Shown here piece after piece: positions 1-64,000 of a stretch of 64,000 bases of DNA. Source of the stretch: Halioglobus maricola (GTDB lineage Bacteria > Pseudomonadota > Gammaproteobacteria > Pseudomonadales > Halieaceae); contig NZ_CP036422.1 of the NCBI RefSeq assembly GCF_009388985.1, forward strand, positions 3,300,501 through 3,364,500, read 5' to 3'. Both the position numbers and the translations under genes were made by a program. The stretch's first letter is position 1; each line of letters opens with the position of its first letter. The notes beneath the pieces are model-generated. The model saw only the letters and a list, made by a program, of their open reading frames with translations. It had not been told where the DNA came from and made no database searches.

Positions 1-1
1 A

Positions 2-280
2 AACCGACCGGAGGCGGAGGCTGCTGTTGAAGCCGTGATGGCGTCTCAGCCCAGCAAGGTGTGGAAGGAACGGCTTGATAAGGCAGGTATCCCCTACGGT
101 GATGTCAACACGATGGCAGATGTCATCAAACATCCGCAGGCGATGGCTCGCGATATGTTTGTCGATACCAGTTCCGAGTTCGGGCCACTTCCCATTGTAC
201 GTTTTCCGCTCGCTCCCGCAGACAAGGAACGCCATTTGCCAGCCTTGGGTGAACACACTGGGCAGGTGCTAAAGGATTAG
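2..280 (+). CDS. CaiB/BaiF family III CoA-transferase, C-terminal part
   Basis: Only the last 92 codons lie in the window; the reading frame is open to the left edge. The visible part carries the family's C-terminal signature: GIPYGDVNTMADV, HPQAMARDMF, a PLP stretch and a closing GEHTGQVL. Family III enzymes move CoA between acyl-CoA and a free acid, usually to activate a substrate for breakdown. It is followed at 57 bp by a hydrolase and an FAH-family gene on the same strand, so it is likely the first step of the same catabolic operon. The substrate cannot be told from this fragment. Confidence 0.85.
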   Translation, partial: NRPEAEAAVEAVMASQPSKVWKERLDKAGIPYGDVNTMADVIKHPQAMARDMFVDTSSEFGPLPIVRFPLAPADKERHLPALGEHTGQVLKD

Positions 281-337
281 TAGCCCTAATCAGGCTATCT
301 ATAACGAATGAAATGAAGGATAAGGAAAAGCCTATCT

Positions 338-1186
338 ATGAGAACTGAATTTCAGGTCGGAGCAGTACATGGTTACGAATATGCAACCGCAGGAGACGCC
401 CCCTACAGTCTTCTTATCGCCCACGGAATAGGCGGTCACGGCGGCACCTACGACGTATTTTGCGAGCCTTTGTCTGCACGAGGGGTTCATGTTGTATCCA
501 TGGATCTTCCTGGGCACGGTTTGGCGCGGTGCAGAGATGGCGAGCGAGGCAACTTTCGTTTTTCTGATTGGCTGGAAGATATTGATGTGGCAGCCCAAGC
601 TATGGTTGAAAAATTTGGCAAGCCTGTTTACGTGTTGGGCTCAAGTCAGGGAAGTGCTGCTGCCTTCCATTCACTTGCGTTCTCAGACGCTGTGACGGGC
701 GCAGTGTGCATGAATATTATTTTGACCGAGGTAGAACAAAAAGAAGGTGATCCGCAATTTGAAAATTTTTCGATGATGCGCAGCAAAGATATGATCGAGT
801 ATGCCGAGAATGTCGGCGATAGCGAGCGCGTTGATCTGTCAACAGCAATAGATTGGAATAAGAACTACTCGGCGGATGACCCCGATATTCTGGCCAAAAA
901 ACAAGAAGATGACTTGCGTACCTGGAGCTATGGCATCGCCAGCATGATGAGCTACGCGAATTATCAGGCTCAGATTCCCGCAGCAGAAAATGCCAAGCCA
1001 GTCTTGTTAAGTTATGGCTCCGAGGATCCGTTCACCTCCTCTCGCTACATGGAAGCGTGTTTCAAAGCGATTGGTGGGCCGAAAGAGATGGCTGTCATTG
1101 ATGGAGGCTCACATCAGTTGATGCTGTATCACACAGACGAGTACATTGAGATCATCGACAGCTGGATTCGATCGCAGGAGGCGTAG
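338..1186 (+). CDS. alpha/beta hydrolase
   Basis: 282 residues with a complete alpha/beta-hydrolase layout. HGIGGHGG near residue 29 is the oxyanion-hole region, the nucleophile elbow is GSSQG (residues 101-105, Ser103), and a C-terminal GSEDPF and GGSHQL supply the likely Asp and His. There is no signal peptide, so it is cytoplasmic. An AAGGA-type ribosome site precedes the ATG. It is followed after 4 bp by the FAH-family gene; this hydrolase plus FAH pairing is common in ring-cleavage pathways, where a C-C bond or ester is hydrolysed. The exact substrate is unknown. Monoacylglycerol-lipase-like activity is an alternative. Confidence 0.85.
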   Translation: MRTEFQVGAVHGYEYATAGDAPYSLLIAHGIGGHGGTYDVFCEPLSARGVHVVSMDLPGHGLARCRDGERGNFRFSDWLEDIDVAAQAMVEKFGKPVYVLGSSQGSAAAFHSLAFSDAVTGAVCMNIILTEVEQKEGDPQFENFSMMRSKDMIEYAENVGDSERVDLSTAIDWNKNYSADDPDILAKKQEDDLRTWSYGIASMMSYANYQAQIPAAENAKPVLLSYGSEDPFTSSRYMEACFKAIGGPKEMAVIDGGSHQLMLYHTDEYIEIIDSWIRSQEA

Positions 1187-1190
1187 TGAT

Positions 1191-2024
1191 ATGAAGCTGG
1201 TACGAATCGGCCAGCCCGGTGCGGAGCGTGCGGGCATTATTGACGAGGCGGGAAGCGCTCGAGACTTAAGCTCGATTGTCGGTGACATTGACGGAACGGT
1301 ATTCGCCTCATCGGTTATGGCTGAGTTGAAAGCGCTGGATCTCAGCGCGTTGCCGGTACTACCAGATGGCAGGTTTGGCCCCTGTATCACCGGGGTAGGA
1401 AAGATCATCTGCGTGGGGTTGAACTACTATGATCACGCGACAGAGTCAGGCTTCGAGGCGCCAAAAGAACCCGTATTGTTCATGAAAGCCTCAAGCTCGC
1501 TCTGTGGCGCCTATGACACTGTGGAAATGCCGGTAGGTGGTGAGAAGCTGGACTATGAGGTGGAACTGGGCGTGGTCATCGGCGCTACCGCCAAGAACGT
1601 ATCAATCGAAGACGCCGCTGACTGCGTGGGTGGCTATTGTATTTTCAATGATGTGTCTGAGCGAGCCTTTCAACTGGAAGGTACTGGGCAGTGGTTGAAG
1701 GGTAAGAGCTGCGATACCTTTGGCCCTTGCGGCCCCTGGCTGGTTACTCCCGATGAAATCGAAGACATCGCTAACCTCGACTTAACGCTAAAGGTAAACG
1801 ATGAGGTTCGCCAAAAAGCGAACACTCGCGATATGCTGTTTGGGGTGCCCGAATTGATTTCCTACATCAGCCGCTTCATGACCTTGCAGCCGGGTGATCT
1901 GATCGCCAGTGGTACGCCTTCCGGCGTTGCGATGGGTATGAATCCTTCTCGATATCTCAAGCCTGGAGATGCTATGGAATTAACCATAGATAGCCTCGGT
2001 CGGCAGCGTCAGGTCGTGACATAA
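1191..2024 (+). CDS. fumarylacetoacetate hydrolase (FAH) family protein
   Basis: 277 residues from the ATG at 1191, chosen because GGAGG sits just upstream and the longer frame would run into the previous gene. The fold is shown by ICVGLNYYDHA (residues 73-83), the metal ligands Glu123 and Glu125 in DYEVELG with Asp154 in FNDVSER, and the C-terminal SGTPSGVAMG. Family members hydrolyse or isomerise fumarylacetoacetate, fumarylpyruvate or hydroxy-diene dioates with Mg2+ or Mn2+. It is translationally coupled to the hydrolase upstream. I infer it acts late in the same degradation route. Which reaction is catalysed cannot be decided from sequence alone. Confidence 0.88.
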   Translation: MKLVRIGQPGAERAGIIDEAGSARDLSSIVGDIDGTVFASSVMAELKALDLSALPVLPDGRFGPCITGVGKIICVGLNYYDHATESGFEAPKEPVLFMKASSSLCGAYDTVEMPVGGEKLDYEVELGVVIGATAKNVSIEDAADCVGGYCIFNDVSERAFQLEGTGQWLKGKSCDTFGPCGPWLVTPDEIEDIANLDLTLKVNDEVRQKANTRDMLFGVPELISYISRFMTLQPGDLIASGTPSGVAMGMNPSRYLKPGDAMELTIDSLGRQRQVVT

Positions 2025-2032
2025 ATACTGCG

Positions 2033-3253
2033 TCAACTGCTACTTGCTCTCAAACTGCCAGAAAGCGTTCCGATCAGCACTGACGCTATAAACACTCCCA
2101 CCGCGACTGGAATCAGAACAGGGCCAAAGCTCCCATATTTGTCATACGTGGAGCCAAACAGTACAGGACCGAATGCAGAGCCTATATAAAGTAGCGCCAT
2201 AATAGAGCCAAATATTTTTGCATAATGCTCTGAGCCAAAAATGCGGTGTATCAAGTAGGACAACACATCAAACTCTACACCTGTGCCAAAACCAGCAAGC
2301 GCTATGGCCAGTAAGGTTATTGATACACTCAGGTCCGGTTGAGACAGAAGTATGAAGGCGATAGACAGCGACATAATCAAGGTTGAGCCAACGATACCCG
2401 GGTTGTACTTATCCAACATATAACCCCCGATAATACGCCCGATAACAACTGAAACCCCAAAAGTCGTTCCGGCTGTTACCACCAGCGCTGCATCTGCTCC
2501 ACCACTCGCCAGAATGACTTCCATATTGGTGATCAAACCCGCTACTGCAAAGCCAATAGGTATGTAAGCAATGGCGATTGCCCAGAAGCGCCAGTCTTTA
2601 AAAGGCTTCTTTACCGGCACGTGAGGCGCGACCACAGTTCCATCTTCGTCTACGCGAACCGCCTTTACAATTCTGCTGGTGGGTTCCTTAAACCACGCGA
2701 TAACCAGGGGAAAAACCACAACAAGGGGGATTATCCCCAGCACCACATAGGCACCGCGCCAACCAAGCTCAGCTATCAGTCCGGCGGTAGTCGGCTTTAG
2801 AATCGCTCCTCCCAACCCGGTACCAAGCAGTGTCAAACCGAGCGCAAGTCCGAGCCGGCGATCAAACCAGGAGGTGACCATCTTGGTCCAGGTGAGCGGC
2901 AAACTGCCAACAAATGCCAGCGCTGTAAGCACAGCCAGCATATAGTAGAAAACTATATTTTGAGACAGGAATGCGTGTAGAGCAATGCATAGAGACGTGA
3001 GAATGATCGAGAAAAGTGTCAGCCGACGAACGCCATACTTGTCGGATAGATAGCCCGCTAGAGGAAGGGCCAGAACGACGGTACCAATCGAGAATAGTGA
3101 GCCCAACTGAATAGATCCGTGAGACCAGCCAAACTCCTGAGAAAGCTGGGGTGCCAGCGCACCGATGGTGTAAAGCAAGATATTTGAGCCATTGAATGCC
3201 ACACCCAGCATTGCCACTAACACTATCTTCCAACCCAGCTTGAACTCATTCAT
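2033..3253 (-). CDS. MFS transporter
   Basis: About 406 residues from the ATG at 3253; an upstream in-frame ATG at 3358 would add 35 hydrophilic residues and is less likely. Twelve hydrophobic segments and the MFS loop 2-3 motif GYLSDKYGVRR mark it as a major facilitator. FGWSHGSIQLG after the first helix resembles the oxalate/formate antiporter and monocarboxylate carrier group. It is convergent with the FAH gene (8 bp apart) and divergent from the membrane protein at 3451. The divergent region holds one copy of the TGCACTAATGCA-type palindrome. Probable role: uptake of the compound, or an acidic intermediate, handled by this cluster. Confidence 0.85.
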   Translation of the reverse strand: MNEFKLGWKIVLVAMLGVAFNGSNILLYTIGALAPQLSQEFGWSHGSIQLGSLFSIGTVVLALPLAGYLSDKYGVRRLTLFSIILTSLCIALHAFLSQNIVFYYMLAVLTALAFVGSLPLTWTKMVTSWFDRRLGLALGLTLLGTGLGGAILKPTTAGLIAELGWRGAYVVLGIIPLVVVFPLVIAWFKEPTSRIVKAVRVDEDGTVVAPHVPVKKPFKDWRFWAIAIAYIPIGFAVAGLITNMEVILASGGADAALVVTAGTTFGVSVVIGRIIGGYMLDKYNPGIVGSTLIMSLSIAFILLSQPDLSVSITLLAIALAGFGTGVEFDVLSYLIHRIFGSEHYAKIFGSIMALLYIGSAFGPVLFGSTYDKYGSFGPVLIPVAVGVFIASVLIGTLSGSLRASSS

Positions 3254-3353
3254 AAACAGCGACCACTTCCTCTTATTATTAGATAACAGCCCTACACTTC
3301 CATACCCCGTTCCTCTAACACTACTAGTCGCACGAGCGTCAGAAACACTATAA

Positions 3354-3365
3354 TACACTAATGCA
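3354..3365. promoter_or_regulatory. TGCACTARTGCA-type operator, site A
   Basis: The 12 bases TACACTAATGCA match the palindrome found at four other places in this block in 11 of 12 positions. TATAAT at 3349-3354 overlaps its left edge on the plus strand. It lies between the divergent MFS gene (start 3253) and the membrane protein gene (start 3451), so one bound regulator could control both. The binding protein is not proven; the TetR at 15972-16652 is the nearest candidate. Confidence 0.55.
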
Positions 3366-3450
3366 TATATGGATTGATTGCCTGATCAGTAATAAAAGTG
3401 ACACCCGATATAGCACAGCCATCGCAAGCGAAGAGCAAAGGAGTTAGAAA

Positions 3451-4110
3451 ATGTTAGCCGGTCATTTCGCTGTGGGTTATGCGCTGAAGGCAGTAGAAAA
3501 AACAGTCCCGTTATGGGTCTTATTGGTCGCTGTTCAGTTTGTCGATATTTTTGCACAAATATTCATTTTTTTGGGTTTGGAGCGCATGTTCATCCCTGAA
3601 AATGCCACAAAGATAACCGACATTGTTATCTTTAACCCTTACACTCACAGCCTCATCAGCGTACCCTTTTGGAGCTTGCTGTTTGTCGCCATTTTCGCAT
3701 TGTTCCGCCCAGTCAACTTACGCATTGCTGCAGTTCTGATCATCGCCGTTGCCTCACATTGGATACTGGATTTTGTAGTTCATGTCCCCGACCTGCCACT
3801 TAGCTTCAGTCCCGAAGAAAAGTTTGGCCTGGGCCTATGGAACTATCCACTGTTATCCGCTGCTCTTGAAACAGTGCTGCTACTGGCTGGCATTGCCCTC
3901 TGCCTCAAGGTTGTCGAATTCGGAGGATTGATAAACAAACTTCTTTTCTGGCTGCTGTGTACCCTACTTCTTCTTTTGGCGCTTTTCGGCTCTCACACTC
4001 AGCCACCAAGTACTATTGGCGAAGCTGTTGTTAAAGGTTTGATGCTGTACACCATCGTGCCTGCATTTGCATACTTCAGTGAAAAACGCATCCGCAAAAA
4101 CAGTGTTTGA
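3451..4110 (+). CDS. conserved multi-pass membrane protein, YdjM/DUF457-like
   Basis: 219 residues with a good GGAG ribosome site. It starts MLAGHFAVGYALKA and has about six hydrophobic segments with SHWILDFVVHVPDLPL near the middle. Histidine and aspartate placed near membrane ends (GHFAVGY, NPYTHSL, SHWILDF) are typical of the YdjM-like membrane-bound putative metal-dependent hydrolases. No function is established for this subfamily. It shares a divergent, operator-bearing promoter region with the MFS gene, so it probably belongs to the same regulon. The family call is moderate; a small permease is the alternative. Confidence 0.6.
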   Translation: MLAGHFAVGYALKAVEKTVPLWVLLVAVQFVDIFAQIFIFLGLERMFIPENATKITDIVIFNPYTHSLISVPFWSLLFVAIFALFRPVNLRIAAVLIIAVASHWILDFVVHVPDLPLSFSPEEKFGLGLWNYPLLSAALETVLLLAGIALCLKVVEFGGLINKLLFWLLCTLLLLLALFGSHTQPPSTIGEAVVKGLMLYTIVPAFAYFSEKRIRKNSV

Positions 4111-4134
4111 ATAGCGGCATCTCGACCATAGCCC

Positions 4135-4794
4135 TCAATCGCAGTAGGGAGATTCCGAAGCCGCTTCTCTCAAAAGGTTTTTGAATACCTCTACTGGCTG
4201 CCCACCAGATGCCACGTTCTTGCCACTAATGAAAAAAGTGGGTACTGAGTGAATACCCATTGACGCACTCCTCTGTTGTTCTTTTCTGACTTGATCTGAA
4301 TACGCGTCGGAAGTAAGTACTTTCGCGGCCTCTGTGCTGTCAAGGCCTACTGCGCGAACAATACTCAACACTGTCGCCTGATCGTACAGAGGCATACACT
4401 CTGAAAAGTGCGCCTGAAAAAAAGCAATACTTAACGAATGCTGTTTGCCCTGCTCTTTGGCCCAGGCTAACAATCGGTGCAAGTCAAAACTATTAAAAAT
4501 ACGGGACTCATCCGAAAAACTAAATTCAAACCCAACCTCTCGTCCTTTAGCAGCAATCATATTGCGCTGCTGCACAAATTGTTCGACTGGAATACTCGGA
4601 TACTTTTCAGTCAAATGCTTGATGAAATTTTTCCCTTCTTTTTCATAGTGCGGGTTGATTTCAAAAGGCAGCCAGTTGATATCGGCCTCTATGTCCGGGG
4701 CAAGATCAGCCATGGCAATCTCCAGGCCTTTATAACCAATAATGCACCAGGGGCACATCACATCTGAAACAATATCAATGGATAATTTTTTCAC
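4135..4794 (-). CDS. DsbA family (FrnE-like) thiol oxidoreductase
   Basis: 219 residues, GTG start at 4794; no in-frame ATG lies before the active site. A CPWC motif (Cys14-Cys17) follows the first strand, as in the FrnE branch of the DsbA family, and VPTFFISGKNVASGGQ near residue 185 is the cis-proline and C-terminal signature. There is no signal peptide, so unlike DsbA it works in the cytoplasm. Relatives include 2-hydroxychromene-2-carboxylate isomerase, a glutathione-dependent naphthalene enzyme, but that group lacks the CxxC seen here. It sits among catabolic genes, so a redox or isomerase role there is possible but unproven. Confidence 0.82.
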   Translation of the reverse strand: MKKLSIDIVSDVMCPWCIIGYKGLEIAMADLAPDIEADINWLPFEINPHYEKEGKNFIKHLTEKYPSIPVEQFVQQRNMIAAKGREVGFEFSFSDESRIFNSFDLHRLLAWAKEQGKQHSLSIAFFQAHFSECMPLYDQATVLSIVRAVGLDSTEAAKVLTSDAYSDQVRKEQQRSASMGIHSVPTFFISGKNVASGGQPVEVFKNLLREAASESPYCD

Positions 4795-4859
4795 CTAAGA
4801 ACCTACTATTTGATCACTATATACGACTGAACTCGGCCAATACTGCTCGCGAGTTGATA

Positions 4860-5345
4860 CTAGGAATCCATAATTGACTGGAAAAAGCCCGCATAAAGAG
4901 CAGATAAATCAGGACTTAGTGGATCAGGTCCCAGCTCTTTAAACCAGGTCACCACCTTCGATTTGAACCTCCAGCGCCCGTCGACATCTCGCACAATATC
5001 ATCCGTATACTGGCCACTACCGCGAATCCTCCAGCCTTTTTCACCAAGCTCAATAACCATAAGCTGCGTGGTTGCCAGCGCGAAATCACCATCCACATTG
5101 ATTACGGAATTCATTTGCAGGTGGCGGGTGCCACTAAGTGGTGGTGCTTCGGATTCTGCCGACAATGCGGCTTCCATTAACTGCAGAATTTTGGTTCGCG
5201 GAGTCAGTGTCACGCCACAGTCGGTAAACGAGCCATCCTCAACAAAGTGGTCAGCGTAACGTTGAGGGTCCCGCGGAAATGTGTCCACAACCTGACCATA
5301 ACTGGCAATGAGGTTCCTGATTTCGTCAATGTCATTCATTTTCAT
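4860..5345 (-). CDS. NTF2-like/SnoaL-type protein
   Basis: 161 residues. The N-terminal helix IDEIRNLIASYGQVVD, then YADHFVEDGSFTDCG, a central GTRHLQMNSVIN and the late strand WRIRGSGQYTDDIVRDVDGRWRFKSK match the NTF2-like fold of the scytalone dehydratase, steroid isomerase and dioxygenase beta-subunit group. Such proteins act as isomerases, dehydratases or small-molecule-binding partners. The ATG at 5345 is followed two codons later by another; either could be used. It lies between the DsbA-like gene and the permease gene on the same strand. A role on a cyclic ketone would fit, but no catalytic residue can be assigned. Confidence 0.7.
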   Translation of the reverse strand: MKMNDIDEIRNLIASYGQVVDTFPRDPQRYADHFVEDGSFTDCGVTLTPRTKILQLMEAALSAESEAPPLSGTRHLQMNSVINVDGDFALATTQLMVIELGEKGWRIRGSGQYTDDIVRDVDGRWRFKSKVVTWFKELGPDPLSPDLSALYAGFFQSIMDS

Positions 5346-5402
5346 ATCACTTTTATGGACGATGCGTTTCGTCTATTTCCAAAGAACAAAAATATTGAAC
5401 AG

Positions 5403-6122
5403 CTAAAAACTTCCATGAATCGCACTGACAGCAAGTGCAGACAATAGAAGCTTGATAACCCACACGTGTCTGGTCATATCAACCCTACGCCGGATGAGCG
5501 TGCCACAATATGAGCCCATAACTGCAGCAGCACTCATGCAAGCAATTGAGGGTGCGTAGTCGATAAACTCGAAGCCGACCGCATAGAATATGATGAGCTT
5601 CAGCAGATGGTCTGTGGTTACAAGAACCCCAATGGTAGACACAACTTGATGGTGATTCGTCAGTGTTCTCAGTAGTGCTGGCAACTGAAGTGAGCCGGTA
5701 GCGCCGACAATCAGACTTAGGCCAGCTTGGATCGCACCAAGAATCTGAAATGACTCGATTCTGGCCATAAGCGCTGAAAAGCTTGAACTCCATAGACTAA
5801 TCAGAATATATGCCCCGATAATAGCGGGGGTCATTGTAAGATCCAGGTCACGCAGCAGCAGATATGCCGCCGTTATTCCAATACAGGCGCCGATCAAGTG
5901 GTCACGGACAATTGCCCAGTGAATTGATCTCCAACTGAATACTGCCAGGCTGGAATTACTGATCAACTGTACAGCGCTATGTACCGGAATTATCGCCGAG
6001 ACAGGCAAAATATTTGGGAGTGTCGCCACCAGGATCATACCCCCACCAAACCCAAATACAGCCGCAATAGTCGAAGTACTTAACGTTATTACAGAAAGTA
6101 TAGCGATATCGTCAAAAACCAT
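5403..6122 (-). CDS. TauE/SafE (TSUP) family membrane permease
   Basis: 239 residues with about eight hydrophobic segments. The N-terminal FGFGGGMI and the internal repeat-like GATGSLQLPALL correspond to the two glycine-rich half-repeats of the TauE/SafE family, whose members export or import sulfite, sulfonates or organic acids. It is divergent from the MFS gene at 6239, across a region with a perfect TGCACTAGTGCA palindrome. Likely regulon member. Substrate unknown; an organic anion from the pathway is as likely as a sulfur compound. Confidence 0.8.
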   Translation of the reverse strand: MVFDDIAILSVITLSTSTIAAVFGFGGGMILVATLPNILPVSAIIPVHSAVQLISNSSLAVFSWRSIHWAIVRDHLIGACIGITAAYLLLRDLDLTMTPAIIGAYILISLWSSSFSALMARIESFQILGAIQAGLSLIVGATGSLQLPALLRTLTNHHQVVSTIGVLVTTDHLLKLIIFYAVGFEFIDYAPSIACMSAAAVMGSYCGTLIRRRVDMTRHVWVIKLLLSALAVSAIHGSF

Positions 6123-6174
6123 GGAGACGGGTCTTTTCCTATAAAACTTAGTAAGCAGTGCTGGAGGGATAAAC

Positions 6175-6203
6175 TTGACAGCTATAATGCACTAGTGCAC
6201 TGT
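6175..6203 (+). promoter_or_regulatory. candidate promoter of the MFS gene with embedded operator
   Basis: TTGACA at 6175-6180 is a perfect -35 hexamer. With a 17-base spacer the -10 would be 6198-6203, which is a poor match. A TATAAT lies at 6183-6188 but is too close to serve this -35. The same TTGACAGC-then-operator arrangement recurs at 14890, which supports the -35. The spacer contains operator site B, so binding there should block RNA polymerase. Confidence 0.45.
6188..6199. promoter_or_regulatory. TGCACTAGTGCA operator, site B
   Basis: A perfect 12-bp palindrome, TGCACTAGTGCA, between the divergent TauE/SafE-like gene and the MFS gene. It overlaps the promoter region of both. It is the most symmetric of the five copies in the window and defines the consensus. 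Confidence 0.65.
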
Positions 6204-6238
6204 AGCTGTCTAGCTCCTGTAGTGCGGCTAAATAAGTT

Positions 6239-7567
6239 GTGCATAGCGCTGCAGAAAACAAAAAAGATACTTACTGCGGCTCACCAGCCACGTCCGCTCG
6301 GTCTGATAATTCGATGAAAAGCGAATCTCTGATTAGCTCCAATGAGACTGAACTCAAGCGCCCCTCATTACTGGTGATAGCGTGTGCACTTGGAATGTGT
6401 GTCAGTGTCGCGCCTCTCTATTTGACGTCTTTTTCGATATTTTTGTTACCTATTTCAGAGGAATTTGCTTGGAGCCGGGGACAGATGTCCGCGCTCTTCG
6501 CCGCCACCGCGTTTTCGATTGGCATAGCATCACCACTAGTTGGCCTGCTAATGAAGCGTCTTGGTATCCGTCGAGTCTTGCTAATAGGCGTCTTTTCGTT
6601 GTCAGCGTGTATTCTTGTCATATCACGCTTGCCTGGTAGCTTTCCTTTCTATCTCTTCATCACGACTCTTGTGGGTTTCGCCGGTGCCGCCACAAATACG
6701 TTCGTTTACGTCAGTATTTTGCCTCAATGGTTCACCGGTCGATTGGGCATGATGATGGGGATAGCAATGACCGGCATAGGCATAGGTCAGACCATTATGC
6801 CCGTACTCTCGCAGTTTTTGATCGAAAGCCTTGGCTGGCGAAACGCATATGCTTGTCTTGCATTACTTCCCATGTTGATCGCGTTGCCTTGTATTGTATT
6901 TCTCATCAAGGAAAAGCCTGCTCCTGCCATCCAAGACAAGTCCCAGCTTGAGCGGGAGCTCAGCCTTCGAAACATACTGACCTCCATGCCGTTCTTACTG
7001 CTAGGATTCAGCTTTCTCATAATCGCGGTTGTGGCGAGTGGCGTAGGCCTTCATACCGTACCCATTCTTATCGATCGTGGTCTCACACCGATGCAAGCAG
7101 CATCTATAGCAGCAGCCAGTGGCATCGCTGTCTTTGTCGGTCGTCTTGGTGCGGGCGTACTACTTGACTATCTTGGCGCGCGCATTGTGGGCGCAGGGAT
7201 TTTTGCAGCAGCAACGTTGGCGCCATTATTGCTCACAAGCTACGCGCCCGAAATCTTGCTGTTTCTGGTTCCTGTACTCCTGGGGCTTGCGCTGGGAGCG
7301 GAGGGTGATCTTATGCCGTTTTCGGTCCGCAAGAGATTTGGTCTGGATAATTACAGTGTCATCTACAGCTGGTTATTCCTGATGTTTAATGCCGGGATCA
7401 TGCTAGGCCCTTTGGTGATGGGCCTCTACTACGATTACGCCGCGGACTATAACGGCATACTTTTCGCCATCAGTGGGATGGTTTTCGTCTCGTATCCCCT
7501 ATTTTGGGCTGCAATTGGTGGGCCTGAATCGGAACTTCCGGCGGAGCCCGTTACCAGAACAATATGA
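6239..7567 (+). CDS. MFS transporter
   Basis: Up to 442 residues from GTG 6239. An ATG at 6314 would give 417 residues and a more usual short N-terminus; neither start has a clear ribosome site. Twelve hydrophobic segments are visible, with FAWSRGQMSALFAA and the loop motif GLLMKRLGIRR. YFDY-like substitutions near the C-terminus resemble the monocarboxylate carrier type. It is a paralogue-like partner of the MFS gene at 2033 but is not a recent copy. The divergent promoter carries operator site B. Probably brings in the inducer or substrate of the block. Confidence 0.84.
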   Translation: MHSAAENKKDTYCGSPATSARSDNSMKSESLISSNETELKRPSLLVIACALGMCVSVAPLYLTSFSIFLLPISEEFAWSRGQMSALFAATAFSIGIASPLVGLLMKRLGIRRVLLIGVFSLSACILVISRLPGSFPFYLFITTLVGFAGAATNTFVYVSILPQWFTGRLGMMMGIAMTGIGIGQTIMPVLSQFLIESLGWRNAYACLALLPMLIALPCIVFLIKEKPAPAIQDKSQLERELSLRNILTSMPFLLLGFSFLIIAVVASGVGLHTVPILIDRGLTPMQAASIAAASGIAVFVGRLGAGVLLDYLGARIVGAGIFAAATLAPLLLTSYAPEILLFLVPVLLGLALGAEGDLMPFSVRKRFGLDNYSVIYSWLFLMFNAGIMLGPLVMGLYYDYAADYNGILFAISGMVFVSYPLFWAAIGGPESELPAEPVTRTI

Positions 7568-7635
7568 CTTCAAAATTCTGACATAAGCTCACTCTACTGG
7601 TGTCAGTAATCCTCAAATCGCTACGATATATCTCA

Positions 7636-8514
7636 TTACTCATTTTCCTTGGATCGAGCAATTAGCATTGATGACAACAGAATAACAAACCCCATCGTGA
7701 AGATCGTGATTAGCCCCATGCTGCTGTTGATATGATCCGTCTGCCAAGCGATGCCATTAGCATCGAATACTGTTGTATTTTCTTGTTTGTCGAGCGCCCT
7801 TAGCCCCTGATTCAGCGCCACCGAAGAATATGCGAGAACCACCGGATACCAATAGGACGGGAGAATCACCTTCGCACTTCGTAGGGCTGCGTCACTTTTC
7901 TCTCCCCTCGCAATAAACAGGGCAAACAGTTGAAATATTGTATAAACACACAGCAGCCAACCCATAAAATTGACAAATGGGACGCCAAAATAGTCTCCAC
8001 CGTCTTCCCATGTCCAAAAGTTGTAAACAGTTGATGATTTGGGATCCATGACCACATCCCACATAACCATAACGAAACTGGCAACAACAGGGACCAAAAT
8101 CCGCTCAGCTCCCCGGAGCCTCCGCCCCCAGGTCCCCAACAACACCTGGCCGATCATCCAGGAAAGGTAACCCATTCCAATGTAGGCTGGCGCTATTACC
8201 AGAGGAACATGGAAAAGCTTAGCGCCAAATTCATCGGTATAGGAATAATTTCCGAACGGAAACCCAGTCATAACACTCATGTTTTCATAGCCGTTACTGA
8301 CAACAAAGCCAATCGCCAGGAATGCAAAGACCTCTATACCTGAATATATTCGCAGTCCATGGAGAATCATAAAGGAAGACAGCAGCAACACCATCCCAGG
8401 CGCGTTCAGTATCGGGGGTAGCAAATGAAAAACCATCAGAACTGAATGGATGACTAAGGCCCACCCCAGTATCCACAGTATTTTTCCTGATCGTAATTCA
8501 GATTGTGACTGCAT
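7636..8514 (-). CDS. DUF422 carotenoid-biosynthesis-type membrane protein (CruF-like)
   Basis: 292 residues, eight or so hydrophobic segments, ATG preceded by GGAGAG. The family is clear from GFPFGNYSYTD, VPLVIAPAYIGMGYLSW, the WDVVMDPKSS stretch and GGDYFGVPFVNFMGW. Known members (CruF, bisanhydrobacterioruberin hydratase) add water to the terminal double bond of acyclic carotenoids. No other carotenoid gene is present in the window. It follows the flavoprotein gene on the same strand with a 59-bp gap. I infer that it may hydrate a double bond in an isoprenoid-like substrate of the catabolic block. An unrelated membrane role remains possible. Confidence 0.8.
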   Translation of the reverse strand: MQSQSELRSGKILWILGWALVIHSVLMVFHLLPPILNAPGMVLLLSSFMILHGLRIYSGIEVFAFLAIGFVVSNGYENMSVMTGFPFGNYSYTDEFGAKLFHVPLVIAPAYIGMGYLSWMIGQVLLGTWGRRLRGAERILVPVVASFVMVMWDVVMDPKSSTVYNFWTWEDGGDYFGVPFVNFMGWLLCVYTIFQLFALFIARGEKSDAALRSAKVILPSYWYPVVLAYSSVALNQGLRALDKQENTTVFDANGIAWQTDHINSSMGLITIFTMGFVILLSSMLIARSKENE

Positions 8515-8573
8515 TTAAAACTCTCCAAGCACTACACTGCTAATTTAAATAGTGAAAAGCTGGCTACTTCTCT

Positions 8574-10277
8574 TTACTGCTTTGATTTTTGCTCTGCTGC
8601 ATGCTTACCCACGATGTAAGCGAAGGTCAGCCCTGGGCCCAAGGTCGTCCCCCCACCCGGATAAACGCCGCCCATGATAGAGTCCATTTCATTTCCACAG
8701 GTGTAGAGCCCTTCAATCGGCAGACCTCTCTCGGACAAAACCTGTCCATGGATATTGGCCGTCAATCCGCAAGCGGTTCCAATATCACCATGCTGCAATT
8801 TGACTGCATAAAAAGGCCCCTCGAGCGGCCTAAGACATTCGTTAGGCTGATGCCCTGGGTCGCCCATTAATCTTTGGTAGGCTGTTGATCCCTTTCCGAA
8901 TTCCCTATCAATACCGTGAGCCGCATCGGCATTGAAGCCTTCAAGAGTTTCCGACAACTGATTCGCGGGAACACCGATCTCAGATGCCAGCGCTGCTATA
9001 GTCTCACCGTGTTTTAAATAACCTGACGCCAAGTGCTTTTTGTAAGGGATTGGCGCAGGCCTAACTGCTCCTAAACCAAATTTTTTCAACATGGTTTGGT
9101 CGCAGATTAACCAGGCGTGTTTGAGGCCATTGGCGATCATCGCCTCACCAAAATTGTGATACGAAATCGCTTCATTGGTAAATCGCAGCCCCTCTTCATT
9201 AACTGCAATTACGCCTGGCTTCGCACGATCAATCAAATTGGTATGCGGTACTACTGTCTCATCACCGTCAGTGACAAGGGTCACGGGCATCCAGAATGCG
9301 GCATTTGCTGAAACCGATATATCTTTGGCCCCAACTTTTACAGCGGCATCCTGTGCTTCACCGATATTTGCAGAACGTACCAAGGTATGATGCTCAGCAC
9401 CGCCGCCCACATGAGGCATTCTCGCTGCTCTTTTTTCGGCACTTTGAGAAAACCCACCCGATGCCAACACCACACCGCGACGAGCGCCCAAGCGCATTTC
9501 CTGGCCCTGGTGCTCTACAACCAGGCCGGTGACAGCGCCATCTTCTTCAATTAAATCCGTCAGCCCGGTATTTAGTTTGAGTGGTATTTCGCGATCAAAC
9601 ACAGTCTTCGCCAATCGAGCCACCAGGGCCTGACCAAACAACAGGCGAGTACCGCGGCCATAGCGCAACAGGCTTACAATGTGATTACCGAGAAGACGGG
9701 TAACATACCAGAATGATTTTATTGATCGCGTGACGTTAAACAGATGAGGAAAGTCATCATGATTGACCATCAAGCCATTAAATAGGGTAATGTCCCCCAA
9801 TGGTGGACAAAGATCTGCGAGGTGCGATTTCAGCTCACGCCCATCGTAAAGAGCAGCGTCCAAGGTCCGCCCACCCGTTGCAGCACCAGGCTTATCCGAC
9901 TGGTAATCAGGCGAATAATCTCTATGTTGAAATCTCAGTTCTGTATTGCTCTCAAAAAAAGACACCATCTCCGGGCCTTTTTCCAAAAACGTCTGTATCA
10001 GCTCTGGCTTAAAGTACTCGCCTGCCAGCGTTTCTATATAGATATAGGCGGAGTCGTAACTGTCCTGCATACCCGCTGCACGCATCTTCGGATTATTTGG
10101 AATCCACGATGCACCACCGGAAATCGCTGATGTGCCGCCGTACTGACTGGCCTTTTCTATAATGAGCACATCGAGCCCACCCAGGCTGGCAGTAATCGCT
10201 GCAGCCATACCAGCTGCACCCGAACCAACCACGACTAAATCATAGACCTCGTCGTATTGCGCTTCCTGTGAGTTCAA
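8574..10277 (-). CDS. FAD-dependent oxidoreductase, 3-ketosteroid dehydrogenase/fumarate reductase type
   Basis: 567 residues from a TTG at 10277. The next in-frame ATG falls inside the nucleotide-binding loop, so TTG is the most likely start. The dinucleotide motif GSGAAG is at residues 18-23, followed by GGTSAISGGASW, typical of the fumarate reductase/succinate dehydrogenase flavoprotein family. The C-terminal MGGVYPGGGTTLGPGL closes the FAD site. Length and motifs fit the 3-ketosteroid delta-dehydrogenase-like branch, which desaturates next to a ring ketone. Lies downstream of two SDR genes on the same strand, which could supply a ketone. Substrate is inferred only by family. Confidence 0.85.
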   Translation of the reverse strand: MNSQEAQYDEVYDLVVVGSGAAGMAAAITASLGGLDVLIIEKASQYGGTSAISGGASWIPNNPKMRAAGMQDSYDSAYIYIETLAGEYFKPELIQTFLEKGPEMVSFFESNTELRFQHRDYSPDYQSDKPGAATGGRTLDAALYDGRELKSHLADLCPPLGDITLFNGLMVNHDDFPHLFNVTRSIKSFWYVTRLLGNHIVSLLRYGRGTRLLFGQALVARLAKTVFDREIPLKLNTGLTDLIEEDGAVTGLVVEHQGQEMRLGARRGVVLASGGFSQSAEKRAARMPHVGGGAEHHTLVRSANIGEAQDAAVKVGAKDISVSANAAFWMPVTLVTDGDETVVPHTNLIDRAKPGVIAVNEEGLRFTNEAISYHNFGEAMIANGLKHAWLICDQTMLKKFGLGAVRPAPIPYKKHLASGYLKHGETIAALASEIGVPANQLSETLEGFNADAAHGIDREFGKGSTAYQRLMGDPGHQPNECLRPLEGPFYAVKLQHGDIGTACGLTANIHGQVLSERGLPIEGLYTCGNEMDSIMGGVYPGGGTTLGPGLTFAYIVGKHAAEQKSKQ

Positions 10278-10309
10278 TGCATTGCCCGTGTCTTACTTGA
10301 GTTATTATG

Positions 10310-10347
10310 GCGGAGCTAACCCAACACAGTGTTTGGGTTAGCTCCGC
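10310..10347. terminator. long perfect hairpin, possible terminator or mRNA end
   Basis: A 15-base arm, GCGGAGCTAACCCAA (10310-10324), is exactly complementary to 10333-10347 across an 8-base gap. Neither strand has a clear T-run after it, so it is not a textbook intrinsic terminator. It lies between the SDR gene (ending at 10393) and the flavoprotein gene, both on the minus strand. It could partly terminate, protect the SDR transcript 3' end, or be a processing site. A smaller stem, TTAACC/GGTTAA at 10357-10372, sits beside it. Confidence 0.6.
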
Positions 10348-10392
10348 AGGTTCAATTTAACCAAAGGGTTAACAAACAAATGTTATCGACCC

Positions 10393-11250
10393 TTAGTCGA
10401 GAATATCATTCATAAATTGACCTAACTTGTCGGCGTTTAGAGAATGCAGGCCCGCCATTCCGGTGTGAGTAAGACCACCATCAGCAAAGTAGTTAGTGCC
10501 TGTTATCCACTCCGACTCATCAGAAGCAAAATAGGCCACGATTGGGGCAATATCTTCAGGGGTCCCCATCCGATCAACGGCAAAGATTTGGTCGCGCATT
10601 TTCTTGGTTACGCTAACAATTGCTTCTGCATCTTCATAAGATATCCCCTGTCTCATTGCATTCGACGCAATGATATGCCGACCTTCAATTGAACCAAGCG
10701 CGAGACTATTAAAGCGAATTTTGTGGCAGCCAAATTCAACGGCAAGAGTTTTAACCAATGCCTGTAGACCACCCTTTGCAGCGCTGTAAGCAGATATATG
10801 TTTGATGCCAACATTAGCGGTCATGGAGGAACTGAACAAGACTGAACCAGACTTCTGCTCAATCATGGTAGGAAGCGCCGCACGAACTGGTAGCCACTGT
10901 CCGGTAAGCTCCAGTTCAAGACAGCGTGTCCAGAAATCCTTGTCCTGCTCCGATGCTTCAGCAACCCAAACATCGCCCGCATTTGCCCACACACAATCAA
11001 TCCGGCCAAACGCCTCGTTGGCTTTAGCCGCCATCTCTTCACAGGCCTCCTCGGAACGGGTATCGGACACCAGCGTCACAACTTCGGCCCCAGCAGCCCG
11101 GCAGGCCTCTGCGGCTTCCATCAGCGGCTCTTCGCGTATATCGTTAAGAACAAGCTTGGCACCCTCTTCGGCGCAGCGCTTGACGGCAGCGGTACCAATC
11201 GAGCCGCCAGCACCTGTCACGATCATGACTTTATTTTCTAACCGTTTCAT
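10393..11250 (-). CDS. short-chain dehydrogenase/reductase (SDR)
   Basis: 285 residues, ATG with GAGGA upstream. Cofactor loop TGAGGSIG (residues 12-19), NAG at 90-92, catalytic YSAAK (Tyr155, Lys159) with Ser141 or Ser142. Asp37 after the second strand suggests NAD(H) rather than NADP(H). A classical SDR that would oxidise a secondary alcohol or reduce a ketone. Some 30 extra residues after the usual IDGG-type end (TYFADGGL-like region, then HTGMAGLHSL) make it slightly longer than usual. On the same strand as the flavoprotein and the next SDR, so part of the catabolic cluster. Confidence 0.88.
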   Translation of the reverse strand: MKRLENKVMIVTGAGGSIGTAAVKRCAEEGAKLVLNDIREEPLMEAAEACRAAGAEVVTLVSDTRSEEACEEMAAKANEAFGRIDCVWANAGDVWVAEASEQDKDFWTRCLELELTGQWLPVRAALPTMIEQKSGSVLFSSSMTANVGIKHISAYSAAKGGLQALVKTLAVEFGCHKIRFNSLALGSIEGRHIIASNAMRQGISYEDAEAIVSVTKKMRDQIFAVDRMGTPEDIAPIVAYFASDESEWITGTNYFADGGLTHTGMAGLHSLNADKLGQFMNDILD

Positions 11251-11367
11251 ATGTGTTTTTCCTCAGTATCAATTTTTCGAATTAGATATTGTCTAAAACT
11301 TGTTGAAAATGCGTTTCTTAGTGTCGAGGAAATTGTGTTTTCGCACTTATTTACTCCCCACAAACAT

Positions 11368-12177
11368 CTACCATTCACCGGCACCACGTCCACCACAGAC
11401 AGGCAAGCTAAGGCCCGTGGTAAACGAAGCCTTTTCATCTGCGAGGTATAGAACGGCATAAACCACATCATCAACCAACCCCAGACGCCCTACCGGGTGT
11501 CGATCAGTAGCGAGTTGAACTACTTCCTCTTTGCTCTTTCCAAACGCGGAAAGTAGCTCTTGTGTCTCTGCAAACATGTCAGTATCGATAGTGCCGGGCT
11601 CTATCGCATTTACGCGTACTGGAACCTGTAGCCTGGCGAACTCCAGTGCCGCAGTTTGGGTGAGTGATGTCAAAGCCGCTTTACTCGCTGCATAAGCGCT
11701 AAAAAATGGCACTCCACCGCTAGCCGCCATTGATGAAATATTGACGACTGAAGCCGCTGGTTCCTCAGCACTTCGCTTGGAAAGCAGAGGCAGCAGAGTC
11801 TGTATCCCTGTATAAGCTCCACCCAGATTCACGTCCATTACCTGACTGAACTTCGACCATGGCGTGTCAGAAATAAATCCAAAATCGTTGCGACCGGCAC
11901 AATTTACCAGCACATCAACCCGCTGATCCCTTGCATCAATCGCATCTCTCAATCCAATCCAGCCCTCTTCGCTGGTAATGTCCAACTGCCTGAACTCGGC
12001 ATTACCCCCGTCATCCGCCAGGGATTGAGTAACCGCATGGCCCTGATCTTCATCGCGATCTGTAAGCCAGACAAAAGCCCCCTGGCTGGAAAATGCTTTT
12101 GCAACAGCGGCACCAATGCCGTTTGCGGCACCTGTTACGACGACCGTTTTTTGGGAATTTACTGTATTGTCGTTCAC
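11368..12177 (-). CDS. short-chain dehydrogenase/reductase (SDR)
   Basis: 269 residues from a GTG at 12177 with a strong AGGAG six bases upstream. Cofactor motif TGAANGIG (residues 15-22), Asp40 after strand 2 favouring NAD, NCAG near 92, catalytic Ser148/149 and YAASK (Tyr162, Lys166). An NAD-dependent alcohol dehydrogenase-type enzyme. It lies between the TonB receptor gene and the other SDR, all on the minus strand. I infer it belongs to the transcript started upstream of the receptor. No substrate can be assigned. Confidence 0.88.
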   Translation of the reverse strand: MNDNTVNSQKTVVVTGAANGIGAAVAKAFSSQGAFVWLTDRDEDQGHAVTQSLADDGGNAEFRQLDITSEEGWIGLRDAIDARDQRVDVLVNCAGRNDFGFISDTPWSKFSQVMDVNLGGAYTGIQTLLPLLSKRSAEEPAASVVNISSMAASGGVPFFSAYAASKAALTSLTQTAALEFARLQVPVRVNAIEPGTIDTDMFAETQELLSAFGKSKEEVVQLATDRHPVGRLGLVDDVVYAVLYLADEKASFTTGLSLPVCGGRGAGEW

Positions 12178-12236
12178 ATTTTCTCCTAGAGCATAAAACC
12201 GCCTGATTCTAGCGACCTGGAACTAAAACGCCGCTA

Positions 12237-14609
12237 TCAGAAATTGTACTGGGCATTGAAAAATACCTGCCTTGGTTTATCGACGTTCGACCAGAAACCA
12301 CCTGGATACTGAGGAACGCCACCCCCATGGTTGACTGTTGTCTCGTCGGTGAGGTTTTTGCCTACAATAGAGAGCACCCAGGCATAATCCTCACTGGCTA
12401 ATTCCACGAGCATATTAAATTTGTAAAACGAATCCTGGACAAGGTAAGGATCGTTTTGGCCAGAAAAATAGAAGTCATCGCTGAAAACAACATCGCCGCG
12501 GATTCCAGCCTGCATACCATTGCTTAAACTCCAGCGATAATCTCCGTACAAATTCCCCGTCCACTCGGGTGCAAAACGGAGCTTATCCCCCGCTGCATTT
12601 CGAGTATTAGTAGCGAGATCGCAATCATCTTCTACCGCTATCCCTGTAGAGCAATTTGCGCCAGGGTAATCATCGTATGTGGCGTCCAGATAGGCTAGAG
12701 CACCACCTAGCTCGAGCTCTGAAGTTACCGCAAAGCGAAAGTCTGCTTCTACGCCTTGTGACTTCGCTTCGGCGGCGTTCCCAAAGGTTATGCTGTTGGT
12801 TTCAACATTAAGTCCGCTCACCTGTAAATCGTCAAATTCGGAATAAAAGACTGCAAGATTAACGTTGAACCTGCCATCCATTAGAAAACTCTTTACGCCC
12901 AGCTCGTAACTTGTCGCATATTCGGGGTCATAGACACTGGTGCTCTGGTCGGGTGCCAGATTATTGAAGCCTCCCGCCTTGGTAGCCTCGGTATAGGACC
13001 CATACAGCATCGTGTCATCAGAGACGTCCCACTGTAGGGAAACACTGGGGTCCGTACTCGTTTCACTGACGTTTGTCTCATCTAGATCCGCAGTAGTGAA
13101 CGGAACACTTCCGAAAGCGTCCAGTATTAGCTGGTTAAAAGGCGAATCGACCAGGAAAGTCGGTTGGCTTGAATGAACAGGCCTGTCTTTTGACTCATCT
13201 GTATAGCGAACACCCAGATTGAGTCGCAAGGCTTCGTTGATATTCCAGGTAAGCTGAGCAAAGGCAGACCAAGCCGTTGTCTCCTCTTTAAAATGTCGAT
13301 CGTTATAGAAATCTGCAAAAGCCGGAGCTCCGAGCTCCGTCAATTTAAACAGTGTTCTGAAACCATCTTGCTCGATCGTGCGATCCATATAGAACAGCCC
13401 CAGAACATAATCGACCGTTTCACCACCTGGCGAGACAAGGCGAAACTCCTGGGTGTACTGACTAAGCTCATCACCACCATTACCTTTGTCACCCTGAAAT
13501 GTAAGCCAATCTGCCGGCGCTACCGATTGCGCGTAATACTCCTCCTGCTCGTAAGCTGAGTAGCCGGAAATACCGGTAAGAGTACCCATACTTCCCACAT
13601 CCCAATCAAATTGAAAGGTCGCGGATTCGGATTCAATAGACGCGGACAACTCTTTGTTGGTCACTTCAAGCCTAGTTTCATCGTCGCTTAAATCAAGCCG
13701 GTAGCCATTAGAAACCACGCCGTTATCGATAAAATCAAAATTGGGGTCGCGGGCCTGCCAGTCTGCAAGAACAAGCGCCCCTTCCGCGCCAGGCTGAACA
13801 CCCAATGGAGCAAAGTGCTGGCCGTCGATATCTCTGTTTGAAGCCTCCAGCTTTCCGAAGAATGACAGTGAGTCCGTTGCATCCCAAACCATGCTTAAGC
13901 GCAAGACATCGACCGTGTTGGTATTCTGGTCACTAGCGCCTTTCAGGATCGTTCCATCAGAAGAAAGTCGCGTATTGGTGTCCAGCCAGCCGCCCTCCTC
14001 GGTGTATTGACCTGTTAATCTCGCATAAAAGTTTTCAGTCAAAGCGCCTGATACAGCACCTTCAACGTAGTACCCCTCATTTTCGAATTCATAACCGCCG
14101 CGGACATAGCCCTCGGTCTCTGCTGCAGGCCTTTTCGTGTGAATAACCACAGCACCTGCAACTGAGTTTTTTCCTGCCAATATACCCTGAGGCCCTTTCA
14201 ACACCTCTACCCGCTCTATATCCAGAAAAGGCGCATTGAACTGATAGCCACGACTCACATAGATACTATCAATATACATACCAACAGATTGCTCGGCTGC
14301 CGTATTGCTGGCCCCAGTTCCCAAGCCTCGAATCGTCATATAGCTTGGGCCGGAGGCATTCGAGAAAGTGACATTGGTCAATTGTTCTCCGAGGTCCTGC
14401 ATTTCAAAGACGTTCTCTCTGGCCATAGCCTCACCAGAGACAGCCTGAATCGAAAGGGGAGTATCGGACAGCGTTTCCACACGCTTTTGCGCGGTCACGA
14501 TGATCTCTTCAAGCGCAAGATCGGCCGCGTAAGCGGCGTAGGGTGCGCACAGTGGCGCGCAAGAAAGGAGCGGGATAGCAAATGCGGGCTTGAGTTTGAA
14601 TCGGTTCAT
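12237..14609 (-). CDS. TonB-dependent outer-membrane receptor
   Basis: 790 residues. A signal peptide is followed by the TonB-box region LEEIIVTAQKR, then the plug domain with YMTIRGLG, IERVEVLKGPQGILAGKNS and GAVVIHTKRP, and a long beta-barrel that ends in a terminal aromatic, NAQYNF. GAGGAAC precedes the ATG. Receptors of this type import large or hydrophobic molecules using TonB energy; those in degradation clusters of sphingomonads and marine gammaproteobacteria often take up terpenoid, steroid or aromatic substrates. The promoter region upstream holds two copies of the palindromic operator. Probable entry point for the cluster's substrate. Confidence 0.92.
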   Translation of the reverse strand: MNRFKLKPAFAIPLLSCAPLCAPYAAYAADLALEEIIVTAQKRVETLSDTPLSIQAVSGEAMARENVFEMQDLGEQLTNVTFSNASGPSYMTIRGLGTGASNTAAEQSVGMYIDSIYVSRGYQFNAPFLDIERVEVLKGPQGILAGKNSVAGAVVIHTKRPAAETEGYVRGGYEFENEGYYVEGAVSGALTENFYARLTGQYTEEGGWLDTNTRLSSDGTILKGASDQNTNTVDVLRLSMVWDATDSLSFFGKLEASNRDIDGQHFAPLGVQPGAEGALVLADWQARDPNFDFIDNGVVSNGYRLDLSDDETRLEVTNKELSASIESESATFQFDWDVGSMGTLTGISGYSAYEQEEYYAQSVAPADWLTFQGDKGNGGDELSQYTQEFRLVSPGGETVDYVLGLFYMDRTIEQDGFRTLFKLTELGAPAFADFYNDRHFKEETTAWSAFAQLTWNINEALRLNLGVRYTDESKDRPVHSSQPTFLVDSPFNQLILDAFGSVPFTTADLDETNVSETSTDPSVSLQWDVSDDTMLYGSYTEATKAGGFNNLAPDQSTSVYDPEYATSYELGVKSFLMDGRFNVNLAVFYSEFDDLQVSGLNVETNSITFGNAAEAKSQGVEADFRFAVTSELELGGALAYLDATYDDYPGANCSTGIAVEDDCDLATNTRNAAGDKLRFAPEWTGNLYGDYRWSLSNGMQAGIRGDVVFSDDFYFSGQNDPYLVQDSFYKFNMLVELASEDYAWVLSIVGKNLTDETTVNHGGGVPQYPGGFWSNVDKPRQVFFNAQYNF

Positions 14610-14725
14610 AATAGTTCCTCTTATCTTTATGTTCCTATGCGGTGCGGCGGCAGAAACAGGTGAATGTCAGGTATCTCATCAACATTAGTCATTGACGGAC
14701 GGTCAGTGTGCCACCGCCTAAAAAG

Positions 14726-14737
14726 TGCACTAGTATA
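14726..14737. promoter_or_regulatory. TGCACTARTGCA-type operator, site C (imperfect)
   Basis: TGCACTAGTATA matches the consensus at 10 of 12 positions. It lies 29 bp from site D, centre to centre, on the receptor side. It covers the region just downstream of the receptor gene's proposed -10 on the minus strand, so with site D it brackets that promoter. Confidence 0.45.
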
Positions 14738-14738
14738 A

Positions 14739-14767
14739 ACTATAGAGACAAATATGCACTAATGCAA
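14739..14767 (-). promoter_or_regulatory. candidate promoter of the TonB receptor gene
   Basis: On the minus strand TTGCAT (14762-14767) and TATAGT (14739-14744) are separated by 17 bases. The -10 matches the sigma-70 consensus in five of six places; the -35 is weak. Operator site D overlaps the -35 and site C lies just past the -10, an arrangement expected for repression. Confidence 0.5.
14755..14766. promoter_or_regulatory. TGCACTAATGCA operator, site D
   Basis: Exact copy of the 12-bp motif TGCACTAATGCA, overlapping the -35 of the receptor promoter on the minus strand. Identical to site E, 148 bp away. Confidence 0.6.
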
Positions 14768-14889
14768 GGACTGGATCTGCGAGTTGGCTCGGAGCATGCA
14801 GGCCTGGTGCAAGCCCTCCTGCTTCAGAGCCGTGAGGCTGTCAGTCTATAGAGAGAAATGGTCAGTCCAGCAGCAGTTATGCGGTGAGC

Positions 14890-14918
14890 TTGACAGCATA
14901 AATGCACTAATGCATATT
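14890..14918 (+). promoter_or_regulatory. candidate promoter of the SDR gene with embedded operator
   Basis: TTGACA at 14890-14895 is a perfect -35; after 17 bases CATATT (14913-14918) matches the -10 consensus at four of six. Operator site E fills the spacer and touches the -10. The same layout, CTTGACAGC then the palindrome, occurs at 6174, which argues that the arrangement is selected. Confidence 0.55.
14903..14914. promoter_or_regulatory. TGCACTAATGCA operator, site E
   Basis: Exact 12-bp copy between the -35 and -10 of the SDR promoter. Flanking bases A and T extend the symmetry to ATGCACTAATGCAT. Confidence 0.6.
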
Positions 14919-14953
14919 TATTGTTTTGGTATACTTCGTCCCGCGGAGCAAGT

Positions 14954-15733
14954 ATGGAAAATGATAACAATGAGCCGTTACCGATCTACAATTTCGGCGG
15001 AAAAGTGGCGCTTGTCACAGGTGGTGCCTCTGGTATCGGGGCGGCAGCCGCCAGGCGCTACGCGCAGAGTAACGCCAAGGTTGTGGTAGCTGATATTGAT
15101 GCAGCGGCGGCTGCGCGCTATGCCGATGCGCTTGTCGCAGAAGGTGGGAGCGCAGTGGGGTTTGGCTGCGACGTAGGTGATGAAGGTCAGGTGGAAAGCC
15201 TAATGGCCTTCGCGGTAGAGACATTCGGTGGTCTCGATTATGCGTTTAATAATGCCGGTATTATTGGATTCGAAGGTAATCCAACGGGGCAATTCACAAC
15301 AGAAAACTGGACAAAGACTCTTGGTGTTAACCTGTCGGGCGTCTTCAACTGCCTCAAGCATGAGTTGGCGTATATGGCTGGGCATGGCGGCGGCACCATT
15401 GTTAACAACAGTTCATCAGCGGGCCTGTTTGCTGCTCACGCTGGCGCGGCCTACGGAGCCACCAAGCACGGGGTGATCGGTTTGACGAAAACTGCGGCCA
15501 AGGAATATCTGGGCAAGAATATCCGAGTCAACGCCATCTGCCCGGGTGGCGTGGCCACTCCTCTTCTGGAGGGCATGGCTGGTATGCCAATTCCTGCAAC
15601 TGCACCTGGTGGTGAAATGCCCCCGATTGCTTCACCTGAACAAATTGCCGAGGGCGTTATGTGGCTCAGCTCACCTGCCTCTGCTTTTGTTATCGGCCAG
15701 GCATTATTGATCGACGGGGGCATGTTTCTGTAG
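14954..15733 (+). CDS. short-chain dehydrogenase/reductase (SDR)
   Basis: 259 residues from the ATG at 14954, chosen for the GGAG about 6 bases upstream; the frame extends to a TTG at 14921, but that would overlap the promoter. Cofactor loop TGGASGIG (residues 22-29), Asp47 favouring NAD, NNAG near 99, catalytic Ser153-155 region and YGATK (Tyr167, Lys171), closing LLIDGGMF. Third SDR of the block and divergent from the receptor gene. Transcription is probably controlled by operator site E. A ring or side-chain alcohol dehydrogenase role is inferred from context. Confidence 0.88.
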   Translation: MENDNNEPLPIYNFGGKVALVTGGASGIGAAAARRYAQSNAKVVVADIDAAAAARYADALVAEGGSAVGFGCDVGDEGQVESLMAFAVETFGGLDYAFNNAGIIGFEGNPTGQFTTENWTKTLGVNLSGVFNCLKHELAYMAGHGGGTIVNNSSSAGLFAAHAGAAYGATKHGVIGLTKTAAKEYLGKNIRVNAICPGGVATPLLEGMAGMPIPATAPGGEMPPIASPEQIAEGVMWLSSPASAFVIGQALLIDGGMFL

Positions 15734-15971
15734 CCGGATCAGCGGGGTAAAATTTTAACTGGCAGCTTTGGCTGATTTTCTGGGGAAGGTATATGGAACG
15801 ATATGGAAAAAGTTGTGTTCTCAGAAATTCAACTCGCCTGATTCGCCTTGTATAGCTGGAAAATACAGAATCTCGCCGATTGCCTGCACCTAGTCGGCGG
15901 TAATGATTCTTGAAGTGTTTAGCCGTGATAAAACTGATGTTTATCGAAAGAGTTCCAGCAGATTCCGCGTA

Positions 15972-16652
15972 TCAACCATTAATAATCGGGTAGGCTTCAT
16001 CGACAACCTTATTGACCAGTGCCTCTACTTTGCGCATAGATTTACTAATAGATTCACCCTTGAGCAAACCCTGGGTGAACCACTGCTCACTCGCTATTCG
16101 AATAATTAGTGAGGCCTGTCCGGCCAGGATACGGGCCCGGATGCTCTTATCCCTACCCTTTAGCCGCCTGGCTATCTCCTCAGCCAAAAGTAATTCCCAT
16201 CTTCCCATCAGCGACCACTGGGTGGACTTCATACCCAACCTCAACTGCCGGGCAAAACGCCGCCTGTTAACCGAGCTGCGGCGCTTGCTGTCGGGATTGG
16301 AAAAAAAACTCTCATTCATATGCTCCATGGCCAGCAGTGCAGCCAGCAGCGGTTCCTCCGAATCAGGCCTGGCACGGAACTCCGCCATGTGGTTGTCACA
16401 AATCGCGCGAAAATCCAGCATAAGGACATCGGCTTTGCCGGTGAAGTGGTTGAAGAAAGACCGCCTGGAGACACCCGCCTTTGCTACGATAAGATCGACA
16501 GTGGTCGCTTCATAGCCACCTCCTTCATACCCTCCTAGTTCAGCAAACAGTTCGTCTGCAGCAATAATCATTGCTTCTCGCGCTTTAGATTTCCGTAAGG
16601 TATTGCCGGTCGATGCTGTGTCAGATTTTTTTTTGGACTTGGATTTTGCCAT
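15972..16652 (-). CDS. TetR family transcriptional regulator
   Basis: 226 residues from the ATG at 16652, which has GGA eight bases upstream; the longer frame to 16694 is less likely. A lysine/serine-rich tail (KSKSKKKSD) precedes a TetR helix-turn-helix: ATTVDLIVAKAGVSRRSFFNHF, after a glycine-tyrosine-rich insertion (GGYEGGGYE) in the helix 1-2 region that is longer than usual. The C-terminal ligand domain ends in the last 140 residues. As the only local regulator in the block, it is the leading candidate to bind the TGCACTARTGCA sites. Its own upstream region lacks that motif, so it would not autoregulate by the same site. Confidence 0.85.
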   Translation of the reverse strand: MAKSKSKKKSDTASTGNTLRKSKAREAMIIAADELFAELGGYEGGGYEATTVDLIVAKAGVSRRSFFNHFTGKADVLMLDFRAICDNHMAEFRARPDSEEPLLAALLAMEHMNESFFSNPDSKRRSSVNRRRFARQLRLGMKSTQWSLMGRWELLLAEEIARRLKGRDKSIRARILAGQASLIIRIASEQWFTQGLLKGESISKSMRKVEALVNKVVDEAYPIING

Positions 16653-16694
16653 TTTAATTCCAGTTTCGAGGCGCAAACAGGCGTGTACTCGCAA

Positions 16695-17146
16695 AGAAAG
16701 AAAAGTCTTGAATTACTATGAATAATCCAATTCTCCACTATCTTTTACCGAATTGCACCCGCACCGTAATCATTGAGCACTAGCCAGTCAAACAGCACGC
16801 AACCCAGAGCGCCGACACCCCCTACCCTAGCACGCCTCATTTACCCTACGGCAGCATTGAAGCGCAATACCAATAACTATGACCGAGTGGTAAACGGAAG
16901 CATCCGCACCAGAACCCCATCATTGTCTACAAAATGGTGCTTCAGCGCGGCCCAAATATGGATTAGCAGAAGAGCGACAATGGTCCAGTAGATGCCTTTG
17001 TGGAAACTCAGGAGTACGTCGTGCATAGAGTCAGCCACGAGATCGAAACAATAGTATTCGTCAGCCTGGTGTTACCCTTCACTCTGATCTTCCCGGGATC
17101 GCCTCTCAGGGAAAAGAACGTTGACAGGACCGTGTTCAGGGATAGC
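16695..17146. other. intergenic stretch with decayed gene remnants
   Basis: The 450 bp between the TetR gene and the alpha/beta hydrolase hold no intact gene. The right part contains a cytochrome b561 C-terminal remnant on the minus strand. Next to it, minus 16745-16840, a 31-codon frame with DWLVLNDY is faintly like the start of a YceI protein, which often follows b561 genes; this second point is weak. The stretch coincides with the change from AT-richer to GC-richer DNA. Confidence 0.55.
16877..17070 (-). pseudogene. cytochrome b561 C-terminal remnant
   Basis: On the minus strand, the frame ending at a TAG (16877-16879) reads LLSFHKGIYWTIVALLLIH, then WAALKHHFVDNDGVLVRMLP. This is the fourth helix and conserved tail of the cytochrome b561 family, with the H-x-x-x-A-L-K-H-H-F pattern. 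The readable part is about 60 codons and meets a TAA upstream. The remaining two thirds, including the other haem ligands, are absent; the intact hydrolase gene at 17147 occupies their place. A broken, non-functional copy. b561 proteins normally shuttle electrons in the inner membrane. Confidence 0.72.
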
Positions 17147-18064
17147 TCAGTCCAATTCCATAAACGCCAGAATTTGCTGCAGCGTCTCTTCCGGATGCAC
17201 CGCAAAGGCTGCTACATGCGCCCCCCAATCTTTCCTCCATGCCAATTCCGGGTGCGAGGGTTCTATCCCAGGAGCCTCCCAGTAATCCACAAGCGTGTTT
17301 TCAGATCCAAAAGCGCGGGCATACGAAGCGAGAGTGACAGGATCTGAAGGATCCACAATCAGCAAGGTAGGCGTTGTAATTGAGTTTCGATAACTGAAGG
17401 GTTGCTTTTCCTGCCCAGTAGCATCGAAGAAAGTCACTGCAGACCAGATGGACAAAGCAAACGTGGCGGGGGGAACGCCGGTCTCTGCCGCAGCGCCCCG
17501 CGCCAAGGCGCTGTCGGTATCGAGTAGTGGGTCGAGGAGGATCAGGCCTTCAACGGCCTCAAAATCAGCTTCGGCGTAGATCAGTGTGGCGCCACCCATG
17601 GAAATACCCATGGCGTACAGTGGCACTTCGGGTGCCTCGGTTTTGGCCCATTGCAGGGCTGCCAATGCGTCATACCTCTCGGCCCGCCCAAGTTTCAAGC
17701 CGTTCCCGTCATTGTCGGATCTCCCATGATTACGAAGATCGATGGCCAGCACTGATATCCCCTTTTCGACCAGCGCCTGGTAGAAGCTCAGCGCTTTAAA
17801 GAAAGAGGAGTTTCTGTCAGAGCTCCCGCCGTGGATAAACACCAATGTCGCCTTGGCCCTGGGCGCTGGAATCCACCAGCCTGAAAGTGCCAGCGGCTGA
17901 TCGGAGGGCGAGAGCGTTATCTCTTTGAAGTCCAGGTCGTAGTCCGCCGGCGACTCTCCGTTGATGATGTGCGGTGGGTATAGCAAGGCCTTCGGCACAG
18001 CCACAAGAAAGCCATACGCCAAACCGGCGACGACAAAAAGGAGAATGAATTTCAGTATTTTCAC
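17147..18064 (-). CDS. membrane-anchored alpha/beta hydrolase
   Basis: 305 residues, GTG start at 18064. A hydrophobic N-terminal segment (residues 4-24) probably anchors it to the inner membrane. Then FIHGGSSDRNSS (near 76), DLRNHGRSD, the nucleophile GISMG (153-157, Ser155), Asp in VDPSDPV and a C-terminal histidine in WGAHVAAF complete the triad. Similar to uncharacterised serine hydrolases of the BAAT/YqkD type. It lies next to the b561 remnant and is followed upstream by the sterol-desaturase-family gene. The activity is probably esterase or thioesterase; no substrate can be named. Confidence 0.82.
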   Translation of the reverse strand: MKILKFILLFVVAGLAYGFLVAVPKALLYPPHIINGESPADYDLDFKEITLSPSDQPLALSGWWIPAPRAKATLVFIHGGSSDRNSSFFKALSFYQALVEKGISVLAIDLRNHGRSDNDGNGLKLGRAERYDALAALQWAKTEAPEVPLYAMGISMGGATLIYAEADFEAVEGLILLDPLLDTDSALARGAAAETGVPPATFALSIWSAVTFFDATGQEKQPFSYRNSITTPTLLIVDPSDPVTLASYARAFGSENTLVDYWEAPGIEPSHPELAWRKDWGAHVAAFAVHPEETLQQILAFMELD

Positions 18065-18168
18065 GAAGAAACCGAATTGCAGTGGGTAAGGTATTCTAGC
18101 GTATGCTTGGACAGAAACTCCCCAGTATTCCTAAAGAGCCACCACCTGACACCACCCCTTTCTATTTA

Positions 18169-19065
18169 TCAGTCCAAAGCTTGGCGCAACGTTTTCGCTC
18201 TTCTATCTGGGCCGTCATGACTCCAACCGGGCGCGTACACCAGATACCTCAACTTGTCTCGCCAAAGATTGGCCCGCTTCACATCCCTGATAATCGACTG
18301 ATATTCATGCAACAGCACGTGCAGGGGGCGCTGCGACTCCAGGTTGTGCGTTAAACCATAAACGGGTGGTTCATCAGACATCTCCTTGGAAAAGGTACCC
18401 AACAACCTATCCCAAATAATCAGTGTGCCAGCGTGATTGCAATCGAGGTAACGCACATTGGATGCATGATGCACACGGTGATGAGACGGCGAATTGAACA
18501 CAAACTCAATTGGTGCAGGCAGGCGTTTCACCAATTCAGTGTGCAACCAGAACTGGTAAAAGAGACTAATGCTCATCATGGTGAACACCATTAGCGCGTC
18601 GAATCCCAGCAGAGGCAGAGGAAGCCAAAATAGATACTTGTGAACGCGCTCACCCACACCCTGTCGCAAAGCGGTGGCGAAATTCATCTTGATAGCTGAA
18701 TGATGATTGACGTGGCCCGCCCAGAACCAGCGCACCTCATGGTTAGCTCGATGCATGCAGTAGTAGGTGAAGTCATCGAGAACAAAAAGCAAAGCCCAGG
18801 CCCACCATTGGCGGCCGACAACATCCTTAAGGGGGCTCATTTCGTGCAGATAGAAGAACACGTAGAATGCAGCGAATTTTGGCAGGAGGTCTGCAACAAC
18901 GACATAAATCATCATCCAAAAAGACGCTATGGTGTCGCTCTTATCGTGCAAATCCAGCTTGTTGCGGCGAGCGTAGATGAGCTCCAGCAGGAACGCGAGC
19001 AGAAAGATCGGCAGGAACCAGTAGATGAGATCATCCTGCTTATACTGTTCCAAGATTTCATTCAT
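18169..19065 (-). CDS. sterol desaturase/fatty acid hydroxylase family membrane protein
   Basis: 298 residues from the ATG at 19065, preceded by GGGG; the upstream extension to 19089 is unlikely. Four or more membrane segments and the di-iron histidine clusters are present: HRANHEVRWFWAGHVNHHS and SPSHHRVHHASN, with a final DWNH-like DCNHAGTLIIWDRLLGTF. Members use a non-haem di-iron centre and O2 to hydroxylate or desaturate lipids. It lies on the same strand as the hydrolase at 17147 with a 104-bp gap. Could modify a membrane lipid; substrate unknown. Confidence 0.88.
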   Translation of the reverse strand: MNEILEQYKQDDLIYWFLPIFLLAFLLELIYARRNKLDLHDKSDTIASFWMMIYVVVADLLPKFAAFYVFFYLHEMSPLKDVVGRQWWAWALLFVLDDFTYYCMHRANHEVRWFWAGHVNHHSAIKMNFATALRQGVGERVHKYLFWLPLPLLGFDALMVFTMMSISLFYQFWLHTELVKRLPAPIEFVFNSPSHHRVHHASNVRYLDCNHAGTLIIWDRLLGTFSKEMSDEPPVYGLTHNLESQRPLHVLLHEYQSIIRDVKRANLWRDKLRYLVYAPGWSHDGPDRRAKTLRQALD

Positions 19066-19175
19066 CAGTGAACCCCGAATTTTGAGCAAAACTGTAGCTG
19101 AAATGCGACATCCCGATCAAGCTGATGACTCAACATCTATCGGCTACGCTCAACCTGCACTCTAAAGCCGGCTCT

Positions 19176-19382
19176 CTAGCCAGGCCGATATTCCAACAAG
19201 TCGCCAGGCTGACATTCCAGGTATTCACAGATTGCGGTAAGGGTTTCAAACCGCACACCCTTTACCTTGCCGCGTTTAAGCAACGACAGGTTTGCCTCGG
19301 TGATCCCGATCGCTTGCGCCAGTTCCTTGGAGCTCATTTTGCGCTGGGCGAGTACAACATCGAGATTGACGATAATGGGCAT
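19176..19382 (-). CDS. Cro/CI-type (XRE) small transcriptional regulator
   Basis: 68 residues, essentially one helix-turn-helix domain: SSKELAQAIGITEANLSLLKRG followed by RFETLTAICEYLECQPGDLL. This is the YozG/XRE type that is typically encoded right after a DUF2975 membrane protein. Here the stop of the DUF2975 gene and this ATG overlap by one base (TGATG), so the two are translationally coupled. It probably represses its own operon; an inverted repeat TTGCA-6-TGCAA upstream of the operon is a candidate site. Confidence 0.88.
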   Translation of the reverse strand: MPIIVNLDVVLAQRKMSSKELAQAIGITEANLSLLKRGKVKGVRFETLTAICEYLECQPGDLLEYRPG

Positions 19383-19894
19383 CAGACGAAACTCTCGTTT
19401 TCTTCCTTGATACCTTGAGCCCGCTTCAGGATATGCACGATGAGAAGCAATACCATCAGCTCGGTCAATGTACCTAAATCGAGCGTGAGTGCTGCGTCAA
19501 CCTCGTCACCCCCGCTGGCCGCCAGCGATGCGAACACCGGCAGGAGCAGGTTGTAAAAGAAGCTGATGACTTTCAGCCAGACCAGCCAGAGATAACAGAC
19601 CATGACATCGTCTGTGAAGAACCGTCCCATCTGGTAGGCGCCGAACAGGCGTTGCAGCCAGTAGACACCCAGCAGGAACAGAACAGCAACAGGTGCAACC
19701 AGCAGCGAAGCTGCCGTCGTGGAAACTTCGCCGGCTTCCACCTGCGCCGCCAACTGGTCGTCGCCAAGCGTCACCCACGATTGCCCCTCAGTGATAATAG
19801 CCAGCCCCACTGCCGCGGTAATCGTCAAGCCAACAGCGATGACCAGGTAGCGAAATACCTTGCTGATGCCCTGAATTCTTTTGCTTGATGCCAT
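19382..19894 (-). CDS. DUF2975 four-helix membrane protein
   Basis: 170 residues from the ATG at 19894, supported by GAGG eight bases upstream; a further ATG at 19942 would add 16 residues. Four hydrophobic segments are visible, around residues 14-38, 68-88, 104-130 and 146-160, with acidic connecting loops. This is the DUF2975 pattern; the function is unknown. Always-paired XRE regulator follows with overlap. The pair may sense a membrane condition and alter transcription. Confidence 0.8.
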   Translation of the reverse strand: MASSKRIQGISKVFRYLVIAVGLTITAAVGLAIITEGQSWVTLGDDQLAAQVEAGEVSTTAASLLVAPVAVLFLLGVYWLQRLFGAYQMGRFFTDDVMVCYLWLVWLKVISFFYNLLLPVFASLAASGGDEVDAALTLDLGTLTELMVLLLIVHILKRAQGIKEENESFV

Positions 19895-19926
19895 CACCGG
19901 CGCCTCTATTGCTGAAGAGTACAGTT

Positions 19927-19942
19927 TTGCATATATCTGCAA
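19927..19942. promoter_or_regulatory. inverted repeat upstream of the DUF2975-XRE operon
   Basis: TTGCATATATCTGCAA has perfect 5-base arms, TTGCA and TGCAA, around a 6-base AT-rich centre. It lies about 33 bp upstream of the DUF2975 ATG, next to a very AT-rich stretch. A plausible operator for the small XRE regulator; not proven. Confidence 0.35.
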
Positions 19943-20022
19943 GGAAATAAATTATTATTGTTTTACGATAATTAATTACTGTACTATCCCGCTGAAGCCC
20001 ATCGAGACGAAGGAACAGAGAC

Positions 20023-21324
20023 ATGCATGACAAGCCCTTTAGCCCCACCACCCATATCAGGGTGCTGCTGGCAGCCCTCCTTTGCAGCCTGGCAACAGGA
20101 TGTGAACTCGTCACCATGGCCCGCTTCAGCTACGACAATGCCACGGCACCTCACAGCTGGCACAATGGTACGGGTACCACCACAGTTCCATTCTCTCTGG
20201 TCGACAACCACATTATTCTGCCGGTGCGCGTGAACGACAGCGCGCCACTGAACTTCGTGCTCGACAGCGGAGCCGCTGCCTCGGTGCTGATCGACAGTCG
20301 TGGCTCGCGGGCGCTCAAGTTACAGCCCAGCTCAACGATAACGGTTTCGGGTGTGGGCAATGGACCAGACCCGACCGCAGCCGTCATCCGGGACACTACG
20401 CTCGGTGTTGGTAGCCTGGAGATGGAAGAGCAATCACTGATTCACCTACCTCTTGAGGCCATACCGTTCTTCCGCGAATTGGATGACGCGTACTTCGATG
20501 GTGTCATCGGAGCGCCTTTTTTCTCGCGTTTCCTCGTTGCCATCGACTACGGCCGCATGGAGATCAGTTTTAGCGAACCCGGCTATTTCAGTGAACCCGG
20601 CGACGAGGAACAGCAACAGCCCGGCGCAGGCTGGCAATCAGTGCCGCTGGAAATCATCTCGGGTGTACCCTATCTGCACACCAGAGTGAGCAACGATAAT
20701 GGCACGCCAGTAGACGTGATGTTATTGGCAGATACCGGCGCCCGCGGGACGGTGTCGCTCACGCCGGCAACGCATGCAGAGCTCGAGCCACCCCGCTACT
20801 ACTACTCTGAAGTGGGCCAGGGCCTATCGGGCGATGTCATCAGCCGTGTGACCATGGCGCCATCGCTCACTCTGGCCAACTATCAACTGGGCCATCTCCC
20901 GGTGAGCTACGACATTGACGGGGGCGAACAGGAAGCCGGTAGCAACGGCATCCTTGGCAACGAGATACTGCGTCGTTTCAACCTCGTTTTCGACTACAGC
21001 AGTGATCGCCTCTACCTACAGCCCAATGATAACTTCAGCGACTCTCTCGAAGCCGATCGCAGCGGCCTGCAAGTCCGGCCGCATACAGCTGGAGCCATCG
21101 TGAGAAAGGTTGCAGGAGACTCGACCGCCTCCAAAAGCGGCCTGGCCGAGGGCGATATCATCACGTCGTTCGACGGCATTGCGGTCACGCCCACCACGAT
21201 CGCGGGACTGAAACGCGCCCTGACAAGCCACGCAGCGGCGATCCACCTCTGCTGGACTGCCGCTTCGCTAAACCATTGCGAGGATGTCGCGCTGGCACCG
21301 CGAATGTCGCAGCATGAGACCTGA
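20023..21324 (+). CDS. lipoprotein retropepsin-like aspartic protease with PDZ domain
   Basis: 433 residues, ATG with AAGGA upstream. The signal peptide ends in the lipobox LATGC (Cys27). Two aspartic-protease-type halves follow: DSGAAAS (residues 81-87) with FDGVIGAPFF near 158, and ADTGARG (Asp237-Gly239) with GILGNEILRRF near 305. A C-terminal PDZ domain holds SKSGLAEGDIITSFDG. So a single chain carries both catalytic halves, then a peptide-binding domain, outside the cytoplasm. Function in protein processing or quality control is inferred. It is followed by two plus-strand genes, including the isomerase, but is not clearly in one operon. Confidence 0.83.
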   Translation: MHDKPFSPTTHIRVLLAALLCSLATGCELVTMARFSYDNATAPHSWHNGTGTTTVPFSLVDNHIILPVRVNDSAPLNFVLDSGAAASVLIDSRGSRALKLQPSSTITVSGVGNGPDPTAAVIRDTTLGVGSLEMEEQSLIHLPLEAIPFFRELDDAYFDGVIGAPFFSRFLVAIDYGRMEISFSEPGYFSEPGDEEQQQPGAGWQSVPLEIISGVPYLHTRVSNDNGTPVDVMLLADTGARGTVSLTPATHAELEPPRYYYSEVGQGLSGDVISRVTMAPSLTLANYQLGHLPVSYDIDGGEQEAGSNGILGNEILRRFNLVFDYSSDRLYLQPNDNFSDSLEADRSGLQVRPHTAGAIVRKVAGDSTASKSGLAEGDIITSFDGIAVTPTTIAGLKRALTSHAAAIHLCWTAASLNHCEDVALAPRMSQHET

Positions 21325-21373
21325 AAGTGCGCTATGGTTAACCCGATCCGATAGCGAGTACGGCGGGTAGGAA

Positions 21374-21721
21374 TTGTCCAGGCATCCCGAGCATGACCCC
21401 GACGAAGAACACGAGTTCCCCAAGCTTCATCGCGATGAGGAGCTCGACCACGACGGCGTCGAACAGGTGGTAATTGAGCGCTTTGTTCACTATCGACTCC
21501 ATTTTCTGTTAAAGGTAAAACAGGAAATGGACGACGGTAAAACACTCACCGAAGGTGAGTTAGAATTGATGATACGCATGATCCCGCGAGCCCAGAGGGT
21601 TAGTCACCTCGTCTATGACCACCCGGAGCTCAGTGTACTGGCGGCCAAGCTTATCGATTTGGTCCACGGCATTACCAGCGAGGCGCTGGAAAATGCTACA
21701 GGCAACAGTGGCTCGCGCTGA
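21374..21721 (+). CDS. hypothetical protein, acidic N-terminus
   Basis: 115 residues with a TTG start at 21374, preceded by GTAGGA; no ATG occurs before residue 47. The first 30 residues are rich in Asp, Glu and His (HPEHDPDEEHEFPKLHRDEE). The rest is predicted helical with no signal peptide or membrane segment. I do not recognise a family. It lies 49 bp after the protease and 48 bp before the cis/trans isomerase gene on the same strand, so it may be cotranscribed with it. The codon composition resembles its neighbours, which supports a real gene. Confidence 0.6.
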   Translation: MSRHPEHDPDEEHEFPKLHRDEELDHDGVEQVVIERFVHYRLHFLLKVKQEMDDGKTLTEGELELMIRMIPRAQRVSHLVYDHPELSVLAAKLIDLVHGITSEALENATGNSGSR

Positions 21722-21769
21722 AGTCTCCCCACCGGGGAACCCGAAGTTATCTTGGAAGAAACGTTACCT

Positions 21770-24031
21770 ATGCCTCAACTGACCACCTACTTTGCCACCC
21801 TCCTGCTCGCCAGCGTCTTCTCTACTACCGCAAAGGCGGCCAGCGATCCCGCCGCCGCAGAACGCGTTCTCGAGCAACGCTGCATCGTTTGCCACGGCTG
21901 TTATGACGCACCTTGTCAGCTAAAGCTGGAGGCCAATGAGGGCCTGGTTCGCGGTGGCACCCTGGCCCCGATATACGACGGGACTCGCCTGCGCGCGGCC
22001 GATCTGACCCGGCTATTCGATGACGCCCAATCTGAGCAAGAGTGGCGAGCCAAGGGTTTTCACCCCGTTATCGACAGAGAAGCCCCCGAACAAGGGGTGA
22101 TGTATCGTCTACTGGAGCTAAAGCAGGAAAACCCCCTGCCCACGAATGAAGATCTGACTCGCGACTTTGATTTTTCACTCTATCGCGACCAGACCTGCCC
22201 AACTCAGGAAGAGTTCGATAGCTACGCCCGGGAACATCCTCTGTGGGGCATGCCCTACGGACTACCGGGATTAAACCAGGATGAACACAACACCCTGATT
22301 TCATGGCTGGAGGAAGGCGCACCCGCGGCTTCAATGGATGCTCTGTCCGCGCAGCAGCAGGCTACTTTGCAGCACTGGGAGACTTTTCTTAATACGGATG
22401 ACAAACGCTCACAACTCGTTGCGCGCTATCTGTACGAGCACCTCTTCCTGGCCAGCCTCTATCTGGAAGTAGAAGAGCAGCCAGCCTGGTTTCGCCTGAT
22501 TCGCTCGCGCACTGGCCCTGGACAGCCGATAGATGTGATCGCCACCCGCCGGCCCTACGACGACCCGGGTGCCGGACATTTCTATTATCGCTTGCAGCGC
22601 ATGCCCACAGCTCCATTGGCAAAAACACACATGCCCTACCGCCTGGACCAGGCGCGGCTCGAAGAGTACCGGGAACTTTTTCTGGGTGATCCCTGGCAGC
22701 TCGATACTCTTCCCGGCTTCGACGCCGCCACCACCTCGAACCCCTTCAAGCGATTTGAGGCAATCCCTGTTGCAGCCCGCTACCGCTTCCTGTTGGGTGA
22801 AGCTCAATTCACCATCATGAACTTCATCAAAGGCCCGGTCTGCCGCGGCCAGATAGCGCTCAATGTTATCGACGACCATTTCTGGGTGATGTTTGCCAAT
22901 CCGGACAAATTGGATCCGGTAGAAGATGCGAATTTTCTCGCGCGTGAAATGGACAACCTGTACCTGCCGGAACCACGCACCGGCACATTGCTGGACCTGC
23001 TCAGCTGGCGCAAATACGCCAAGGCAAACAGAAGCTATCATGAGGCCAGGGCACAATATATCGAGAAAGAGCTGAACCGCGACGAGCGGAAATTGGATCT
23101 CGACGCTATCTGGGATGGGGACGGAAACAACGCCAACGCAGCTCTGACGATCTTCAGACACTTTGACACAGCGTCCGTGGTGAAAGGCTTTGTTGGCGAA
23201 ACACCGAAAACAGCCTGGGTGATCAGCTACCCGCTGCTGGAGAAAATCCACTACCTGCTTGCAGCCGGCTTCGATGTCTATGGCGCTGTAGCCCACCAGT
23301 TAGAGTCGAGGCTGTATATGGACTTCCTGCGGATGGAGGGCGAATTCAATTTTTTGATGTACCTGCCCGCCGACGAACGACCCAAGCTCTGGAATTACTG
23401 GTATCGCGACGCGCCGCACGGGGCCAGAAAATATTTTGACGACAGCAGCGAGTTGAGCGCAAGGCCATCAGATATTGAATTCCAGACCAGCGACCCAAAG
23501 AACGAGCTGCTGCAAACCTTGCGCGGGCGTATCCATGGCGCCACCGCCAAGCGCTACGATTACCACTCCCAGGCGTCTAGCGTCACCACCGAGGCGCTGC
23601 GTAAACTGGAACTCGCCACAGGCGCACACAACAGTTTTCTGCCCCAGGTCAGTTTTCTCAACGTGATTAGTGAACAACGTGATGAAGCCTATACGCTGAT
23701 AGCCAACTCGGGCTACAGCAATATCGCGCAGCTGTTCAAGGAACAAAAACGACGCATCCCTGCGGAGGACTCATTGACCGTAGTAAGCGGATTTATTGGC
23801 GCCTATCCCAACTACTTTTTCCAGGTGAACGAAAAGCAAATTCCACTGTTCGCAGCCGAGGTACAGGCCATGGAATCCCTTGGTGACCTCGCCGAATTGA
23901 AAGCACGCTACGGTGTGCGACGCGATGTGCCGTGGTTCTGGCACTTGAGCGACAAGCTACATCGCATATCGCGGGAACAGGATGGGATTGAGTTCGGCTT
24001 GTTTGACTACAACCGATACGCGGCGCAGTAG
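21770..24031 (+). CDS. cti: fatty acid cis/trans isomerase
   Basis: 753 residues from the ATG at 21770, which puts a clean signal peptide (to about residue 23, TTAKA) at the start; GGAAG lies upstream. The mature protein begins with a c-type haem site, CIVCH (Cys38, Cys41, His42), the hallmark of periplasmic Cti. Length and domain pattern match the Pseudomonas and Vibrio enzymes. Cti converts cis- to trans-unsaturated acyl chains in membrane phospholipids in response to solvents or heat, giving quick rigidity. That fits an organism exposed to hydrophobic chemicals. Usually constitutive and controlled by substrate access rather than transcription. Confidence 0.9.
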   Translation: MPQLTTYFATLLLASVFSTTAKAASDPAAAERVLEQRCIVCHGCYDAPCQLKLEANEGLVRGGTLAPIYDGTRLRAADLTRLFDDAQSEQEWRAKGFHPVIDREAPEQGVMYRLLELKQENPLPTNEDLTRDFDFSLYRDQTCPTQEEFDSYAREHPLWGMPYGLPGLNQDEHNTLISWLEEGAPAASMDALSAQQQATLQHWETFLNTDDKRSQLVARYLYEHLFLASLYLEVEEQPAWFRLIRSRTGPGQPIDVIATRRPYDDPGAGHFYYRLQRMPTAPLAKTHMPYRLDQARLEEYRELFLGDPWQLDTLPGFDAATTSNPFKRFEAIPVAARYRFLLGEAQFTIMNFIKGPVCRGQIALNVIDDHFWVMFANPDKLDPVEDANFLAREMDNLYLPEPRTGTLLDLLSWRKYAKANRSYHEARAQYIEKELNRDERKLDLDAIWDGDGNNANAALTIFRHFDTASVVKGFVGETPKTAWVISYPLLEKIHYLLAAGFDVYGAVAHQLESRLYMDFLRMEGEFNFLMYLPADERPKLWNYWYRDAPHGARKYFDDSSELSARPSDIEFQTSDPKNELLQTLRGRIHGATAKRYDYHSQASSVTTEALRKLELATGAHNSFLPQVSFLNVISEQRDEAYTLIANSGYSNIAQLFKEQKRRIPAEDSLTVVSGFIGAYPNYFFQVNEKQIPLFAAEVQAMESLGDLAELKARYGVRRDVPWFWHLSDKLHRISREQDGIEFGLFDYNRYAAQ

Positions 24032-24062
24032 CGGCCACTGCGGCGCCAATGGCACTGTTTCA

Positions 24063-25043
24063 CTAGAGAGCCGCTGGCCGAAAGTTCAACTGCAAGCCCA
24101 CAAACGCACTTGAACCGAAGTCCAGATCAGGCTCTTCCACCTCGCTGTCTTCCAGGCGAAGCCCTCGCAAGCCACCATAGCCCGCGCGGGCTCCCAGCCA
24201 GAAGCTGCCAGCCAGGCGATACTCGACGCCTAGGCCCACATCCCAGCCGTCGAGATTGACAGCAACATTCTGCGACTCACTATCAACTGACCAGGACGCT
24301 CCTGAGGGCGAAACGCCCAGCCGCACCATCCACCGATCATTGGGCGCGTACAGGATAGCCGGCCAGGGCATCACCGCGCTGATCGTCCAGCTCTCGTCAA
24401 TCGTCCAGGACGCTCCCAGGTAGGGAATATAAAAATCGTCACCAGAACCGCCAACGTCTGCGTAGAGCCCAAAAGCCCACCACAACGTATCGCTTTGCAC
24501 ATAGCGCGCGAAGGCGCCTCCCAGATACTGCCAGTCCCAGTCACTGCCGGGCATATCGCTGTCGTGCCCTAGCGGCATCACAAAGGCAGCGGTCTGCCAC
24601 TCGGGATTCACCTGGCGAATCCACCCGACTGGCAGGCCGATACTGGTCACTCCTACATCGTCACGGCCATCTGAGAAACTGAAGTCAGAGCGGCTGACAT
24701 ACTCGCCGACAAACACAGCATCTCGTTTACCCAAGAGAAAAGGCACAGCCGCCATTTGCGAGAAGCGATCAACATCGTACTTAAGAGAATCTTTCCCCTC
24801 GGCCTCTATCTCTATGTCGCTATAGTGGGTACCTGTGAGGAAGGCGATAGGCGGAAACGGAACGTGAGAGATGCCCCGCTGAAACCGGAAGTCACTGCTC
24901 TCAAACGCATTGATTGTCTGCTGAACGAATCCAGGGTTCTCCTCACTGGCCTGGGCTGGGTTAAACAGAACTTGCGCTGACACCAGCCCCAGTATCGCAG
25001 TCGTCCTAATCGCGCTCGTAAGCCAGCGGAACCCTGAATTCAT
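24063..25043 (-). CDS. predicted outer-membrane beta-barrel protein (DUF6268-like)
   Basis: 326 residues from the ATG at 25043, with AAAGAG upstream; a TTG at 25067 is a weaker start. A signal peptide ends near AQA (about residue 32). The rest shows alternating strands with aromatic girdle residues, WRGY-like WDVGLGVEYRLAG and a final LQLNFRP. Alternating short strands with Asp-Asp turns suggest a small beta-barrel. I recognise only a general resemblance to the DUF6268 group. It precedes another barrel-like gene on the same strand by 13 bp, so the two form an operon with the 25081 gene upstream. Confidence 0.6.
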   Translation of the reverse strand: MNSGFRWLTSAIRTTAILGLVSAQVLFNPAQASEENPGFVQQTINAFESSDFRFQRGISHVPFPPIAFLTGTHYSDIEIEAEGKDSLKYDVDRFSQMAAVPFLLGKRDAVFVGEYVSRSDFSFSDGRDDVGVTSIGLPVGWIRQVNPEWQTAAFVMPLGHDSDMPGSDWDWQYLGGAFARYVQSDTLWWAFGLYADVGGSGDDFYIPYLGASWTIDESWTISAVMPWPAILYAPNDRWMVRLGVSPSGASWSVDSESQNVAVNLDGWDVGLGVEYRLAGSFWLGARAGYGGLRGLRLEDSEVEEPDLDFGSSAFVGLQLNFRPAAL

Positions 25044-25080
25044 AGCTAGTCTCTTTAGTAACTTCAAATTTCGCTCGTGG

Positions 25081-26073
25081 CTAGAACTTGGTCACGATCT
25101 TCAAAAACAGGGTATCCCCTTCAGGGCGACGTTCTACACCCGATTCGTGTAGCCACTTGAATGACGCAACGGTACTGACCCCGGCCACATCACCGACCCA
25201 CGAAACCACCGGCCCAATACCGAGCGATTTGGCTTTGAAGTCACCATAATTGGCGCCATCGCCACTATCGCCTGTGATCTGCTTGTACCAGAAACCGGTG
25301 AGTCCAGCGCCCCCGAGCCCGCCCCACAGCGGGAAATGCTGGGAGGCCGTCACCTCAAGGTGCGCCTGGGTGCCAGACTCATAATCCGTTTTGTCATTTT
25401 CTTCATTGAACGTGGCCCCCAGGAACGCCGAAAACTCGCGTCCGCTTTTCGGGTTCAGGTAGACCATGGCAGCAGTGGGCTCGATGCTCCAGTAGTTCTT
25501 ACCTGTATTGGCCAGTTGGCCTACCTCGTAGTCGCCGGTGGGCGCATATAGGCCGACGCGAAAGTTGTAGTTGAGCGCGGGGCTCACGTTGTAATTCAGC
25601 ATCAGGGGAAACAACAGTACGTCGCCGAGGCCAGAGTCACTATCGCTACGGCGAACCGTTCGCTGTTGCGGGTCGGCGGGCACACGAACGTCCGCCTCGA
25701 CCTCTATATCTACGAAGGGCACTGTGATGGCAGCGGCATAGCTCCAGCGTTCACCCAAATCAATGGGTGGGCGCCATACTCCAGTGAGACCTACCGCAAA
25801 CGAATCAACCTCCACATCAAGCGCGGCCAGCCCTGCCACCGGCACAGTGACATCGGAGTCGAACTCGCCCGCATAATCCAGCACATTCAGACGGAATATG
25901 ACTGTCTCCGAGGCAGGAATACCGTCTATGAAGGAAGACATGGAGCCGGGAAAATAGTGGCCACTGCCACCTTCTTCGGCGAGAGCTGACCCGGTAAACA
26001 GCGTGGTAATAGCCAGCGTCGCAAAGGTGCGCGATAGCATTGTCTGATAACTCGATTTCACTGAAAGCGACAT
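25081..26073 (-). CDS. outer-membrane transporter, MetA/SphA phenol-degradation type
   Basis: 330 residues. A signal peptide ends near ALA-EEGG. The mature part has the family pattern: YFPGSMSSFIDGIPA near the start, LGDVLLFPLMLNYN in the middle, then GLYAPTGDYEVGQLANTGKNYWSIEPTAA. This is the Phenol_MetA_deg/SphA group of outer-membrane beta-barrels, often found with aromatic- or solvent-degradation genes. Followed by the second barrel protein (13-bp gap). Probably a channel for hydrophobic compounds. The exact ligand is unknown. Confidence 0.82.
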   Translation of the reverse strand: MSLSVKSSYQTMLSRTFATLAITTLFTGSALAEEGGSGHYFPGSMSSFIDGIPASETVIFRLNVLDYAGEFDSDVTVPVAGLAALDVEVDSFAVGLTGVWRPPIDLGERWSYAAAITVPFVDIEVEADVRVPADPQQRTVRRSDSDSGLGDVLLFPLMLNYNVSPALNYNFRVGLYAPTGDYEVGQLANTGKNYWSIEPTAAMVYLNPKSGREFSAFLGATFNEENDKTDYESGTQAHLEVTASQHFPLWGGLGGAGLTGFWYKQITGDSGDGANYGDFKAKSLGIGPVVSWVGDVAGVSTVASFKWLHESGVERRPEGDTLFLKIVTKF

Positions 26074-26228
26074 CCAATACCCGAGGAATTAAGTCAGATA
26101 CTAGTCTAAACTGACCGGGACTTGCCAGACATTATCGCGATCAAATAGAGCGCTTACTGCAAAGCGAAATGCCTGGGCACAACTTAGCAATGGCTACTCT
26201 TTTTGAAAAACAGGCACGGAGACAAGTA

Positions 26229-28040
26229 ATGGTGAATCTCAAGAAAATGTCCCTCGGCATCGCCCTGGCGCTGGTTCCACTGACGTCGGTCACAGCTACA
26301 GACATTGAGCAAAATCCGGAGCGGAACCTCTACTTCGGTGAGACCCATATGCACACCGCGTACTCCCTTGACGCCTATATCGGTGGCACGCGGCAAACAC
26401 CTTCCGACGCCTACCGCGCTGCGCGCGGCGAGTCAGTAATAGTGAATGGACTTCCCCACAAAATCCGCCGGCCACTCGATTTCGCCGCGGTTACTGATCA
26501 TGCCGAATATATAGGTGAAATGTACTCGGCGCTCAACGCGGACGCCCCTGGTCACGATAATCCGCTCATACAGCAGCTGCGCCAGCTCGAAGACATAGAG
26601 GAGCGGGAGCAGTGGTTTTTCAAGTACGTCATTAGTAATAACCGCGGCGCCAAGCCCTCACATCCGGAATTTTACGCAGGCGAAGAAACCACCCGCAGCG
26701 CCTGGAAGCTGGCTATTGACGCTGCCGAATCGCACAATCGGCCTGGAGAGTTCACCACTTTCATCGCCTACGAATGGAGCGCTGCGCCCGAGGGCGGAAA
26801 CCTGCACCGCAATATCCTGTTCCGGGGCGACAAGGCACCCGATCTACCGATGAGCTATATCGACATCAATCGCGAGGAGGGACTTTGGGATTGGCTGGCT
26901 CGGCTCGAGCAAGCGGGCATTCGTGGAATGGCCATTCCACACAACTCCAACGCCAGTAAAGGCATGATGTTTCCCGACAACAACTCCAGTGGCGAACCGC
27001 TTGATAGTGCCTACGCGGAAAAGCGCGCGGCATACGAGCGCGCTATTGAAATGCTGCAGGTCAAGGGTAATTCCGAGGTACACAGAAAGTTCTGGGCCGC
27101 AGACGAATTCGCCGATTTTGAAAATGCGGACTCCATACAGAATGCCAGCGGCCGCACGTTCGCCAAGGGCTACTTTGTCCGTTCAGGTGTCACCAAGGGC
27201 CTGGCCCTGGAGCAGAGCCTGGGCACCAACCCTTTCAAACTGGGTTTTGTCGGCGGTACCGACAATCACAATGGCATGATGAGTGACGTCGACGAAGACA
27301 ATTTCGTCGGCGCCCATGGCCCGGAAGACGGCACCGTAAAGGCCCGTCGCGAAGGCAGTGTTACCGGCTGGATAAACAGCCGCGAGCTGAGCATCGGCTC
27401 CATTACCGGCGTGTGGGCACCCAGCAACACGCGCCCCGCCCTGTGGGATGCCATTTACAATCGCGAGACGTTCGCAACCTCAGGTCCGCGCATCGGTTTG
27501 CGTTTCTTTGGTAGCTGGAAGTTTGACGAAGACCTGCACACAAAAGGCGATGCTATTAAACGCGCTTACAAAAAAGGCGTGCCCATGGGAGGCGATCTGG
27601 AAGCGCCCGCGCGAGGCCGTGCGCCCCGATTCCTGGTAATGGCTAGCAAAGACGCGCTCGGTGCCAACCTCGACCGGGTGCAGGTCGTCAAAGGCTGGAT
27701 CGACGCATCAGGCGGCCTGCAAGACAAGGTTTTCGATGTGGCGTGGTCGGATGATCGCGAGCGCGGCAGCGATGGCAAACTGGCTGCAGTAGGCAACACC
27801 GTCGACCTGAACACCGCTACCTATCGCAACACCATCGGCGCAACTGAGCTGGCCACCGTGTGGCAGGACCCGGAGTTTGATCCGGAGGTTCCCGCCTTGT
27901 ACTACGTGCGTGTACTGGAGATTCCTACACCGCGCTGGACGACCTATGACGCAGTTCGTGCCGGCCTTCCCCTGCTGGACGATGTACCCGCCACCATTCA
28001 GGAGCGGGCGTGGTCTTCTCCTATCTGGTATCGGCCCTAA
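26229..28040 (+). CDS. secreted DUF3604 (PHP-like) protein
   Basis: 603 residues from the ATG at 26229, which has GGAGA upstream and gives a clean signal peptide (to about VTA, residue 23). The mature start has LYFGETHMHTAYSLDAY with GETHMH at 37-42, then AVTDHAEYIGE and HNSNASKG. This is the PHP-like metal-binding pattern of DUF3604, probably a periplasmic hydrolase with a multi-metal site. Its substrate is not established in the literature known to me. Divergent from the outer-membrane protein gene at 26073. High similarity to a broad family in marine bacteria. Confidence 0.88.
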   Translation: MVNLKKMSLGIALALVPLTSVTATDIEQNPERNLYFGETHMHTAYSLDAYIGGTRQTPSDAYRAARGESVIVNGLPHKIRRPLDFAAVTDHAEYIGEMYSALNADAPGHDNPLIQQLRQLEDIEEREQWFFKYVISNNRGAKPSHPEFYAGEETTRSAWKLAIDAAESHNRPGEFTTFIAYEWSAAPEGGNLHRNILFRGDKAPDLPMSYIDINREEGLWDWLARLEQAGIRGMAIPHNSNASKGMMFPDNNSSGEPLDSAYAEKRAAYERAIEMLQVKGNSEVHRKFWAADEFADFENADSIQNASGRTFAKGYFVRSGVTKGLALEQSLGTNPFKLGFVGGTDNHNGMMSDVDEDNFVGAHGPEDGTVKARREGSVTGWINSRELSIGSITGVWAPSNTRPALWDAIYNRETFATSGPRIGLRFFGSWKFDEDLHTKGDAIKRAYKKGVPMGGDLEAPARGRAPRFLVMASKDALGANLDRVQVVKGWIDASGGLQDKVFDVAWSDDRERGSDGKLAAVGNTVDLNTATYRNTIGATELATVWQDPEFDPEVPALYYVRVLEIPTPRWTTYDAVRAGLPLLDDVPATIQERAWSSPIWYRP

Positions 28041-28052
28041 AAGAGTATCCCG

Positions 28053-28784
28053 TCAGCCGCAAAACCAGGCGCGAACTGATGCCAGTGTGTACTGGGGGTC
28101 GGCAGCGAAGTCGGTTAGCTGTATCAGCAATGACAGACGGGTTCTGCCTTGCTGGCTGGGATTAGCCGTCAGATAGCCGTAGAAAAGACCATCTGTATCG
28201 TAGATTACCGGCGCTGCTGTGGCGAAGATATTCCACGGGCTGAAGTTAGTATAAGGCGAGCCGAAGTCGCCCGACTCGTTCCAGATACTATAGGCAGCAT
28301 ATGGTGAACCATAACTGCCGTTGGCGTTACATACAGATTCAAAGTGCGCCGCCGGGCAGTTGATGCAACCCAGGAAGAACTGCTGCTCCTCACCCCCATA
28401 CAGAATCAGGTACGGCGCTTGCTTTTCGAACACCGGCTCGAGATAAAAAACCTGGTCTGACTCCAGCACGGCCATGAGGCTTGGATTGTCGGCCATACCG
28501 GCAGTTTCCAGCGAACAGGCGTCGAGGCTGCCACCGCAAAGGCCCCGCTGTCTTTCGCGCCACCCGGTAAACACCTGCCCCTGAGCTGGCACCGCTTCGA
28601 AGACTTCAGCGAAGAAAATGTCGTACACATCAACCGTACAGGTTTCGCCGGCATCACAGCGGAAATTCCCGGACGCAGTAACGACACTGCCCCCGCTCGG
28701 CACGGTGACTTCAATTTTACATCCGGCTAATGTTAGCGCCGCCAGAAGCCCGGCGATCAATTTCCAGGTGGAGTTGTGCTTCAC
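28053..28784 (-). CDS. unrecognised cysteine-rich lipoprotein
   Basis: 243 residues from a GTG at 28784, chosen for the GAGGA eight bases upstream. The lipobox LTLAGC puts the lipid on Cys22. Several cysteine pairs (FRCDAGETC, GLCGGSLDAC, LGCINC) suggest disulfides. The middle, FEAVPAQGQVFTGW, resembles the divergent InlB-type beta repeat. The C-terminal half is rich in glycine, serine and tyrosine (GSPYAAYSIWN and GSPYTNFSPWN near-repeats). No family is recognised. It is convergent with the DUF3604 gene and the first gene upstream is the LssY-C protein on the same strand. Confidence 0.65.
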   Translation of the reverse strand: MKHNSTWKLIAGLLAALTLAGCKIEVTVPSGGSVVTASGNFRCDAGETCTVDVYDIFFAEVFEAVPAQGQVFTGWRERQRGLCGGSLDACSLETAGMADNPSLMAVLESDQVFYLEPVFEKQAPYLILYGGEEQQFFLGCINCPAAHFESVCNANGSYGSPYAAYSIWNESGDFGSPYTNFSPWNIFATAAPVIYDTDGLFYGYLTANPSQQGRTRLSLLIQLTDFAADPQYTLASVRAWFCG

Positions 28785-28884
28785 TGCGCTTTCCTCAACT
28801 TCATTGCGCGTATTATTCATCATCTGCCAGCCTCATAGAAGCTGGATTACACACATATTGTGGGGAAAATCGGGGTTGTATTGA

Positions 28885-31350
28885 CTAGGGGCCTATGTGG
28901 CCTGTGTGGTAGGGCGTCAGATTCAGGGGAAGGATTTCATCGAGGCCCACCGGCTCATGCGACAGCCACATCACCAGCCTGTTCCCATCGGTGAAGTACG
29001 GATCGCCCGTCAGATTGCCGCGTGGCTGATCGTAGTCAGCGCTTCCCACACCGCCGACATAGCCGAATGCTTTGATGCCCTGGCTAAACGCCAGGTCTTC
29101 CAGCAGGAACTCACGGGTCTCATCCACGTCGGGGTCTATCTTGTGCGTGGTAATCGTCTTGCGGGTAAAGCGCACACCGATATCGCGACTAATCTGCCCG
29201 ATCCACACTGGCTTGCCCTCGTGGCGCAGGGGCGACATCCAAACTCGCAGGTGATTGCGTTCGTTGATGCTCGTCCGCGCCCGCTGCAAGGCCGCATCCT
29301 GACCGCGGCCAAACACATAAAGAGCACTCACCGGAGAGTACCGGTAAGTGTCACCCAGGAGAGCCGATGCTGCAGTTTTAAGCAATGAGGTCCCGTAAAT
29401 GGTCTCCGTTTCATCCCACCCTGCCCGCATCAGCGCGTAATACATATCACGGCCATCGCCAACAAAGGCAATATTCAGTGGGTCGCCCTTGTCCTCGCCG
29501 GCTGAATCGCGCACGCAGCAGGGCATTGTCTCCAATTCAGCAACCAGTTGTTCAAGAGTCACATCACGGACGCTCTCCTGGGGATAGAGCGCTGCAATAT
29601 CCACTTCGTGGTGATCCAGGCGCAAACCAGGAACCGGCACGTGAAAGCTCATTAGATACGCGCGGCCATCGCCCACGACATCGACATTGAATGATTTGGT
29701 ACCCTCGTCAACGCGGGTGAATATGTAGGCGGATTGGATACTCTGGGGCGCCACTGCCAGCCTGGCGTGACCGACACTTTCGAAACGGCTGGCGAATCCC
29801 GTGGTGTAGTCGGCCCGACTGCGATGAGCTGTCTCTCGAGGTGTGAAGTAAGCCCTGTCGACGCCCATGGGAGTGAGGTACATCATAGACTCACTCTTAT
29901 TCTCCACCTGCACCCAGACCGGCTGGATATTCCTGGCATAGAGATCCATGCCGAATATTGCACGGGTCTCCTCCTTACTCGGCACGGCGGTGGCAATCGT
30001 TAAATGACCTTTCTGTTCAATATGCAGCCGGTCGTTGGGCGGTGACACCTGGCGCCCATCAAACAAGGCCGCCTCACTCTTCTTCACCCCCGCCTGCCCA
30101 TCAAACAGGAATCGAGTTTCATCCAGCGCAAGCGTATCCTCTGAGAGAAAGGCCACCAGCCGCAATCCATCGGTAAAATAGGCCTCTCCACCGAACCCGG
30201 TTCTCGGTTCTTCGATGGAGACTTCGCCAACACCCGTCACATAGGCCACCTTCGCCAGGGACCCGTGATACCAGAGGTTCTGAAACAGAAAGCGTTGAGC
30301 GCTATCGATATCGGCGGTCACGCTTTCGCGCGCAAAAAACAATGATCCACCGGTGCTGTGGCCTTCGCCCTCGAGAAGTGAGAGTAGTCTGAGACTGTCG
30401 GCGTAGTAAAAGACCTGGGCGAGCCAGACGGCCTCTCCATCCACCTGCCAGGGTGCCAACCACAGATGCATCTGAATTCGTTCGTTACCGTCCCGGCGCC
30501 ACTGGGTAAAGATAGCATCGGGCTCACGGCCACGGTAGGACTGCAATCTCGCTCGATCAAGCGCTTCCGTCTCGCGCGACGTCTCCAGCCAGCCGCCTCG
30601 TAACATGGCGCGCCGCACGGCTTGTCCAGTGCCCACTAAAACTGCGTTAAAAGGCGCTCCGTATTCAGTCCCTTCTACATTGGTACCGCAACAGGCCAGT
30701 TCCTCTTCGAGCCTGGTCCGCAATTCAGCAGGGCTGAGCTCAGCGGTTTCGGCTGAGGTGTAGAGCGAGTCAAAGTTCACCTCGAGAAAATCAGGCACGA
30801 AACCCGGGAGTGGCACGAAGAACGTAAAGTCCAGTGCGGTGCCCCCGTGGATCAAGTTCAGATTAAAAGCTTTGGAGCCGGGACGCAGGTGAGAGAAGAC
30901 AAGGCCGCTGCGGGTCTCACCCGGCGGAACAAAGCGGGGCATACTGTTCTCATGAAACCAGCGCTGCATGGCGTCGTAGCCCTGGCTGCTGTAACCCCGC
31001 CGGTTCATATAGGCGACTTCAATTGGCGAGTAGTAATCCGGGTCAATACTGTGCGTCACCATCCGGGCGCGCGTCGGGCTGCGGTTTTCAACTTTCAACC
31101 AAATAGGCTGTATCCCCTGGGCATAGAGATCAAGCCCGGTGAGGGCGGCAGCCTCCTCTGCGGTGGGTACCGCCGCCGATACCCGTATATCCCCTTGCTC
31201 AAGAATCACAGCGCGCTGCAAGAAATCGGCACTGCCTACGGCAGCACCGTCGTACGGCCGGGATGCACAGGCCACAATTATCGGCAACAACAGCAGATAT
31301 AATGCAGAACTACGCATCAATCGCACCACACTCTGAGTGCTATGGGTCAC
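28885..31350 (-). CDS. lipoprotein with two tandem LssY-C-like domains
   Basis: 821 residues, GTG start with GGAGAGG upstream. The lipobox IVACAS puts the lipid on Cys28. Two homologous halves are obvious: DLYAQGIQPIWLKVENRS in the first, DLYARNIQPVWVQVENKS in the second. Both also carry a paired CC segment (LACCG, MPCCV), GGW/AGW turns, a LWLAPWQVDGEAVWLAQV or VWMSPLRHEGKPVWIGQI strand, and a YFTDGLRL or YFTDGNRL end. These are the LssY C-terminal (DUF) pattern, here duplicated and exported. Function unknown; LssY-C also occurs fused to phosphatases. The next gene on the strand is a phospholipase-D-like lipoprotein. Confidence 0.75.
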   Translation of the reverse strand: MTHSTQSVVRLMRSSALYLLLLPIIVACASRPYDGAAVGSADFLQRAVILEQGDIRVSAAVPTAEEAAALTGLDLYAQGIQPIWLKVENRSPTRARMVTHSIDPDYYSPIEVAYMNRRGYSSQGYDAMQRWFHENSMPRFVPPGETRSGLVFSHLRPGSKAFNLNLIHGGTALDFTFFVPLPGFVPDFLEVNFDSLYTSAETAELSPAELRTRLEEELACCGTNVEGTEYGAPFNAVLVGTGQAVRRAMLRGGWLETSRETEALDRARLQSYRGREPDAIFTQWRRDGNERIQMHLWLAPWQVDGEAVWLAQVFYYADSLRLLSLLEGEGHSTGGSLFFARESVTADIDSAQRFLFQNLWYHGSLAKVAYVTGVGEVSIEEPRTGFGGEAYFTDGLRLVAFLSEDTLALDETRFLFDGQAGVKKSEAALFDGRQVSPPNDRLHIEQKGHLTIATAVPSKEETRAIFGMDLYARNIQPVWVQVENKSESMMYLTPMGVDRAYFTPRETAHRSRADYTTGFASRFESVGHARLAVAPQSIQSAYIFTRVDEGTKSFNVDVVGDGRAYLMSFHVPVPGLRLDHHEVDIAALYPQESVRDVTLEQLVAELETMPCCVRDSAGEDKGDPLNIAFVGDGRDMYYALMRAGWDETETIYGTSLLKTAASALLGDTYRYSPVSALYVFGRGQDAALQRARTSINERNHLRVWMSPLRHEGKPVWIGQISRDIGVRFTRKTITTHKIDPDVDETREFLLEDLAFSQGIKAFGYVGGVGSADYDQPRGNLTGDPYFTDGNRLVMWLSHEPVGLDEILPLNLTPYHTGHIGP

Positions 31351-31376
31351 GTGCTGTCCCCTCTCCAGCGTCAGCT

Positions 31377-32930
31377 TCAGTACTGGTCCCGAGGACCAAG
31401 TTTCATCAACACGTTCATCACACGCTGGGTCGTATCACGCGCCGGTTGCCTGTCCAGAGTCTCTGTGTCGTTCTGCCAGGTAAGGTCGCCCTCGCTGTTC
31501 ATCTGGACATGCCAACCATTCGCACCGCTCATATTTCGCTCCAGGATTTTCACCAGGTCTTCGGCCAGCGCCGGCGAGTCGATCATCGCTCCCATCTCGG
31601 TATTGATATTCCGGGAACGTGGATCGAGGTTCATCGAACCGATGAACACATATCGTCGATCAGCCACCGCGCACTTGCTGTGTAAGCCACTGAACTCCGC
31701 TTTTGCCGGCGCCACATCAATGATGCTTTTCTGTATCTCCGGATGAGCACGAAATTCCCACAGGTCCACACCCACCCGGACAAAATCATCACGCCAGGGC
31801 TCATAGTGGCTGTTTACTGCGGGTACATCATGAGAAGCAAGCGAGTTGGTCATCAGCCTAACCCGCACGCCAGCGTCGGTCTTGGATTGGATAAACGTTA
31901 GCGCTTCTTCCTGCGGAATAACGTAGGCGTTCTGAATCAGAAGCTCTTCCTGCGCCAGATTGAAGAAATTGAACATGCCGTTCTTCATCGTCTGGGTAAT
32001 CTGCTCCGCTGCCGCTTCATCGTAGACGAGCTTACTGCGGCCTATACGGAGCTCTGGCGCAAGCGCCCGCCAGTCCTCTGTCCAATCCTTTGGGCTTCTG
32101 GGAAAAGCAGCCAGTACCGGCGCGTTGGCTGCTGAGTCCTGCAGAACCTTGCGCTGTTCCCGGGCGATGTCACGATCAGGTTCAGTGGTGAGTGCATCCG
32201 CCGTGACCACCCACTCACTGTTCCAGAACATATCGAACATGCCATTGGCCTGCTGTGCGATATGGCCGACGCCTAACAAGTCGGTATCGTGGAAATTGTA
32301 GGTATCACTAAGCCCGAAATAGTGGTCGCCGATATTTCTGCCACCGACGACGACAGCATGCCCATCGACGATCATCAACTTGTCGTGCATCCTGGTATTC
32401 AGGCGCTCCATCTGGGCGAGCATTTCACCGGCCCGATTTGCCATGGTCCCGCGGTTCTCCCAGGGATTGAACAAACCGAAATCGATATTGGGTGCTGCAT
32501 GCAGGTTGGCGATCAACTGATCGTGGCCATGCAGAATAAGGTCATCGACAATCAGCCGCACCTTGACGCCGCGCTGGGACGCAAGAATCGCTCGCTCCAA
32601 TATTAGGCGACCACTGAAATCGGGATACCAGAGGTAGGTCTGGATATCCAGCGAGGTGGTGGCGGAATCGATCATCGCCAGCCGCCACAACAAACCGTCA
32701 TAGCTGCTGTCCAATATCTTGAATCCAGAGCGGTCCTGCCCGTGTTCCCGGGCGATTTCCGCCGCCATATCAGCGAGGACGCCACTTTTTGCAGGTTCGA
32801 GAGCGTGACTGACCATGCGCTCAGGCCGATCTTCTTTGAGGCCTGCCGAACTGCACCCTGCCAACACAATAAGAAACGACAATAGAATCCAGGGTGCGTG
32901 TAGCACCCGGGGTAGGCTATCTCTTTGCAT
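31377..32930 (-). CDS. phospholipase D family lipoprotein (cardiolipin synthase-like)
   Basis: 517 residues. Lipobox VLAGC (Cys26). Two HKD motifs are intact: HDKLMIVDG (His182, Lys184, Asp189) and HSKCAVAD (His417, Lys419, Asp424), so the enzyme should be active. Members transfer phosphatidyl groups or hydrolyse phosphodiesters; export as a lipoprotein is typical of a subset near the cell envelope. It precedes the duplicated LssY-C lipoprotein with a 26-bp gap on the same strand, so the two are probably coexpressed. The target lipid is not known. Confidence 0.88.
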   Translation of the reverse strand: MQRDSLPRVLHAPWILLSFLIVLAGCSSAGLKEDRPERMVSHALEPAKSGVLADMAAEIAREHGQDRSGFKILDSSYDGLLWRLAMIDSATTSLDIQTYLWYPDFSGRLILERAILASQRGVKVRLIVDDLILHGHDQLIANLHAAPNIDFGLFNPWENRGTMANRAGEMLAQMERLNTRMHDKLMIVDGHAVVVGGRNIGDHYFGLSDTYNFHDTDLLGVGHIAQQANGMFDMFWNSEWVVTADALTTEPDRDIAREQRKVLQDSAANAPVLAAFPRSPKDWTEDWRALAPELRIGRSKLVYDEAAAEQITQTMKNGMFNFFNLAQEELLIQNAYVIPQEEALTFIQSKTDAGVRVRLMTNSLASHDVPAVNSHYEPWRDDFVRVGVDLWEFRAHPEIQKSIIDVAPAKAEFSGLHSKCAVADRRYVFIGSMNLDPRSRNINTEMGAMIDSPALAEDLVKILERNMSGANGWHVQMNSEGDLTWQNDTETLDRQPARDTTQRVMNVLMKLGPRDQY

Positions 32931-32994
32931 CGTCGCTTGCTCTCCTCACATAGAACGACCGGAAGTTATCCGAAGTATAGACGGTAAAACTCAC

Positions 32995-33924
32995 TTATCT
33001 CTGACCTGAACAGCCTTCGCCGACAGACCAGCGCATGGCATTGAGCAGCAGTTGACGGTGCTGGGGGTCTGCATAGGTACTGCCGCTGTGGCCCAGTGCT
33101 GAATAGAAGGCACTACCCTTCCCTACACAACGGCTCCAGATCACTGGATGGTCGCCCATTCGCAGGTCTTTTTCCGAGCCGAACATTTTTGCCACGGGTA
33201 TGTAAGTAGTTTCGTCCACGGTAGCGAGAACGTTCACACCCGCCAGACGCGGGCTGCTGTGCCAGGAGTACCACTCTTCCTCGTGCGACCAATCACCCGG
33301 CAGCCCTTGCATAGTGGGATGCTCGGGCTGCTCGATAACAACATCGGCGGTCTGAAACTGTGGCTGTAGAATATGGGCGTTGTAGTCCGCTCCGATCAAA
33401 GTCTCGGTATACCAGCGCCAAGCCTTGTGGGAACCATCGCCAGCAGAGTGGATACCCATCCAGGCACCACCTCCCTCCAGCCAATCGCGGAACGCCGCCT
33501 GCTGTGCAGGGGCGAGCATGTCACCCGTGGCGCAATGGAATATCACGAGGTCGAACTTCGCCAGGTCATCGGAATTGAATACAGCGCCATTCTCCGTGTG
33601 GAAAAGGCTCCAGCCCTCAGCAGCGGCAATTTCCTTGAACATCGGCACCCCGGCATCGATGGCCTCCACATGGCGAAAACCATTGGTCTTGCTGAATACC
33701 AGTACCGCCGGCGCCGTCAGCGCCGGCAGTACTGGCGCCTCGACATCATGATCACTGGAAGGGAACAGCGCACCCCATGCACCCACTCTCCAAATGAATA
33801 CCGCCAACACGATCGCCAGGCCCAACAGCACCAGGCCTAACCACTTCAACACCTTACCCAATGTCACTACCTCATTCTTCGCCGCAATTCGTTCTACATA
33901 ATAGCGAATATTACTCCCCGACAC
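32995..33924 (-). CDS. ThuA-like domain protein with membrane anchor
   Basis: 309 residues from a GTG at 33924; several GTG/TTG starts about 20 codons later are also possible. A hydrophobic segment at about residues 26-46 is a signal anchor. The rest matches the ThuA fold: ALVFSKTNGFRHVEAID, FHCATGDMLA, GGGAWMGIHSAGDG, EHPTMQGLPG, EEEWYSWH and HPVIWSRCVGKGSAFYSALGHS. ThuA proteins are linked to trehalose or keto-sugar use and have a glutamine-amidotransferase-like fold. It stands alone on the minus strand between the PLD gene and the divergent Egt operon. Confidence 0.85.
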   Translation of the reverse strand: MSGSNIRYYVERIAAKNEVVTLGKVLKWLGLVLLGLAIVLAVFIWRVGAWGALFPSSDHDVEAPVLPALTAPAVLVFSKTNGFRHVEAIDAGVPMFKEIAAAEGWSLFHTENGAVFNSDDLAKFDLVIFHCATGDMLAPAQQAAFRDWLEGGGAWMGIHSAGDGSHKAWRWYTETLIGADYNAHILQPQFQTADVVIEQPEHPTMQGLPGDWSHEEEWYSWHSSPRLAGVNVLATVDETTYIPVAKMFGSEKDLRMGDHPVIWSRCVGKGSAFYSALGHSGSTYADPQHRQLLLNAMRWSVGEGCSGQR

Positions 33925-33988
33925 AGTGAACTGCAGCGGGGGCCTGGCGGTGTTAAAGTAAAACTGAGTTCAGGCCGAATCACTGTCG

Positions 33989-34804
33989 ATGATAGATATA
34001 TACCAGGTTTTCCACGATCTCCCTCTTAGAGAAGGCAACTTCGCCGCGATCAGCGGAGCCAGGAAAGCCGCAGCCGGGCTCGACACTTCCAGCCAACTCT
34101 TCTCTGAGGCACTGGCTCAATGTCAGGTGACACTGCTCGGCAGCGAAAGCTACCGGGTAGCCTGCCAGCAGTGGAACCAGCGTATCCAATGCTGTGGCCA
34201 CGGTTTGTTCGCGGCAGCTCACGCCCTGCTCGCGACAGGAGAGCACTCCCGAATTTCACTCGGAGAGGGTATTTCAGCCCAGCGTACACCTGACCCTCAG
34301 GGCAATCTGCAGACGTGGCTGAACCTGCCGGCGCTGGCGACCGTCGACATAGAACTCCCTCTCTGGGCCCGCACACTCGCCAGCCAACAGGGCAAGCAGA
34401 TCACACCTGCCGGGGCCGCTGCCACAACCCGCGCTGACGGCTACCTGCTGTTGCACATTGACAACGCGGTCAACATTGCCGAACTCGAGGTCGATCTAGC
34501 GGCAATCACCCGTCATACCCAGCAGGCAGTATTACTGTGGCAGTATCAGGACAAAGTAGTGCGAATGCGCTACTTCGCGCCGCAGTACGGCAACGATGAA
34601 GACATGGCGACGGGATCCGCACTGCGCGTGCTCGCCCCGCATTTACAGCGTGCGGCCGGGCTGTCGTCTTTCGATGTCATACAGTGTTCATCTTCGGGAG
34701 GCAGGATGACGGCAAAGAATACAGATGATAGTGTGTCTATCAGCGGCAACATCCGACTGATCGAAAGCAGGGATTTCAGGGCCAGATGGCAAGTATCGAC
34801 ATAG
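33989..34804 (+). CDS. PhzF-like protein, catalytic Glu apparently lost
   Basis: 271 residues. The PhzF fold is recognisable: a start of MIDIYQVFHD...GNFAAIS, QRIQCCGHGLFAAAHAL (residues about 65-81), and a C-terminal RYFAPQYGNDEDMATGSA with QCSSSGG. In PhzF isomerases an N-L-S-E-T motif holds the catalytic Glu; here the equivalent place reads CQVTLL, so Gln seems to replace it. Its last 19 bases overlap the EgtB start, indicating coupling. Role in ergothioneine metabolism is inferred from position only. Possibly a binding or scaffold protein rather than an isomerase. Confidence 0.75.
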   Translation: MIDIYQVFHDLPLREGNFAAISGARKAAAGLDTSSQLFSEALAQCQVTLLGSESYRVACQQWNQRIQCCGHGLFAAAHALLATGEHSRISLGEGISAQRTPDPQGNLQTWLNLPALATVDIELPLWARTLASQQGKQITPAGAAATTRADGYLLLHIDNAVNIAELEVDLAAITRHTQQAVLLWQYQDKVVRMRYFAPQYGNDEDMATGSALRVLAPHLQRAAGLSSFDVIQCSSSGGRMTAKNTDDSVSISGNIRLIESRDFRARWQVST

Positions 34805-36105
34805 ACTCAGCTGTATCTGCCGCCCCCCGTTCGCGTGCTCCTTCCAAGAGCGCACAGATTGAGAACACCCAGGCCAACAGCGTCGCCCAACGCTATCTCG
34901 ATGTTAGAAATTACTCAGAGGAAATTTGCGCGCCTCTGGCGATAGAAGACTACGGCCTTCAGGCCATGGCCTCGACCAGCCCCGCCAAGTGGCATCTGGC
35001 GCACACAAGCTGGTTTTTTGAGACCTTCCTGCTCAAGCCATATGCGCAGGACTATTGCGAATACCACCCTGGCTTCGAATATCTATTCAACTCCTACTAC
35101 AACGGCGTGGGAGGACAGTACCCACGTCACCAACGAAGCCTGCTCTCGAGGCCGACCGTGGAGGAGGTGTACGCTTATCGTCGCCACGTAAACCAGGCGA
35201 TGCTGTCCCTTCTGGAAAGCAAGGCAGCTGGCGAATCCACCGATATTCTCACGCGCACGGAATTGGGATGTCACCATGAACAGCAGCATCAGGAACTGTT
35301 CTTCACCGACCTGAAATACTGCCTGTTTCAGAACCCCCTCTATACCGCCTACGACACCAACCCACTGCCACCCGCTCACAAGCCCGACGCTTTGCAATGG
35401 CGGGCCTACGGTGGACAACTATTAGAGATCGGACACCGTGGCGACGGCTTCTGTTTTGACAACGAGCTGCCTCGGCACAAGCAGTATGTCGCCAACTTCG
35501 AACTGGCTGACCGGCTCGTGACCAACAGCGAGTTCATGGCGTTTATGGCAGACGGCGGCTATGAGCGCCCCGAACTCTGGCTGGCAGACGGCTGGGCTGT
35601 TTTGCAGGCGTCGCCGCACAGCCCGGCCCCGCTCTACTGGGTGCAGCGAGAAGGCGAGTGGTGGGAATACACGCTGCATGGTCTGGTAAGACTAGACCCA
35701 CATCGTCCTGCGTCACATCTCTCGGCCTACGAGGCAGATGCCTTCGCCCGCTGGATGGGTTGTCGCCTGCCCACCGAATTCGAATGGGAGATGGCCGCTA
35801 CGATATCGCCAGCGGCGGAGTTGCACGAAACCAGCAGCGCTCGACCTGCTGTCCATCCAGAGTCCGCCAACCCCGTAGGCAGCCTGTGGCAATGGACCAG
35901 CAGCGCGTATACCCCCTACCCCGGCTTCAAGACCGCTGCTGGTGCCATCGGCGAGTACAACGGAAAATTCATGGCGAATCAGCTCGTGTTGCGAGGCGGC
36001 AGCGTCGCCACCAGCCCGGGCCACTACCGCCACAGCTACCGCAATTTCTTTTATCCACCGGACCAGTGGCAATTTACCGGCGTCCGACTTGCCAGGGAGT
36101 CGTAG
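34786..36105 (+). CDS. egtB: ergothioneine biosynthesis protein EgtB
   Basis: 439 residues, AGGG before the ATG. The N-terminal DinB-like domain has HLAHTSWFFE (His70/His73) and GCHHEQQHQE (His164, His168), giving the three-histidine iron site. YNGVGGQYPRHQRSLLSRP is a typical conserved block. The C-terminal formylglycine-generating-enzyme-like domain has LRGGSVATSPGHYRHSYRNF and WQFTGVRLA. EgtB is a non-haem iron sulfoxide synthase that joins cysteine or gamma-glutamylcysteine to hercynine. It overlaps the PhzF-like gene by 19 bp and the EgtD gene follows. Bacterial two-gene systems like this lack EgtA and EgtC. Confidence 0.93.
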   Translation: MASIDIDSAVSAAPRSRAPSKSAQIENTQANSVAQRYLDVRNYSEEICAPLAIEDYGLQAMASTSPAKWHLAHTSWFFETFLLKPYAQDYCEYHPGFEYLFNSYYNGVGGQYPRHQRSLLSRPTVEEVYAYRRHVNQAMLSLLESKAAGESTDILTRTELGCHHEQQHQELFFTDLKYCLFQNPLYTAYDTNPLPPAHKPDALQWRAYGGQLLEIGHRGDGFCFDNELPRHKQYVANFELADRLVTNSEFMAFMADGGYERPELWLADGWAVLQASPHSPAPLYWVQREGEWWEYTLHGLVRLDPHRPASHLSAYEADAFARWMGCRLPTEFEWEMAATISPAAELHETSSARPAVHPESANPVGSLWQWTSSAYTPYPGFKTAAGAIGEYNGKFMANQLVLRGGSVATSPGHYRHSYRNFFYPPDQWQFTGVRLARES

Positions 36106-37088
36106 ACATCTCTACTACGCAGAGCACAAGAAAAATAACGAGCGCAACCGACAACGAGAGCCAGGAAGCTGACCTGGCCATACTGCAAGAGATAGGCGCA
36201 GGGCTTAATGCCAGACCCAAGTACATTAACCCGAAATATTTCTATGATGAATACGGGTCACAGCTCTTTGACGAGATTACCCGGCTTGACGAATACTATC
36301 CGACGCGCACCGAGACTTTCCTGCTGGAGCGCTTCGCCGACGATATCGCTAGGGTCGCAGGTCGTGGTCGCGTGTTACTGGAGCCTGGCGCGGGCAGCTG
36401 TGCCAAAGTTCGCCTTTTACTCAGGGCGCTGGCGCCGGCCTGCTACGTACCCATAGATATTTCCAGGGACTATCTGTTCGATGCAGCAAGGCAGTTGCAG
36501 AGCGAGTTCACTGACATCCCCATCCACCCGATCGCCGACGACATGAAGTCGAGCATTCAATTGCCCGCGAAGTTAGACCGGGTCCCTCGTCTGGTCTTCT
36601 ACCCGGGCTCCACGATAGGCAACTACACGCCTGAACAAGCGGCTGAATTCCTCCGTCATGTGCGCCAGACAATCGGGGATGAGGGCGGTCTAATTATAGG
36701 CGTCGACCTGCAAAAGGACCCCGATGTATTGAACCGTGCATACAACGACGCCGCAGGTATCACTGCGGCGTTCAACCTGAACTCCCTCACCCACATCAAC
36801 ACACTGACAGGTGCCGACTTTGATCCGGAAGGTTTTCGACATGTCGCCTTCTACAACGAGCAAGATTGTCGAATCGAGATGCATCTGGAGAGTGAATCGG
36901 AGCAGCAGGTAGCGTTCGCAGACCAACTGGTCACCATCGGTGCGGGCGAGCGCATTCTCACAGAGTATTCCTACAAGTACACACTGGAAGGTTTTGCGCA
37001 GTTGGCAGCCACCGCGGGGCTCACCGCCAAAGAGCACTGGATCGATGACAATAGCTACTTCAGCTTGCAGTACTTTTCCGCCCACTGA
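36066..37088 (+). CDS. egtD: L-histidine N-alpha-methyltransferase EgtD
   Basis: About 340 residues if started at GTG 36066, which overlaps egtB by 40 bp. No ATG exists before the conserved region. An alternative is a rare ATC at 36108, which has AGGGAG eight bases upstream and would give 326 residues. The family block is clear: FYDEYGSQLFDEITRLDEYYPTRTE, LEPGAGSCAKVRLLL (SAM site) and FYPGSTIGNYTPEQA. EgtD methylates histidine three times to hercynine with S-adenosylmethionine, the substrate of EgtB. A very long frame upstream to 35658 is only read-through of egtB. Confidence 0.92.
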   Translation: MAIYRRPTCQGVVDISTTQSTRKITSATDNESQEADLAILQEIGAGLNARPKYINPKYFYDEYGSQLFDEITRLDEYYPTRTETFLLERFADDIARVAGRGRVLLEPGAGSCAKVRLLLRALAPACYVPIDISRDYLFDAARQLQSEFTDIPIHPIADDMKSSIQLPAKLDRVPRLVFYPGSTIGNYTPEQAAEFLRHVRQTIGDEGGLIIGVDLQKDPDVLNRAYNDAAGITAAFNLNSLTHINTLTGADFDPEGFRHVAFYNEQDCRIEMHLESESEQQVAFADQLVTIGAGERILTEYSYKYTLEGFAQLAATAGLTAKEHWIDDNSYFSLQYFSAH

Positions 37089-37100
37089 GCGCGCAGGGCG

Positions 37101-38357
37101 ATGAGTTTTGCCAACCGCCACTGGATGGCTCTGGTCGCACTGATTATCGCGGGAGAAGCGGTCTTCTCACTGCCATTCCATGTTGTACGCTTTTTCAGGC
37201 CCACCGTACTCGACGTCTTCGGAATAACCAATCTGGAGATCGGTCAGGCCCAGGGCACCTATGGCGTTATCGCCATGGCCTGCTATTTTCTGGGTGGTCC
37301 GCTGGCGGACCGTTTCGAGGCCAAATACCTACTGCTGACCAGCCTTCTTGCCACTGCCGCAGGGGGGCTCTATTTTGCCCAGCTACCGGGTATTGAAGGG
37401 CTGCGCATACTCTACGCATTCTGGGGATGCTCCACGATCTTGTTGTTCTGGAGCGCATTGATCAAGGCGACTCGAGAGTGGGGCGGGCTGTCCCAGCAAG
37501 GTCGCGCTTTCGGCCTGCTGGAAGCTGGTAGGGGCGCCTTTGCAGCGGTACTGGTGTCGATCGCCGTGTGGATTCTCAGCTTCTTCCTACCCGCAAATCT
37601 CGACAACCTGGAGGCGTCGCAGCAGCGCGCTGCATTGCAGTGGATCATCTACCTGTACACAGCAGCCACCTTGTTTGCTGCGTTGCTCGTCGCCCTGTTC
37701 ATTCCGATTCACGGCACGGCCACAATCACCACCCGCGCCGCCTCAGAGAGCAGCGCCATCCTGCGGCTCAAGACCGTCATCGCCGCTCCCCAGGTTTGGC
37801 CTCAACTCGTGATTGTGGTCAGTGCGTATGTCGCCTACAAGGGCATCGATAACTATGTGCTGTATGCCGTAAAGGGTTACCAGCTGTCGGAGGTAGAAGG
37901 CGCCCGCGTCGCCGCTCTCAGCGGCTGGCTGCGCCCTATCAGCGCGATCGCCGCCGGTTTTCTCGCGGATCGCATCCGGCCGTCGCGGCTGGTTTTAGGC
38001 TCTTTCCTGCTGCTGATAGCGGGCTATGGGCTGTTTGCCATTCTCACTCCCTCGCCGGGAATGTACTGGATACTGATATCCAATGTGGTTGTAACCAGCG
38101 CAGCCGTTTACGCTCTGCACGCGGTCTATTTCGCTTTGGTAGCTGAGTCACGAATCCCGCTGGGTGTCACCGGTACAGCAGTAGGCATCATTTCGGTGGT
38201 TGGCTTCACGCCTGACATATTTTTTGCCCCCGCCATGGGGTGGCTACTGGACAATCATTCCGCCGTGCAAGGGCACCAACTGGTGTTCACGGGGCTGCTG
38301 GCCTTTGCCTGCCTGGGTTGTTTTAGTACCCTGCTATTTATCAAGAAAGTGCCGTAG
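37101..38357 (+). CDS. MFS transporter, egt-operon linked
   Basis: 418 residues with twelve hydrophobic segments. The loop motif GGPLADRFEAKYLL and GCSTILLFWSALIKATREWGG are of the sugar-phosphate/organic-acid or nitrate-type MFS. It starts 12 bp after egtD, so it is very likely in the same operon. A transporter for ergothioneine, hercynine or a precursor would fit, but this is inference from position. Known ergothioneine carriers in animals and some bacteria are of other families. Convincing MFS; specificity unknown. Confidence 0.85.
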   Translation: MSFANRHWMALVALIIAGEAVFSLPFHVVRFFRPTVLDVFGITNLEIGQAQGTYGVIAMACYFLGGPLADRFEAKYLLLTSLLATAAGGLYFAQLPGIEGLRILYAFWGCSTILLFWSALIKATREWGGLSQQGRAFGLLEAGRGAFAAVLVSIAVWILSFFLPANLDNLEASQQRAALQWIIYLYTAATLFAALLVALFIPIHGTATITTRAASESSAILRLKTVIAAPQVWPQLVIVVSAYVAYKGIDNYVLYAVKGYQLSEVEGARVAALSGWLRPISAIAAGFLADRIRPSRLVLGSFLLLIAGYGLFAILTPSPGMYWILISNVVVTSAAVYALHAVYFALVAESRIPLGVTGTAVGIISVVGFTPDIFFAPAMGWLLDNHSAVQGHQLVFTGLLAFACLGCFSTLLFIKKVP

Positions 38358-38391
38358 GATATGCGCTTACAACCAATGTGGCAGAGTTTTC

Positions 38392-39291
38392 ATGCAGCTT
38401 AAAAATGCGCTAAAAGCGCTGTTAATCAGTTCTCTGGCGAGCGCACCCGCTGTCGCCCAGGAGTTGGAACCGAGGACCTATACCAACCTACCAGTGGGCG
38501 AGACCTTCATTGTCGCAGGGTATATCTACTCAGAAGGCGACCTTTCACCTGTTCCCGGCTCACCGCTACAGGACGCGGAGCTGAGTCTCGATACGGGCAT
38601 CCTCGGCGCTGCGCATACTTTCGAGATCGCCGGTTCCTCTGCCAAAGTCGATGCCGTGATCGGACGAAGCTGCTACGAGGGCTCGGCTATATTCCAGGGC
38701 GTACCGACCGAGGGCCGACGCTGTGAATACACCGACAGCAAGCTGCGCCTGGGCTGGAATTTCTACGGCGCGCCGGCACTGAAACTCAAGGAGTTTCGTC
38801 AGTGGCAACCCGGGCTCGTGCTCGGGGCCAGCCTGCAAATCTCGGCTCCCACCGGCTCTTACGACTCGGACCAGCTGATCAACGCCGGCGCTAACCGCTG
38901 GATGGTGCGTCCCGGGCTCGGAATGTCTTATCGACTGGGTAAGTGGCACTTCGACACATCGGCGTCGGTGAGATTCTATGAGACCAATACCGATTTTTTT
39001 GACGGCAACAAGCGTGAGCAGGACCCGCTCTATTCTGCACAGGCCCACATTGTGCGCGGTCTTGGCAAGGGCCGCTGGGTATCAGTTAACCTGAATTATT
39101 TCTGGGGGGGCAAGACCACCCTTAACGGTGACACACAGGATGACAGGCAGGACAATTCCCGCTTCGGAATAACCTACTCCCAACCACTCACGCCGCATCA
39201 CAGTATCAAGTTATACGCCAACTCCGGTGTCATCACCCGCATTGGCAACGACTTCGACACCTATGGCTTCGCCTGGCAGTACAGATTCTGA
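38392..39291 (+). CDS. outer-membrane protein of the MetA/SphA phenol-degradation family
   Basis: 299 residues from the ATG at 38392; the frame extends into the MFS gene but without a reason to start there. Signal peptide ends near PAVAQ. Mature pattern ELEPRTYTNLPVGETFIVAGY, then LGASLQISAPTGSYDSDQLINAG, ends in a beta-strand with terminal Phe (WQYRF). Belongs to the same broad barrel family as the gene at 25081 but clearly diverged. It follows the MFS gene after 34 bp and may be the last member of that operon, giving an outer-membrane path. Confidence 0.82.
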   Translation: MQLKNALKALLISSLASAPAVAQELEPRTYTNLPVGETFIVAGYIYSEGDLSPVPGSPLQDAELSLDTGILGAAHTFEIAGSSAKVDAVIGRSCYEGSAIFQGVPTEGRRCEYTDSKLRLGWNFYGAPALKLKEFRQWQPGLVLGASLQISAPTGSYDSDQLINAGANRWMVRPGLGMSYRLGKWHFDTSASVRFYETNTDFFDGNKREQDPLYSAQAHIVRGLGKGRWVSVNLNYFWGGKTTLNGDTQDDRQDNSRFGITYSQPLTPHHSIKLYANSGVITRIGNDFDTYGFAWQYRF

Positions 39292-39342
39292 ACTGCAAAC
39301 ACGCTATGATGTGTGCATCAAATTTTAAATGGATCAATCACG

Positions 39343-39696
39343 GTGTCTTACGAACTAAGCGGCAAAATTAAACTCATCCAGGAACTGAAAACCTTCGACA
39401 GCGGCTTCCGCAAACAAGAGATGGTTGTCATCGTCGATGATGGCCGGTATCCGCAGGAGATCAATCTGGAGTTCGTGCAGGACAAAGTCGCTCTGCTGGA
39501 GAACCTGCAACCTGGCCAGGAAGTGACCGTTGCCTTCGATATTCGCGGTCGCGAGTACAACGGCCGTTATTTCAACAATCTGCAGGGCTGGAAAATAACA
39601 GGTGGGGACGCCGCTTCACCCGCTCCCGAGGCAGGCTATTCCGAGCCACCCCCACCACCACAGGAAGCCTCGTTCGACGACGACATCCCGTTCTGA
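39343..39696 (+). CDS. DUF3127 protein
   Basis: 117 residues from the GTG at 39343, which gives the standard family start (M)SYELSGKIKLIQ; GGA is nine bases upstream. YPQEINLEFVQDKVALLE and FDIRGREYNGRYFNNLQGWKI follow, an OB-like fold reported as similar to single-stranded DNA-binding proteins. The tail is acidic and proline-rich with a final DDDIPF, which is the kind of tip used by SSB proteins to bind partners. Function is unproven. It stands alone between the outer-membrane gene and the convergent SDR gene. Confidence 0.88.
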   Translation: MSYELSGKIKLIQELKTFDSGFRKQEMVVIVDDGRYPQEINLEFVQDKVALLENLQPGQEVTVAFDIRGREYNGRYFNNLQGWKITGGDAASPAPEAGYSEPPPPPQEASFDDDIPF

Positions 39697-39699
39697 GAA

Positions 39700-40524
39700 C
39701 TACAAACCAACAGCGCGTTCCGACGCTTCCCAAAAGGCCACTCGCTGAATGTTGTCATCGGCGACGGGAGAATAGCCCGCCAACTTGCACTGGTCATAGT
39801 ATTTACCGCTAACGTTTTCCATCTCGGGATCGCCAGCCAGCTTGATCGTGGTCAGTGCGCCTTTTTCAGGTGAGATAAACAGAAGCCCAACAATCTTCTG
39901 CACAACCCATGGGAAACTGCGGACAATGTCCGTGGCCACAGCACCTGGATGCAGCGCATTGACGGTCACGCCGGAGCCCGCCAGCCGCTCAGCCAGCTCC
40001 ACCGTAAACATCATATTGGCGAGCTTGGACTGATTATACGCGGCTTGCATTTTGTACTTGTCGAAGCCAGTAAATGTCGCCAAATCCATTTCGCTCTTCT
40101 TGTGCAGCATCGACGAAACATTCACCACTCGCGCCGGAGCACTCGCCTTGAGGCAATCCAGCAGCAAATGCGTGAGCAGAAAATGGCTCAAATGATTAAC
40201 CGCCATCTGCATCTCGAACCCGTCTTCGGTGATCACCTGTTTTGACGGCATAGTACCGGCATTATTGATCAGCACATCAAGGCGGTCGTATTTGCCCAGA
40301 AAGTTCTCTGCCAACTGTCGCACACTAGTAAAACTCGCGAGATCGACAGGGAGATTGACCGGCGCAATTTCAGCTCCAGCGCCGATCACCTCCAGTGCTG
40401 CGAGCGTTTTCTCGCTGTCTCGGCAGGCCAGAACAACTTCCGCTCCGCGCGAAGCCAGCTCCCTCGCCGCTACCAGACCGATGCCGCTATTCCCGCCAGT
40501 GATAAGTACTCTCTTGCCCTGCAT
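39700..40524 (-). CDS. short-chain dehydrogenase, retinol dehydrogenase-like
   Basis: 274 residues, GAGGA upstream of the ATG. Cofactor loop TGGNSGIG (residues 9-16) and RD at 35-36 fit NADP binding. NNAG at 87-90, catalytic Ser137/138 and YNQSK (Tyr163, Lys167) are present. The NALHPGAVATDI block is typical of the RDH11/WWOX-like branch of SDRs, which act on lipid aldehydes or retinoids. It lies on the minus strand, 18 bp after the exported TIM-barrel gene. Substrate unknown. Confidence 0.88.
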   Translation of the reverse strand: MQGKRVLITGGNSGIGLVAARELASRGAEVVLACRDSEKTLAALEVIGAGAEIAPVNLPVDLASFTSVRQLAENFLGKYDRLDVLINNAGTMPSKQVITEDGFEMQMAVNHLSHFLLTHLLLDCLKASAPARVVNVSSMLHKKSEMDLATFTGFDKYKMQAAYNQSKLANMMFTVELAERLAGSGVTVNALHPGAVATDIVRSFPWVVQKIVGLLFISPEKGALTTIKLAGDPEMENVSGKYYDQCKLAGYSPVADDNIQRVAFWEASERAVGL

Positions 40525-40542
40525 ATCGTGTTCCTCTGATTA

Positions 40543-41406
40543 TTATTCTGATTTTTCCCGATCTGCCAGCAGCTTCTGAAGCCCCTTCAAGGATTCCTCC
40601 ACAGCCTGGAGTGGCGTCATGTCGTCGGGATACGCCTCCTGCTCAACCAGCAGCCACTGGGTACCGCCCACTTCAAAATTGGCATCCAGCAAGGCATTCC
40701 AATCCGTCTCGCCCTCGCCTATGAACGGCCGGTTGTTCAAACTAAACAAGGGCTTGTGCACCTTGTAGTGGGTACTGAATGTGCGCCCGGGATACTTGCG
40801 CACATAGGCCGCAGCATCAATGTCCGCATGGGTAGCCCAGCCTACGTCCAGCTGCAACACCACTTCATTCAGCGTATTTTCAGCCAGCACGTCCCAAAAG
40901 GTGCTGTTTTTAAACGAACGAAATTCCTTATCGTGGTTGTGATAGCCCACGCGTATACCCGTTCCACGACTGCCCTTGGCGGCTCTGTTCAGCTCCCGCG
41001 AGAATTCATAGACATTTTTTTTGCTCCACGCGCGCTTGTCCATGCCGACAACCAGCGCTGGACTGCCCAATGCCTGGTGAAAGCGCAGAAGTTCAGCCAG
41101 GTTCGCTTCACTCAAGTCGTCGCTGGCGACATGGGAGCCTGCTGACTCAAGGCCCAGACTCTCGAGAAAGGCCTTGAGCTTTACAGGTTCATCGACATAG
41201 GGGCCGTAGACACCCCCATAAAACTCGACCCCGTCGAACCCCATCTCGGCAAGCGCACGCAGGGTACCCTCGAAATCGGCCTGGAGCGCATCGCGCACAG
41301 AGTAGAGCTGGACACCCACTTTCGGTTTCATTTCAGACTCCGCCTGGACAGGAAGCTGCCACAACATAGCTAAAAACAGGGCTATCACGCCTGCCGTTCT
41401 GATCAT
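40543..41406 (-). CDS. exported sugar phosphate isomerase/epimerase-like TIM barrel
   Basis: 287 residues with GGAGA upstream. A signal peptide ends near VQAES, so unlike most of the family this one is exported. VGVQLYSVRD, FDGVEFYGGVYG, AGSHVASDDL, GYHNHDKEF, LQLDVGWATHAD and the GEGETDWNAL block are characteristic of the xylose-isomerase-like TIM barrel with a metal site. Related proteins epimerise or cleave 3-keto-sugars. Divergent from the GMC dehydrogenase gene (112 bp), which could supply a keto-sugar in the periplasm. Inference from neighbourhood. Confidence 0.85.
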   Translation of the reverse strand: MIRTAGVIALFLAMLWQLPVQAESEMKPKVGVQLYSVRDALQADFEGTLRALAEMGFDGVEFYGGVYGPYVDEPVKLKAFLESLGLESAGSHVASDDLSEANLAELLRFHQALGSPALVVGMDKRAWSKKNVYEFSRELNRAAKGSRGTGIRVGYHNHDKEFRSFKNSTFWDVLAENTLNEVVLQLDVGWATHADIDAAAYVRKYPGRTFSTHYKVHKPLFSLNNRPFIGEGETDWNALLDANFEVGGTQWLLVEQEAYPDDMTPLQAVEESLKGLQKLLADREKSE

Positions 41407-41517
41407 TCTTATTCTCCATCGACTCTGGCCGCTGTAATATTTTTATGACCTTGAGGACCCCTGTAAGGGGCAAAGATTTATATACTGAACCCTACAATAA
41501 ACAGTAAAGAGAATTTC

Positions 41518-43203
41518 ATGCTTGATCAAGCTTACGATGTCGTCGTGGTGGGCTCCGGCGCGGGCGGCGCGATGGCAGCGCACACCCTGACAAAGGCTGG
41601 CAAGAAGGTGCTCATTCTGGAGGCCGGGCGCGACTACGACCCGGTCACCGAAACGCCGATGTTCAACACACCCGCCGAGGCGCCCCTGCGCGGAGCGCCC
41701 ACGCCGGACAAACCTTTCGGATTCTATGACGCCACCGTCGATGGTGGCTGGCAAGTACCGGGAGAACCTTACAGCAAAGCAGAAGGCAGCGACTTCATGT
41801 GGTGGCGAGCACGCATGCTCGGCGGGCGCACAAATCACTGGGGACGCTACTCGCTACGTTTTTCACACCACGACTTCAAGGGCAAGAGCCGCGACGGCCT
41901 TGGCGCTGACTGGCCTTTTGACTACGAAGAGCTAGCCCCCTGGTACGACCGCACTGAGGATCTGGTAGGCGTATGTGGCACAAATACCGGCCTGGAAGAC
42001 ATGCCGGACTCATCCCCGGGAATCTTGCAACCACCCCCAAAGCCACGGGTGCCGGAACTGCTGATTGCAGCCGCCGCCAGCAAGCTCGGCATTACAGCTG
42101 CGCCCATGCACCGGGCAATTCTCACTCGCCCCAAGGACGATCGCGCCGCTTGTTTCTATGCCACCGAATGCGGTCGGGGATGTTCTATCGGCGCTGCGTT
42201 TCAGACAACAACGTCTCTCATCCCCATGGCGAAAGCCACGGGCAACTTGACCGTGCAAACGGACGCCATGGTGAAATCCGTGGATGTGGACGCAAACGGC
42301 CGGGTCAAGGCGGTTACCTATATCGATCGCAAGAGCGTAAAGCCAGTGACTGTCTCTGCCCCCGTGGTTGTGCTGGCCGCCAGCGCATGCGAATCCGCCC
42401 GCATCCTGCTCAACTCCAAAAGTGAGCAGCACCCCAACGGCCTGGCCAATTCTTCCGGCCAGGTGGGGCGCAACCTGATGGACTCAACTGGCGCCGACGT
42501 GGGAACGGTGGTCCCAGCTTTGAAAGGGCGCCCTATTTACAATGAAGACGGGCACACAGCCAACCACCTGTTTATCCCCTGGTGGGGTCACGCGGCCCAG
42601 GCAAAAGGTGAACTGGATTTTCCACGCGGCTATCACTTTGAAATCAGCAGCGGGTTCAAACCGCCCGGTGGCTATTACCCGGACAAACTTCAGGGCTACG
42701 GCCACAAAATGAAACAGCAGGCCAGATTCGACTACGGCGCCCAGATAGGCTTGTCGCTGCGCGGTGAAATGGTGCCAAACCAACACTGCTACATGGAGAT
42801 TGACGACAAGGTGACCGACAAGTGGGGGATACCCGTCGCGAAATTTCACTGGCAGTGGTCTGAGCATGAACTAAAACAAGTCCGCCATGGCCTCGCTACA
42901 GCACGCGACATTTTCAAGCTATTGGGTGCGAAGGTGGACGATAAGCTACCCGAACCCGAGACGGCGATAAAACGAGGCGGTGAAATTATCCACGAGGTCG
43001 GCACGACACGTATGGGTGCCTCTGCCAAGGAATCCGTTACCAATCAGTGGGGCCAGACCTGGGACTGCGACAACCTGTTCGTCATGGACGGCGGCGTGTT
43101 CGCCTCTAACCCACATAAAAACTGCACTCTCACCATCATGACGCTCGCCATGCGCAACGCCAGTTGGCTTGCAGAACAACTCAACAAGGGGGCAATCGCA
43201 TGA
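41518..43203 (+). CDS. GMC oxidoreductase (sugar/alcohol dehydrogenase large subunit)
   Basis: 561 residues. GxGxxG at 12-17 (GSGAGG) then GGRTNHWGRYSLRF, a typical GMC motif. Cysteines in ACFYATECGRGCSIGA and a C-terminal HEVGTTRMGA with NPHKNCTLTIMTLA give the active-site His and Asn pattern of the gluconate/fructose dehydrogenase and choline dehydrogenase-like group. No signal peptide of its own. Overlaps the next gene by 4 bp (ATGA); that gene has a twin-arginine signal, so this subunit is likely exported folded as a complex. It probably oxidises a sugar or polyol. Confidence 0.9.
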   Translation: MLDQAYDVVVVGSGAGGAMAAHTLTKAGKKVLILEAGRDYDPVTETPMFNTPAEAPLRGAPTPDKPFGFYDATVDGGWQVPGEPYSKAEGSDFMWWRARMLGGRTNHWGRYSLRFSHHDFKGKSRDGLGADWPFDYEELAPWYDRTEDLVGVCGTNTGLEDMPDSSPGILQPPPKPRVPELLIAAAASKLGITAAPMHRAILTRPKDDRAACFYATECGRGCSIGAAFQTTTSLIPMAKATGNLTVQTDAMVKSVDVDANGRVKAVTYIDRKSVKPVTVSAPVVVLAASACESARILLNSKSEQHPNGLANSSGQVGRNLMDSTGADVGTVVPALKGRPIYNEDGHTANHLFIPWWGHAAQAKGELDFPRGYHFEISSGFKPPGGYYPDKLQGYGHKMKQQARFDYGAQIGLSLRGEMVPNQHCYMEIDDKVTDKWGIPVAKFHWQWSEHELKQVRHGLATARDIFKLLGAKVDDKLPEPETAIKRGGEIIHEVGTTRMGASAKESVTNQWGQTWDCDNLFVMDGGVFASNPHKNCTLTIMTLAMRNASWLAEQLNKGAIA

Positions 43204-43928
43204 GTAACATAGAGCAGCAAGCGGGCCTTACCCGGCGCCAATCGTTGAAGTGGCTGGCGGCGGTCACTGCCACGATCACCACGCCACTGATTACAGGCTG
43301 CGAAGCCACCGTCATTGAGGCGGCAAAACTCGCCGGGCGCTGGCCTGACCTACAACTGGATCCTATTGTTGCACCTGGCTACGGCACAGACCCGGCGCTG
43401 ATCGCGCCCGCCCCCGCGCCATGGCCACTGACCATGACGCCAGCCCAGCGCAGGATCACAACGACCGTGCTGGATCTGCTGATACCACGCGAGAATGAAT
43501 ACCCATCGGCATCCGAAGCAGGTGTGGTCGAGCTGGTCGATGAATGGATCAGTGCCCCCTACCCCGAGCAACAAGAGACCCGGCCAGAAATTCTCTCCGC
43601 ATTGGTCTGGTTCGACGAGGAATCCCAGCGGCGCTACGACCGCCCCTTTACCGAGGCAAGCATGCAACAGCAACTCGCGATTTTTGACGATATTGCCTAT
43701 GAGGAGGCCGAGAGCAAACTGCAGTACGCTTATATTTCCAGGGTCTTTGACGGCCTGCGGACCCTGGCATCCATCGCTTACTTCAGCTCACCGGAGGGCG
43801 TAAAAGACATGGGCTATGTGGGTAATGTCCCCATTGCAGGCGACTACCCGGGCCCGACACCGGAGGCGATGCAGCACCTGGAAAAGGCACTGGCTGAACT
43901 CGGTCTCAGTGAGCATGCGTACGGCTAG
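43200..43928 (+). CDS. gluconate 2-dehydrogenase subunit 3 family protein, Tat-exported
   Basis: 242 residues from the ATG at 43200, overlapping the GMC stop. Twin-arginine signal TRRQSLKWL (Arg12-Arg13), then a lipobox-like ITGC (Cys34). The rest matches the gluconate 2-dehydrogenase subunit 3 family (TVLDLLIPRENEYPSASEAGVVELVDEW). It acts as chaperone or export carrier for the FAD subunit and may anchor the complex. Its stop overlaps that of the convergent DUF4252 gene (shared CTAG). Confident in family; the electron acceptor subunit (cytochrome c) is not adjacent. Confidence 0.88.
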   Translation: MSNIEQQAGLTRRQSLKWLAAVTATITTPLITGCEATVIEAAKLAGRWPDLQLDPIVAPGYGTDPALIAPAPAPWPLTMTPAQRRITTTVLDLLIPRENEYPSASEAGVVELVDEWISAPYPEQQETRPEILSALVWFDEESQRRYDRPFTEASMQQQLAIFDDIAYEEAESKLQYAYISRVFDGLRTLASIAYFSSPEGVKDMGYVGNVPIAGDYPGPTPEAMQHLEKALAELGLSEHAYG

Positions 43929-44446
43929 ACATCGACGGGTGGCGCCGGGACATCCAGTGCCGCCATGGTGTCAGCCAACATTTCCGGTTGCAGTTCGCCC
44001 ATCACGTTCACGAACACAACCTCGCTCTTGTCAGCGGTGAGAACCGTGAGGCCGGCAATCTTGTCATCGACCATCTTCATCAGGACATAGGTGGTTTCGC
44101 CCTCTTCCCGCACCAGTATGACTTGCTGCCAGCCGTCGGCGTTAAGACGCGCATTGATTTCACCGAGGTCTTCGGCGACAGCGAGGGGGTCATCTTCAAT
44201 CTCGTACGCTTTCACCCGCACTCCGTCGAGCTGGCGCATCAGCGCCCTGGCCTGCGGATCATCCTCAATTGAATGAGACGCCAGGTGCAGCAGCGTTGGG
44301 CCAATCGACAGGCTGACAGTAGCGTCTACATCCCACATGGACAGGCCGTCGAGGTCCGCAAAGCCCGCATTGCGATGTGGCGCGGTTACACCACAACCGG
44401 TGAGCGCAGCCATCAGCAGTAACAATCCTATTTTCAGCGTGTTCAT
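43925..44446 (-). CDS. DUF4252 lipoprotein
   Basis: 173 residues from the ATG at 44446 (GGAG at proper distance). The lipobox ALTGC gives a lipid anchor. Sequence FADLDGLSMWDVDATVSLSIGPTLLHLAS and GVRVKAYEIEDD correspond to the DUF4252 pattern. It is a paralogue of the neighbouring gene at 44451 and lies last in the ECF sigma operon. The start lies 5 bp beyond the end of the preceding gene. Function unknown; DUF4252 genes are often targets of ECF regulation and may respond to envelope stress. Confidence 0.8.
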   Translation of the reverse strand: MNTLKIGLLLLMAALTGCGVTAPHRNAGFADLDGLSMWDVDATVSLSIGPTLLHLASHSIEDDPQARALMRQLDGVRVKAYEIEDDPLAVAEDLGEINARLNADGWQQVILVREEGETTYVLMKMVDDKIAGLTVLTADKSEVVFVNVMGELQPEMLADTMAALDVPAPPVDV

Positions 44447-44450
44447 CTGA

Positions 44451-44975
44451 TCACTCCGTATCAACATCAACGTCGACATTGACCTGCTTCATAACCTTGC
44501 TGACGTGAGCCGGGTCAATGTTGCCCAGGATATTCAGGAACACCGCCTCTTCCGCGTTCACCACCATGATCGCCATACCCTCCATCTTGTCTCCGTTGAC
44601 GCGAGTGAACATCTGCACTTGCTCGTCCGCCTCCTGCACCTGCACAATCGGTTGCCAGTCAGCTGCCTGCAGCGTGCTTTTCGCTTCGTTCATTCGCTCC
44701 AGTGCCGGATCGAGGTTGCCGCCGGTGTTGTAGACATTGACCCTGATACCTTCAAGACCCTCCATAATGGCCGCAGCCTCAGGGTCGTCCGATGCCGCCG
44801 CGGCGGCAGAGAGGAGCTGCATCAGCGGGCCACCAATATTGATCATCACCCGGGGCTCACCATAGATCTCATCCATGGTGCCGAAATCGACATAGCCCGG
44901 CATATTTTCATAGTCCTGGGCGACAGCCGCCACACTCAACAAGCAACTCATCACTACCGCCAGCAAAATTTTCAT
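44451..44975 (-). CDS. DUF4252 secreted protein
   Basis: 174 residues. Signal peptide ends at SVAAVAQ. PRVMINIGGPLMQLLSAA, LEGIRVNVYN, MAIMVVNAEEAVFLNILG and ending with VDVDVDTE match DUF4252. Unlike its paralogue it has no lipobox cysteine, so it is probably free in the periplasm. Start codon overlaps the anti-sigma gene stop (44972-44975). Two DUF4252 in one operon, one lipid-anchored and one soluble, suggests cooperating or antagonistic roles. Confidence 0.85.
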   Translation of the reverse strand: MKILLAVVMSCLLSVAAVAQDYENMPGYVDFGTMDEIYGEPRVMINIGGPLMQLLSAAAAASDDPEAAAIMEGLEGIRVNVYNTGGNLDPALERMNEAKSTLQAADWQPIVQVQEADEQVQMFTRVNGDKMEGMAIMVVNAEEAVFLNILGNIDPAHVSKVMKQVNVDVDVDTE

Positions 44976-45409
44976 AGTTCGTACTCCCGTGTCGTTTCCA
45001 GGGGTTTCTCGATCACCTGGATTGTTGTGTCTGTTACCGGCCGGGCAACGCCCGATCCAAGGCTTGTAACTACCTGGCTGGCGACGCGCTCATTCGCCTG
45101 CTGCAAGTACCCCAGTGCCACATTGAGATCCTGCTGGGCCTGCGCCAGCTGGCGTTCCTGCGCCTGAATCTGACGTTGCTGCACAGCAAGGCCGAGAGCC
45201 AGCGGGACAGCGATCACTGCACACGCCAGCGCTGGCCGGAGCCAAGCCCGTCGCCACCAGGGTTCCCGTTCCAGCGCCAGCTGCTCCGCAGGTATACGCT
45301 GCAGCCTGCGCTGCAAGCTCGCCGGCATGGGTTCTGTGGGAAGATCTGCCAGCGCCTGCTGGAGTTCCTGTTCCCAGTCCCCGGTGTTTGGTTCAATCTT
45401 TTCGGTCAT
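44972..45409 (-). CDS. probable anti-sigma factor, single-pass membrane protein
   Basis: 145 residues. About 50 cytoplasmic residues, one hydrophobic segment (about 55-78), then an outside coiled coil rich in Gln (QRQIQAQERQLAQAQQDLNV). This fits the layout of a membrane anti-sigma factor encoded right after an ECF sigma gene. The overlap of 4 bp with the sigma gene indicates coupling. No zinc-binding HxxxCxxC motif is seen, so it is not the ZAS type. Call based on context and topology. Confidence 0.7.
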   Translation of the reverse strand: MTEKIEPNTGDWEQELQQALADLPTEPMPASLQRRLQRIPAEQLALEREPWWRRAWLRPALACAVIAVPLALGLAVQQRQIQAQERQLAQAQQDLNVALGYLQQANERVASQVVTSLGSGVARPVTDTTIQVIEKPLETTREYEL

Positions 45410-45891
45410 GGTCGCAACTCCATCAGTTGGTCCCGTAATGTTTTTCGTGCCCGGTGCAGATAGGTCTTCACCTGCGGCAAGCTCAAATCCAGCGTCGCTG
45501 CCACATCTTCGTAGCTGTGCTGCTGCACGTCGCGCATGATCACCAGTGAACGATAGGGTTCATCAAGCCCGAGCACGGCCGCATGCAGCTTCCGGCCTTC
45601 CCTGCTGCGTTCCATCTGTTCCAGCGGCTCTTCGCCCCCCGCCAGATCATCCGGAGCCGTATCCGCCTCCGGCCGCTCGCGCCGCAGGCGATCCAGACAC
45701 ATGTTCCGGGTCACCCGCAACAGCCAGGGCTTTACCCGGGCTTCAGACAGGGTTTCGCGGTGCTGCCAGAGGCGAATGAAAGCCTCCTGCACAACATCCT
45801 CTGCCTCGGCGCTATCCTTGAGCAGAAAGCGAGCCAGAGACCAGACCTGTGTCTGGTATGCGGTAGTCCATTGGCGAAAGTATTTGTCCAT
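45406..45891 (-). CDS. ECF RNA polymerase sigma factor
   Basis: 161 residues from ATG 45891 (GTG at 45897 is possible). Region 2 LARFLLKDSAEAEDVVQEAFIRLWQHRETL is followed by VTRNMCLDRLRRE; region 4 has SYEDVAATLDLSLPQVKTYLHRARKTL. First gene of a four-gene operon: sigma, anti-sigma and two DUF4252 genes, all overlapping or nearly so. It probably responds to an envelope signal transmitted by the anti-sigma factor and drives its own operon. The recognised promoter is not visible by eye upstream. Confidence 0.9.
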   Translation of the reverse strand: MDKYFRQWTTAYQTQVWSLARFLLKDSAEAEDVVQEAFIRLWQHRETLSEARVKPWLLRVTRNMCLDRLRRERPEADTAPDDLAGGEEPLEQMERSREGRKLHAAVLGLDEPYRSLVIMRDVQQHSYEDVAATLDLSLPQVKTYLHRARKTLRDQLMELRP

Positions 45892-45982
45892 GTTCACGGA
45901 CTATACGGATGGGGGCTGGAAAAGTTACACCGCCGGCGGGCTTTGCGATGAGCTGCCCGAATCCGGCGATGAATGGCAAGAA

Positions 45983-47653
45983 TCAGGTGTAAATCAAGGT
46001 GTCGCCGGATTTACGGATGCGCGTCTGGCGAAGACTGAACGGCTTGTACTCACGAGATTTAATATTGCTTACACCGACATAATCGACAGTAGCCTCACTG
46101 TGGTTCAGGACGAGGCGCACATAGCCATTGCTCTGGCCTTCGGTCCACAACACCTCGGGGCTGGCATCCGCGAGCAGCTGATTCATGGCCTGTGCCTCTT
46201 CCTGCCCGAGGTCAGAGAAAGGCCCCGGGGACGTAATTCCGGTGGTACCCAATTCCAGCCCCATGGCCTTGCCGCGAGCATCGAACAGCTGGTTCTGCCA
46301 GGATGCATGGGTGTCGCCGGTGAGCACCAGCAAGTCCGTGGCACCCGTTGCACTGGCCATGCCATAAAATGCCTCACGCGCATGGGGATAACCGTCCCAG
46401 GCATCAAGATTCAGCGGCAGGCCAGCCTCACCCAGAGGGCGGAATCGCGTGGCGTAGTCGTACAACCCCGTACCGGGCTCGACGCCCATCTCGGCAAGCT
46501 GCTGCTCGCTAATCTTCGGCGCCAGCCAGCGGGCCATCAACACCTGGTTGCCGATAATCCGCCACGGCCGGCCGGCTTCGACAGACTCCGCGAGCGCCGC
46601 CGCTGTGAATGCCTTGCCTTCGGCCGACATCATTTCGCGCTCGGGGTCCCAAAGGTCTTCGCGGTAGAAGCGGTGAACGTCGTCTTCGGTCTTCAGTCGC
46701 TCCAGGTGGTCTTCATAATCCAGCTGCTCATCGCGGCCGGTGAGACGGGTTTCCAGCGTAATCAGACTGGCCAGATCGCCAAAGCGTAGATGGCGCCAGT
46801 AGTCCGCTCGGCTCCCTCCCTTGCCCGGCTCACGCACAGGCATCCACTCGTAATACGCCTGCAGAGAATCATCCCGGCGCCGGTTCCAGTCGCCCTCGGT
46901 TTCTGGCTGATGATTCTCGGCACCATCGGTCCAGGGATTATTAGTGCTTTCGTGATCATCCCAGATGGCTATCAGCGGATGATTACTGTGCATTGCCTGC
47001 GACTGGGGATCGGCTTTATATTGACCGTGACGCTGCCGATAATCATCCAGGCTGACAATTTCCTTACGCGGCAGATGCTCGCGACCTAGCGCTACTCCGC
47101 TCTTCCCACCGTAACCGTCGGGTCCGTATTCGTAGATGTAATCCCCGAGGTGCAGGACCAGGTCGACAGCGGGGTCCAGGGCAATAGTTTCGTAGGCATT
47201 GAAATAGCCGAATGGAATATTCGAACAGGAGGCGATGGCAATACCCAGACTGGCCACGTGGCCTGTTGGCAGGGTGCGTGTCCGCCCGGGCATGGAGTAA
47301 ACATCACCCACGTTGAAGCGGTAATAAAAGGAGCCGCCCGCCGGCAGCCCTTGAGGAACAACCTTGACGGTCCAGTCGCGAGCGGCATCGGTACTGAAGT
47401 CACCCTCGGCAACCACGGCAGAAAAATGCGCATCGGTAGCGACCTGCCACTGCCCGAGCACGGTTCCGCTCGCCCCGCTAACCCGCGTCCACAGCACAAC
47501 ACTGTCCTGATCGGGGTCGCCGCTGGCCACGCCGTGAGCGAAGCGCAGTCCAGCGTCCGCTGGAGCCTCGGGGCCACTGGCACAGCCAATCACTGGCAGC
47601 ACTGCAGTTGCCGACATCCCCTTCAATACACTGCGACGACGAATTTTGCTCAT
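45983..47653 (-). CDS. phoD: PhoD family alkaline phosphatase, Tat-exported
   Basis: 556 residues with AGGGGA before the ATG. Twin-arginine signal RRRSVLKG (residues 5-12), then a lipobox-like VIGC (Cys24). The domains follow PhoD: FAHGVASGDP, VLWTRVSG, SCSNIPFGYF, LHLGDYIYEYG, IAIWDDHES, and a late LTGDTHASW. PhoD is a Ca/Fe phosphodiesterase and phosphomonoesterase that frees phosphate outside the cell. Likely phosphate-starvation induced, though no Pho box is confirmed here. Sits alone after the terminator of the aldolase gene. Confidence 0.9.
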   Translation of the reverse strand: MSKIRRRSVLKGMSATAVLPVIGCASGPEAPADAGLRFAHGVASGDPDQDSVVLWTRVSGASGTVLGQWQVATDAHFSAVVAEGDFSTDAARDWTVKVVPQGLPAGGSFYYRFNVGDVYSMPGRTRTLPTGHVASLGIAIASCSNIPFGYFNAYETIALDPAVDLVLHLGDYIYEYGPDGYGGKSGVALGREHLPRKEIVSLDDYRQRHGQYKADPQSQAMHSNHPLIAIWDDHESTNNPWTDGAENHQPETEGDWNRRRDDSLQAYYEWMPVREPGKGGSRADYWRHLRFGDLASLITLETRLTGRDEQLDYEDHLERLKTEDDVHRFYREDLWDPEREMMSAEGKAFTAAALAESVEAGRPWRIIGNQVLMARWLAPKISEQQLAEMGVEPGTGLYDYATRFRPLGEAGLPLNLDAWDGYPHAREAFYGMASATGATDLLVLTGDTHASWQNQLFDARGKAMGLELGTTGITSPGPFSDLGQEEAQAMNQLLADASPEVLWTEGQSNGYVRLVLNHSEATVDYVGVSNIKSREYKPFSLRQTRIRKSGDTLIYT

Positions 47654-47668
47654 AGATTTCCCCTAACC

Positions 47669-47695
47669 AAAAAAGGCCCTCGCTGGGAGGGCCTT
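47669..47695 (-). terminator. intrinsic terminator of the class II aldolase gene
   Basis: On the minus strand, AAGGCCCTC pairs with GAGGGCCTT across a 5-base loop, followed by six T residues (six A at 47669-47674 on the plus strand). It sits 49 bp after the aldolase stop and before the PhoD start, so PhoD needs its own promoter. Confidence 0.85.
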
Positions 47696-47743
47696 ATGGA
47701 GAGTAAACCTGCACGCGGCGATGTCAAATGCCGCGTATTTTTT

Positions 47744-48538
47744 CTAGTCGAGTAGTTCGGGCTGCTCGGCAGTAATCACGTCGTACAGTGGCTGAAAACT
47801 GAACCAACCTGCGAGCGCAGAGCCTACGGTTTCGCGTGAACTCAGCGCAACCTCGTGGCCAATCGGCTTGGGCGTACCCGCAGCTTCCGCCAGCAGCTGC
47901 GCCTGACAGCTGCGTTCCATGGTGATGTACCACCATGCTGCCGCATCAACCGTCTCGCCCACGGTAAGCAGGCCGTGATTCTGCAGGATCGCGGCCTTGC
48001 GCCCATCGAGTGCGGCGGCGATGCGCTGGCCTTCACTGTTATCCAGCACGACGCCAGAGAAATCATCAAACAACACATGGTCTTCGTAGAATGCGCAGGC
48101 GTCCTGAGTCAGCGGATCCAGTGTCTTGCCCAGGGAAGAAAAGGCCTTGCCGTATACCGAGTGGGAGTGAGCCGCCGCTATGATCTTGGGGTCTGACATA
48201 TGAATCTGGGAGTGGATGGTAAATGCGGCACCGTTGAGCAGGCCCTCTCCCTCCACTACTTCACCCTTGTGGTTTACCAGCAGCAAATCCGAGACAGTCA
48301 TTTGCTTAAACGACTTACCCATGGGGTTTACCCAGAAGTGAGACGTATCTTCCGGGTCACGCACGGTTATATGACCGGCGACACCCTCGTCGAACCCGAA
48401 CTTGCCAAACAGGCGCAATGCCGCAGCCAGTTTGTTTTTGCGATCGGCACGGATACCCGCGATATCTTCAGGCTGGGCCAGCATCTCCTCAGCATTTTCA
48501 CGGTTCATTACAATGTCGTTGACTACTGCATCGTTCAT
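47744..48538 (-). CDS. class II aldolase/adducin family protein
   Basis: 264 residues from an ATG with GGAG upstream; a downstream ATG at 48508 is also possible. FGFDEGVAGHITVRDP, FWVNPMGKSF, HSQIHMSDPKIIAAAHSHSVYG and LQNHGLLTVGE are the L-fuculose-phosphate aldolase-type motifs, with the zinc histidines in the HSHS and NHG blocks. Members are lyases or decarboxylases on sugar phosphates; this size is shared with uncharacterised, monomer-like homologues. Divergent from a Crp-family regulator with only 40 bp between, so likely its target. Confidence 0.88.
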   Translation of the reverse strand: MNDAVVNDIVMNRENAEEMLAQPEDIAGIRADRKNKLAAALRLFGKFGFDEGVAGHITVRDPEDTSHFWVNPMGKSFKQMTVSDLLLVNHKGEVVEGEGLLNGAAFTIHSQIHMSDPKIIAAAHSHSVYGKAFSSLGKTLDPLTQDACAFYEDHVLFDDFSGVVLDNSEGQRIAAALDGRKAAILQNHGLLTVGETVDAAAWWYITMERSCQAQLLAEAAGTPKPIGHEVALSSRETVGSALAGWFSFQPLYDVITAEQPELLD

Positions 48539-48578
48539 CTCAATCTCCTTTCACCTTTGTTCGGTTTATACTGCCGCC

Positions 48579-49178
48579 ATGACCGCAGCGGATTTCACAA
48601 AAAATCGCGACTCCTGGCTTCAGCGCTGGGGCCTTACAGGCCTTGCGCCGGACTTGCCATGGTTGCAACGCATGGCGCCCGTCAAGCGGGACGCCGGCGA
48701 GTTCCTGGTGCACGCCGGTGACACCGGGGACACACTCTACTTACTTGAAGCCGGGCTGGTGCGGCTCTTCTACACCACACCTGACGGCCGCGAACGCAAC
48801 AAATCGTTCCTGCGCGCCGGTGAGATCACCGGGCCCGTCAGCGCGGCCATTACCGGCGGCGCTGCCCCCTTCTCCATCGAGTGCCTGGAGCCGGTGGAAG
48901 CCATTAGCTTCCACCTGGGCGACCTACTGGCTGCTGCAGATAATGACCTGCAAGTGGCCCGACTGTACCGCGAATTCCTGACCGCCGCTTTTATCCGCAA
49001 CCAACGCCGCGAGGCGGTGTTGCTAACCGGCAATGCCGAGGAGCGCTATCAATGGTTGCTGGCTCACGAACCCGACCTCAGCGACCGCGTGACCCAGGCC
49101 CATATCGCTTCCTATCTGGGCATCGACGCTGTGTCTCTCTCCAGGATCAAACGCAAGCTTAGAGACGCCGGCCGGTAG
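48579..49178 (+). CDS. Crp/Fnr family transcriptional regulator
   Basis: 199 residues from the ATG at 48579. The cyclic-nucleotide-binding-like jelly roll reads FLVHAGDTGDTLYLLEAGLVRLFY and RNKSFLRAGEITGP. HTH at the C-terminus: TQAHIASYLGIDAVSLSRIKRKL. No cysteine cluster for an Fe-S centre, so it is not FNR. It lies 40 bp from the divergent aldolase gene, probably autoregulated and controlling that gene. Effector unknown; GELTGP-like pocket residues needed for cAMP are not conserved. Confidence 0.87.
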   Translation: MTAADFTKNRDSWLQRWGLTGLAPDLPWLQRMAPVKRDAGEFLVHAGDTGDTLYLLEAGLVRLFYTTPDGRERNKSFLRAGEITGPVSAAITGGAAPFSIECLEPVEAISFHLGDLLAAADNDLQVARLYREFLTAAFIRNQRREAVLLTGNAEERYQWLLAHEPDLSDRVTQAHIASYLGIDAVSLSRIKRKLRDAGR

Positions 49179-49207
49179 CAGCATTAACATATGTTAAGAG
49201 GAAATCC

Positions 49208-49426
49208 ATGAACGAGCCAACGCCTGGCATTTATCAACACTTCAAAGGCAGCGAATACGAACTGATCGGCCTGGCTACCCACTCGGAAACGGGCGAGAAG
49301 CTGGTGGTGTATCGGCCCCAGTACGGGGAGCGTGCGCTGTGGGTGCGGCCATTGGCGATGTGGCAGGAAACCGTAGAGCGCGACGGCGAAACCAAACCGC
49401 GATTTCGCTACCAACGCCCCGCCTGA
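49208..49426 (+). CDS. DUF1653 protein
   Basis: 72 residues, GAGGAA upstream of the ATG. GIYQHFKGSEYELIGLATHSE, then LVVYRPQYGERALWVRPLAMW, is the standard DUF1653 pattern, a small SH3-like barrel of unknown function. Only 29 bp after the Crp-family gene and 72 bp before the permease gene. Confidence 0.88.
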   Translation: MNEPTPGIYQHFKGSEYELIGLATHSETGEKLVVYRPQYGERALWVRPLAMWQETVERDGETKPRFRYQRPA

Positions 49427-49498
49427 CGCGGCCGCTTTCCCGTCACCGGGGAGTGTGCCACTATTGCCATCTTTCAGGGACAGGGAAGTACTCTCACC

Positions 49499-50797
49499 AT
49501 GCAAGCACTGCTGGAACGGCTGTTCAAGCTGGAGCACCACCAGACCCGGGTCAGCACTGAGCTGGTAGCAGGTCTCACCACTTTCATCACCATGGCCTAT
49601 ATCATCTTCGTTAACCCGCAGATGATGGCATCAGCAGGTATGGACCACGGCGCGAGCTTCGCCGCCACCTGCCTCGCCGCGGCACTGGCCTGTATTTTTA
49701 TGGGCCTGTACGCGAACTGGCCGGTCGGGCTTGCTCCCGGCATGGGACTGAACGCCTTTTTCACCTATACGGTGGTGGGCGAGATGGGCTACAGCTGGCA
49801 GGTCGCTCTCGGCGCTGTCTTTATCGCCGGCATCCTGTTCGTGATCATGAGTGTCACTCCGCTGCGAGCCTGGATGCTCAACAGCATTCCCAAGGACCTG
49901 CGCGTTGCGATGGCGGCGGGCGTGGGGCTGTTCATCGGTTTTATCGGTCTCAAGAGCGCCGGCCTGATTGTCGACAATCCAGCCACCCTGATTTCGCTGG
50001 GCGACCTCACTCAGCCTGAACCACTACTGGGCGCGCTGGGCTTTCTGCTGATCGCCGGCCTCTCAGTCAGGCAGGTGCCCGGCGCGATCATGCTGGGCGT
50101 TTTGCTGATCACTGTACTGGGCCTAGTGGCGGGCCTGGTGGAGTATCAGGGCCTGGTGTCCGCACCACCGAGCATCGCCCCCACGCTCATGCAACTGGAT
50201 ATTGCAGGCGCCTTCGAAGTGGGCATGGTCAGCGTCATCATCGCCATCCTGTTCGTCAACCTGTTCGACACAGCAGGCACGTTACTAGGCGTCGCCACCC
50301 GTGCTCGCCTCGTCAATGAGAACGGCGAGATCCAAAACATGAACAAGGCCTTGCAGGCAGACTCATCCTCCAGCGTAGTCGGAGCCCTGTTTGGCTGCGC
50401 CCCGGTCACCAGCTATGTCGAGAGTGCTGCAGGTGTTGCCGCTGGTGGCCGCACCGGTCTCACTGCCGTGGTGGTGGGCATTCTGTTTCTGCTGGCAATG
50501 TTCTTTGCACCGCTGGCGGGCATGGTGCCGGCCTACGCCACAGCGGGAGCACTGGTCTATGTGGCCCTGCTGATGATGTCTGGCATGGAACAACTGGACT
50601 ACTCTGACGCGACCGAGCTCACCCCTGCCCTACTCACCATCATCATGATTCCGCTCTCGTTCTCGATTGCCAACGGTATCGCGGTGGGCTTTATCAGCTA
50701 CGCCGTGATCAAGGTGTTTGCTGGCCGCGCTGGCGACGTGAGTTTCGGGGCGTGGTTCCTTACCGGTATCTTCGTCGCCAAATTCGCGTTCTTCTAG
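49499..50797 (+). CDS. NCS2 family purine/guanine-hypoxanthine permease
   Basis: 432 residues, about 14 hydrophobic segments. It begins with TRVSTELVAGLTTFITMAYIIFVNP, then GLAPGMGLNAFF, NLFDTAGTLLGV and GCAPVTSYVESAAGVAAGGRTG. These are AzgA/PbuG-like purine permease blocks of the NCS2 family. It imports adenine, guanine or hypoxanthine by H+ symport. Convergent with the TonB receptor at 50886; a hairpin between them may serve both. Confidence 0.9.
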   Translation: MQALLERLFKLEHHQTRVSTELVAGLTTFITMAYIIFVNPQMMASAGMDHGASFAATCLAAALACIFMGLYANWPVGLAPGMGLNAFFTYTVVGEMGYSWQVALGAVFIAGILFVIMSVTPLRAWMLNSIPKDLRVAMAAGVGLFIGFIGLKSAGLIVDNPATLISLGDLTQPEPLLGALGFLLIAGLSVRQVPGAIMLGVLLITVLGLVAGLVEYQGLVSAPPSIAPTLMQLDIAGAFEVGMVSVIIAILFVNLFDTAGTLLGVATRARLVNENGEIQNMNKALQADSSSSVVGALFGCAPVTSYVESAAGVAAGGRTGLTAVVVGILFLLAMFFAPLAGMVPAYATAGALVYVALLMMSGMEQLDYSDATELTPALLTIIMIPLSFSIANGIAVGFISYAVIKVFAGRAGDVSFGAWFLTGIFVAKFAFF

Positions 50798-50835
50798 ACC
50801 GTGCGGTGAATGGATTCCCGGGTTTATCGAGACAC

Positions 50836-50860
50836 AAAAAAACGCCCCGAAGGGCGCTTT
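50836..50860 (-). terminator. intrinsic terminator, TonB receptor gene (possibly bidirectional)
   Basis: On the minus strand CGCCC pairs with GGGCG around a TTCG tetraloop, extended by A-T and G-T pairs, then seven T (seven A at 50836-50842). It ends the receptor transcript; the weaker T-run on the plus strand could also serve the permease gene. Confidence 0.78.
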
Positions 50861-50885
50861 CTCAAAGAACCATGATTGCTCAGAT

Positions 50886-53168
50886 TTAGAAATCCAGGCC
50901 GAAGCGCACCATGTACTGACGGGGAGCGATAAGCTCGTCACCCGTAGCACCAACACCGAATACATCGGTGAAGCGCGCATTGATGCCGTCTTCATCGGTG
51001 AGGTTCTTGCCGATCAATTCAACGCGCCAATCGCCATTCGCCGGATGGAACCCGAAGATCAGATCTATGACATCGTAGCTATCGACAACGTCGGTGGTGT
51101 CGTTGTTGAAGATACGGTGCTTGAAATCACCGCGGTAGGTGTACTGCAGCACGCTGCGCAGGTCACCCCAGTTACCGAGGGTGGCATCGTGGCTGAGAGC
51201 AAGGTTGCCGGTGAAACCCGGTGTCTTGGCGAGTTCATTACCTTTGACGTTGGTGATCTCAGCGGCACGAGCCATCTGGATCTCAGGTCCGAACAGGTCG
51301 AAGCCCTGCCCCAGCAACGCGTTGGTGGCAGCGTCGGAAGCGACATTGTCCAGCGCGTCGTGGTCAGCAGTGATCTCGGTATCCAGCCACGCCATACGCG
51401 CATCCAGCACCAGAGAGTCGGTCAGGAACGCTGCAAACTCCAGTTCAGCACCGTAGATCTCGGACTCGGGGATATTGCCCACGCCACCCTGGAAGACTTC
51501 GGGGTCGGTAGCCTGATACTGCAGGCCTTCGTAGTCGTAGAAGAACGCAGCGCCGTTCAGACGGACACGCCCGTCCGCCAGATCAGTCTTGAGGCCAATT
51601 TCGTAGGCGTCGACAACTTCTTCTTCGTAGGTTGGCAGCACGACAATCGGTGCGACCTCACTCTCGCGGCCGTAAGTCAGGTTGGAGCCCCCGGGCTTGA
51701 AGCCGCGGGTATAGGAAACGTATCCCATGGTCGCATCGCCGAAGTCATGCTCGAGCACCACGCGGCCGGTGACCTTGTCGGATTCAATCTCAAGCGCGTC
51801 GGTGCCTGAACGTCCGTAGAAGTTAGTCACCTCCGAGTTCACCTCATCCTCGGTATAGCGCAAGCCGAATACACCGCGCCAGCTGTCATTGAAGTGCCAG
51901 GTGCCCTGGCCGTAGATGGAGGCGGAATCGCGCTCAGGGGTGGAATCAGAGATGAAACCAAAATCACCGGTGAAGTTGTAGACATCTTCCACAGTGAACG
52001 GGTCGAATGTCCCGTCAAAGCCATAGTCCAGGCGTTCGAGAATACTGATATCAACTTCGGTATCGAGGTAGAACACCCCGGCAACCCAGTCCAATTTACC
52101 AAAGAGAGGATCGCCTGAAATCAGGTTAATTTCCTGAGTAAACGTGGTTTGCTCGTTAGTCTCAGCATCGTAGTAGCTTGGCAACAGGGCAAATGGCGGC
52201 AGGCTGTCCAGATCGTTCCGGTCGTTGTCGCGGCGAATCAGGATGTCATCGTCCTGGTAGCTGGTGAGCGACTTCACGGTAAAGGCTTCGAGGTCCCACT
52301 CCAGAACGGCGCTGTACAACTCAGAGGTCAGTTCATATTCCGCGGGGGAGTCCTGAGCCAGCTTACGCGGGTCGCGCGTTTCATCCAGCAGACCTTTTTG
52401 GGCCGCGCCATTCACTTCCTCTTCGAAGTACTGGGCAGTCAGGTGGGCACGGAAGGTCGCGGATGGTTCTATCAGAAGGCGCAGGCGGCCAGAGATGCTA
52501 TCGGCATCGTCCAGTTCCTGGTCGAGAACAATATTTTCGGAGAACCCGTCATGTTGATTGCTGGAGACACTGGCGCGCAGGGCAACGGTATCACCCATGG
52601 GGATATTGATTGCGCCGCGGGCCTGCACCAGGTTGTAGTTACCCAGAGTCAGGTCGGCAGTGCCGTAAAGCTCGTCTGTGGTTGGCGCCTGGGTAATAAC
52701 ATTGATAGCACCGCCGGTAGAATTCTGTCCAAACAGTGTGCCCTGCGGGCCACGCAGTACCTCGACCCGCTCAAGGTCGAGGAAATCTGTCTGCAGAGCA
52801 TAGGGTGAAGCTACATAAATGCCATCCAGGTGATAGGACACCGACGGATTGGCAATCGCGTTCTGGTTCGCCTCATTACCCACACCGCGAATCGTGATAA
52901 CCGTCTTGAAGCCTTCGTTCTTGGCGACATTAACCCCTGGGGCAATGGCACTGAGATCAACGAATGACGTGATCTGGCGCTCGTCCAGGTCCTGTCCAGA
53001 TAATGCGGTTACAGCCTGTGAAAGATCCTGCAGGCTCTCGCTACGCTTCTCAGCGGTGACCAGGACTTCCTCAAAAGCCGGACGTGAATCCTGCGCGACG
53101 GCAGTAAAGGGAATGGCGGAGCTGACTGCAACTGCAATAGCTCGCAGCCCGAAACGGGGCTCAAACAT
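50886..53168 (-). CDS. TonB-dependent outer-membrane receptor
   Basis: 760 residues. Signal peptide ends at AVAQDS. FEEVLVTAEKR is the TonB-box region; the plug has VITIRGVGNE, LERVEVLRGPQGTLFGQNS and GAINVITQAP; the barrel ends with RQYMVRFGLDF. Strong similarity in layout to substrate receptors of unknown ligand in marine gammaproteobacteria and sphingomonads. A perfect 12-bp palindrome lies 66 bp upstream of its ATG. It stands alone on the minus strand; nothing beside it gives the ligand. Confidence 0.92.
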   Translation of the reverse strand: MFEPRFGLRAIAVAVSSAIPFTAVAQDSRPAFEEVLVTAEKRSESLQDLSQAVTALSGQDLDERQITSFVDLSAIAPGVNVAKNEGFKTVITIRGVGNEANQNAIANPSVSYHLDGIYVASPYALQTDFLDLERVEVLRGPQGTLFGQNSTGGAINVITQAPTTDELYGTADLTLGNYNLVQARGAINIPMGDTVALRASVSSNQHDGFSENIVLDQELDDADSISGRLRLLIEPSATFRAHLTAQYFEEEVNGAAQKGLLDETRDPRKLAQDSPAEYELTSELYSAVLEWDLEAFTVKSLTSYQDDDILIRRDNDRNDLDSLPPFALLPSYYDAETNEQTTFTQEINLISGDPLFGKLDWVAGVFYLDTEVDISILERLDYGFDGTFDPFTVEDVYNFTGDFGFISDSTPERDSASIYGQGTWHFNDSWRGVFGLRYTEDEVNSEVTNFYGRSGTDALEIESDKVTGRVVLEHDFGDATMGYVSYTRGFKPGGSNLTYGRESEVAPIVVLPTYEEEVVDAYEIGLKTDLADGRVRLNGAAFFYDYEGLQYQATDPEVFQGGVGNIPESEIYGAELEFAAFLTDSLVLDARMAWLDTEITADHDALDNVASDAATNALLGQGFDLFGPEIQMARAAEITNVKGNELAKTPGFTGNLALSHDATLGNWGDLRSVLQYTYRGDFKHRIFNNDTTDVVDSYDVIDLIFGFHPANGDWRVELIGKNLTDEDGINARFTDVFGVGATGDELIAPRQYMVRFGLDF

Positions 53169-53233
53169 GGGAGAATCCTCTGTAGGCGAAGTAAAAAGTG
53201 CGCATTACAGGAGTCTTCGCCCCCGTTTAATTG

Positions 53234-53245
53234 CGGTACGTACCG
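53234..53245. promoter_or_regulatory. 12-bp palindrome upstream of TonB receptor
   Basis: CGGTACGTACCG is a perfect 12-bp palindrome, 66-77 bp before the receptor ATG on the minus strand. It differs from the TGCACTARTGCA sites of the left block. Only one copy was noticed by eye. Possible operator for a different regulator. Confidence 0.35.
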
Positions 53246-53346
53246 AAGGGCGCGGAATTTAGCATTTACTAGCCAAAAAGCAAATACCCAACCCGTTGGG
53301 ATAATACCGTCAGGCGCGCCCTGCAGGGGGCCCTGTCACCCGGGAC

Positions 53347-53973
53347 TCAGGCCTCGTCTGCAGTGGCCTCGCGAGGCCCCAGAAGGCTTTGGAACAACTC
53401 GGTATCCCGGCTCTGCCAGGCCCACACGCCTATGGGCGCTACCGTCGGTACGATCAATACATTCAGTTGGTAAAACAAGCCGATCACATTGCCATTCGGA
53501 ATAAATATACCTGGCTGCTCCATAAATAACGCGCCGAGGTTAACCATAAGGTCTTTCATGCAAAGGCTGACGAGACCGAAAAGAATAAACGGATAGAGAA
53601 CCATCACGCCACTCACAAACCCACCTAGGTATTTGTCCTTCTGTGTCGCAAAGTGCAGGGTGGCGTAAAAAGGTAAAGAGTAAGACAGGATAGCCGGGTT
53701 GATGCGGAAGCCGAACTGGTACTCCGACTGCTCAGCCGGCACCGGCCTACCGCCAGCCTCTCCGAACTGCGTCAGCAGATAGACGTCGGAATTCTGGAAC
53801 ACAATAGAGTCCACCGTGTTGGGGAACCACCCGCCCAGAATCATATTGGTCAGCCCCACCACCGGCATGGCCACCAGGTCCGCCGCAACAGTCCATAGTG
53901 CAAAACAGGGGATAATCAGCGCGAACACAAATAGCAGGAACTGCCGCAGATGGCGATTCTCAGGCAGCGACAT
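53347..53973 (-). CDS. exosortase H-associated membrane protein
   Basis: 208 residues from the ATG at 53973, with GAGGAAGGGG upstream. Several hydrophobic segments, an extracytoplasmic part with FGFRINPAILSYSLPFYATLHF, and a cytoplasmic-facing tail. It overlaps the exosortase gene by 14 bp. Partner membrane proteins of this size are common next to exosortase H genes. A precise function is not known; it could recruit the substrate or stabilise the sortase. Confidence 0.75.
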   Translation of the reverse strand: MSLPENRHLRQFLLFVFALIIPCFALWTVAADLVAMPVVGLTNMILGGWFPNTVDSIVFQNSDVYLLTQFGEAGGRPVPAEQSEYQFGFRINPAILSYSLPFYATLHFATQKDKYLGGFVSGVMVLYPFILFGLVSLCMKDLMVNLGALFMEQPGIFIPNGNVIGLFYQLNVLIVPTVAPIGVWAWQSRDTELFQSLLGPREATADEA

Positions 53974-54463
53974 GTGCCCCTTCCTCGTTATTTGAAAGGT
54001 AGCGGAGATAGAAAATAAACACGACCAATACATCCAGCATGATCAGAGCCGGCCACAGGTAAAGGTGCACCCAGCCGAAAATATCGAGGTCCCAGTCGCC
54101 GAGATAGAACAAGCTGATGATCCGGGCAACATTCATCACCTGAACGGCAAAAAAGCCGAGCACAATTGCAGCGACCCGCTGTTTCCAGGTACCGGGGAAT
54201 GCCAGCACAGCGGCGATAAGGACAATCGTTGCCTCCACCCCGTTGCATCCGGCTTCAATGGATACGGCAAACCCGGTGTCCTGAAACTGGAGGATCTTGC
54301 CGTACGCAATAACATTCTCATCAAACGGCGATATCAGAAATGCACTGAATTTGGCCAGCCCAGTGGTGAAAGGCACGATGACATGCTCTTGCACTGGATT
54401 GAGCATTTCTACAGTAAACAGGGTCACCAGAACGACCCCGAAAACAACGATAAAACGGTTCAC
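53960..54463 (-). CDS. xrtH: exosortase H
   Basis: 167 residues, GTG start, multi-pass. The exosortase/archaeosortase triad is present: Cys73 in EAGCNGVEA, Arg114 in NVARIISLF, His133 in WVHLYLWP. Length and the order of blocks fit exosortase H, which processes C-terminal sorting signals of the IPTL-CTERM type. The partner gene overlaps downstream. No protein with a C-terminal sorting signal is visible in this window; targets must lie elsewhere. Linked to surface anchoring or EPS. Confidence 0.85.
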   Translation of the reverse strand: MNRFIVVFGVVLVTLFTVEMLNPVQEHVIVPFTTGLAKFSAFLISPFDENVIAYGKILQFQDTGFAVSIEAGCNGVEATIVLIAAVLAFPGTWKQRVAAIVLGFFAVQVMNVARIISLFYLGDWDLDIFGWVHLYLWPALIMLDVLVVFIFYLRYLSNNEEGAHVAA

Positions 54464-54512
54464 TTAACACCTACAGCTATACAGTATCCGCTAGATGTTA
54501 GCACAGCTGTCG

Positions 54513-55697
54513 TCAGAGAATGACTTCTGATGTGGGATGAAAAAAAGCTTCAAGCATGTCGCGCTGTTCAAGTGCATCGCGATAGCCAGTCTCTATCAAA
54601 TCGCGGCAGAAAGCGCCCTCGAAAAGCAGATAGCTCGCCAGGCTCGTGCCCCCACCCCTGGGCGTTGCGCCAGTGATATTCAGCAGGGTACGCATCGCCG
54701 GTGGCAGGCGATGCAGGTGATCGGCCACCACCTGATCGATTTCGATAGAGGGATTGATACAGAGGAAATCCACCAATTGGGCTCCACCTGTCTCGGCGCT
54801 GGGATTCTCATTGTGCACGATACCCACGAGCTCATTGATCCTCTCCAGATGCTCCATATCGCTCTCCAACGCGTCAATAAATGCACTGTTGAAAACATGG
54901 CCCACCATTTTTGCCAGTGATGGCGAGTGAGTCTCTCTACCCTCCACTGGTGGGCGATTACGGTTTCCACTCACACCCACCACCATGACCCGCTGGGCGC
55001 CGAGATGTAGCGCCGGGCTGATCGGCGACACCTGCCTCAGCGCGCCGTCTCCATAGTAGGCACCTTCAACCTGGGTGGCTGGCAGGATGGCCGGAATCGC
55101 AGAGGACGCCAGCAGGTGCTCCACGCCAAGACGTGTCGGAACACCGCGACGCCGAGAACGTCTCCAGGGCAGGAGTACACTGCCATCGAGATCGCTCTGA
55201 TAAAAGGTGACTGATTCGCCCGTGTCATAACTGGAGGCGGTCACACCGATAGCGTCGAGCAGACCACTCTGCAGCCGCTTTTCCAGATCGTCAAAATCAA
55301 TCGCATCTGCCAGTAAACGAGCCAGTGGCTCTGTGTTCAGCAGCGCCAGCGGCTTGCGCCTGCCTGTGCCTCGGTGGAACAGAGAGCCCAGCAGACGAAA
55401 GACACTGCCGATCAGATCCTTATAGCCGGCCCGATACACCTGCTCTACCTGCAGGTTTGCCCAGATATGTTCAACCTTCTTTACCGCCAGGCGAAAATTG
55501 TTGGCGGAGGCGCCCAGTGCCACAGCATTGATCGCGCCAGCAGACGTCCCGGTGATTATGGAAAACGGGTTTTGAGCCTGCTTATCCAGCACCTCCGACG
55601 CTGCACGCAACACACCCACCTGATAGGCGGCACGTGCGCCACCCCCGGTAAGAACAAGGGCGGTCCGATCTTTGGCTGGCAGGTGTGGTGAATTCAT
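54513..55697 (-). CDS. patatin-like phospholipase
   Basis: 394 residues from the ATG at 55697; an upstream start at 55784 would add 29 residues rich in Ser and Thr and is less likely. [17 protein letters not shown] is the oxyanion motif, GTSAG the nucleophile, and [12 protein letters not shown] the Asp-Gly motif of the catalytic dyad. Cytoplasmic or membrane-associated lipid acyl hydrolase. Role probably lipid turnover. The gene lies between the exosortase pair and the divergent DUF454 gene. Confidence 0.88.
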
Positions 55698-55811
55698 ACG
55701 CCCATTGTTACTGGAAGTGGTAGCCGATGACCAGACCCCGCTCGATTCCAAAGCCAACAGTTTGATCGCATCTTTGCTCCCCATTATTGATAGTATTCAC
55801 AACTTCAGCCC

Positions 55812-56219
55812 ATGGTGAGCGAGAGACGCGTGAAACGCCAATTTTACAAACCCCTGGGGTTCCTGTTCCTCGGCCTGGGACTCGCAGGAATACCATTACC
55901 GGTTTTGCCAAGCACGCCCTTTATCTTGCTGGCCGCCTGGTTCTTCGCCCGGTCTTCTGAAAAATGGCATCAGCGCATGCTGAGCAGTGAACTGTTCGGC
56001 CCGATCATCCGCAACTGGGAGGAGCGCCGTTGTATTTCCCAGCGCACCAAGGCCATGGCCATTATCTCGATGCTGGCGGCAGGCACGGCGTCGATCGCAT
56101 TCGCCATGGAGAGTACTGCTCTTCGCATTGGCACGGCGGTACTGTTGTCGATTGGTGGCGCAGTCGTTCTCAGCATCAGGACGTGTCCGGAATGCAGCGG
56201 GCCTAAAGAGGCAGAGTAA
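55812..56219 (+). CDS. DUF454 (YbaN-like) inner membrane protein
   Basis: 135 residues. KPLGFLFLGLGLAGIPLPVLPSTPFILLAAWFFARSS is the family block, with a following ISQRTKAMAI segment and two further hydrophobic segments. YbaN of E. coli is the model; function unknown. Divergent from the patatin gene, and its last 17 bases overlap the convergent acyltransferase gene. Confidence 0.88.
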   Translation: MVSERRVKRQFYKPLGFLFLGLGLAGIPLPVLPSTPFILLAAWFFARSSEKWHQRMLSSELFGPIIRNWEERRCISQRTKAMAIISMLAAGTASIAFAMESTALRIGTAVLLSIGGAVVLSIRTCPECSGPKEAE

Positions 56220-58884
56220 CCACCACGATCTCCGGGTCTTCCGGGCTGCGCAGTGAGCGGAAACCAAGACGCTTACACATCCTCAGCATGCGCGAGTTCT
56301 GCGCCAACACCTCACCGATCATAGTTTCAAGGCCGCGTCTTCGGGCGATGTAGATCAATCGCTCCATCATTCGAGGACCCACCCCGCGGGACTGCCACTC
56401 GTCCGCCACGGTCAGGGCGAACTCACAGGAGTTAGCGTCCGGGTTGGTGACATAGCGCGCAACGCCGATAAAGGTATCCCGGCCTTCCTCGTCCTGTTCG
56501 ATAGCCACCAGCGCCATCTCACGGTCATAGTCGATCTGGGTAAATCGGGCGAGCATCGACGGGGTCAGGCGATGAAGGCCGTGCATGAAACGGAAGTAGC
56601 GGCTTTCAGCCGAGAGGTTGGCGACGAAACTGTCCTCACTGTGACCATCCTCAGGACGGATCGGCCGCAGCAGGACCTCCGAGCCATCTGCCAGTAGCAG
56701 TTGGCTTTCAAGATCGGCCGGATAGGGGTGAATGGCCATGTGTCCATACCGACTGGCCCCAGTGTCCTGCTGCCGCACCGTAATGCGTGCATCCACCGCC
56801 ACAACCCCTTCCTCGTCGACCAGCAAGGGATTGATCTCCAACTCGGCGATCGAGGGCAACTCACATGCGATTTCCGATACGCGCTGCAATACCTCGGAGA
56901 GCTTCGCCATATTGACTTCCGGCAGCTTGCGGAACTGACGTAAATAGCGAGACGCCGCGGTGCGATCCACCAGTTCCCGGGCAAGAAAATCATTCAGTGG
57001 CGGCAGCGCTACCTGCGTCTCGCCGGAAATCGCTTCCGCGGCGGTTCCCGCTGGCCCCAGGTGAACTACCGGGCCGAACACCGGGTCATAGGTGATTCCG
57101 ATCAACAACTCGCGTGCGTGGGGGCGATCTACCATCGGCTCGATGCTCACGCCTTGTAAGCGGGCCTCGCCATCTCTGCGCGCAACGTCGCGCATCAACT
57201 CCTCATAGGCTGTGTGAACTGAGCGGGACTCACTCACATTCAGGCGCACACCACCCACTTCCGATTTGTGCTCAATGTCGGGTGAGACAATCTTCATCGC
57301 CACAGGCAGGCCGAGATTTTCCGCAGCAACAAGCGCTTCTGCCGCGCTGTTGGCAATACTGCTGGGCAATACGGGAATGCGAAAAGCACTCAGTACCGCG
57401 CGGGACTCGGCGATGCTGAGCGTGGTCCTGCGCTCTGCCAATACTTGATCGATAATCGCCTTGGCGCCATAGCTGTCGGGATCGCGATGCTCGGAAAGAG
57501 GCTCGGGCACCTGCATCAATGCGCTCTGGTTCCGTCGGTACCGGGCCAGATAATTGAAGGCATCCACGCCCGCTTCAGGAGAGACAAACTGGGGAATGCC
57601 CGCGCTCGCCATACGTTCGCGCCCCTCGGCTACCAAACCCGCCCCCATCCACGAAGCGAGCACCGGCTTGTGTGCTTTTTCACTCGCAGCGATCACGCCC
57701 TCGGCACAGGCGGAGGCGTCGGTGAAACCCTGCGGGGTCAACAGCACCAGAACGCCGTCGACACCGGCGTCCGCCAGCAGGGCCTCGGTGGCCGCGCGAT
57801 AGCGCTCTGCATCGGCATTGCCGAGAATATCCACCGGGTGAGAGTGCGACCAGTAATCGGGGAGTATCTCACTCAGTCGGTCCAGGGTCTCGGGCGCCAA
57901 CTCTGCCAGGGGCACGCCGATACTGCCCGCCCAGTCAGCAGCCATAACACCGGGTGCGCCACCATTGGTAATCACCCCGAGGCGCGAGCCGCTCACACGG
58001 GCACCGGAAGAAAGAATGGTGGCAGCCGCAATTAACTGGTTGACGATGGTGACGCGCACTGCGCCAGCCCGCAGAATGGCGGCATCGAAAACTTCATCGC
58101 TGCCCAGTGGCGTTTGCATCTGATTCAGTGCTGCGCGTGCGCCGGACTCGTTGCGGCCAGACTTGATCACCACTACCGGCTTCAATCGCGCTGCGGCGCG
58201 CAGGCCACTGAGAAAGAGGCGCGCATTGGTGATGCGTTCGACGTACAGCAGAATGCTGCTGGTGGAGGGATCCTGGGCCAGATAATCGAGCACATCTCCC
58301 AACTTGACGTCGGAGGTTGCTCCGAGGGAAGCCACGGCAGAAAAGCCATAACCCGCTTCGTCAGCCCAATCCAGAATCGCCGAACAGAAGGCGCCGGACT
58401 GGGTCACCAGAGCGACCTTGCCCTCTTTGACGGGGCTGCGTGCTGATGATGCATTGAGATTATTGCGCGGCCGAATAATACCGAGACAGCGGGGACCTAC
58501 CACCGCGATATTATGCCTGCGTGCAATCTCTACCAGCTCGTTTTGCAGTGCCAGCCCCGCTTCCTGGGTTTCACTGAAGCCGCCGGAGAGGATGACCACG
58601 GCCTTGACCTGAGCATCGCCACACTCGCGCATGATCGCCGCCTGACGGTCGGCTCGCGCGGCGACGATGACCAGCTCCACCGCGCCGTCAACATCGGCAA
58701 TAGCAGCTCTGGCCGTGCGCTGCGCGAGCTTGCTGCCAGCAGCTGCGATCAGATGGATATCGCCCTTGAACCCGGATGCGTCGAGATTGTTCAGCACCTG
58801 CTCGCCAATCGGGCTGTACTCCTGATCGCAGATCACTGCAACGGACTCGGGACTGAAAATGCTTTCGAGGTAGTGTTTACGCAT
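56203..58884 (-). CDS. Pat/YfiQ-type bifunctional acetyl-CoA synthetase-like/GNAT lysine acyltransferase
   Basis: 893 residues from the ATG at 58884, which is about the length of Pat/YfiQ. The N-terminal CoA-binding part has IFSPESVAVIC near residue 8 and VVGPRCLGIIRP; a central ligase-like part follows, then an ATP-grasp part (VAMKIVSPDIEHKSEVGGV). The GNAT C-terminus (about 715 on) carries LRPIRPEDG, ADEWQSRGVGPRMMERLI and IARRRGLETMIGEVL. In Salmonella such proteins acetylate acetyl-CoA synthetase on lysine and turn it off. The neighbour across a 131-bp divergent region is a histone deacetylase family gene. Confidence 0.88.
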   Translation of the reverse strand: MRKHYLESIFSPESVAVICDQEYSPIGEQVLNNLDASGFKGDIHLIAAAGSKLAQRTARAAIADVDGAVELVIVAARADRQAAIMRECGDAQVKAVVILSGGFSETQEAGLALQNELVEIARRHNIAVVGPRCLGIIRPRNNLNASSARSPVKEGKVALVTQSGAFCSAILDWADEAGYGFSAVASLGATSDVKLGDVLDYLAQDPSTSSILLYVERITNARLFLSGLRAAARLKPVVVIKSGRNESGARAALNQMQTPLGSDEVFDAAILRAGAVRVTIVNQLIAAATILSSGARVSGSRLGVITNGGAPGVMAADWAGSIGVPLAELAPETLDRLSEILPDYWSHSHPVDILGNADAERYRAATEALLADAGVDGVLVLLTPQGFTDASACAEGVIAASEKAHKPVLASWMGAGLVAEGRERMASAGIPQFVSPEAGVDAFNYLARYRRNQSALMQVPEPLSEHRDPDSYGAKAIIDQVLAERRTTLSIAESRAVLSAFRIPVLPSSIANSAAEALVAAENLGLPVAMKIVSPDIEHKSEVGGVRLNVSESRSVHTAYEELMRDVARRDGEARLQGVSIEPMVDRPHARELLIGITYDPVFGPVVHLGPAGTAAEAISGETQVALPPLNDFLARELVDRTAASRYLRQFRKLPEVNMAKLSEVLQRVSEIACELPSIAELEINPLLVDEEGVVAVDARITVRQQDTGASRYGHMAIHPYPADLESQLLLADGSEVLLRPIRPEDGHSEDSFVANLSAESRYFRFMHGLHRLTPSMLARFTQIDYDREMALVAIEQDEEGRDTFIGVARYVTNPDANSCEFALTVADEWQSRGVGPRMMERLIYIARRRGLETMIGEVLAQNSRMLRMCKRLGFRSLRSPEDPEIVVVTLPL

Positions 58885-59015
58885 GGCGCCAGAGAGTGTG
58901 AGCCAGTGGCTCCCTCGTAAGTAATGATTCAAAGCAAAGTATAGGCACAAATCGCCAGTGCTTCTTGCCCCCGTTGGGGAGAGAGTGCAAGATCGAGAAA
59001 ATGCCGGAGCACGTC

Positions 59016-59942
59016 ATGAGTATCGCCTACATCAGCCACTACAAGTGCCAGCTACACGACATGGGTGAATACCATCCTGAACAGCCAGCACGCCTGTCCG
59101 CCATCAACGATCGCCTGATTGCCACAGGCCTGGATATGATCTTGCGCCAGCACGACGCCCGCCCCGCCGAACGTGCACAACTGCTGCACGCGCACGGCAG
59201 GGCACATGTCGATGCGATATTCCGCAAATCACCCGAAATGGGCACGGTGGCAGTAGACCCCGATACCACCATGAACCCTCACTCACTGGAAGCTGCCCTA
59301 CTGGCAGCGGGTGCTGTAACCCAGGGTGTCGACATGGTCATGGCCGGCGATGTGGGCCAGGTCTTCTGCGGCGTGCGCCCCCCGGGCCACCACGCTGAGC
59401 GCGACAAGCCGATGGGGTTTTGTCTGTTCAACAATATCGCAGTGGGTGCATACCACGCCCTGGAACAACACGGCCTGGAGCGGGTGGCGATCATCGACTT
59501 CGATGTCCACCACGGCAATGGCACCGAAGACATCGTTGCAGGAGATGATCGCATCCTGTTCTGTTCCAGCTTCCAACACCCGTTTTATCCCCACAGCGGT
59601 GACAACTGCGAGGCCGCGAATGTTGTGAACACCCCGCTGGCCGCTGGCAGCGGCGGCGAGGAATTTCGCGCGGCGGTCACCTCCCAGTGGCTGCCGCGAC
59701 TGGCAGAGTTCAATCCACAACTGATCTTCATCTCGGCGGGCTTCGATGGCCACCAGGCAGACCCACTCGCGGACTTCCGCCTGATAGACGAGGATTTTGC
59801 CTGGGTCACCCGACGCCTCTGTGAGCAGGCGGATATCAGCGCCCAGGGGAGAATCGTATCTTCACTGGAAGGGGGCTACGACCTGCACGCCCTGGCACGC
59901 TGCGTCGAAGCACATGTGAAAGCACTGTTGGGCGAGAGCTGA
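59016..59942 (+). CDS. histone deacetylase family protein (AcuC/HDAC-like)
   Basis: 308 residues from ATG 59016 (GGAG upstream). GVRPPGHHAERD (His125, His126), AIIDFDVHHGNGTED (zinc Asp163, His165), CSSFQHPFYPHSGD and SAGFDGHQADPLA give the full zinc-amidohydrolase site. Family members deacetylate lysines (AcuC) or polyamines (acetylpolyamine amidohydrolase). Divergent from the Pat-type acyltransferase gene; together they form a plausible reversible lysine-acylation pair. The spacing of the opposing pair is typical of coregulated genes. Confidence 0.88.
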   Translation: MSIAYISHYKCQLHDMGEYHPEQPARLSAINDRLIATGLDMILRQHDARPAERAQLLHAHGRAHVDAIFRKSPEMGTVAVDPDTTMNPHSLEAALLAAGAVTQGVDMVMAGDVGQVFCGVRPPGHHAERDKPMGFCLFNNIAVGAYHALEQHGLERVAIIDFDVHHGNGTEDIVAGDDRILFCSSFQHPFYPHSGDNCEAANVVNTPLAAGSGGEEFRAAVTSQWLPRLAEFNPQLIFISAGFDGHQADPLADFRLIDEDFAWVTRRLCEQADISAQGRIVSSLEGGYDLHALARCVEAHVKALLGES

Positions 59943-59946
59943 ACTG

Positions 59947-61218
59947 TTAGAACCGCTGCAACCGCGGCTTGAGCATCGCTGGGCCGATAATGGTGGTGAA
60001 CAACACAACGGTCACTACCACGGTGTAAATATCGCAACAGAATACTCCCTGAGCAAGGGCGAAGGCGGCGAAGATCAACCCCACCTCGCCGCGCGGAATC
60101 ATACCGAAACCAATTCCGGCGCGATCGAATTCCGGACCGCGTGCCAGCTGGCCCGCCAAACCTTTCGACACCACCGCCACTGCGCTGAGGGTTACTACCA
60201 AGAGCAAATTTGCCCCGTCCGCCAGCGCAAGCAGCTCAACCTGCACACCAATACTCACAAAGAAAATACTGATAAGGATGTCGCTTATCGGTCGGATCAA
60301 TTCTTCCAGCCGGTGTTTTTGCAGGTCGTCTCCCACGCGAAAGCTAACATCGTCCAACAGCAGGCCAGCGACAAAAGCGCCTATTAACGGCGCCATGCCG
60401 GCCAGCGCCGCCAGTTCGCCAAAGGCCAGGGCGAGGCAGAAAGCAAAACCCGTCCAGATACTGGCGTGCTTGGTCAGCGAAACCATATGGACCATTTCAG
60501 GCATCAGTTTCTGGCCGATAAACAGTGCGACGACAAAGAAGCCCACGGCCTTGGCCAGAATAATCAGCAGGTCCGAGGCGACGAAATCGCCATTGGCGGC
60601 GACGCTCGCCAATACCGCCAACAAAAGAACCCCAAGAACATCATCGATGACGGCCGCCCCCAGAATCACCTCGGATGAGGGGCGTTTAATAACACCCTGG
60701 GCCTCCAACAATTTGGCAGTGATACCTACCGACGTTGCCGCCAGGGTCGCGGCGATGAACCATCCCTGCAAGCCGCTGCCCAGACCAAGGGCTGCCACGG
60801 CACCGAGGCCGAGGGCCAGCGGCAGCACCACACCCGCTATCGCCACGGAGAGAGCGGTGCGCCCCACTCGCAGCAGGTCGCGCATATCGGATTCCAGCCC
60901 CACCAGAAACAACAGCAACACCACCGCCAACTCCGAGGCGTAGGTCATGAATTCACTTTCTTTGAGGGTGGTAGCGATATCAAAGTCGAGCCCGATCAGC
61001 GCGAGATTGCCGAGGATAATCCCGGCTGAGATCTCGCCCACCAATTCAGGCAGACCAAAGCGTTCGAACAGAAAACCACAGGCGTCTGCCAGGGTGATCA
61101 TAAGAATGAGAAGTAACGAGGTGCGAGTAAACGATTCGCTGGCGCCATTGGCCCAGGCCAGTGAAGGCACCAGCAAGGCGAGCGCGAGCAAAATACAGAT
61201 CCGTTTGGCTCTCGGCAA
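59947..61218 (-). CDS. CPA2 cation:proton antiporter (KefB/Na+/H+ type)
   Basis: 423 residues from the TTG at 61218, which has GGAGGG right upstream. An extra N-terminal hydrophobic stretch to about ANG looks like a cleavable signal, not usual in all members. GFLFERFGLPELVGEISAGIILG, ITAKLLEAQGV, VIDDVLGVLLLAVLAS and GMIPRGEVGLIFA are the family blocks; the VIDD pair is the transport site. Exchanges Na+ or K+ for H+. Convergent with the deacetylase gene and divergent from the P450 gene. Confidence 0.9.
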   Translation of the reverse strand: MPRAKRICILLALALLVPSLAWANGASESFTRTSLLLILMITLADACGFLFERFGLPELVGEISAGIILGNLALIGLDFDIATTLKESEFMTYASELAVVLLLFLVGLESDMRDLLRVGRTALSVAIAGVVLPLALGLGAVAALGLGSGLQGWFIAATLAATSVGITAKLLEAQGVIKRPSSEVILGAAVIDDVLGVLLLAVLASVAANGDFVASDLLIILAKAVGFFVVALFIGQKLMPEMVHMVSLTKHASIWTGFAFCLALAFGELAALAGMAPLIGAFVAGLLLDDVSFRVGDDLQKHRLEELIRPISDILISIFFVSIGVQVELLALADGANLLLVVTLSAVAVVSKGLAGQLARGPEFDRAGIGFGMIPRGEVGLIFAAFALAQGVFCCDIYTVVVTVVLFTTIIGPAMLKPRLQRF

Positions 61219-61353
61219 TGCTCCCTCCAACACTCGCTCCCCTGAATTCCACCATGCTACCAATCAGGGGGCCTACATGAAATAACTGTCACTTGCTCCA
61301 AAAGTAGACATATGTATACTTTTGCTATCAATTTAAGAATCCCGGAGACCGAT

Positions 61354-62595
61354 ATGTCTGAGGCCGCTACTGCCTTGCCCCCCGTGGCAGAAATTTTTAA
61401 TCCCCACTCCCCGGAGTACATGAATGACCCCGTGCCCCAGTGTCTTGCGCTGGCGGAGCGCGGTCCCATTGTCTGGTACGAACCCTGGCAGGCCTGGATC
61501 ATCACCCGCATGGAGGATGTCATGGCCTGCTGGAAGAGCGAGCCGCTGTCGTCCGATTTCTACGACTGGGAATTTGCGCCTGAACGCCCGCCACAGGACA
61601 AGTGGAGTAACTTCGAGCGCGCCATGATCGGCCACAGCCTGCTAGCCGACCACGGCCACCATCGCCTGGTTCGAAAGGTTGTTTCGCCGGCTTTTTCCCG
61701 CAATGTGGTCGACAAGATCCAGGAGAAGATCAAACCGGACGTGGAGAAATTATTCGACGAACTGGGCACTCCAGAGACCTTCGACTACATCGAAGAAATC
61801 GCCCAGCACATCCCGTTTATTTCCATCACACGCATGGTGGGGATACCCGAAAAATACTGGCCCGAGATTCGCAAGGTCATCCTGACCTTCACCGAGACCT
61901 GGAACCCCACAATTTCCGATGAGCAGCGTGAGGCGGCCCGCCAGGATTGCAACAAGGCCATCGACATCATTCTCAAAGTCATAGCCGAACGGCGCGCTCA
62001 ACCGGAGCAGGATGACTTCCTGTCCACCCTGCTCAAAATCGAAGAGGAGAATGAGAACTTCGAGGAGTGGGACATTGTGACCCTGGTACTGGCATTGATC
62101 GGCGCTGGTGCAGATACCACCCTGGTAGCGCAGCAGTGGTCGGTCTACACCCTGGTCCAGCACAAAGATCAGGTGGCCACAGCGCTGGCCAGCCCAGACG
62201 CATTCTCCAACGCCTTCTCGGAAATCAACCGCTGGGGGGTGTCCTCCAAAATGGGCTTTGCCCGCTATGCGCCGGAAGATATGGAATTCATGGGCCAGCA
62301 GCTGCGCAAGGGCGTCATGGTATTGATGATGCCCCACCTGAAGGACTACAACCCGGCGTACTACGAGAACCCCGAAACCTTCGATGCCGAACGCGTGTTC
62401 GAACCCGACGCCATGTTCGGCTATGGCCCGCGCTTTTGCATCGGCGCCGCCCTCGCCAAGCGGCAGCTATACCTCACCATGTGTGAGCTGTTTCGCCGTT
62501 TCCCCGACATCGAACTGGCGGAAGAGCCAGAGCGAGACCCGGACGACCACAACGCGATTGTATTCAAACGCCTGATGGTTCGAACCAACGCGTAA
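61354..62595 (+). CDS. cytochrome P450
   Basis: 413 residues from ATG 61354 (GGAG at proper distance); a start at 61312 would add residues without support. The I-helix has LIGAGADTTLVAQQW, the ExxR motif is EINR, and the haem loop is FGYGPRFCIGAALAKRQ with the thiolate Cys362. A soluble bacterial type (Class I) that needs a ferredoxin and reductase, neither of which is beside it. Hydroxylates a hydrophobic substrate; terpene, alkane or fatty acid types fit. Ends 3 bp from the convergent AraC gene. Confidence 0.93.
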   Translation: MSEAATALPPVAEIFNPHSPEYMNDPVPQCLALAERGPIVWYEPWQAWIITRMEDVMACWKSEPLSSDFYDWEFAPERPPQDKWSNFERAMIGHSLLADHGHHRLVRKVVSPAFSRNVVDKIQEKIKPDVEKLFDELGTPETFDYIEEIAQHIPFISITRMVGIPEKYWPEIRKVILTFTETWNPTISDEQREAARQDCNKAIDIILKVIAERRAQPEQDDFLSTLLKIEEENENFEEWDIVTLVLALIGAGADTTLVAQQWSVYTLVQHKDQVATALASPDAFSNAFSEINRWGVSSKMGFARYAPEDMEFMGQQLRKGVMVLMMPHLKDYNPAYYENPETFDAERVFEPDAMFGYGPRFCIGAALAKRQLYLTMCELFRRFPDIELAEEPERDPDDHNAIVFKRLMVRTNA

Positions 62596-62598
62596 GCC

Positions 62599-63630
62599 TC
62601 AGAGCCCGGCGCCGGCAGTTTGCCGATAGTCGCCGGGCGTCACCCCCTGCCATTTGCGGAACGCCCGATAGAACGCACTGGGCTCGGCAAACCCCAGTTG
62701 CGCCGCCACGTCCGCCAGTGGGACATCGCGGTTGCGCAACATCTCCAGCGCCAGGTGATGGCGCGTCTGATCCAGCAACTGCTGATAAGTGGTCCCCTCT
62801 TGTTGCAATCTGCGCTGCAAGGTCCGCTCACTCATCCCCAACTGCGAGGCAATCGCCTTACGCGCCGGCAAGGCCTGGTCGAGTTGAGTCGCCAGCAAGC
62901 CGGCTACCCGCGCAGCGACCCCCGGCCCCAGCGACAGACTCGATAGCAGTCGATCAGCTCGTTCAGTCAGCAAATTCAACAGCTCCTCACTCGCGTGAGT
63001 CACTGGTAATTGCAGCACAGTCGGTGCGAAAAAAAGTCGGTTCTCATCACAGCCACTGATCACAGGGCATTCGAAGTACTCGGTGTAAGGCGCGAGATCC
63101 GTGCCAGGCAACGAACACACTTCCAGCCGCTCCAGGCCATAACTCCCGCCCGCCAACCAGCGCCCAAGGCTAACAATGGAAGCGAACATCGCGATCACCC
63201 GGTGTGCCGTAACGGCATCGCCCGGGTTCACAGCCTGGTAATCCAGCGCCGGATACTGATCGCAACCCGTGCGCCGAAAACTACCGCCCTGCCCCGCGAG
63301 AAACTGGTAGTCCACGATGACATCCAGGCAACCATCGATGGTGCTGCAATTCATCACCATATAACCCATCAGGCCAAAACTGGCGGGCTGGATAGCCCGG
63401 GCAAATTGCAGGCCGAATACGGGAGAGCCACTGCGCTCAACAGCCAGCCCCCATAGCGCCTCTTGCTGGTCGAAGCTGATGCGGTTTTCCGGCCGCTCCA
63501 GCACCGCGGAATCAATCCCGAGCTCGTCCAGCAAACACTCCGGCCTGGACTCCCCCTCAAGGCGGAGAGTGTCCAGTAATGCCCGTGTCAGGCCTACACT
63601 TACCTCTCGTTCATGCTCAGGCAAAATCAC
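62599..63630 (-). CDS. AraC family transcriptional regulator
   Basis: 343 residues with a GTG start at 63630. The N-terminal domain has the pattern FGLMGYMVMNCSTIDGCLDVIVDY of the arabinose-binding-like type; the C-terminal double helix-turn-helix reads AIASQLGMSERTLQRRLQQEG and LADVAAQLGFAEPSAFYRAFRKW. Such OruR/Ada-type AraC proteins often control lipid or alkane metabolism genes. It is convergent with the P450 gene and could be its regulator, though its promoter is separate. Confidence 0.9.
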   Translation of the reverse strand: MILPEHEREVSVGLTRALLDTLRLEGESRPECLLDELGIDSAVLERPENRISFDQQEALWGLAVERSGSPVFGLQFARAIQPASFGLMGYMVMNCSTIDGCLDVIVDYQFLAGQGGSFRRTGCDQYPALDYQAVNPGDAVTAHRVIAMFASIVSLGRWLAGGSYGLERLEVCSLPGTDLAPYTEYFECPVISGCDENRLFFAPTVLQLPVTHASEELLNLLTERADRLLSSLSLGPGVAARVAGLLATQLDQALPARKAIASQLGMSERTLQRRLQQEGTTYQQLLDQTRHHLALEMLRNRDVPLADVAAQLGFAEPSAFYRAFRKWQGVTPGDYRQTAGAGL

Positions 63631-63796
63631 CCCCAGCGCTCATAATAATTTCCTTTCGCCACACGCTAAAGGATACCAGCGAATGGGGGCCCGCAAACAG
63701 TTGGCGCGTATTACCATAGCCCGTGGCTCACCAGAGCAATGCGCAGGTCGCAAAGGTCTGCCACAATAGATACTCCACCTGAAAGGGAAAGATCCA

Positions 63797-64000
63797 ATGC
63801 GCTCCTATCTGCTCACCACCACACTATTAATGGCTGTGCTCGCCGGCGCCACACAGGCATCTGAGTTGCTCGTCACCGATGCAGCCGGAAAGCCTTTGCC
63901 CCAGGCGATGGTCACACGCACGCCCTTGCAAGTGCCGGCTGCCGACCTGAGCGATGACGGCTATGCGCCTCATGGCGTTAGCAATACCTCCGCTGTGACC
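63797..64000 (+). CDS. secreted protein, N-terminal part (methylamine-utilisation/carboxypeptidase regulatory-like)
   Basis: The frame is open to the window edge (68 codons seen). AGGGAAAG precedes the ATG. Signal peptide ends near TQASE. The mature start LLVTDAAGKPLPQAMVTR is the start of a beta-sandwich of the carboxypeptidase-regulatory type (first strand and GKPL turn). Family naming stays tentative because most of the gene is missing. Confidence 0.6.
   Translation, partial: MRSYLLTTTLLMAVLAGATQASELLVTDAAGKPLPQAMVTRTPLQVPAADLSDDGYAPHGVSNTSAVT

Follow-up and report, generated by a model that had tools for sequence, protein, structure and literature searches.

Do two divergent genes, one for a Pat-type lysine acetyltransferase and the other for a zinc-dependent deacetylase, write and erase the same protein marks, and on which enzymes would they act? 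The original prediction had placed a Pat-type gene facing a zinc deacetylase gene across 131 bp, and the gene structure, computed directly from the 64-kb window (the whole stretch of DNA that was analysed), confirms this arrangement, with the gap at 58885-59015. We consider it likely that the two genes form a writer-eraser module that reversibly acetylates lysines in AMP-forming acyl-CoA synthetases, the likeliest main target being acetyl-CoA synthetase (Acs). Judging from the sequences, the writer probably acetylates fuel-activating enzymes and its neighbor probably deacetylates them, and the recurrence of the pairing in many relatives suggests a genuine metabolic switch assembled from parts of known types. 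The features of the locus are as follows:

56203..58884, minus strand: Pat-type (type I GNAT) lysine acetyltransferase gene, 893 aa from an ATG start (ORF list, Pfam)
residues ~1-705 of Pat, minus strand: pseudo-ligase N-terminal part (Pfam, alignment to solved chains)
residues ~737-877 of Pat, minus strand: C-terminal GNAT domain (Pfam, alignment to 9it0)
58885..59015, no strand: upstream region common to both divergent genes, 131 bp
59016..59942, plus strand: Zn-dependent histone-deacetylase-family gene, class-II-like, 308 aa from an ATG start (Pfam, fold)

Within the 131-bp gap a consensus scan found neither a sigma-70-type promoter nor a terminator. The gap holds a block, GCAAAGTATA.GCACAAAT, that is common to the window and a genus-mate (G106).

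Domains and active-site residues

Pfam assigns CoA_binding_2, Succ_CoA_lig, ATP-grasp_5 (E 5.1e-77) and C-terminal GNAT domains to Pat, and the protein matches the solved chain 9it0 over nearly its full length (residues 3-877 of 893, E 2.6e-157). In the alignment with the NDP-forming ligases 8wzu and 2csu, NQMQ of Pat stands opposite their SHTG motif, and since the catalytic His is thereby replaced by Gln255 the ligase half is very probably dead. Type I GNAT Pats (PatZ/SePat) are described in PMC8556138 as having an inactive ligase half that has lost this His. In the acetyltransferase half, E821 aligns with E809 of 9it0, and 44 of 45 aligned Pats have an equivalent Glu; the exception (L037) is cut by a contig end. 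The label "bifunctional CoA-ligase/GNAT" used in the original prediction thus holds as a description of the domains, but very probably not of two activities.

The deacetylase consists of a Hist_deacetyl domain (E 2.4e-85) with the His-His and Asp-His-Asp zinc site and the catalytic Tyr of class-II-like enzymes all present. Among 80 aligned orthologues His125, His126, Asp163, His165 and Asp244 are kept in every sequence and Tyr288 in 79, the remaining one showing a gap. The predicted model (pLDDT 93.9) has its best solved fold in 5ji5 (TM 0.97), an HDAC-superfamily protein of Burkholderia phymatum that is also the closest solved sequence (E 6.3e-107); by sequence and fold comparison, 5ji5 and class II or HDAH-type enzymes are the closest relatives of known structure. 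RPPGHH at 121-126 and EGGY at 285-288 supply the RPP and EGGY motifs, which according to PMC11532494 accompany robust deacetylases and not long-chain deacylases. For this reason acetylation is taken as the default reading, and the "reversible acylation" proposed originally is better narrowed to it. Relatives in sub-cluster 1b are reported in PMC11532494 not to have deacetylated Bacillus AcsA-K549Ac, which counts against the reading as an Acs module.

Linkage of the two genes in relatives

Three sets of deacetylase loci were compared, with neighborhoods based on simple ORF calls. The first comprises 80 of the 81 orthologues scoring >250 bits in the same taxonomic order; the one left out (G075) has, by coordinates, a divergent Pat 97 bp from the deacetylase. 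A GNAT-fusion writer lies ≤600 bp away in 45 of these 80 loci, spread over 12 of 22 families, and is a divergent Pat in 37 cases, a tandem Pat in 4, a convergent Pat in 3 and of another architecture in 1. Corresponding figures are 30 of 80 for the named set, for which the best 80 were taken from at least 587 loci, and 12 of 60 for a wider set. The latter was picked by hand and non-randomly, mostly from best-scoring rows, among the 153 genomes, out of 398, that gave a match, and includes one locus (L215) from the same order. Loci without an adjacent writer number 26 of 80, 32 of 80 and 46 of 60, respectively. A contig or stretch end within 3 kb with no writer seen marks a further 8 of 80, 16 of 80 and 2 of 60 loci as edge loci, and those with a partial Pat were not counted among the pairs (L052 in the same-order set, L139 and L155 in the named set, none in the wider set); both kinds were excluded from the tree counts. 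Pats elsewhere are undercounted, because the order-wide Pat search scored only 4 candidates per genome.

Regarding orientation, Pat is found beside the deacetylase in divergent, convergent and both tandem orders, and along the HDAC tree the writer-bearing loci switch order or architecture at least seven times. With all 74 listed Pat rows used, a Pat row lies no more than 1 kb from 39 of 55 rows of deacetylase orthologues but from 0 of 37 HDAC paralogue rows among the matches listed. The adjacency therefore exceeds chance, and the linkage, computed directly as conserved, is specific to this deacetylase clade. Conservation of the pair, which the original prediction had set as its check, is borne out in part of the relatives, by the same-order count and by 3 of 5 loci in the window's own family; the idea of a local writer-eraser pair gains support from linkage through several gene orders and from its specificity to the clade.

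In Loktanella (L194) and other loci the deacetylase adjoins xseB and dxs instead of a writer. The four named alphaproteobacterial loci comprise two with a tandem Pat (L162, L166), the xseB/dxs arrangement of L194 and one cut by a contig end (L196). Many orthologue loci have no adjacent writer, so the deacetylase can work unlinked.

A CoA-transferase-GNAT fusion, unrelated to Pat, fills the writer slot upstream and in tandem in 14 loci, namely 6 named ones, all from Alteromonadales, and 8 further ones. The Glu aligned with Glu238 of the 4-hydroxybutyrate CoA-transferase 3gk7 is invariant in all 14 fusions, which leaves a role of the CoA-transferase part as a dead sensor unsupported; unlike Pat, the fusion may keep an active CoA-handling site. 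We tentatively suggest, as a serious possibility, that a Proteobacteria-wide module for acetyl-CoA homeostasis is built around the deacetylase as its constant component, that unrelated CoA-enzyme-GNAT fusions can serve as its writer, and that the CoA-transferase-GNAT fusion is a new class of protein acetyltransferase. If true, the fusion could couple acyl-CoA exchange directly to Acs switching. In the open-licence literature searched we found no description of a linked Pat and class-II-like deacetylase or of the CoA-transferase-GNAT fusion, and the latter, of which no study was found, is a directly testable candidate writer.

Possible target enzymes and competing explanations

The gene row in one genome (G144) reads CoA-transferase-GNAT, deacetylase, acetyl-CoA synthetase, and an acyl-CoA synthetase with PKTSTGK directly follows the deacetylase in L160 and L186 (Burkholderiaceae, Polynucleobacter) and in L206. 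In L044, L047 and L054 the second gene downstream of the deacetylase, of 640-645 aa, was considered as a candidate Acs on account of its length and rejected, the L044 copy being HSP90 by Pfam. The genome's 31 AMP-ligase match rows all fall outside the 64-kb window, and no acyl-CoA synthetase adjoins the pair. The genome has one Hist_deacetyl gene and one AcsA above its cut-off, and the target motif, read directly from the latter, is present as PKTRSGK. This acsA gene (C1:811082-812944) is about 2.5 Mb away from the window (C1:3300501-3364500), or about 1.8 Mb if the contig is circular. An acyl-CoA synthetase of lipid breakdown, suggested originally, is a possible substrate, but since Acs adjoins the deacetylase in G144 the AMP-forming acetyl-CoA synthetase is the better-supported first target.

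We infer both activities, their substrate, the sensing of acetyl-CoA and the common regulation in the following cycle. Acetyl-CoA would be sensed through the dead ligase half of Pat, which would then acetylate the catalytic Lys of the PX4GK motif in Acs (here PKTRSGK), so that abundant acetyl-CoA would turn Acs off. Removal of the acetyl group by the zinc deacetylase would turn Acs on again with no use of NAD, and both genes may be regulated in common from the 131-bp region.

An alternative that we regard as unlikely is that the deacetylase erases marks broadly, or from transcription or translation factors, that Pat's ligase targets are reset mainly by a sirtuin, and that the linkage reflects a general acetate balance. 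A rival eraser, a sirtuin of the NF003738 type, is encoded in the same genome, many orthologues stand without an adjacent writer, and AcuC itself is described in PMC13039410 as having broad substrates; set against this are the writer-eraser-Acs row in G144 and the synthetases directly downstream in L160, L186 and L206. SIR2 occurs in 58 of 81 genomes with a deacetylase orthologue and in 83 of 113 others (p = 0.87), and a distribution complementary to the sirtuin, looked for as support for an eraser swap, was thus not found.

Highly improbable is the reading of the deacetylase as an acetylpolyamine amidohydrolase with an incidental or polyamine-acetylating Pat next to it, although in PMC11532494 the prevailing annotation in sub-clusters 1c and 1d, which belong to the same cluster, is acetylpolyamine hydrolase. 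The signature of polyamine deacetylases given there is a Glu gatekeeper (PEG) or a PIS motif, and the bacterial ones are placed only in cluster 4. Here the gatekeeper is Leu251 in P250-L251-A252, with neither PEG nor PIS; across 80 orthologues it is Met in 40, Leu in 39, Ile in 1 and never Glu, and the best-matching folds are those of 5ji5 and HDAH-type enzymes. Action on polyamines only, which the original prediction had named as one of two outcomes that would speak against it, is made unlikely by this residue and was rejected as the main reading. Just as improbable is a passive adjacency, in which the genes have simply inherited an ancient arrangement and do not act together. The divergent order of 37 of 44 same-order Pat pairs could be inherited, but four relative orders, two writer architectures and the lack of a Pat beside HDAC paralogues among the matches listed speak against it.

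Comparison with known writer-eraser systems

To our knowledge, class-II-like zinc deacetylases of Gram-negative bacteria are mostly without known substrates. The recurrence of the linkage to Pat in many orders identifies a candidate writer and a candidate class of substrates for a large deacetylase clade, and the pair would provide an NAD-independent route to Acs reactivation.

The function of writer and eraser as such is already known elsewhere, from AcuA/AcuC and RpPat/LdaA. AcuA is a single-domain GNAT without a ligase domain. In Bacillus, AcuA and AcuC are described as linked, with the former, a GNAT, writing on AcsA and the latter, of the zinc HDAC family, erasing (PMC13039410, PMC13121692); AcuC is assigned to class I (PMC8556138). 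The pair here differs from the Acu system (AcuA, AcuB, AcuC) in its multi-domain type I GNAT writer, its class-II-like eraser and the absence of an acs gene at the locus, so that a single-domain GNAT, a class I AcuC and an acs gene at the locus are all missing from it. The analogy drawn originally to AcuA/AcuC is therefore fair as logic but not as homology, given a type I GNAT as writer and an eraser nearest to 5ji5 and class II enzymes.

PatZ/SePat of enterobacteria represent the same type of writer, with a dead NDP-ligase half, a C-terminal GNAT and the equivalent of E809. In E. coli, however, the eraser for Pat marks is the sirtuin CobB (PMC4299603), whereas here a zinc hydrolase adjoins the writer. 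For Rhodopseudomonas palustris the writer RpPat is described together with a zinc HDAC-family eraser, LdaA, and the substrates of the two include Acs and several further acyl-CoA synthetases (PMC6640162). Likened by function on the basis of this description, RpPat/LdaA would be a closer precedent for the pair than AcuA/AcuC.

The divergent locus and its two enzymes

Two divergent genes separated by a gap of 131 bp encode the proposed writer and eraser, a type I GNAT (Pat) and a zinc deacetylase of the histone-deacetylase family. The features called at the locus are as follows.

Features of the Pat-deacetylase locus
56203-58884, minus strand: Pat-type gene, 893 aa (ORF call; Pfam CoA_binding_2, Succ_CoA_lig, ATP-grasp_5 and GNAT)
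59016-59942, plus strand: histone-deacetylase-family gene, 308 aa (ORF call; Pfam Hist_deacetyl)
3' end at 56203-56219, plus strand: DUF454 gene, which shares its last 17 bp with the 3' end of Pat
54513-55784, minus strand: patatin-like phospholipase, on the same flank as the DUF454 gene
53347-54463, minus strand: exosortase H and associated membrane protein (TIGR04177, NF041730)

The flank on the deacetylase side carries a Na_H_Exchanger-family antiporter, a P450 and an AraC-type regulator. A Pfam scan of nine proteins of the locus found no acyl-CoA synthetase among them, and all 31 AMP-ligase match rows of the host genome fall outside the window. The patatin-like protein bears a weak likeness to a model for CBASS effector phospholipases, scoring far under its cut-off, and the two listed ORFs of the exosortase H pair overlap, which a later start for the second could abolish. 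Within the gap (58885-59015) the block GCAAAGTATA.GCACAAAT is common to the window and the genus-mate G106, while the rest is variable; on the strand towards Pat this block includes TATACT, a possible -10 element.

The top solved relatives of Pat are the ‘Protein acetyltransferase’ chains 9it0 (E 2.6e-157) and 9isq (E 4.9e-156). Its NQMQ stands opposite the SHTG of the NDP-forming ligases 8wzu and 2csu, so that Gln255 takes the place of the catalytic His; lack of this His in the ligase part is a known state of type I GNATs, according to PMC8556138. Glu821 corresponds to E809 of the solved chain, and 44 of 45 aligned Pats have Glu there, the remaining one being truncated by a contig end; changing this Glu in PatZ and SePat reduces activity without abolishing it (PMC8556138). 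About 70 residues of the ATP-grasp part (about 511-580) are absent in ten of the 45 (L035, L038-L040, L042, L043, L045, L050, L055, L092), a gap which would fit a sensing role over a ligating one.

In the deacetylase, His125, His126, Asp163, His165 and Asp244 are present in all 80 aligned orthologues and the catalytic Tyr288 in 79, the remaining one having a gap; the window protein has every catalytic position. A structure model (21 orthologues as input, mean pLDDT 93.9) best matched 5ji5, an HDAC-superfamily structure from Burkholderia phymatum (TM 0.97), followed by HDAH-type enzymes and HDAC6. By sequence the nearest solved relatives are 5ji5, then HDAC6, the ‘lysine deacylase’ 5zmp and HDAH, and we therefore class the enzyme as class-II-like and not as AcuC. 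The gatekeeper is Leu251 in the window (Met in 40, Leu in 39 and Ile in one of the 80 orthologues). According to PMC11532494, this position is Glu in HDAC10 and the Ile of PIS in bacterial polyamine enzymes, and a Glu-to-Leu change in HDAC10 shifts it towards lysine deacetylation. By a rule from the same paper, the RPPGHH and EGGY motifs of the window enzyme would favour acetyl over long-chain groups.

Linkage of writer and deacetylase

Deacetylase matches were found in 103 of 194 same-order genomes (E 1e-20 or better), with an orthologue above 250 bits in 81, and 80 of these 81 loci were compared. In 45 of the 80, spread over 12 of 22 families, a GNAT-fusion writer is found no more than 600 bp from the deacetylase: Pat is divergent in 37, tandem upstream in four and convergent in three, and one locus carries a CoA-transferase-GNAT fusion. 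Among the others, eight end within 3 kb with no writer seen, 26 are without an adjacent writer and one (L052) has its divergent Pat in two overlapping open frames, possibly through a frameshift or sequencing error. Neighbour clustering found Pat in 45 of the 80 loci (one at 4.1 kb), the next commonest family in nine. As a control, the matches listed were compared in those genomes for which a Pat row is also listed: 39 of 55 rows of the orthologue are no more than 1 kb from Pat, versus none of 37 rows of HDAC paralogues.

In the genus-mate G158 about 22.6 kb separate the divergent Pat and deacetylase (L033, L117). The genes beyond the pair are conserved, with the antiporter and P450 forming one outer flank and DUF454, patatin and exosortase H the opposite one. 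An open frame no shorter than 3900 aa lies in the insert, some of whose genes match an RND/HlyD-type adaptor and a daptide HExxH protease below the cut-offs. In seven loci from small genomes of one family (L063-L066, L081, L083, L098) the orthologue adjoins a HAD hydrolase; a class III aminotransferase is also present in all but L098, whose contig ends there (both identified by Pfam in the L063 copies). A Pat search of these genomes at E 1e-60 gave no match.

Across the phylum, 153 of 398 genomes carry the deacetylase (E 1e-60 or better). Of 80 named loci, the best 80 of at least 587, 30 have an adjacent writer. This is a Pat in 24 of them (12 divergent, six in tandem downstream, five in tandem upstream and one convergent) and a CoA-transferase-GNAT in six; 16 are at an edge, two have a partial Pat and 32 have none. 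Pat-linked examples include Halomonas ventosae, Sedimenticola selenatireducens, Ectothiorhodospira shaposhnikovii, Polaromonas sp. and Aliiroseovarius sp. Sixty further hand-picked loci gave 12 writers (five Pat, seven CoA-transferase-GNAT), 46 without and two at an edge. When 215 deacetylases on a FastTree tree are labelled by context, at least 19 changes of label are needed; for the writer-bearing loci alone the minimum is seven. The linkage has therefore outlasted, or been reassembled after, several rearrangements. It is also frequently lost or never formed.

A putative alternative writer and other neighbours

The CoA-transferase-GNAT fusion occurs in 14 loci (L041 and 13 outside the 80 same-order loci; the named cases are Alteromonas, Glaciecola, Aestuariibacter and Cognaticolwellia), directly upstream of the deacetylase and in tandem. 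It joins an acetyl-CoA hydrolase/transferase domain to a GNAT (by Pfam in the copies of L041 and L142), and the L142 copy resembles solved 4-hydroxybutyrate CoA-transferases in its N-terminal part (E 1.2e-132). In the alignment with chain 3gk7, Glu236 of L142 stands opposite Glu238, which we take to be the catalytic Glu of that chain; like Glu540 of the GNAT part, Glu236 is invariant in all 14. In genome G144 (L041:4144-9237) the fusion, deacetylase and an acetyl-CoA synthetase follow in a row on the same strand, with 2 bp between the fusion and the deacetylase. L142, L150 and L204 have an Acs-like ORF downstream, at a distance of 4 to 5.5 kb. The fusion looks like a hitherto unstudied type of protein acetyltransferase.

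A PKTSTGK-bearing AMP-forming acyl-CoA synthetase is found directly 3' of the deacetylase in L160 (Burkholderiaceae), L186 (Polynucleobacter) and L206, those of L160 and L206 matching NF006020. A cluster with an enoyl-CoA hydratase (scanned member L140) is 3' of the deacetylase in 12 loci, and one with an EtfB-like member (L160 scanned, below cut-off) recurs nearby. Elsewhere, as in Loktanella (L194), xseB and dxs lie 3' of the gene; their clusters cover 15 and 20 loci, respectively. The deacetylase is thus independent of a linked Pat, and its company is partly acetyl- and acyl-CoA metabolism.

Candidate target and known systems

The host genome encodes one AcsA above the family cut-off (C1:811082-812944, on the host contig about 2.5 Mb from the pair). 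It carries PKTRSGK, the form of the known acetylation motif, given as RSGKIMR in PMC11532494. That paper adds a caution, reporting sub-cluster 1b deacetylases, to which the window enzyme may or may not belong, as without activity on Bacillus AcsA-K549Ac; it also reports some cluster 3 and 4 enzymes as active on this substrate. Besides its one Hist_deacetyl gene the host has one SIR2 gene, above the NF003738 cut-off (376 vs 305) and below that of CobB (204 vs 320). SIR2 is present in 58 of 81 genomes with a deacetylase orthologue and in 83 of 113 without (p = 0.87); as the groups do not differ in this frequency, there is no sign of sirtuin replacement at the level of presence or absence.

With structure, residues, linkage and motif observed, the pair is best read as an opposing switch on Acs; both enzyme activities, the substrate, the sensing and the co-regulation are what we infer. 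Pat would acetylate the catalytic lysine of Acs, perhaps also of further AMP-forming ligases, and the zinc deacetylase would reactivate the acetylated enzymes. The module is useful in that it links a widespread clade of deacetylases to a partner and to likely targets. Its parts are of known kinds and its logic is ordinary. Our searches of an open-licence library turned up neither a linked type I Pat and class-II-like deacetylase nor the CoA-transferase-GNAT form. The direct precedent is R. palustris, where LdaA counteracts RpPat on Acs and on several acyl-CoA synthetases (PMC6640162), and in Bacillus AcuA and AcuC, encoded in a single operon, are opposed on AcsA, as described in PMC13039410.
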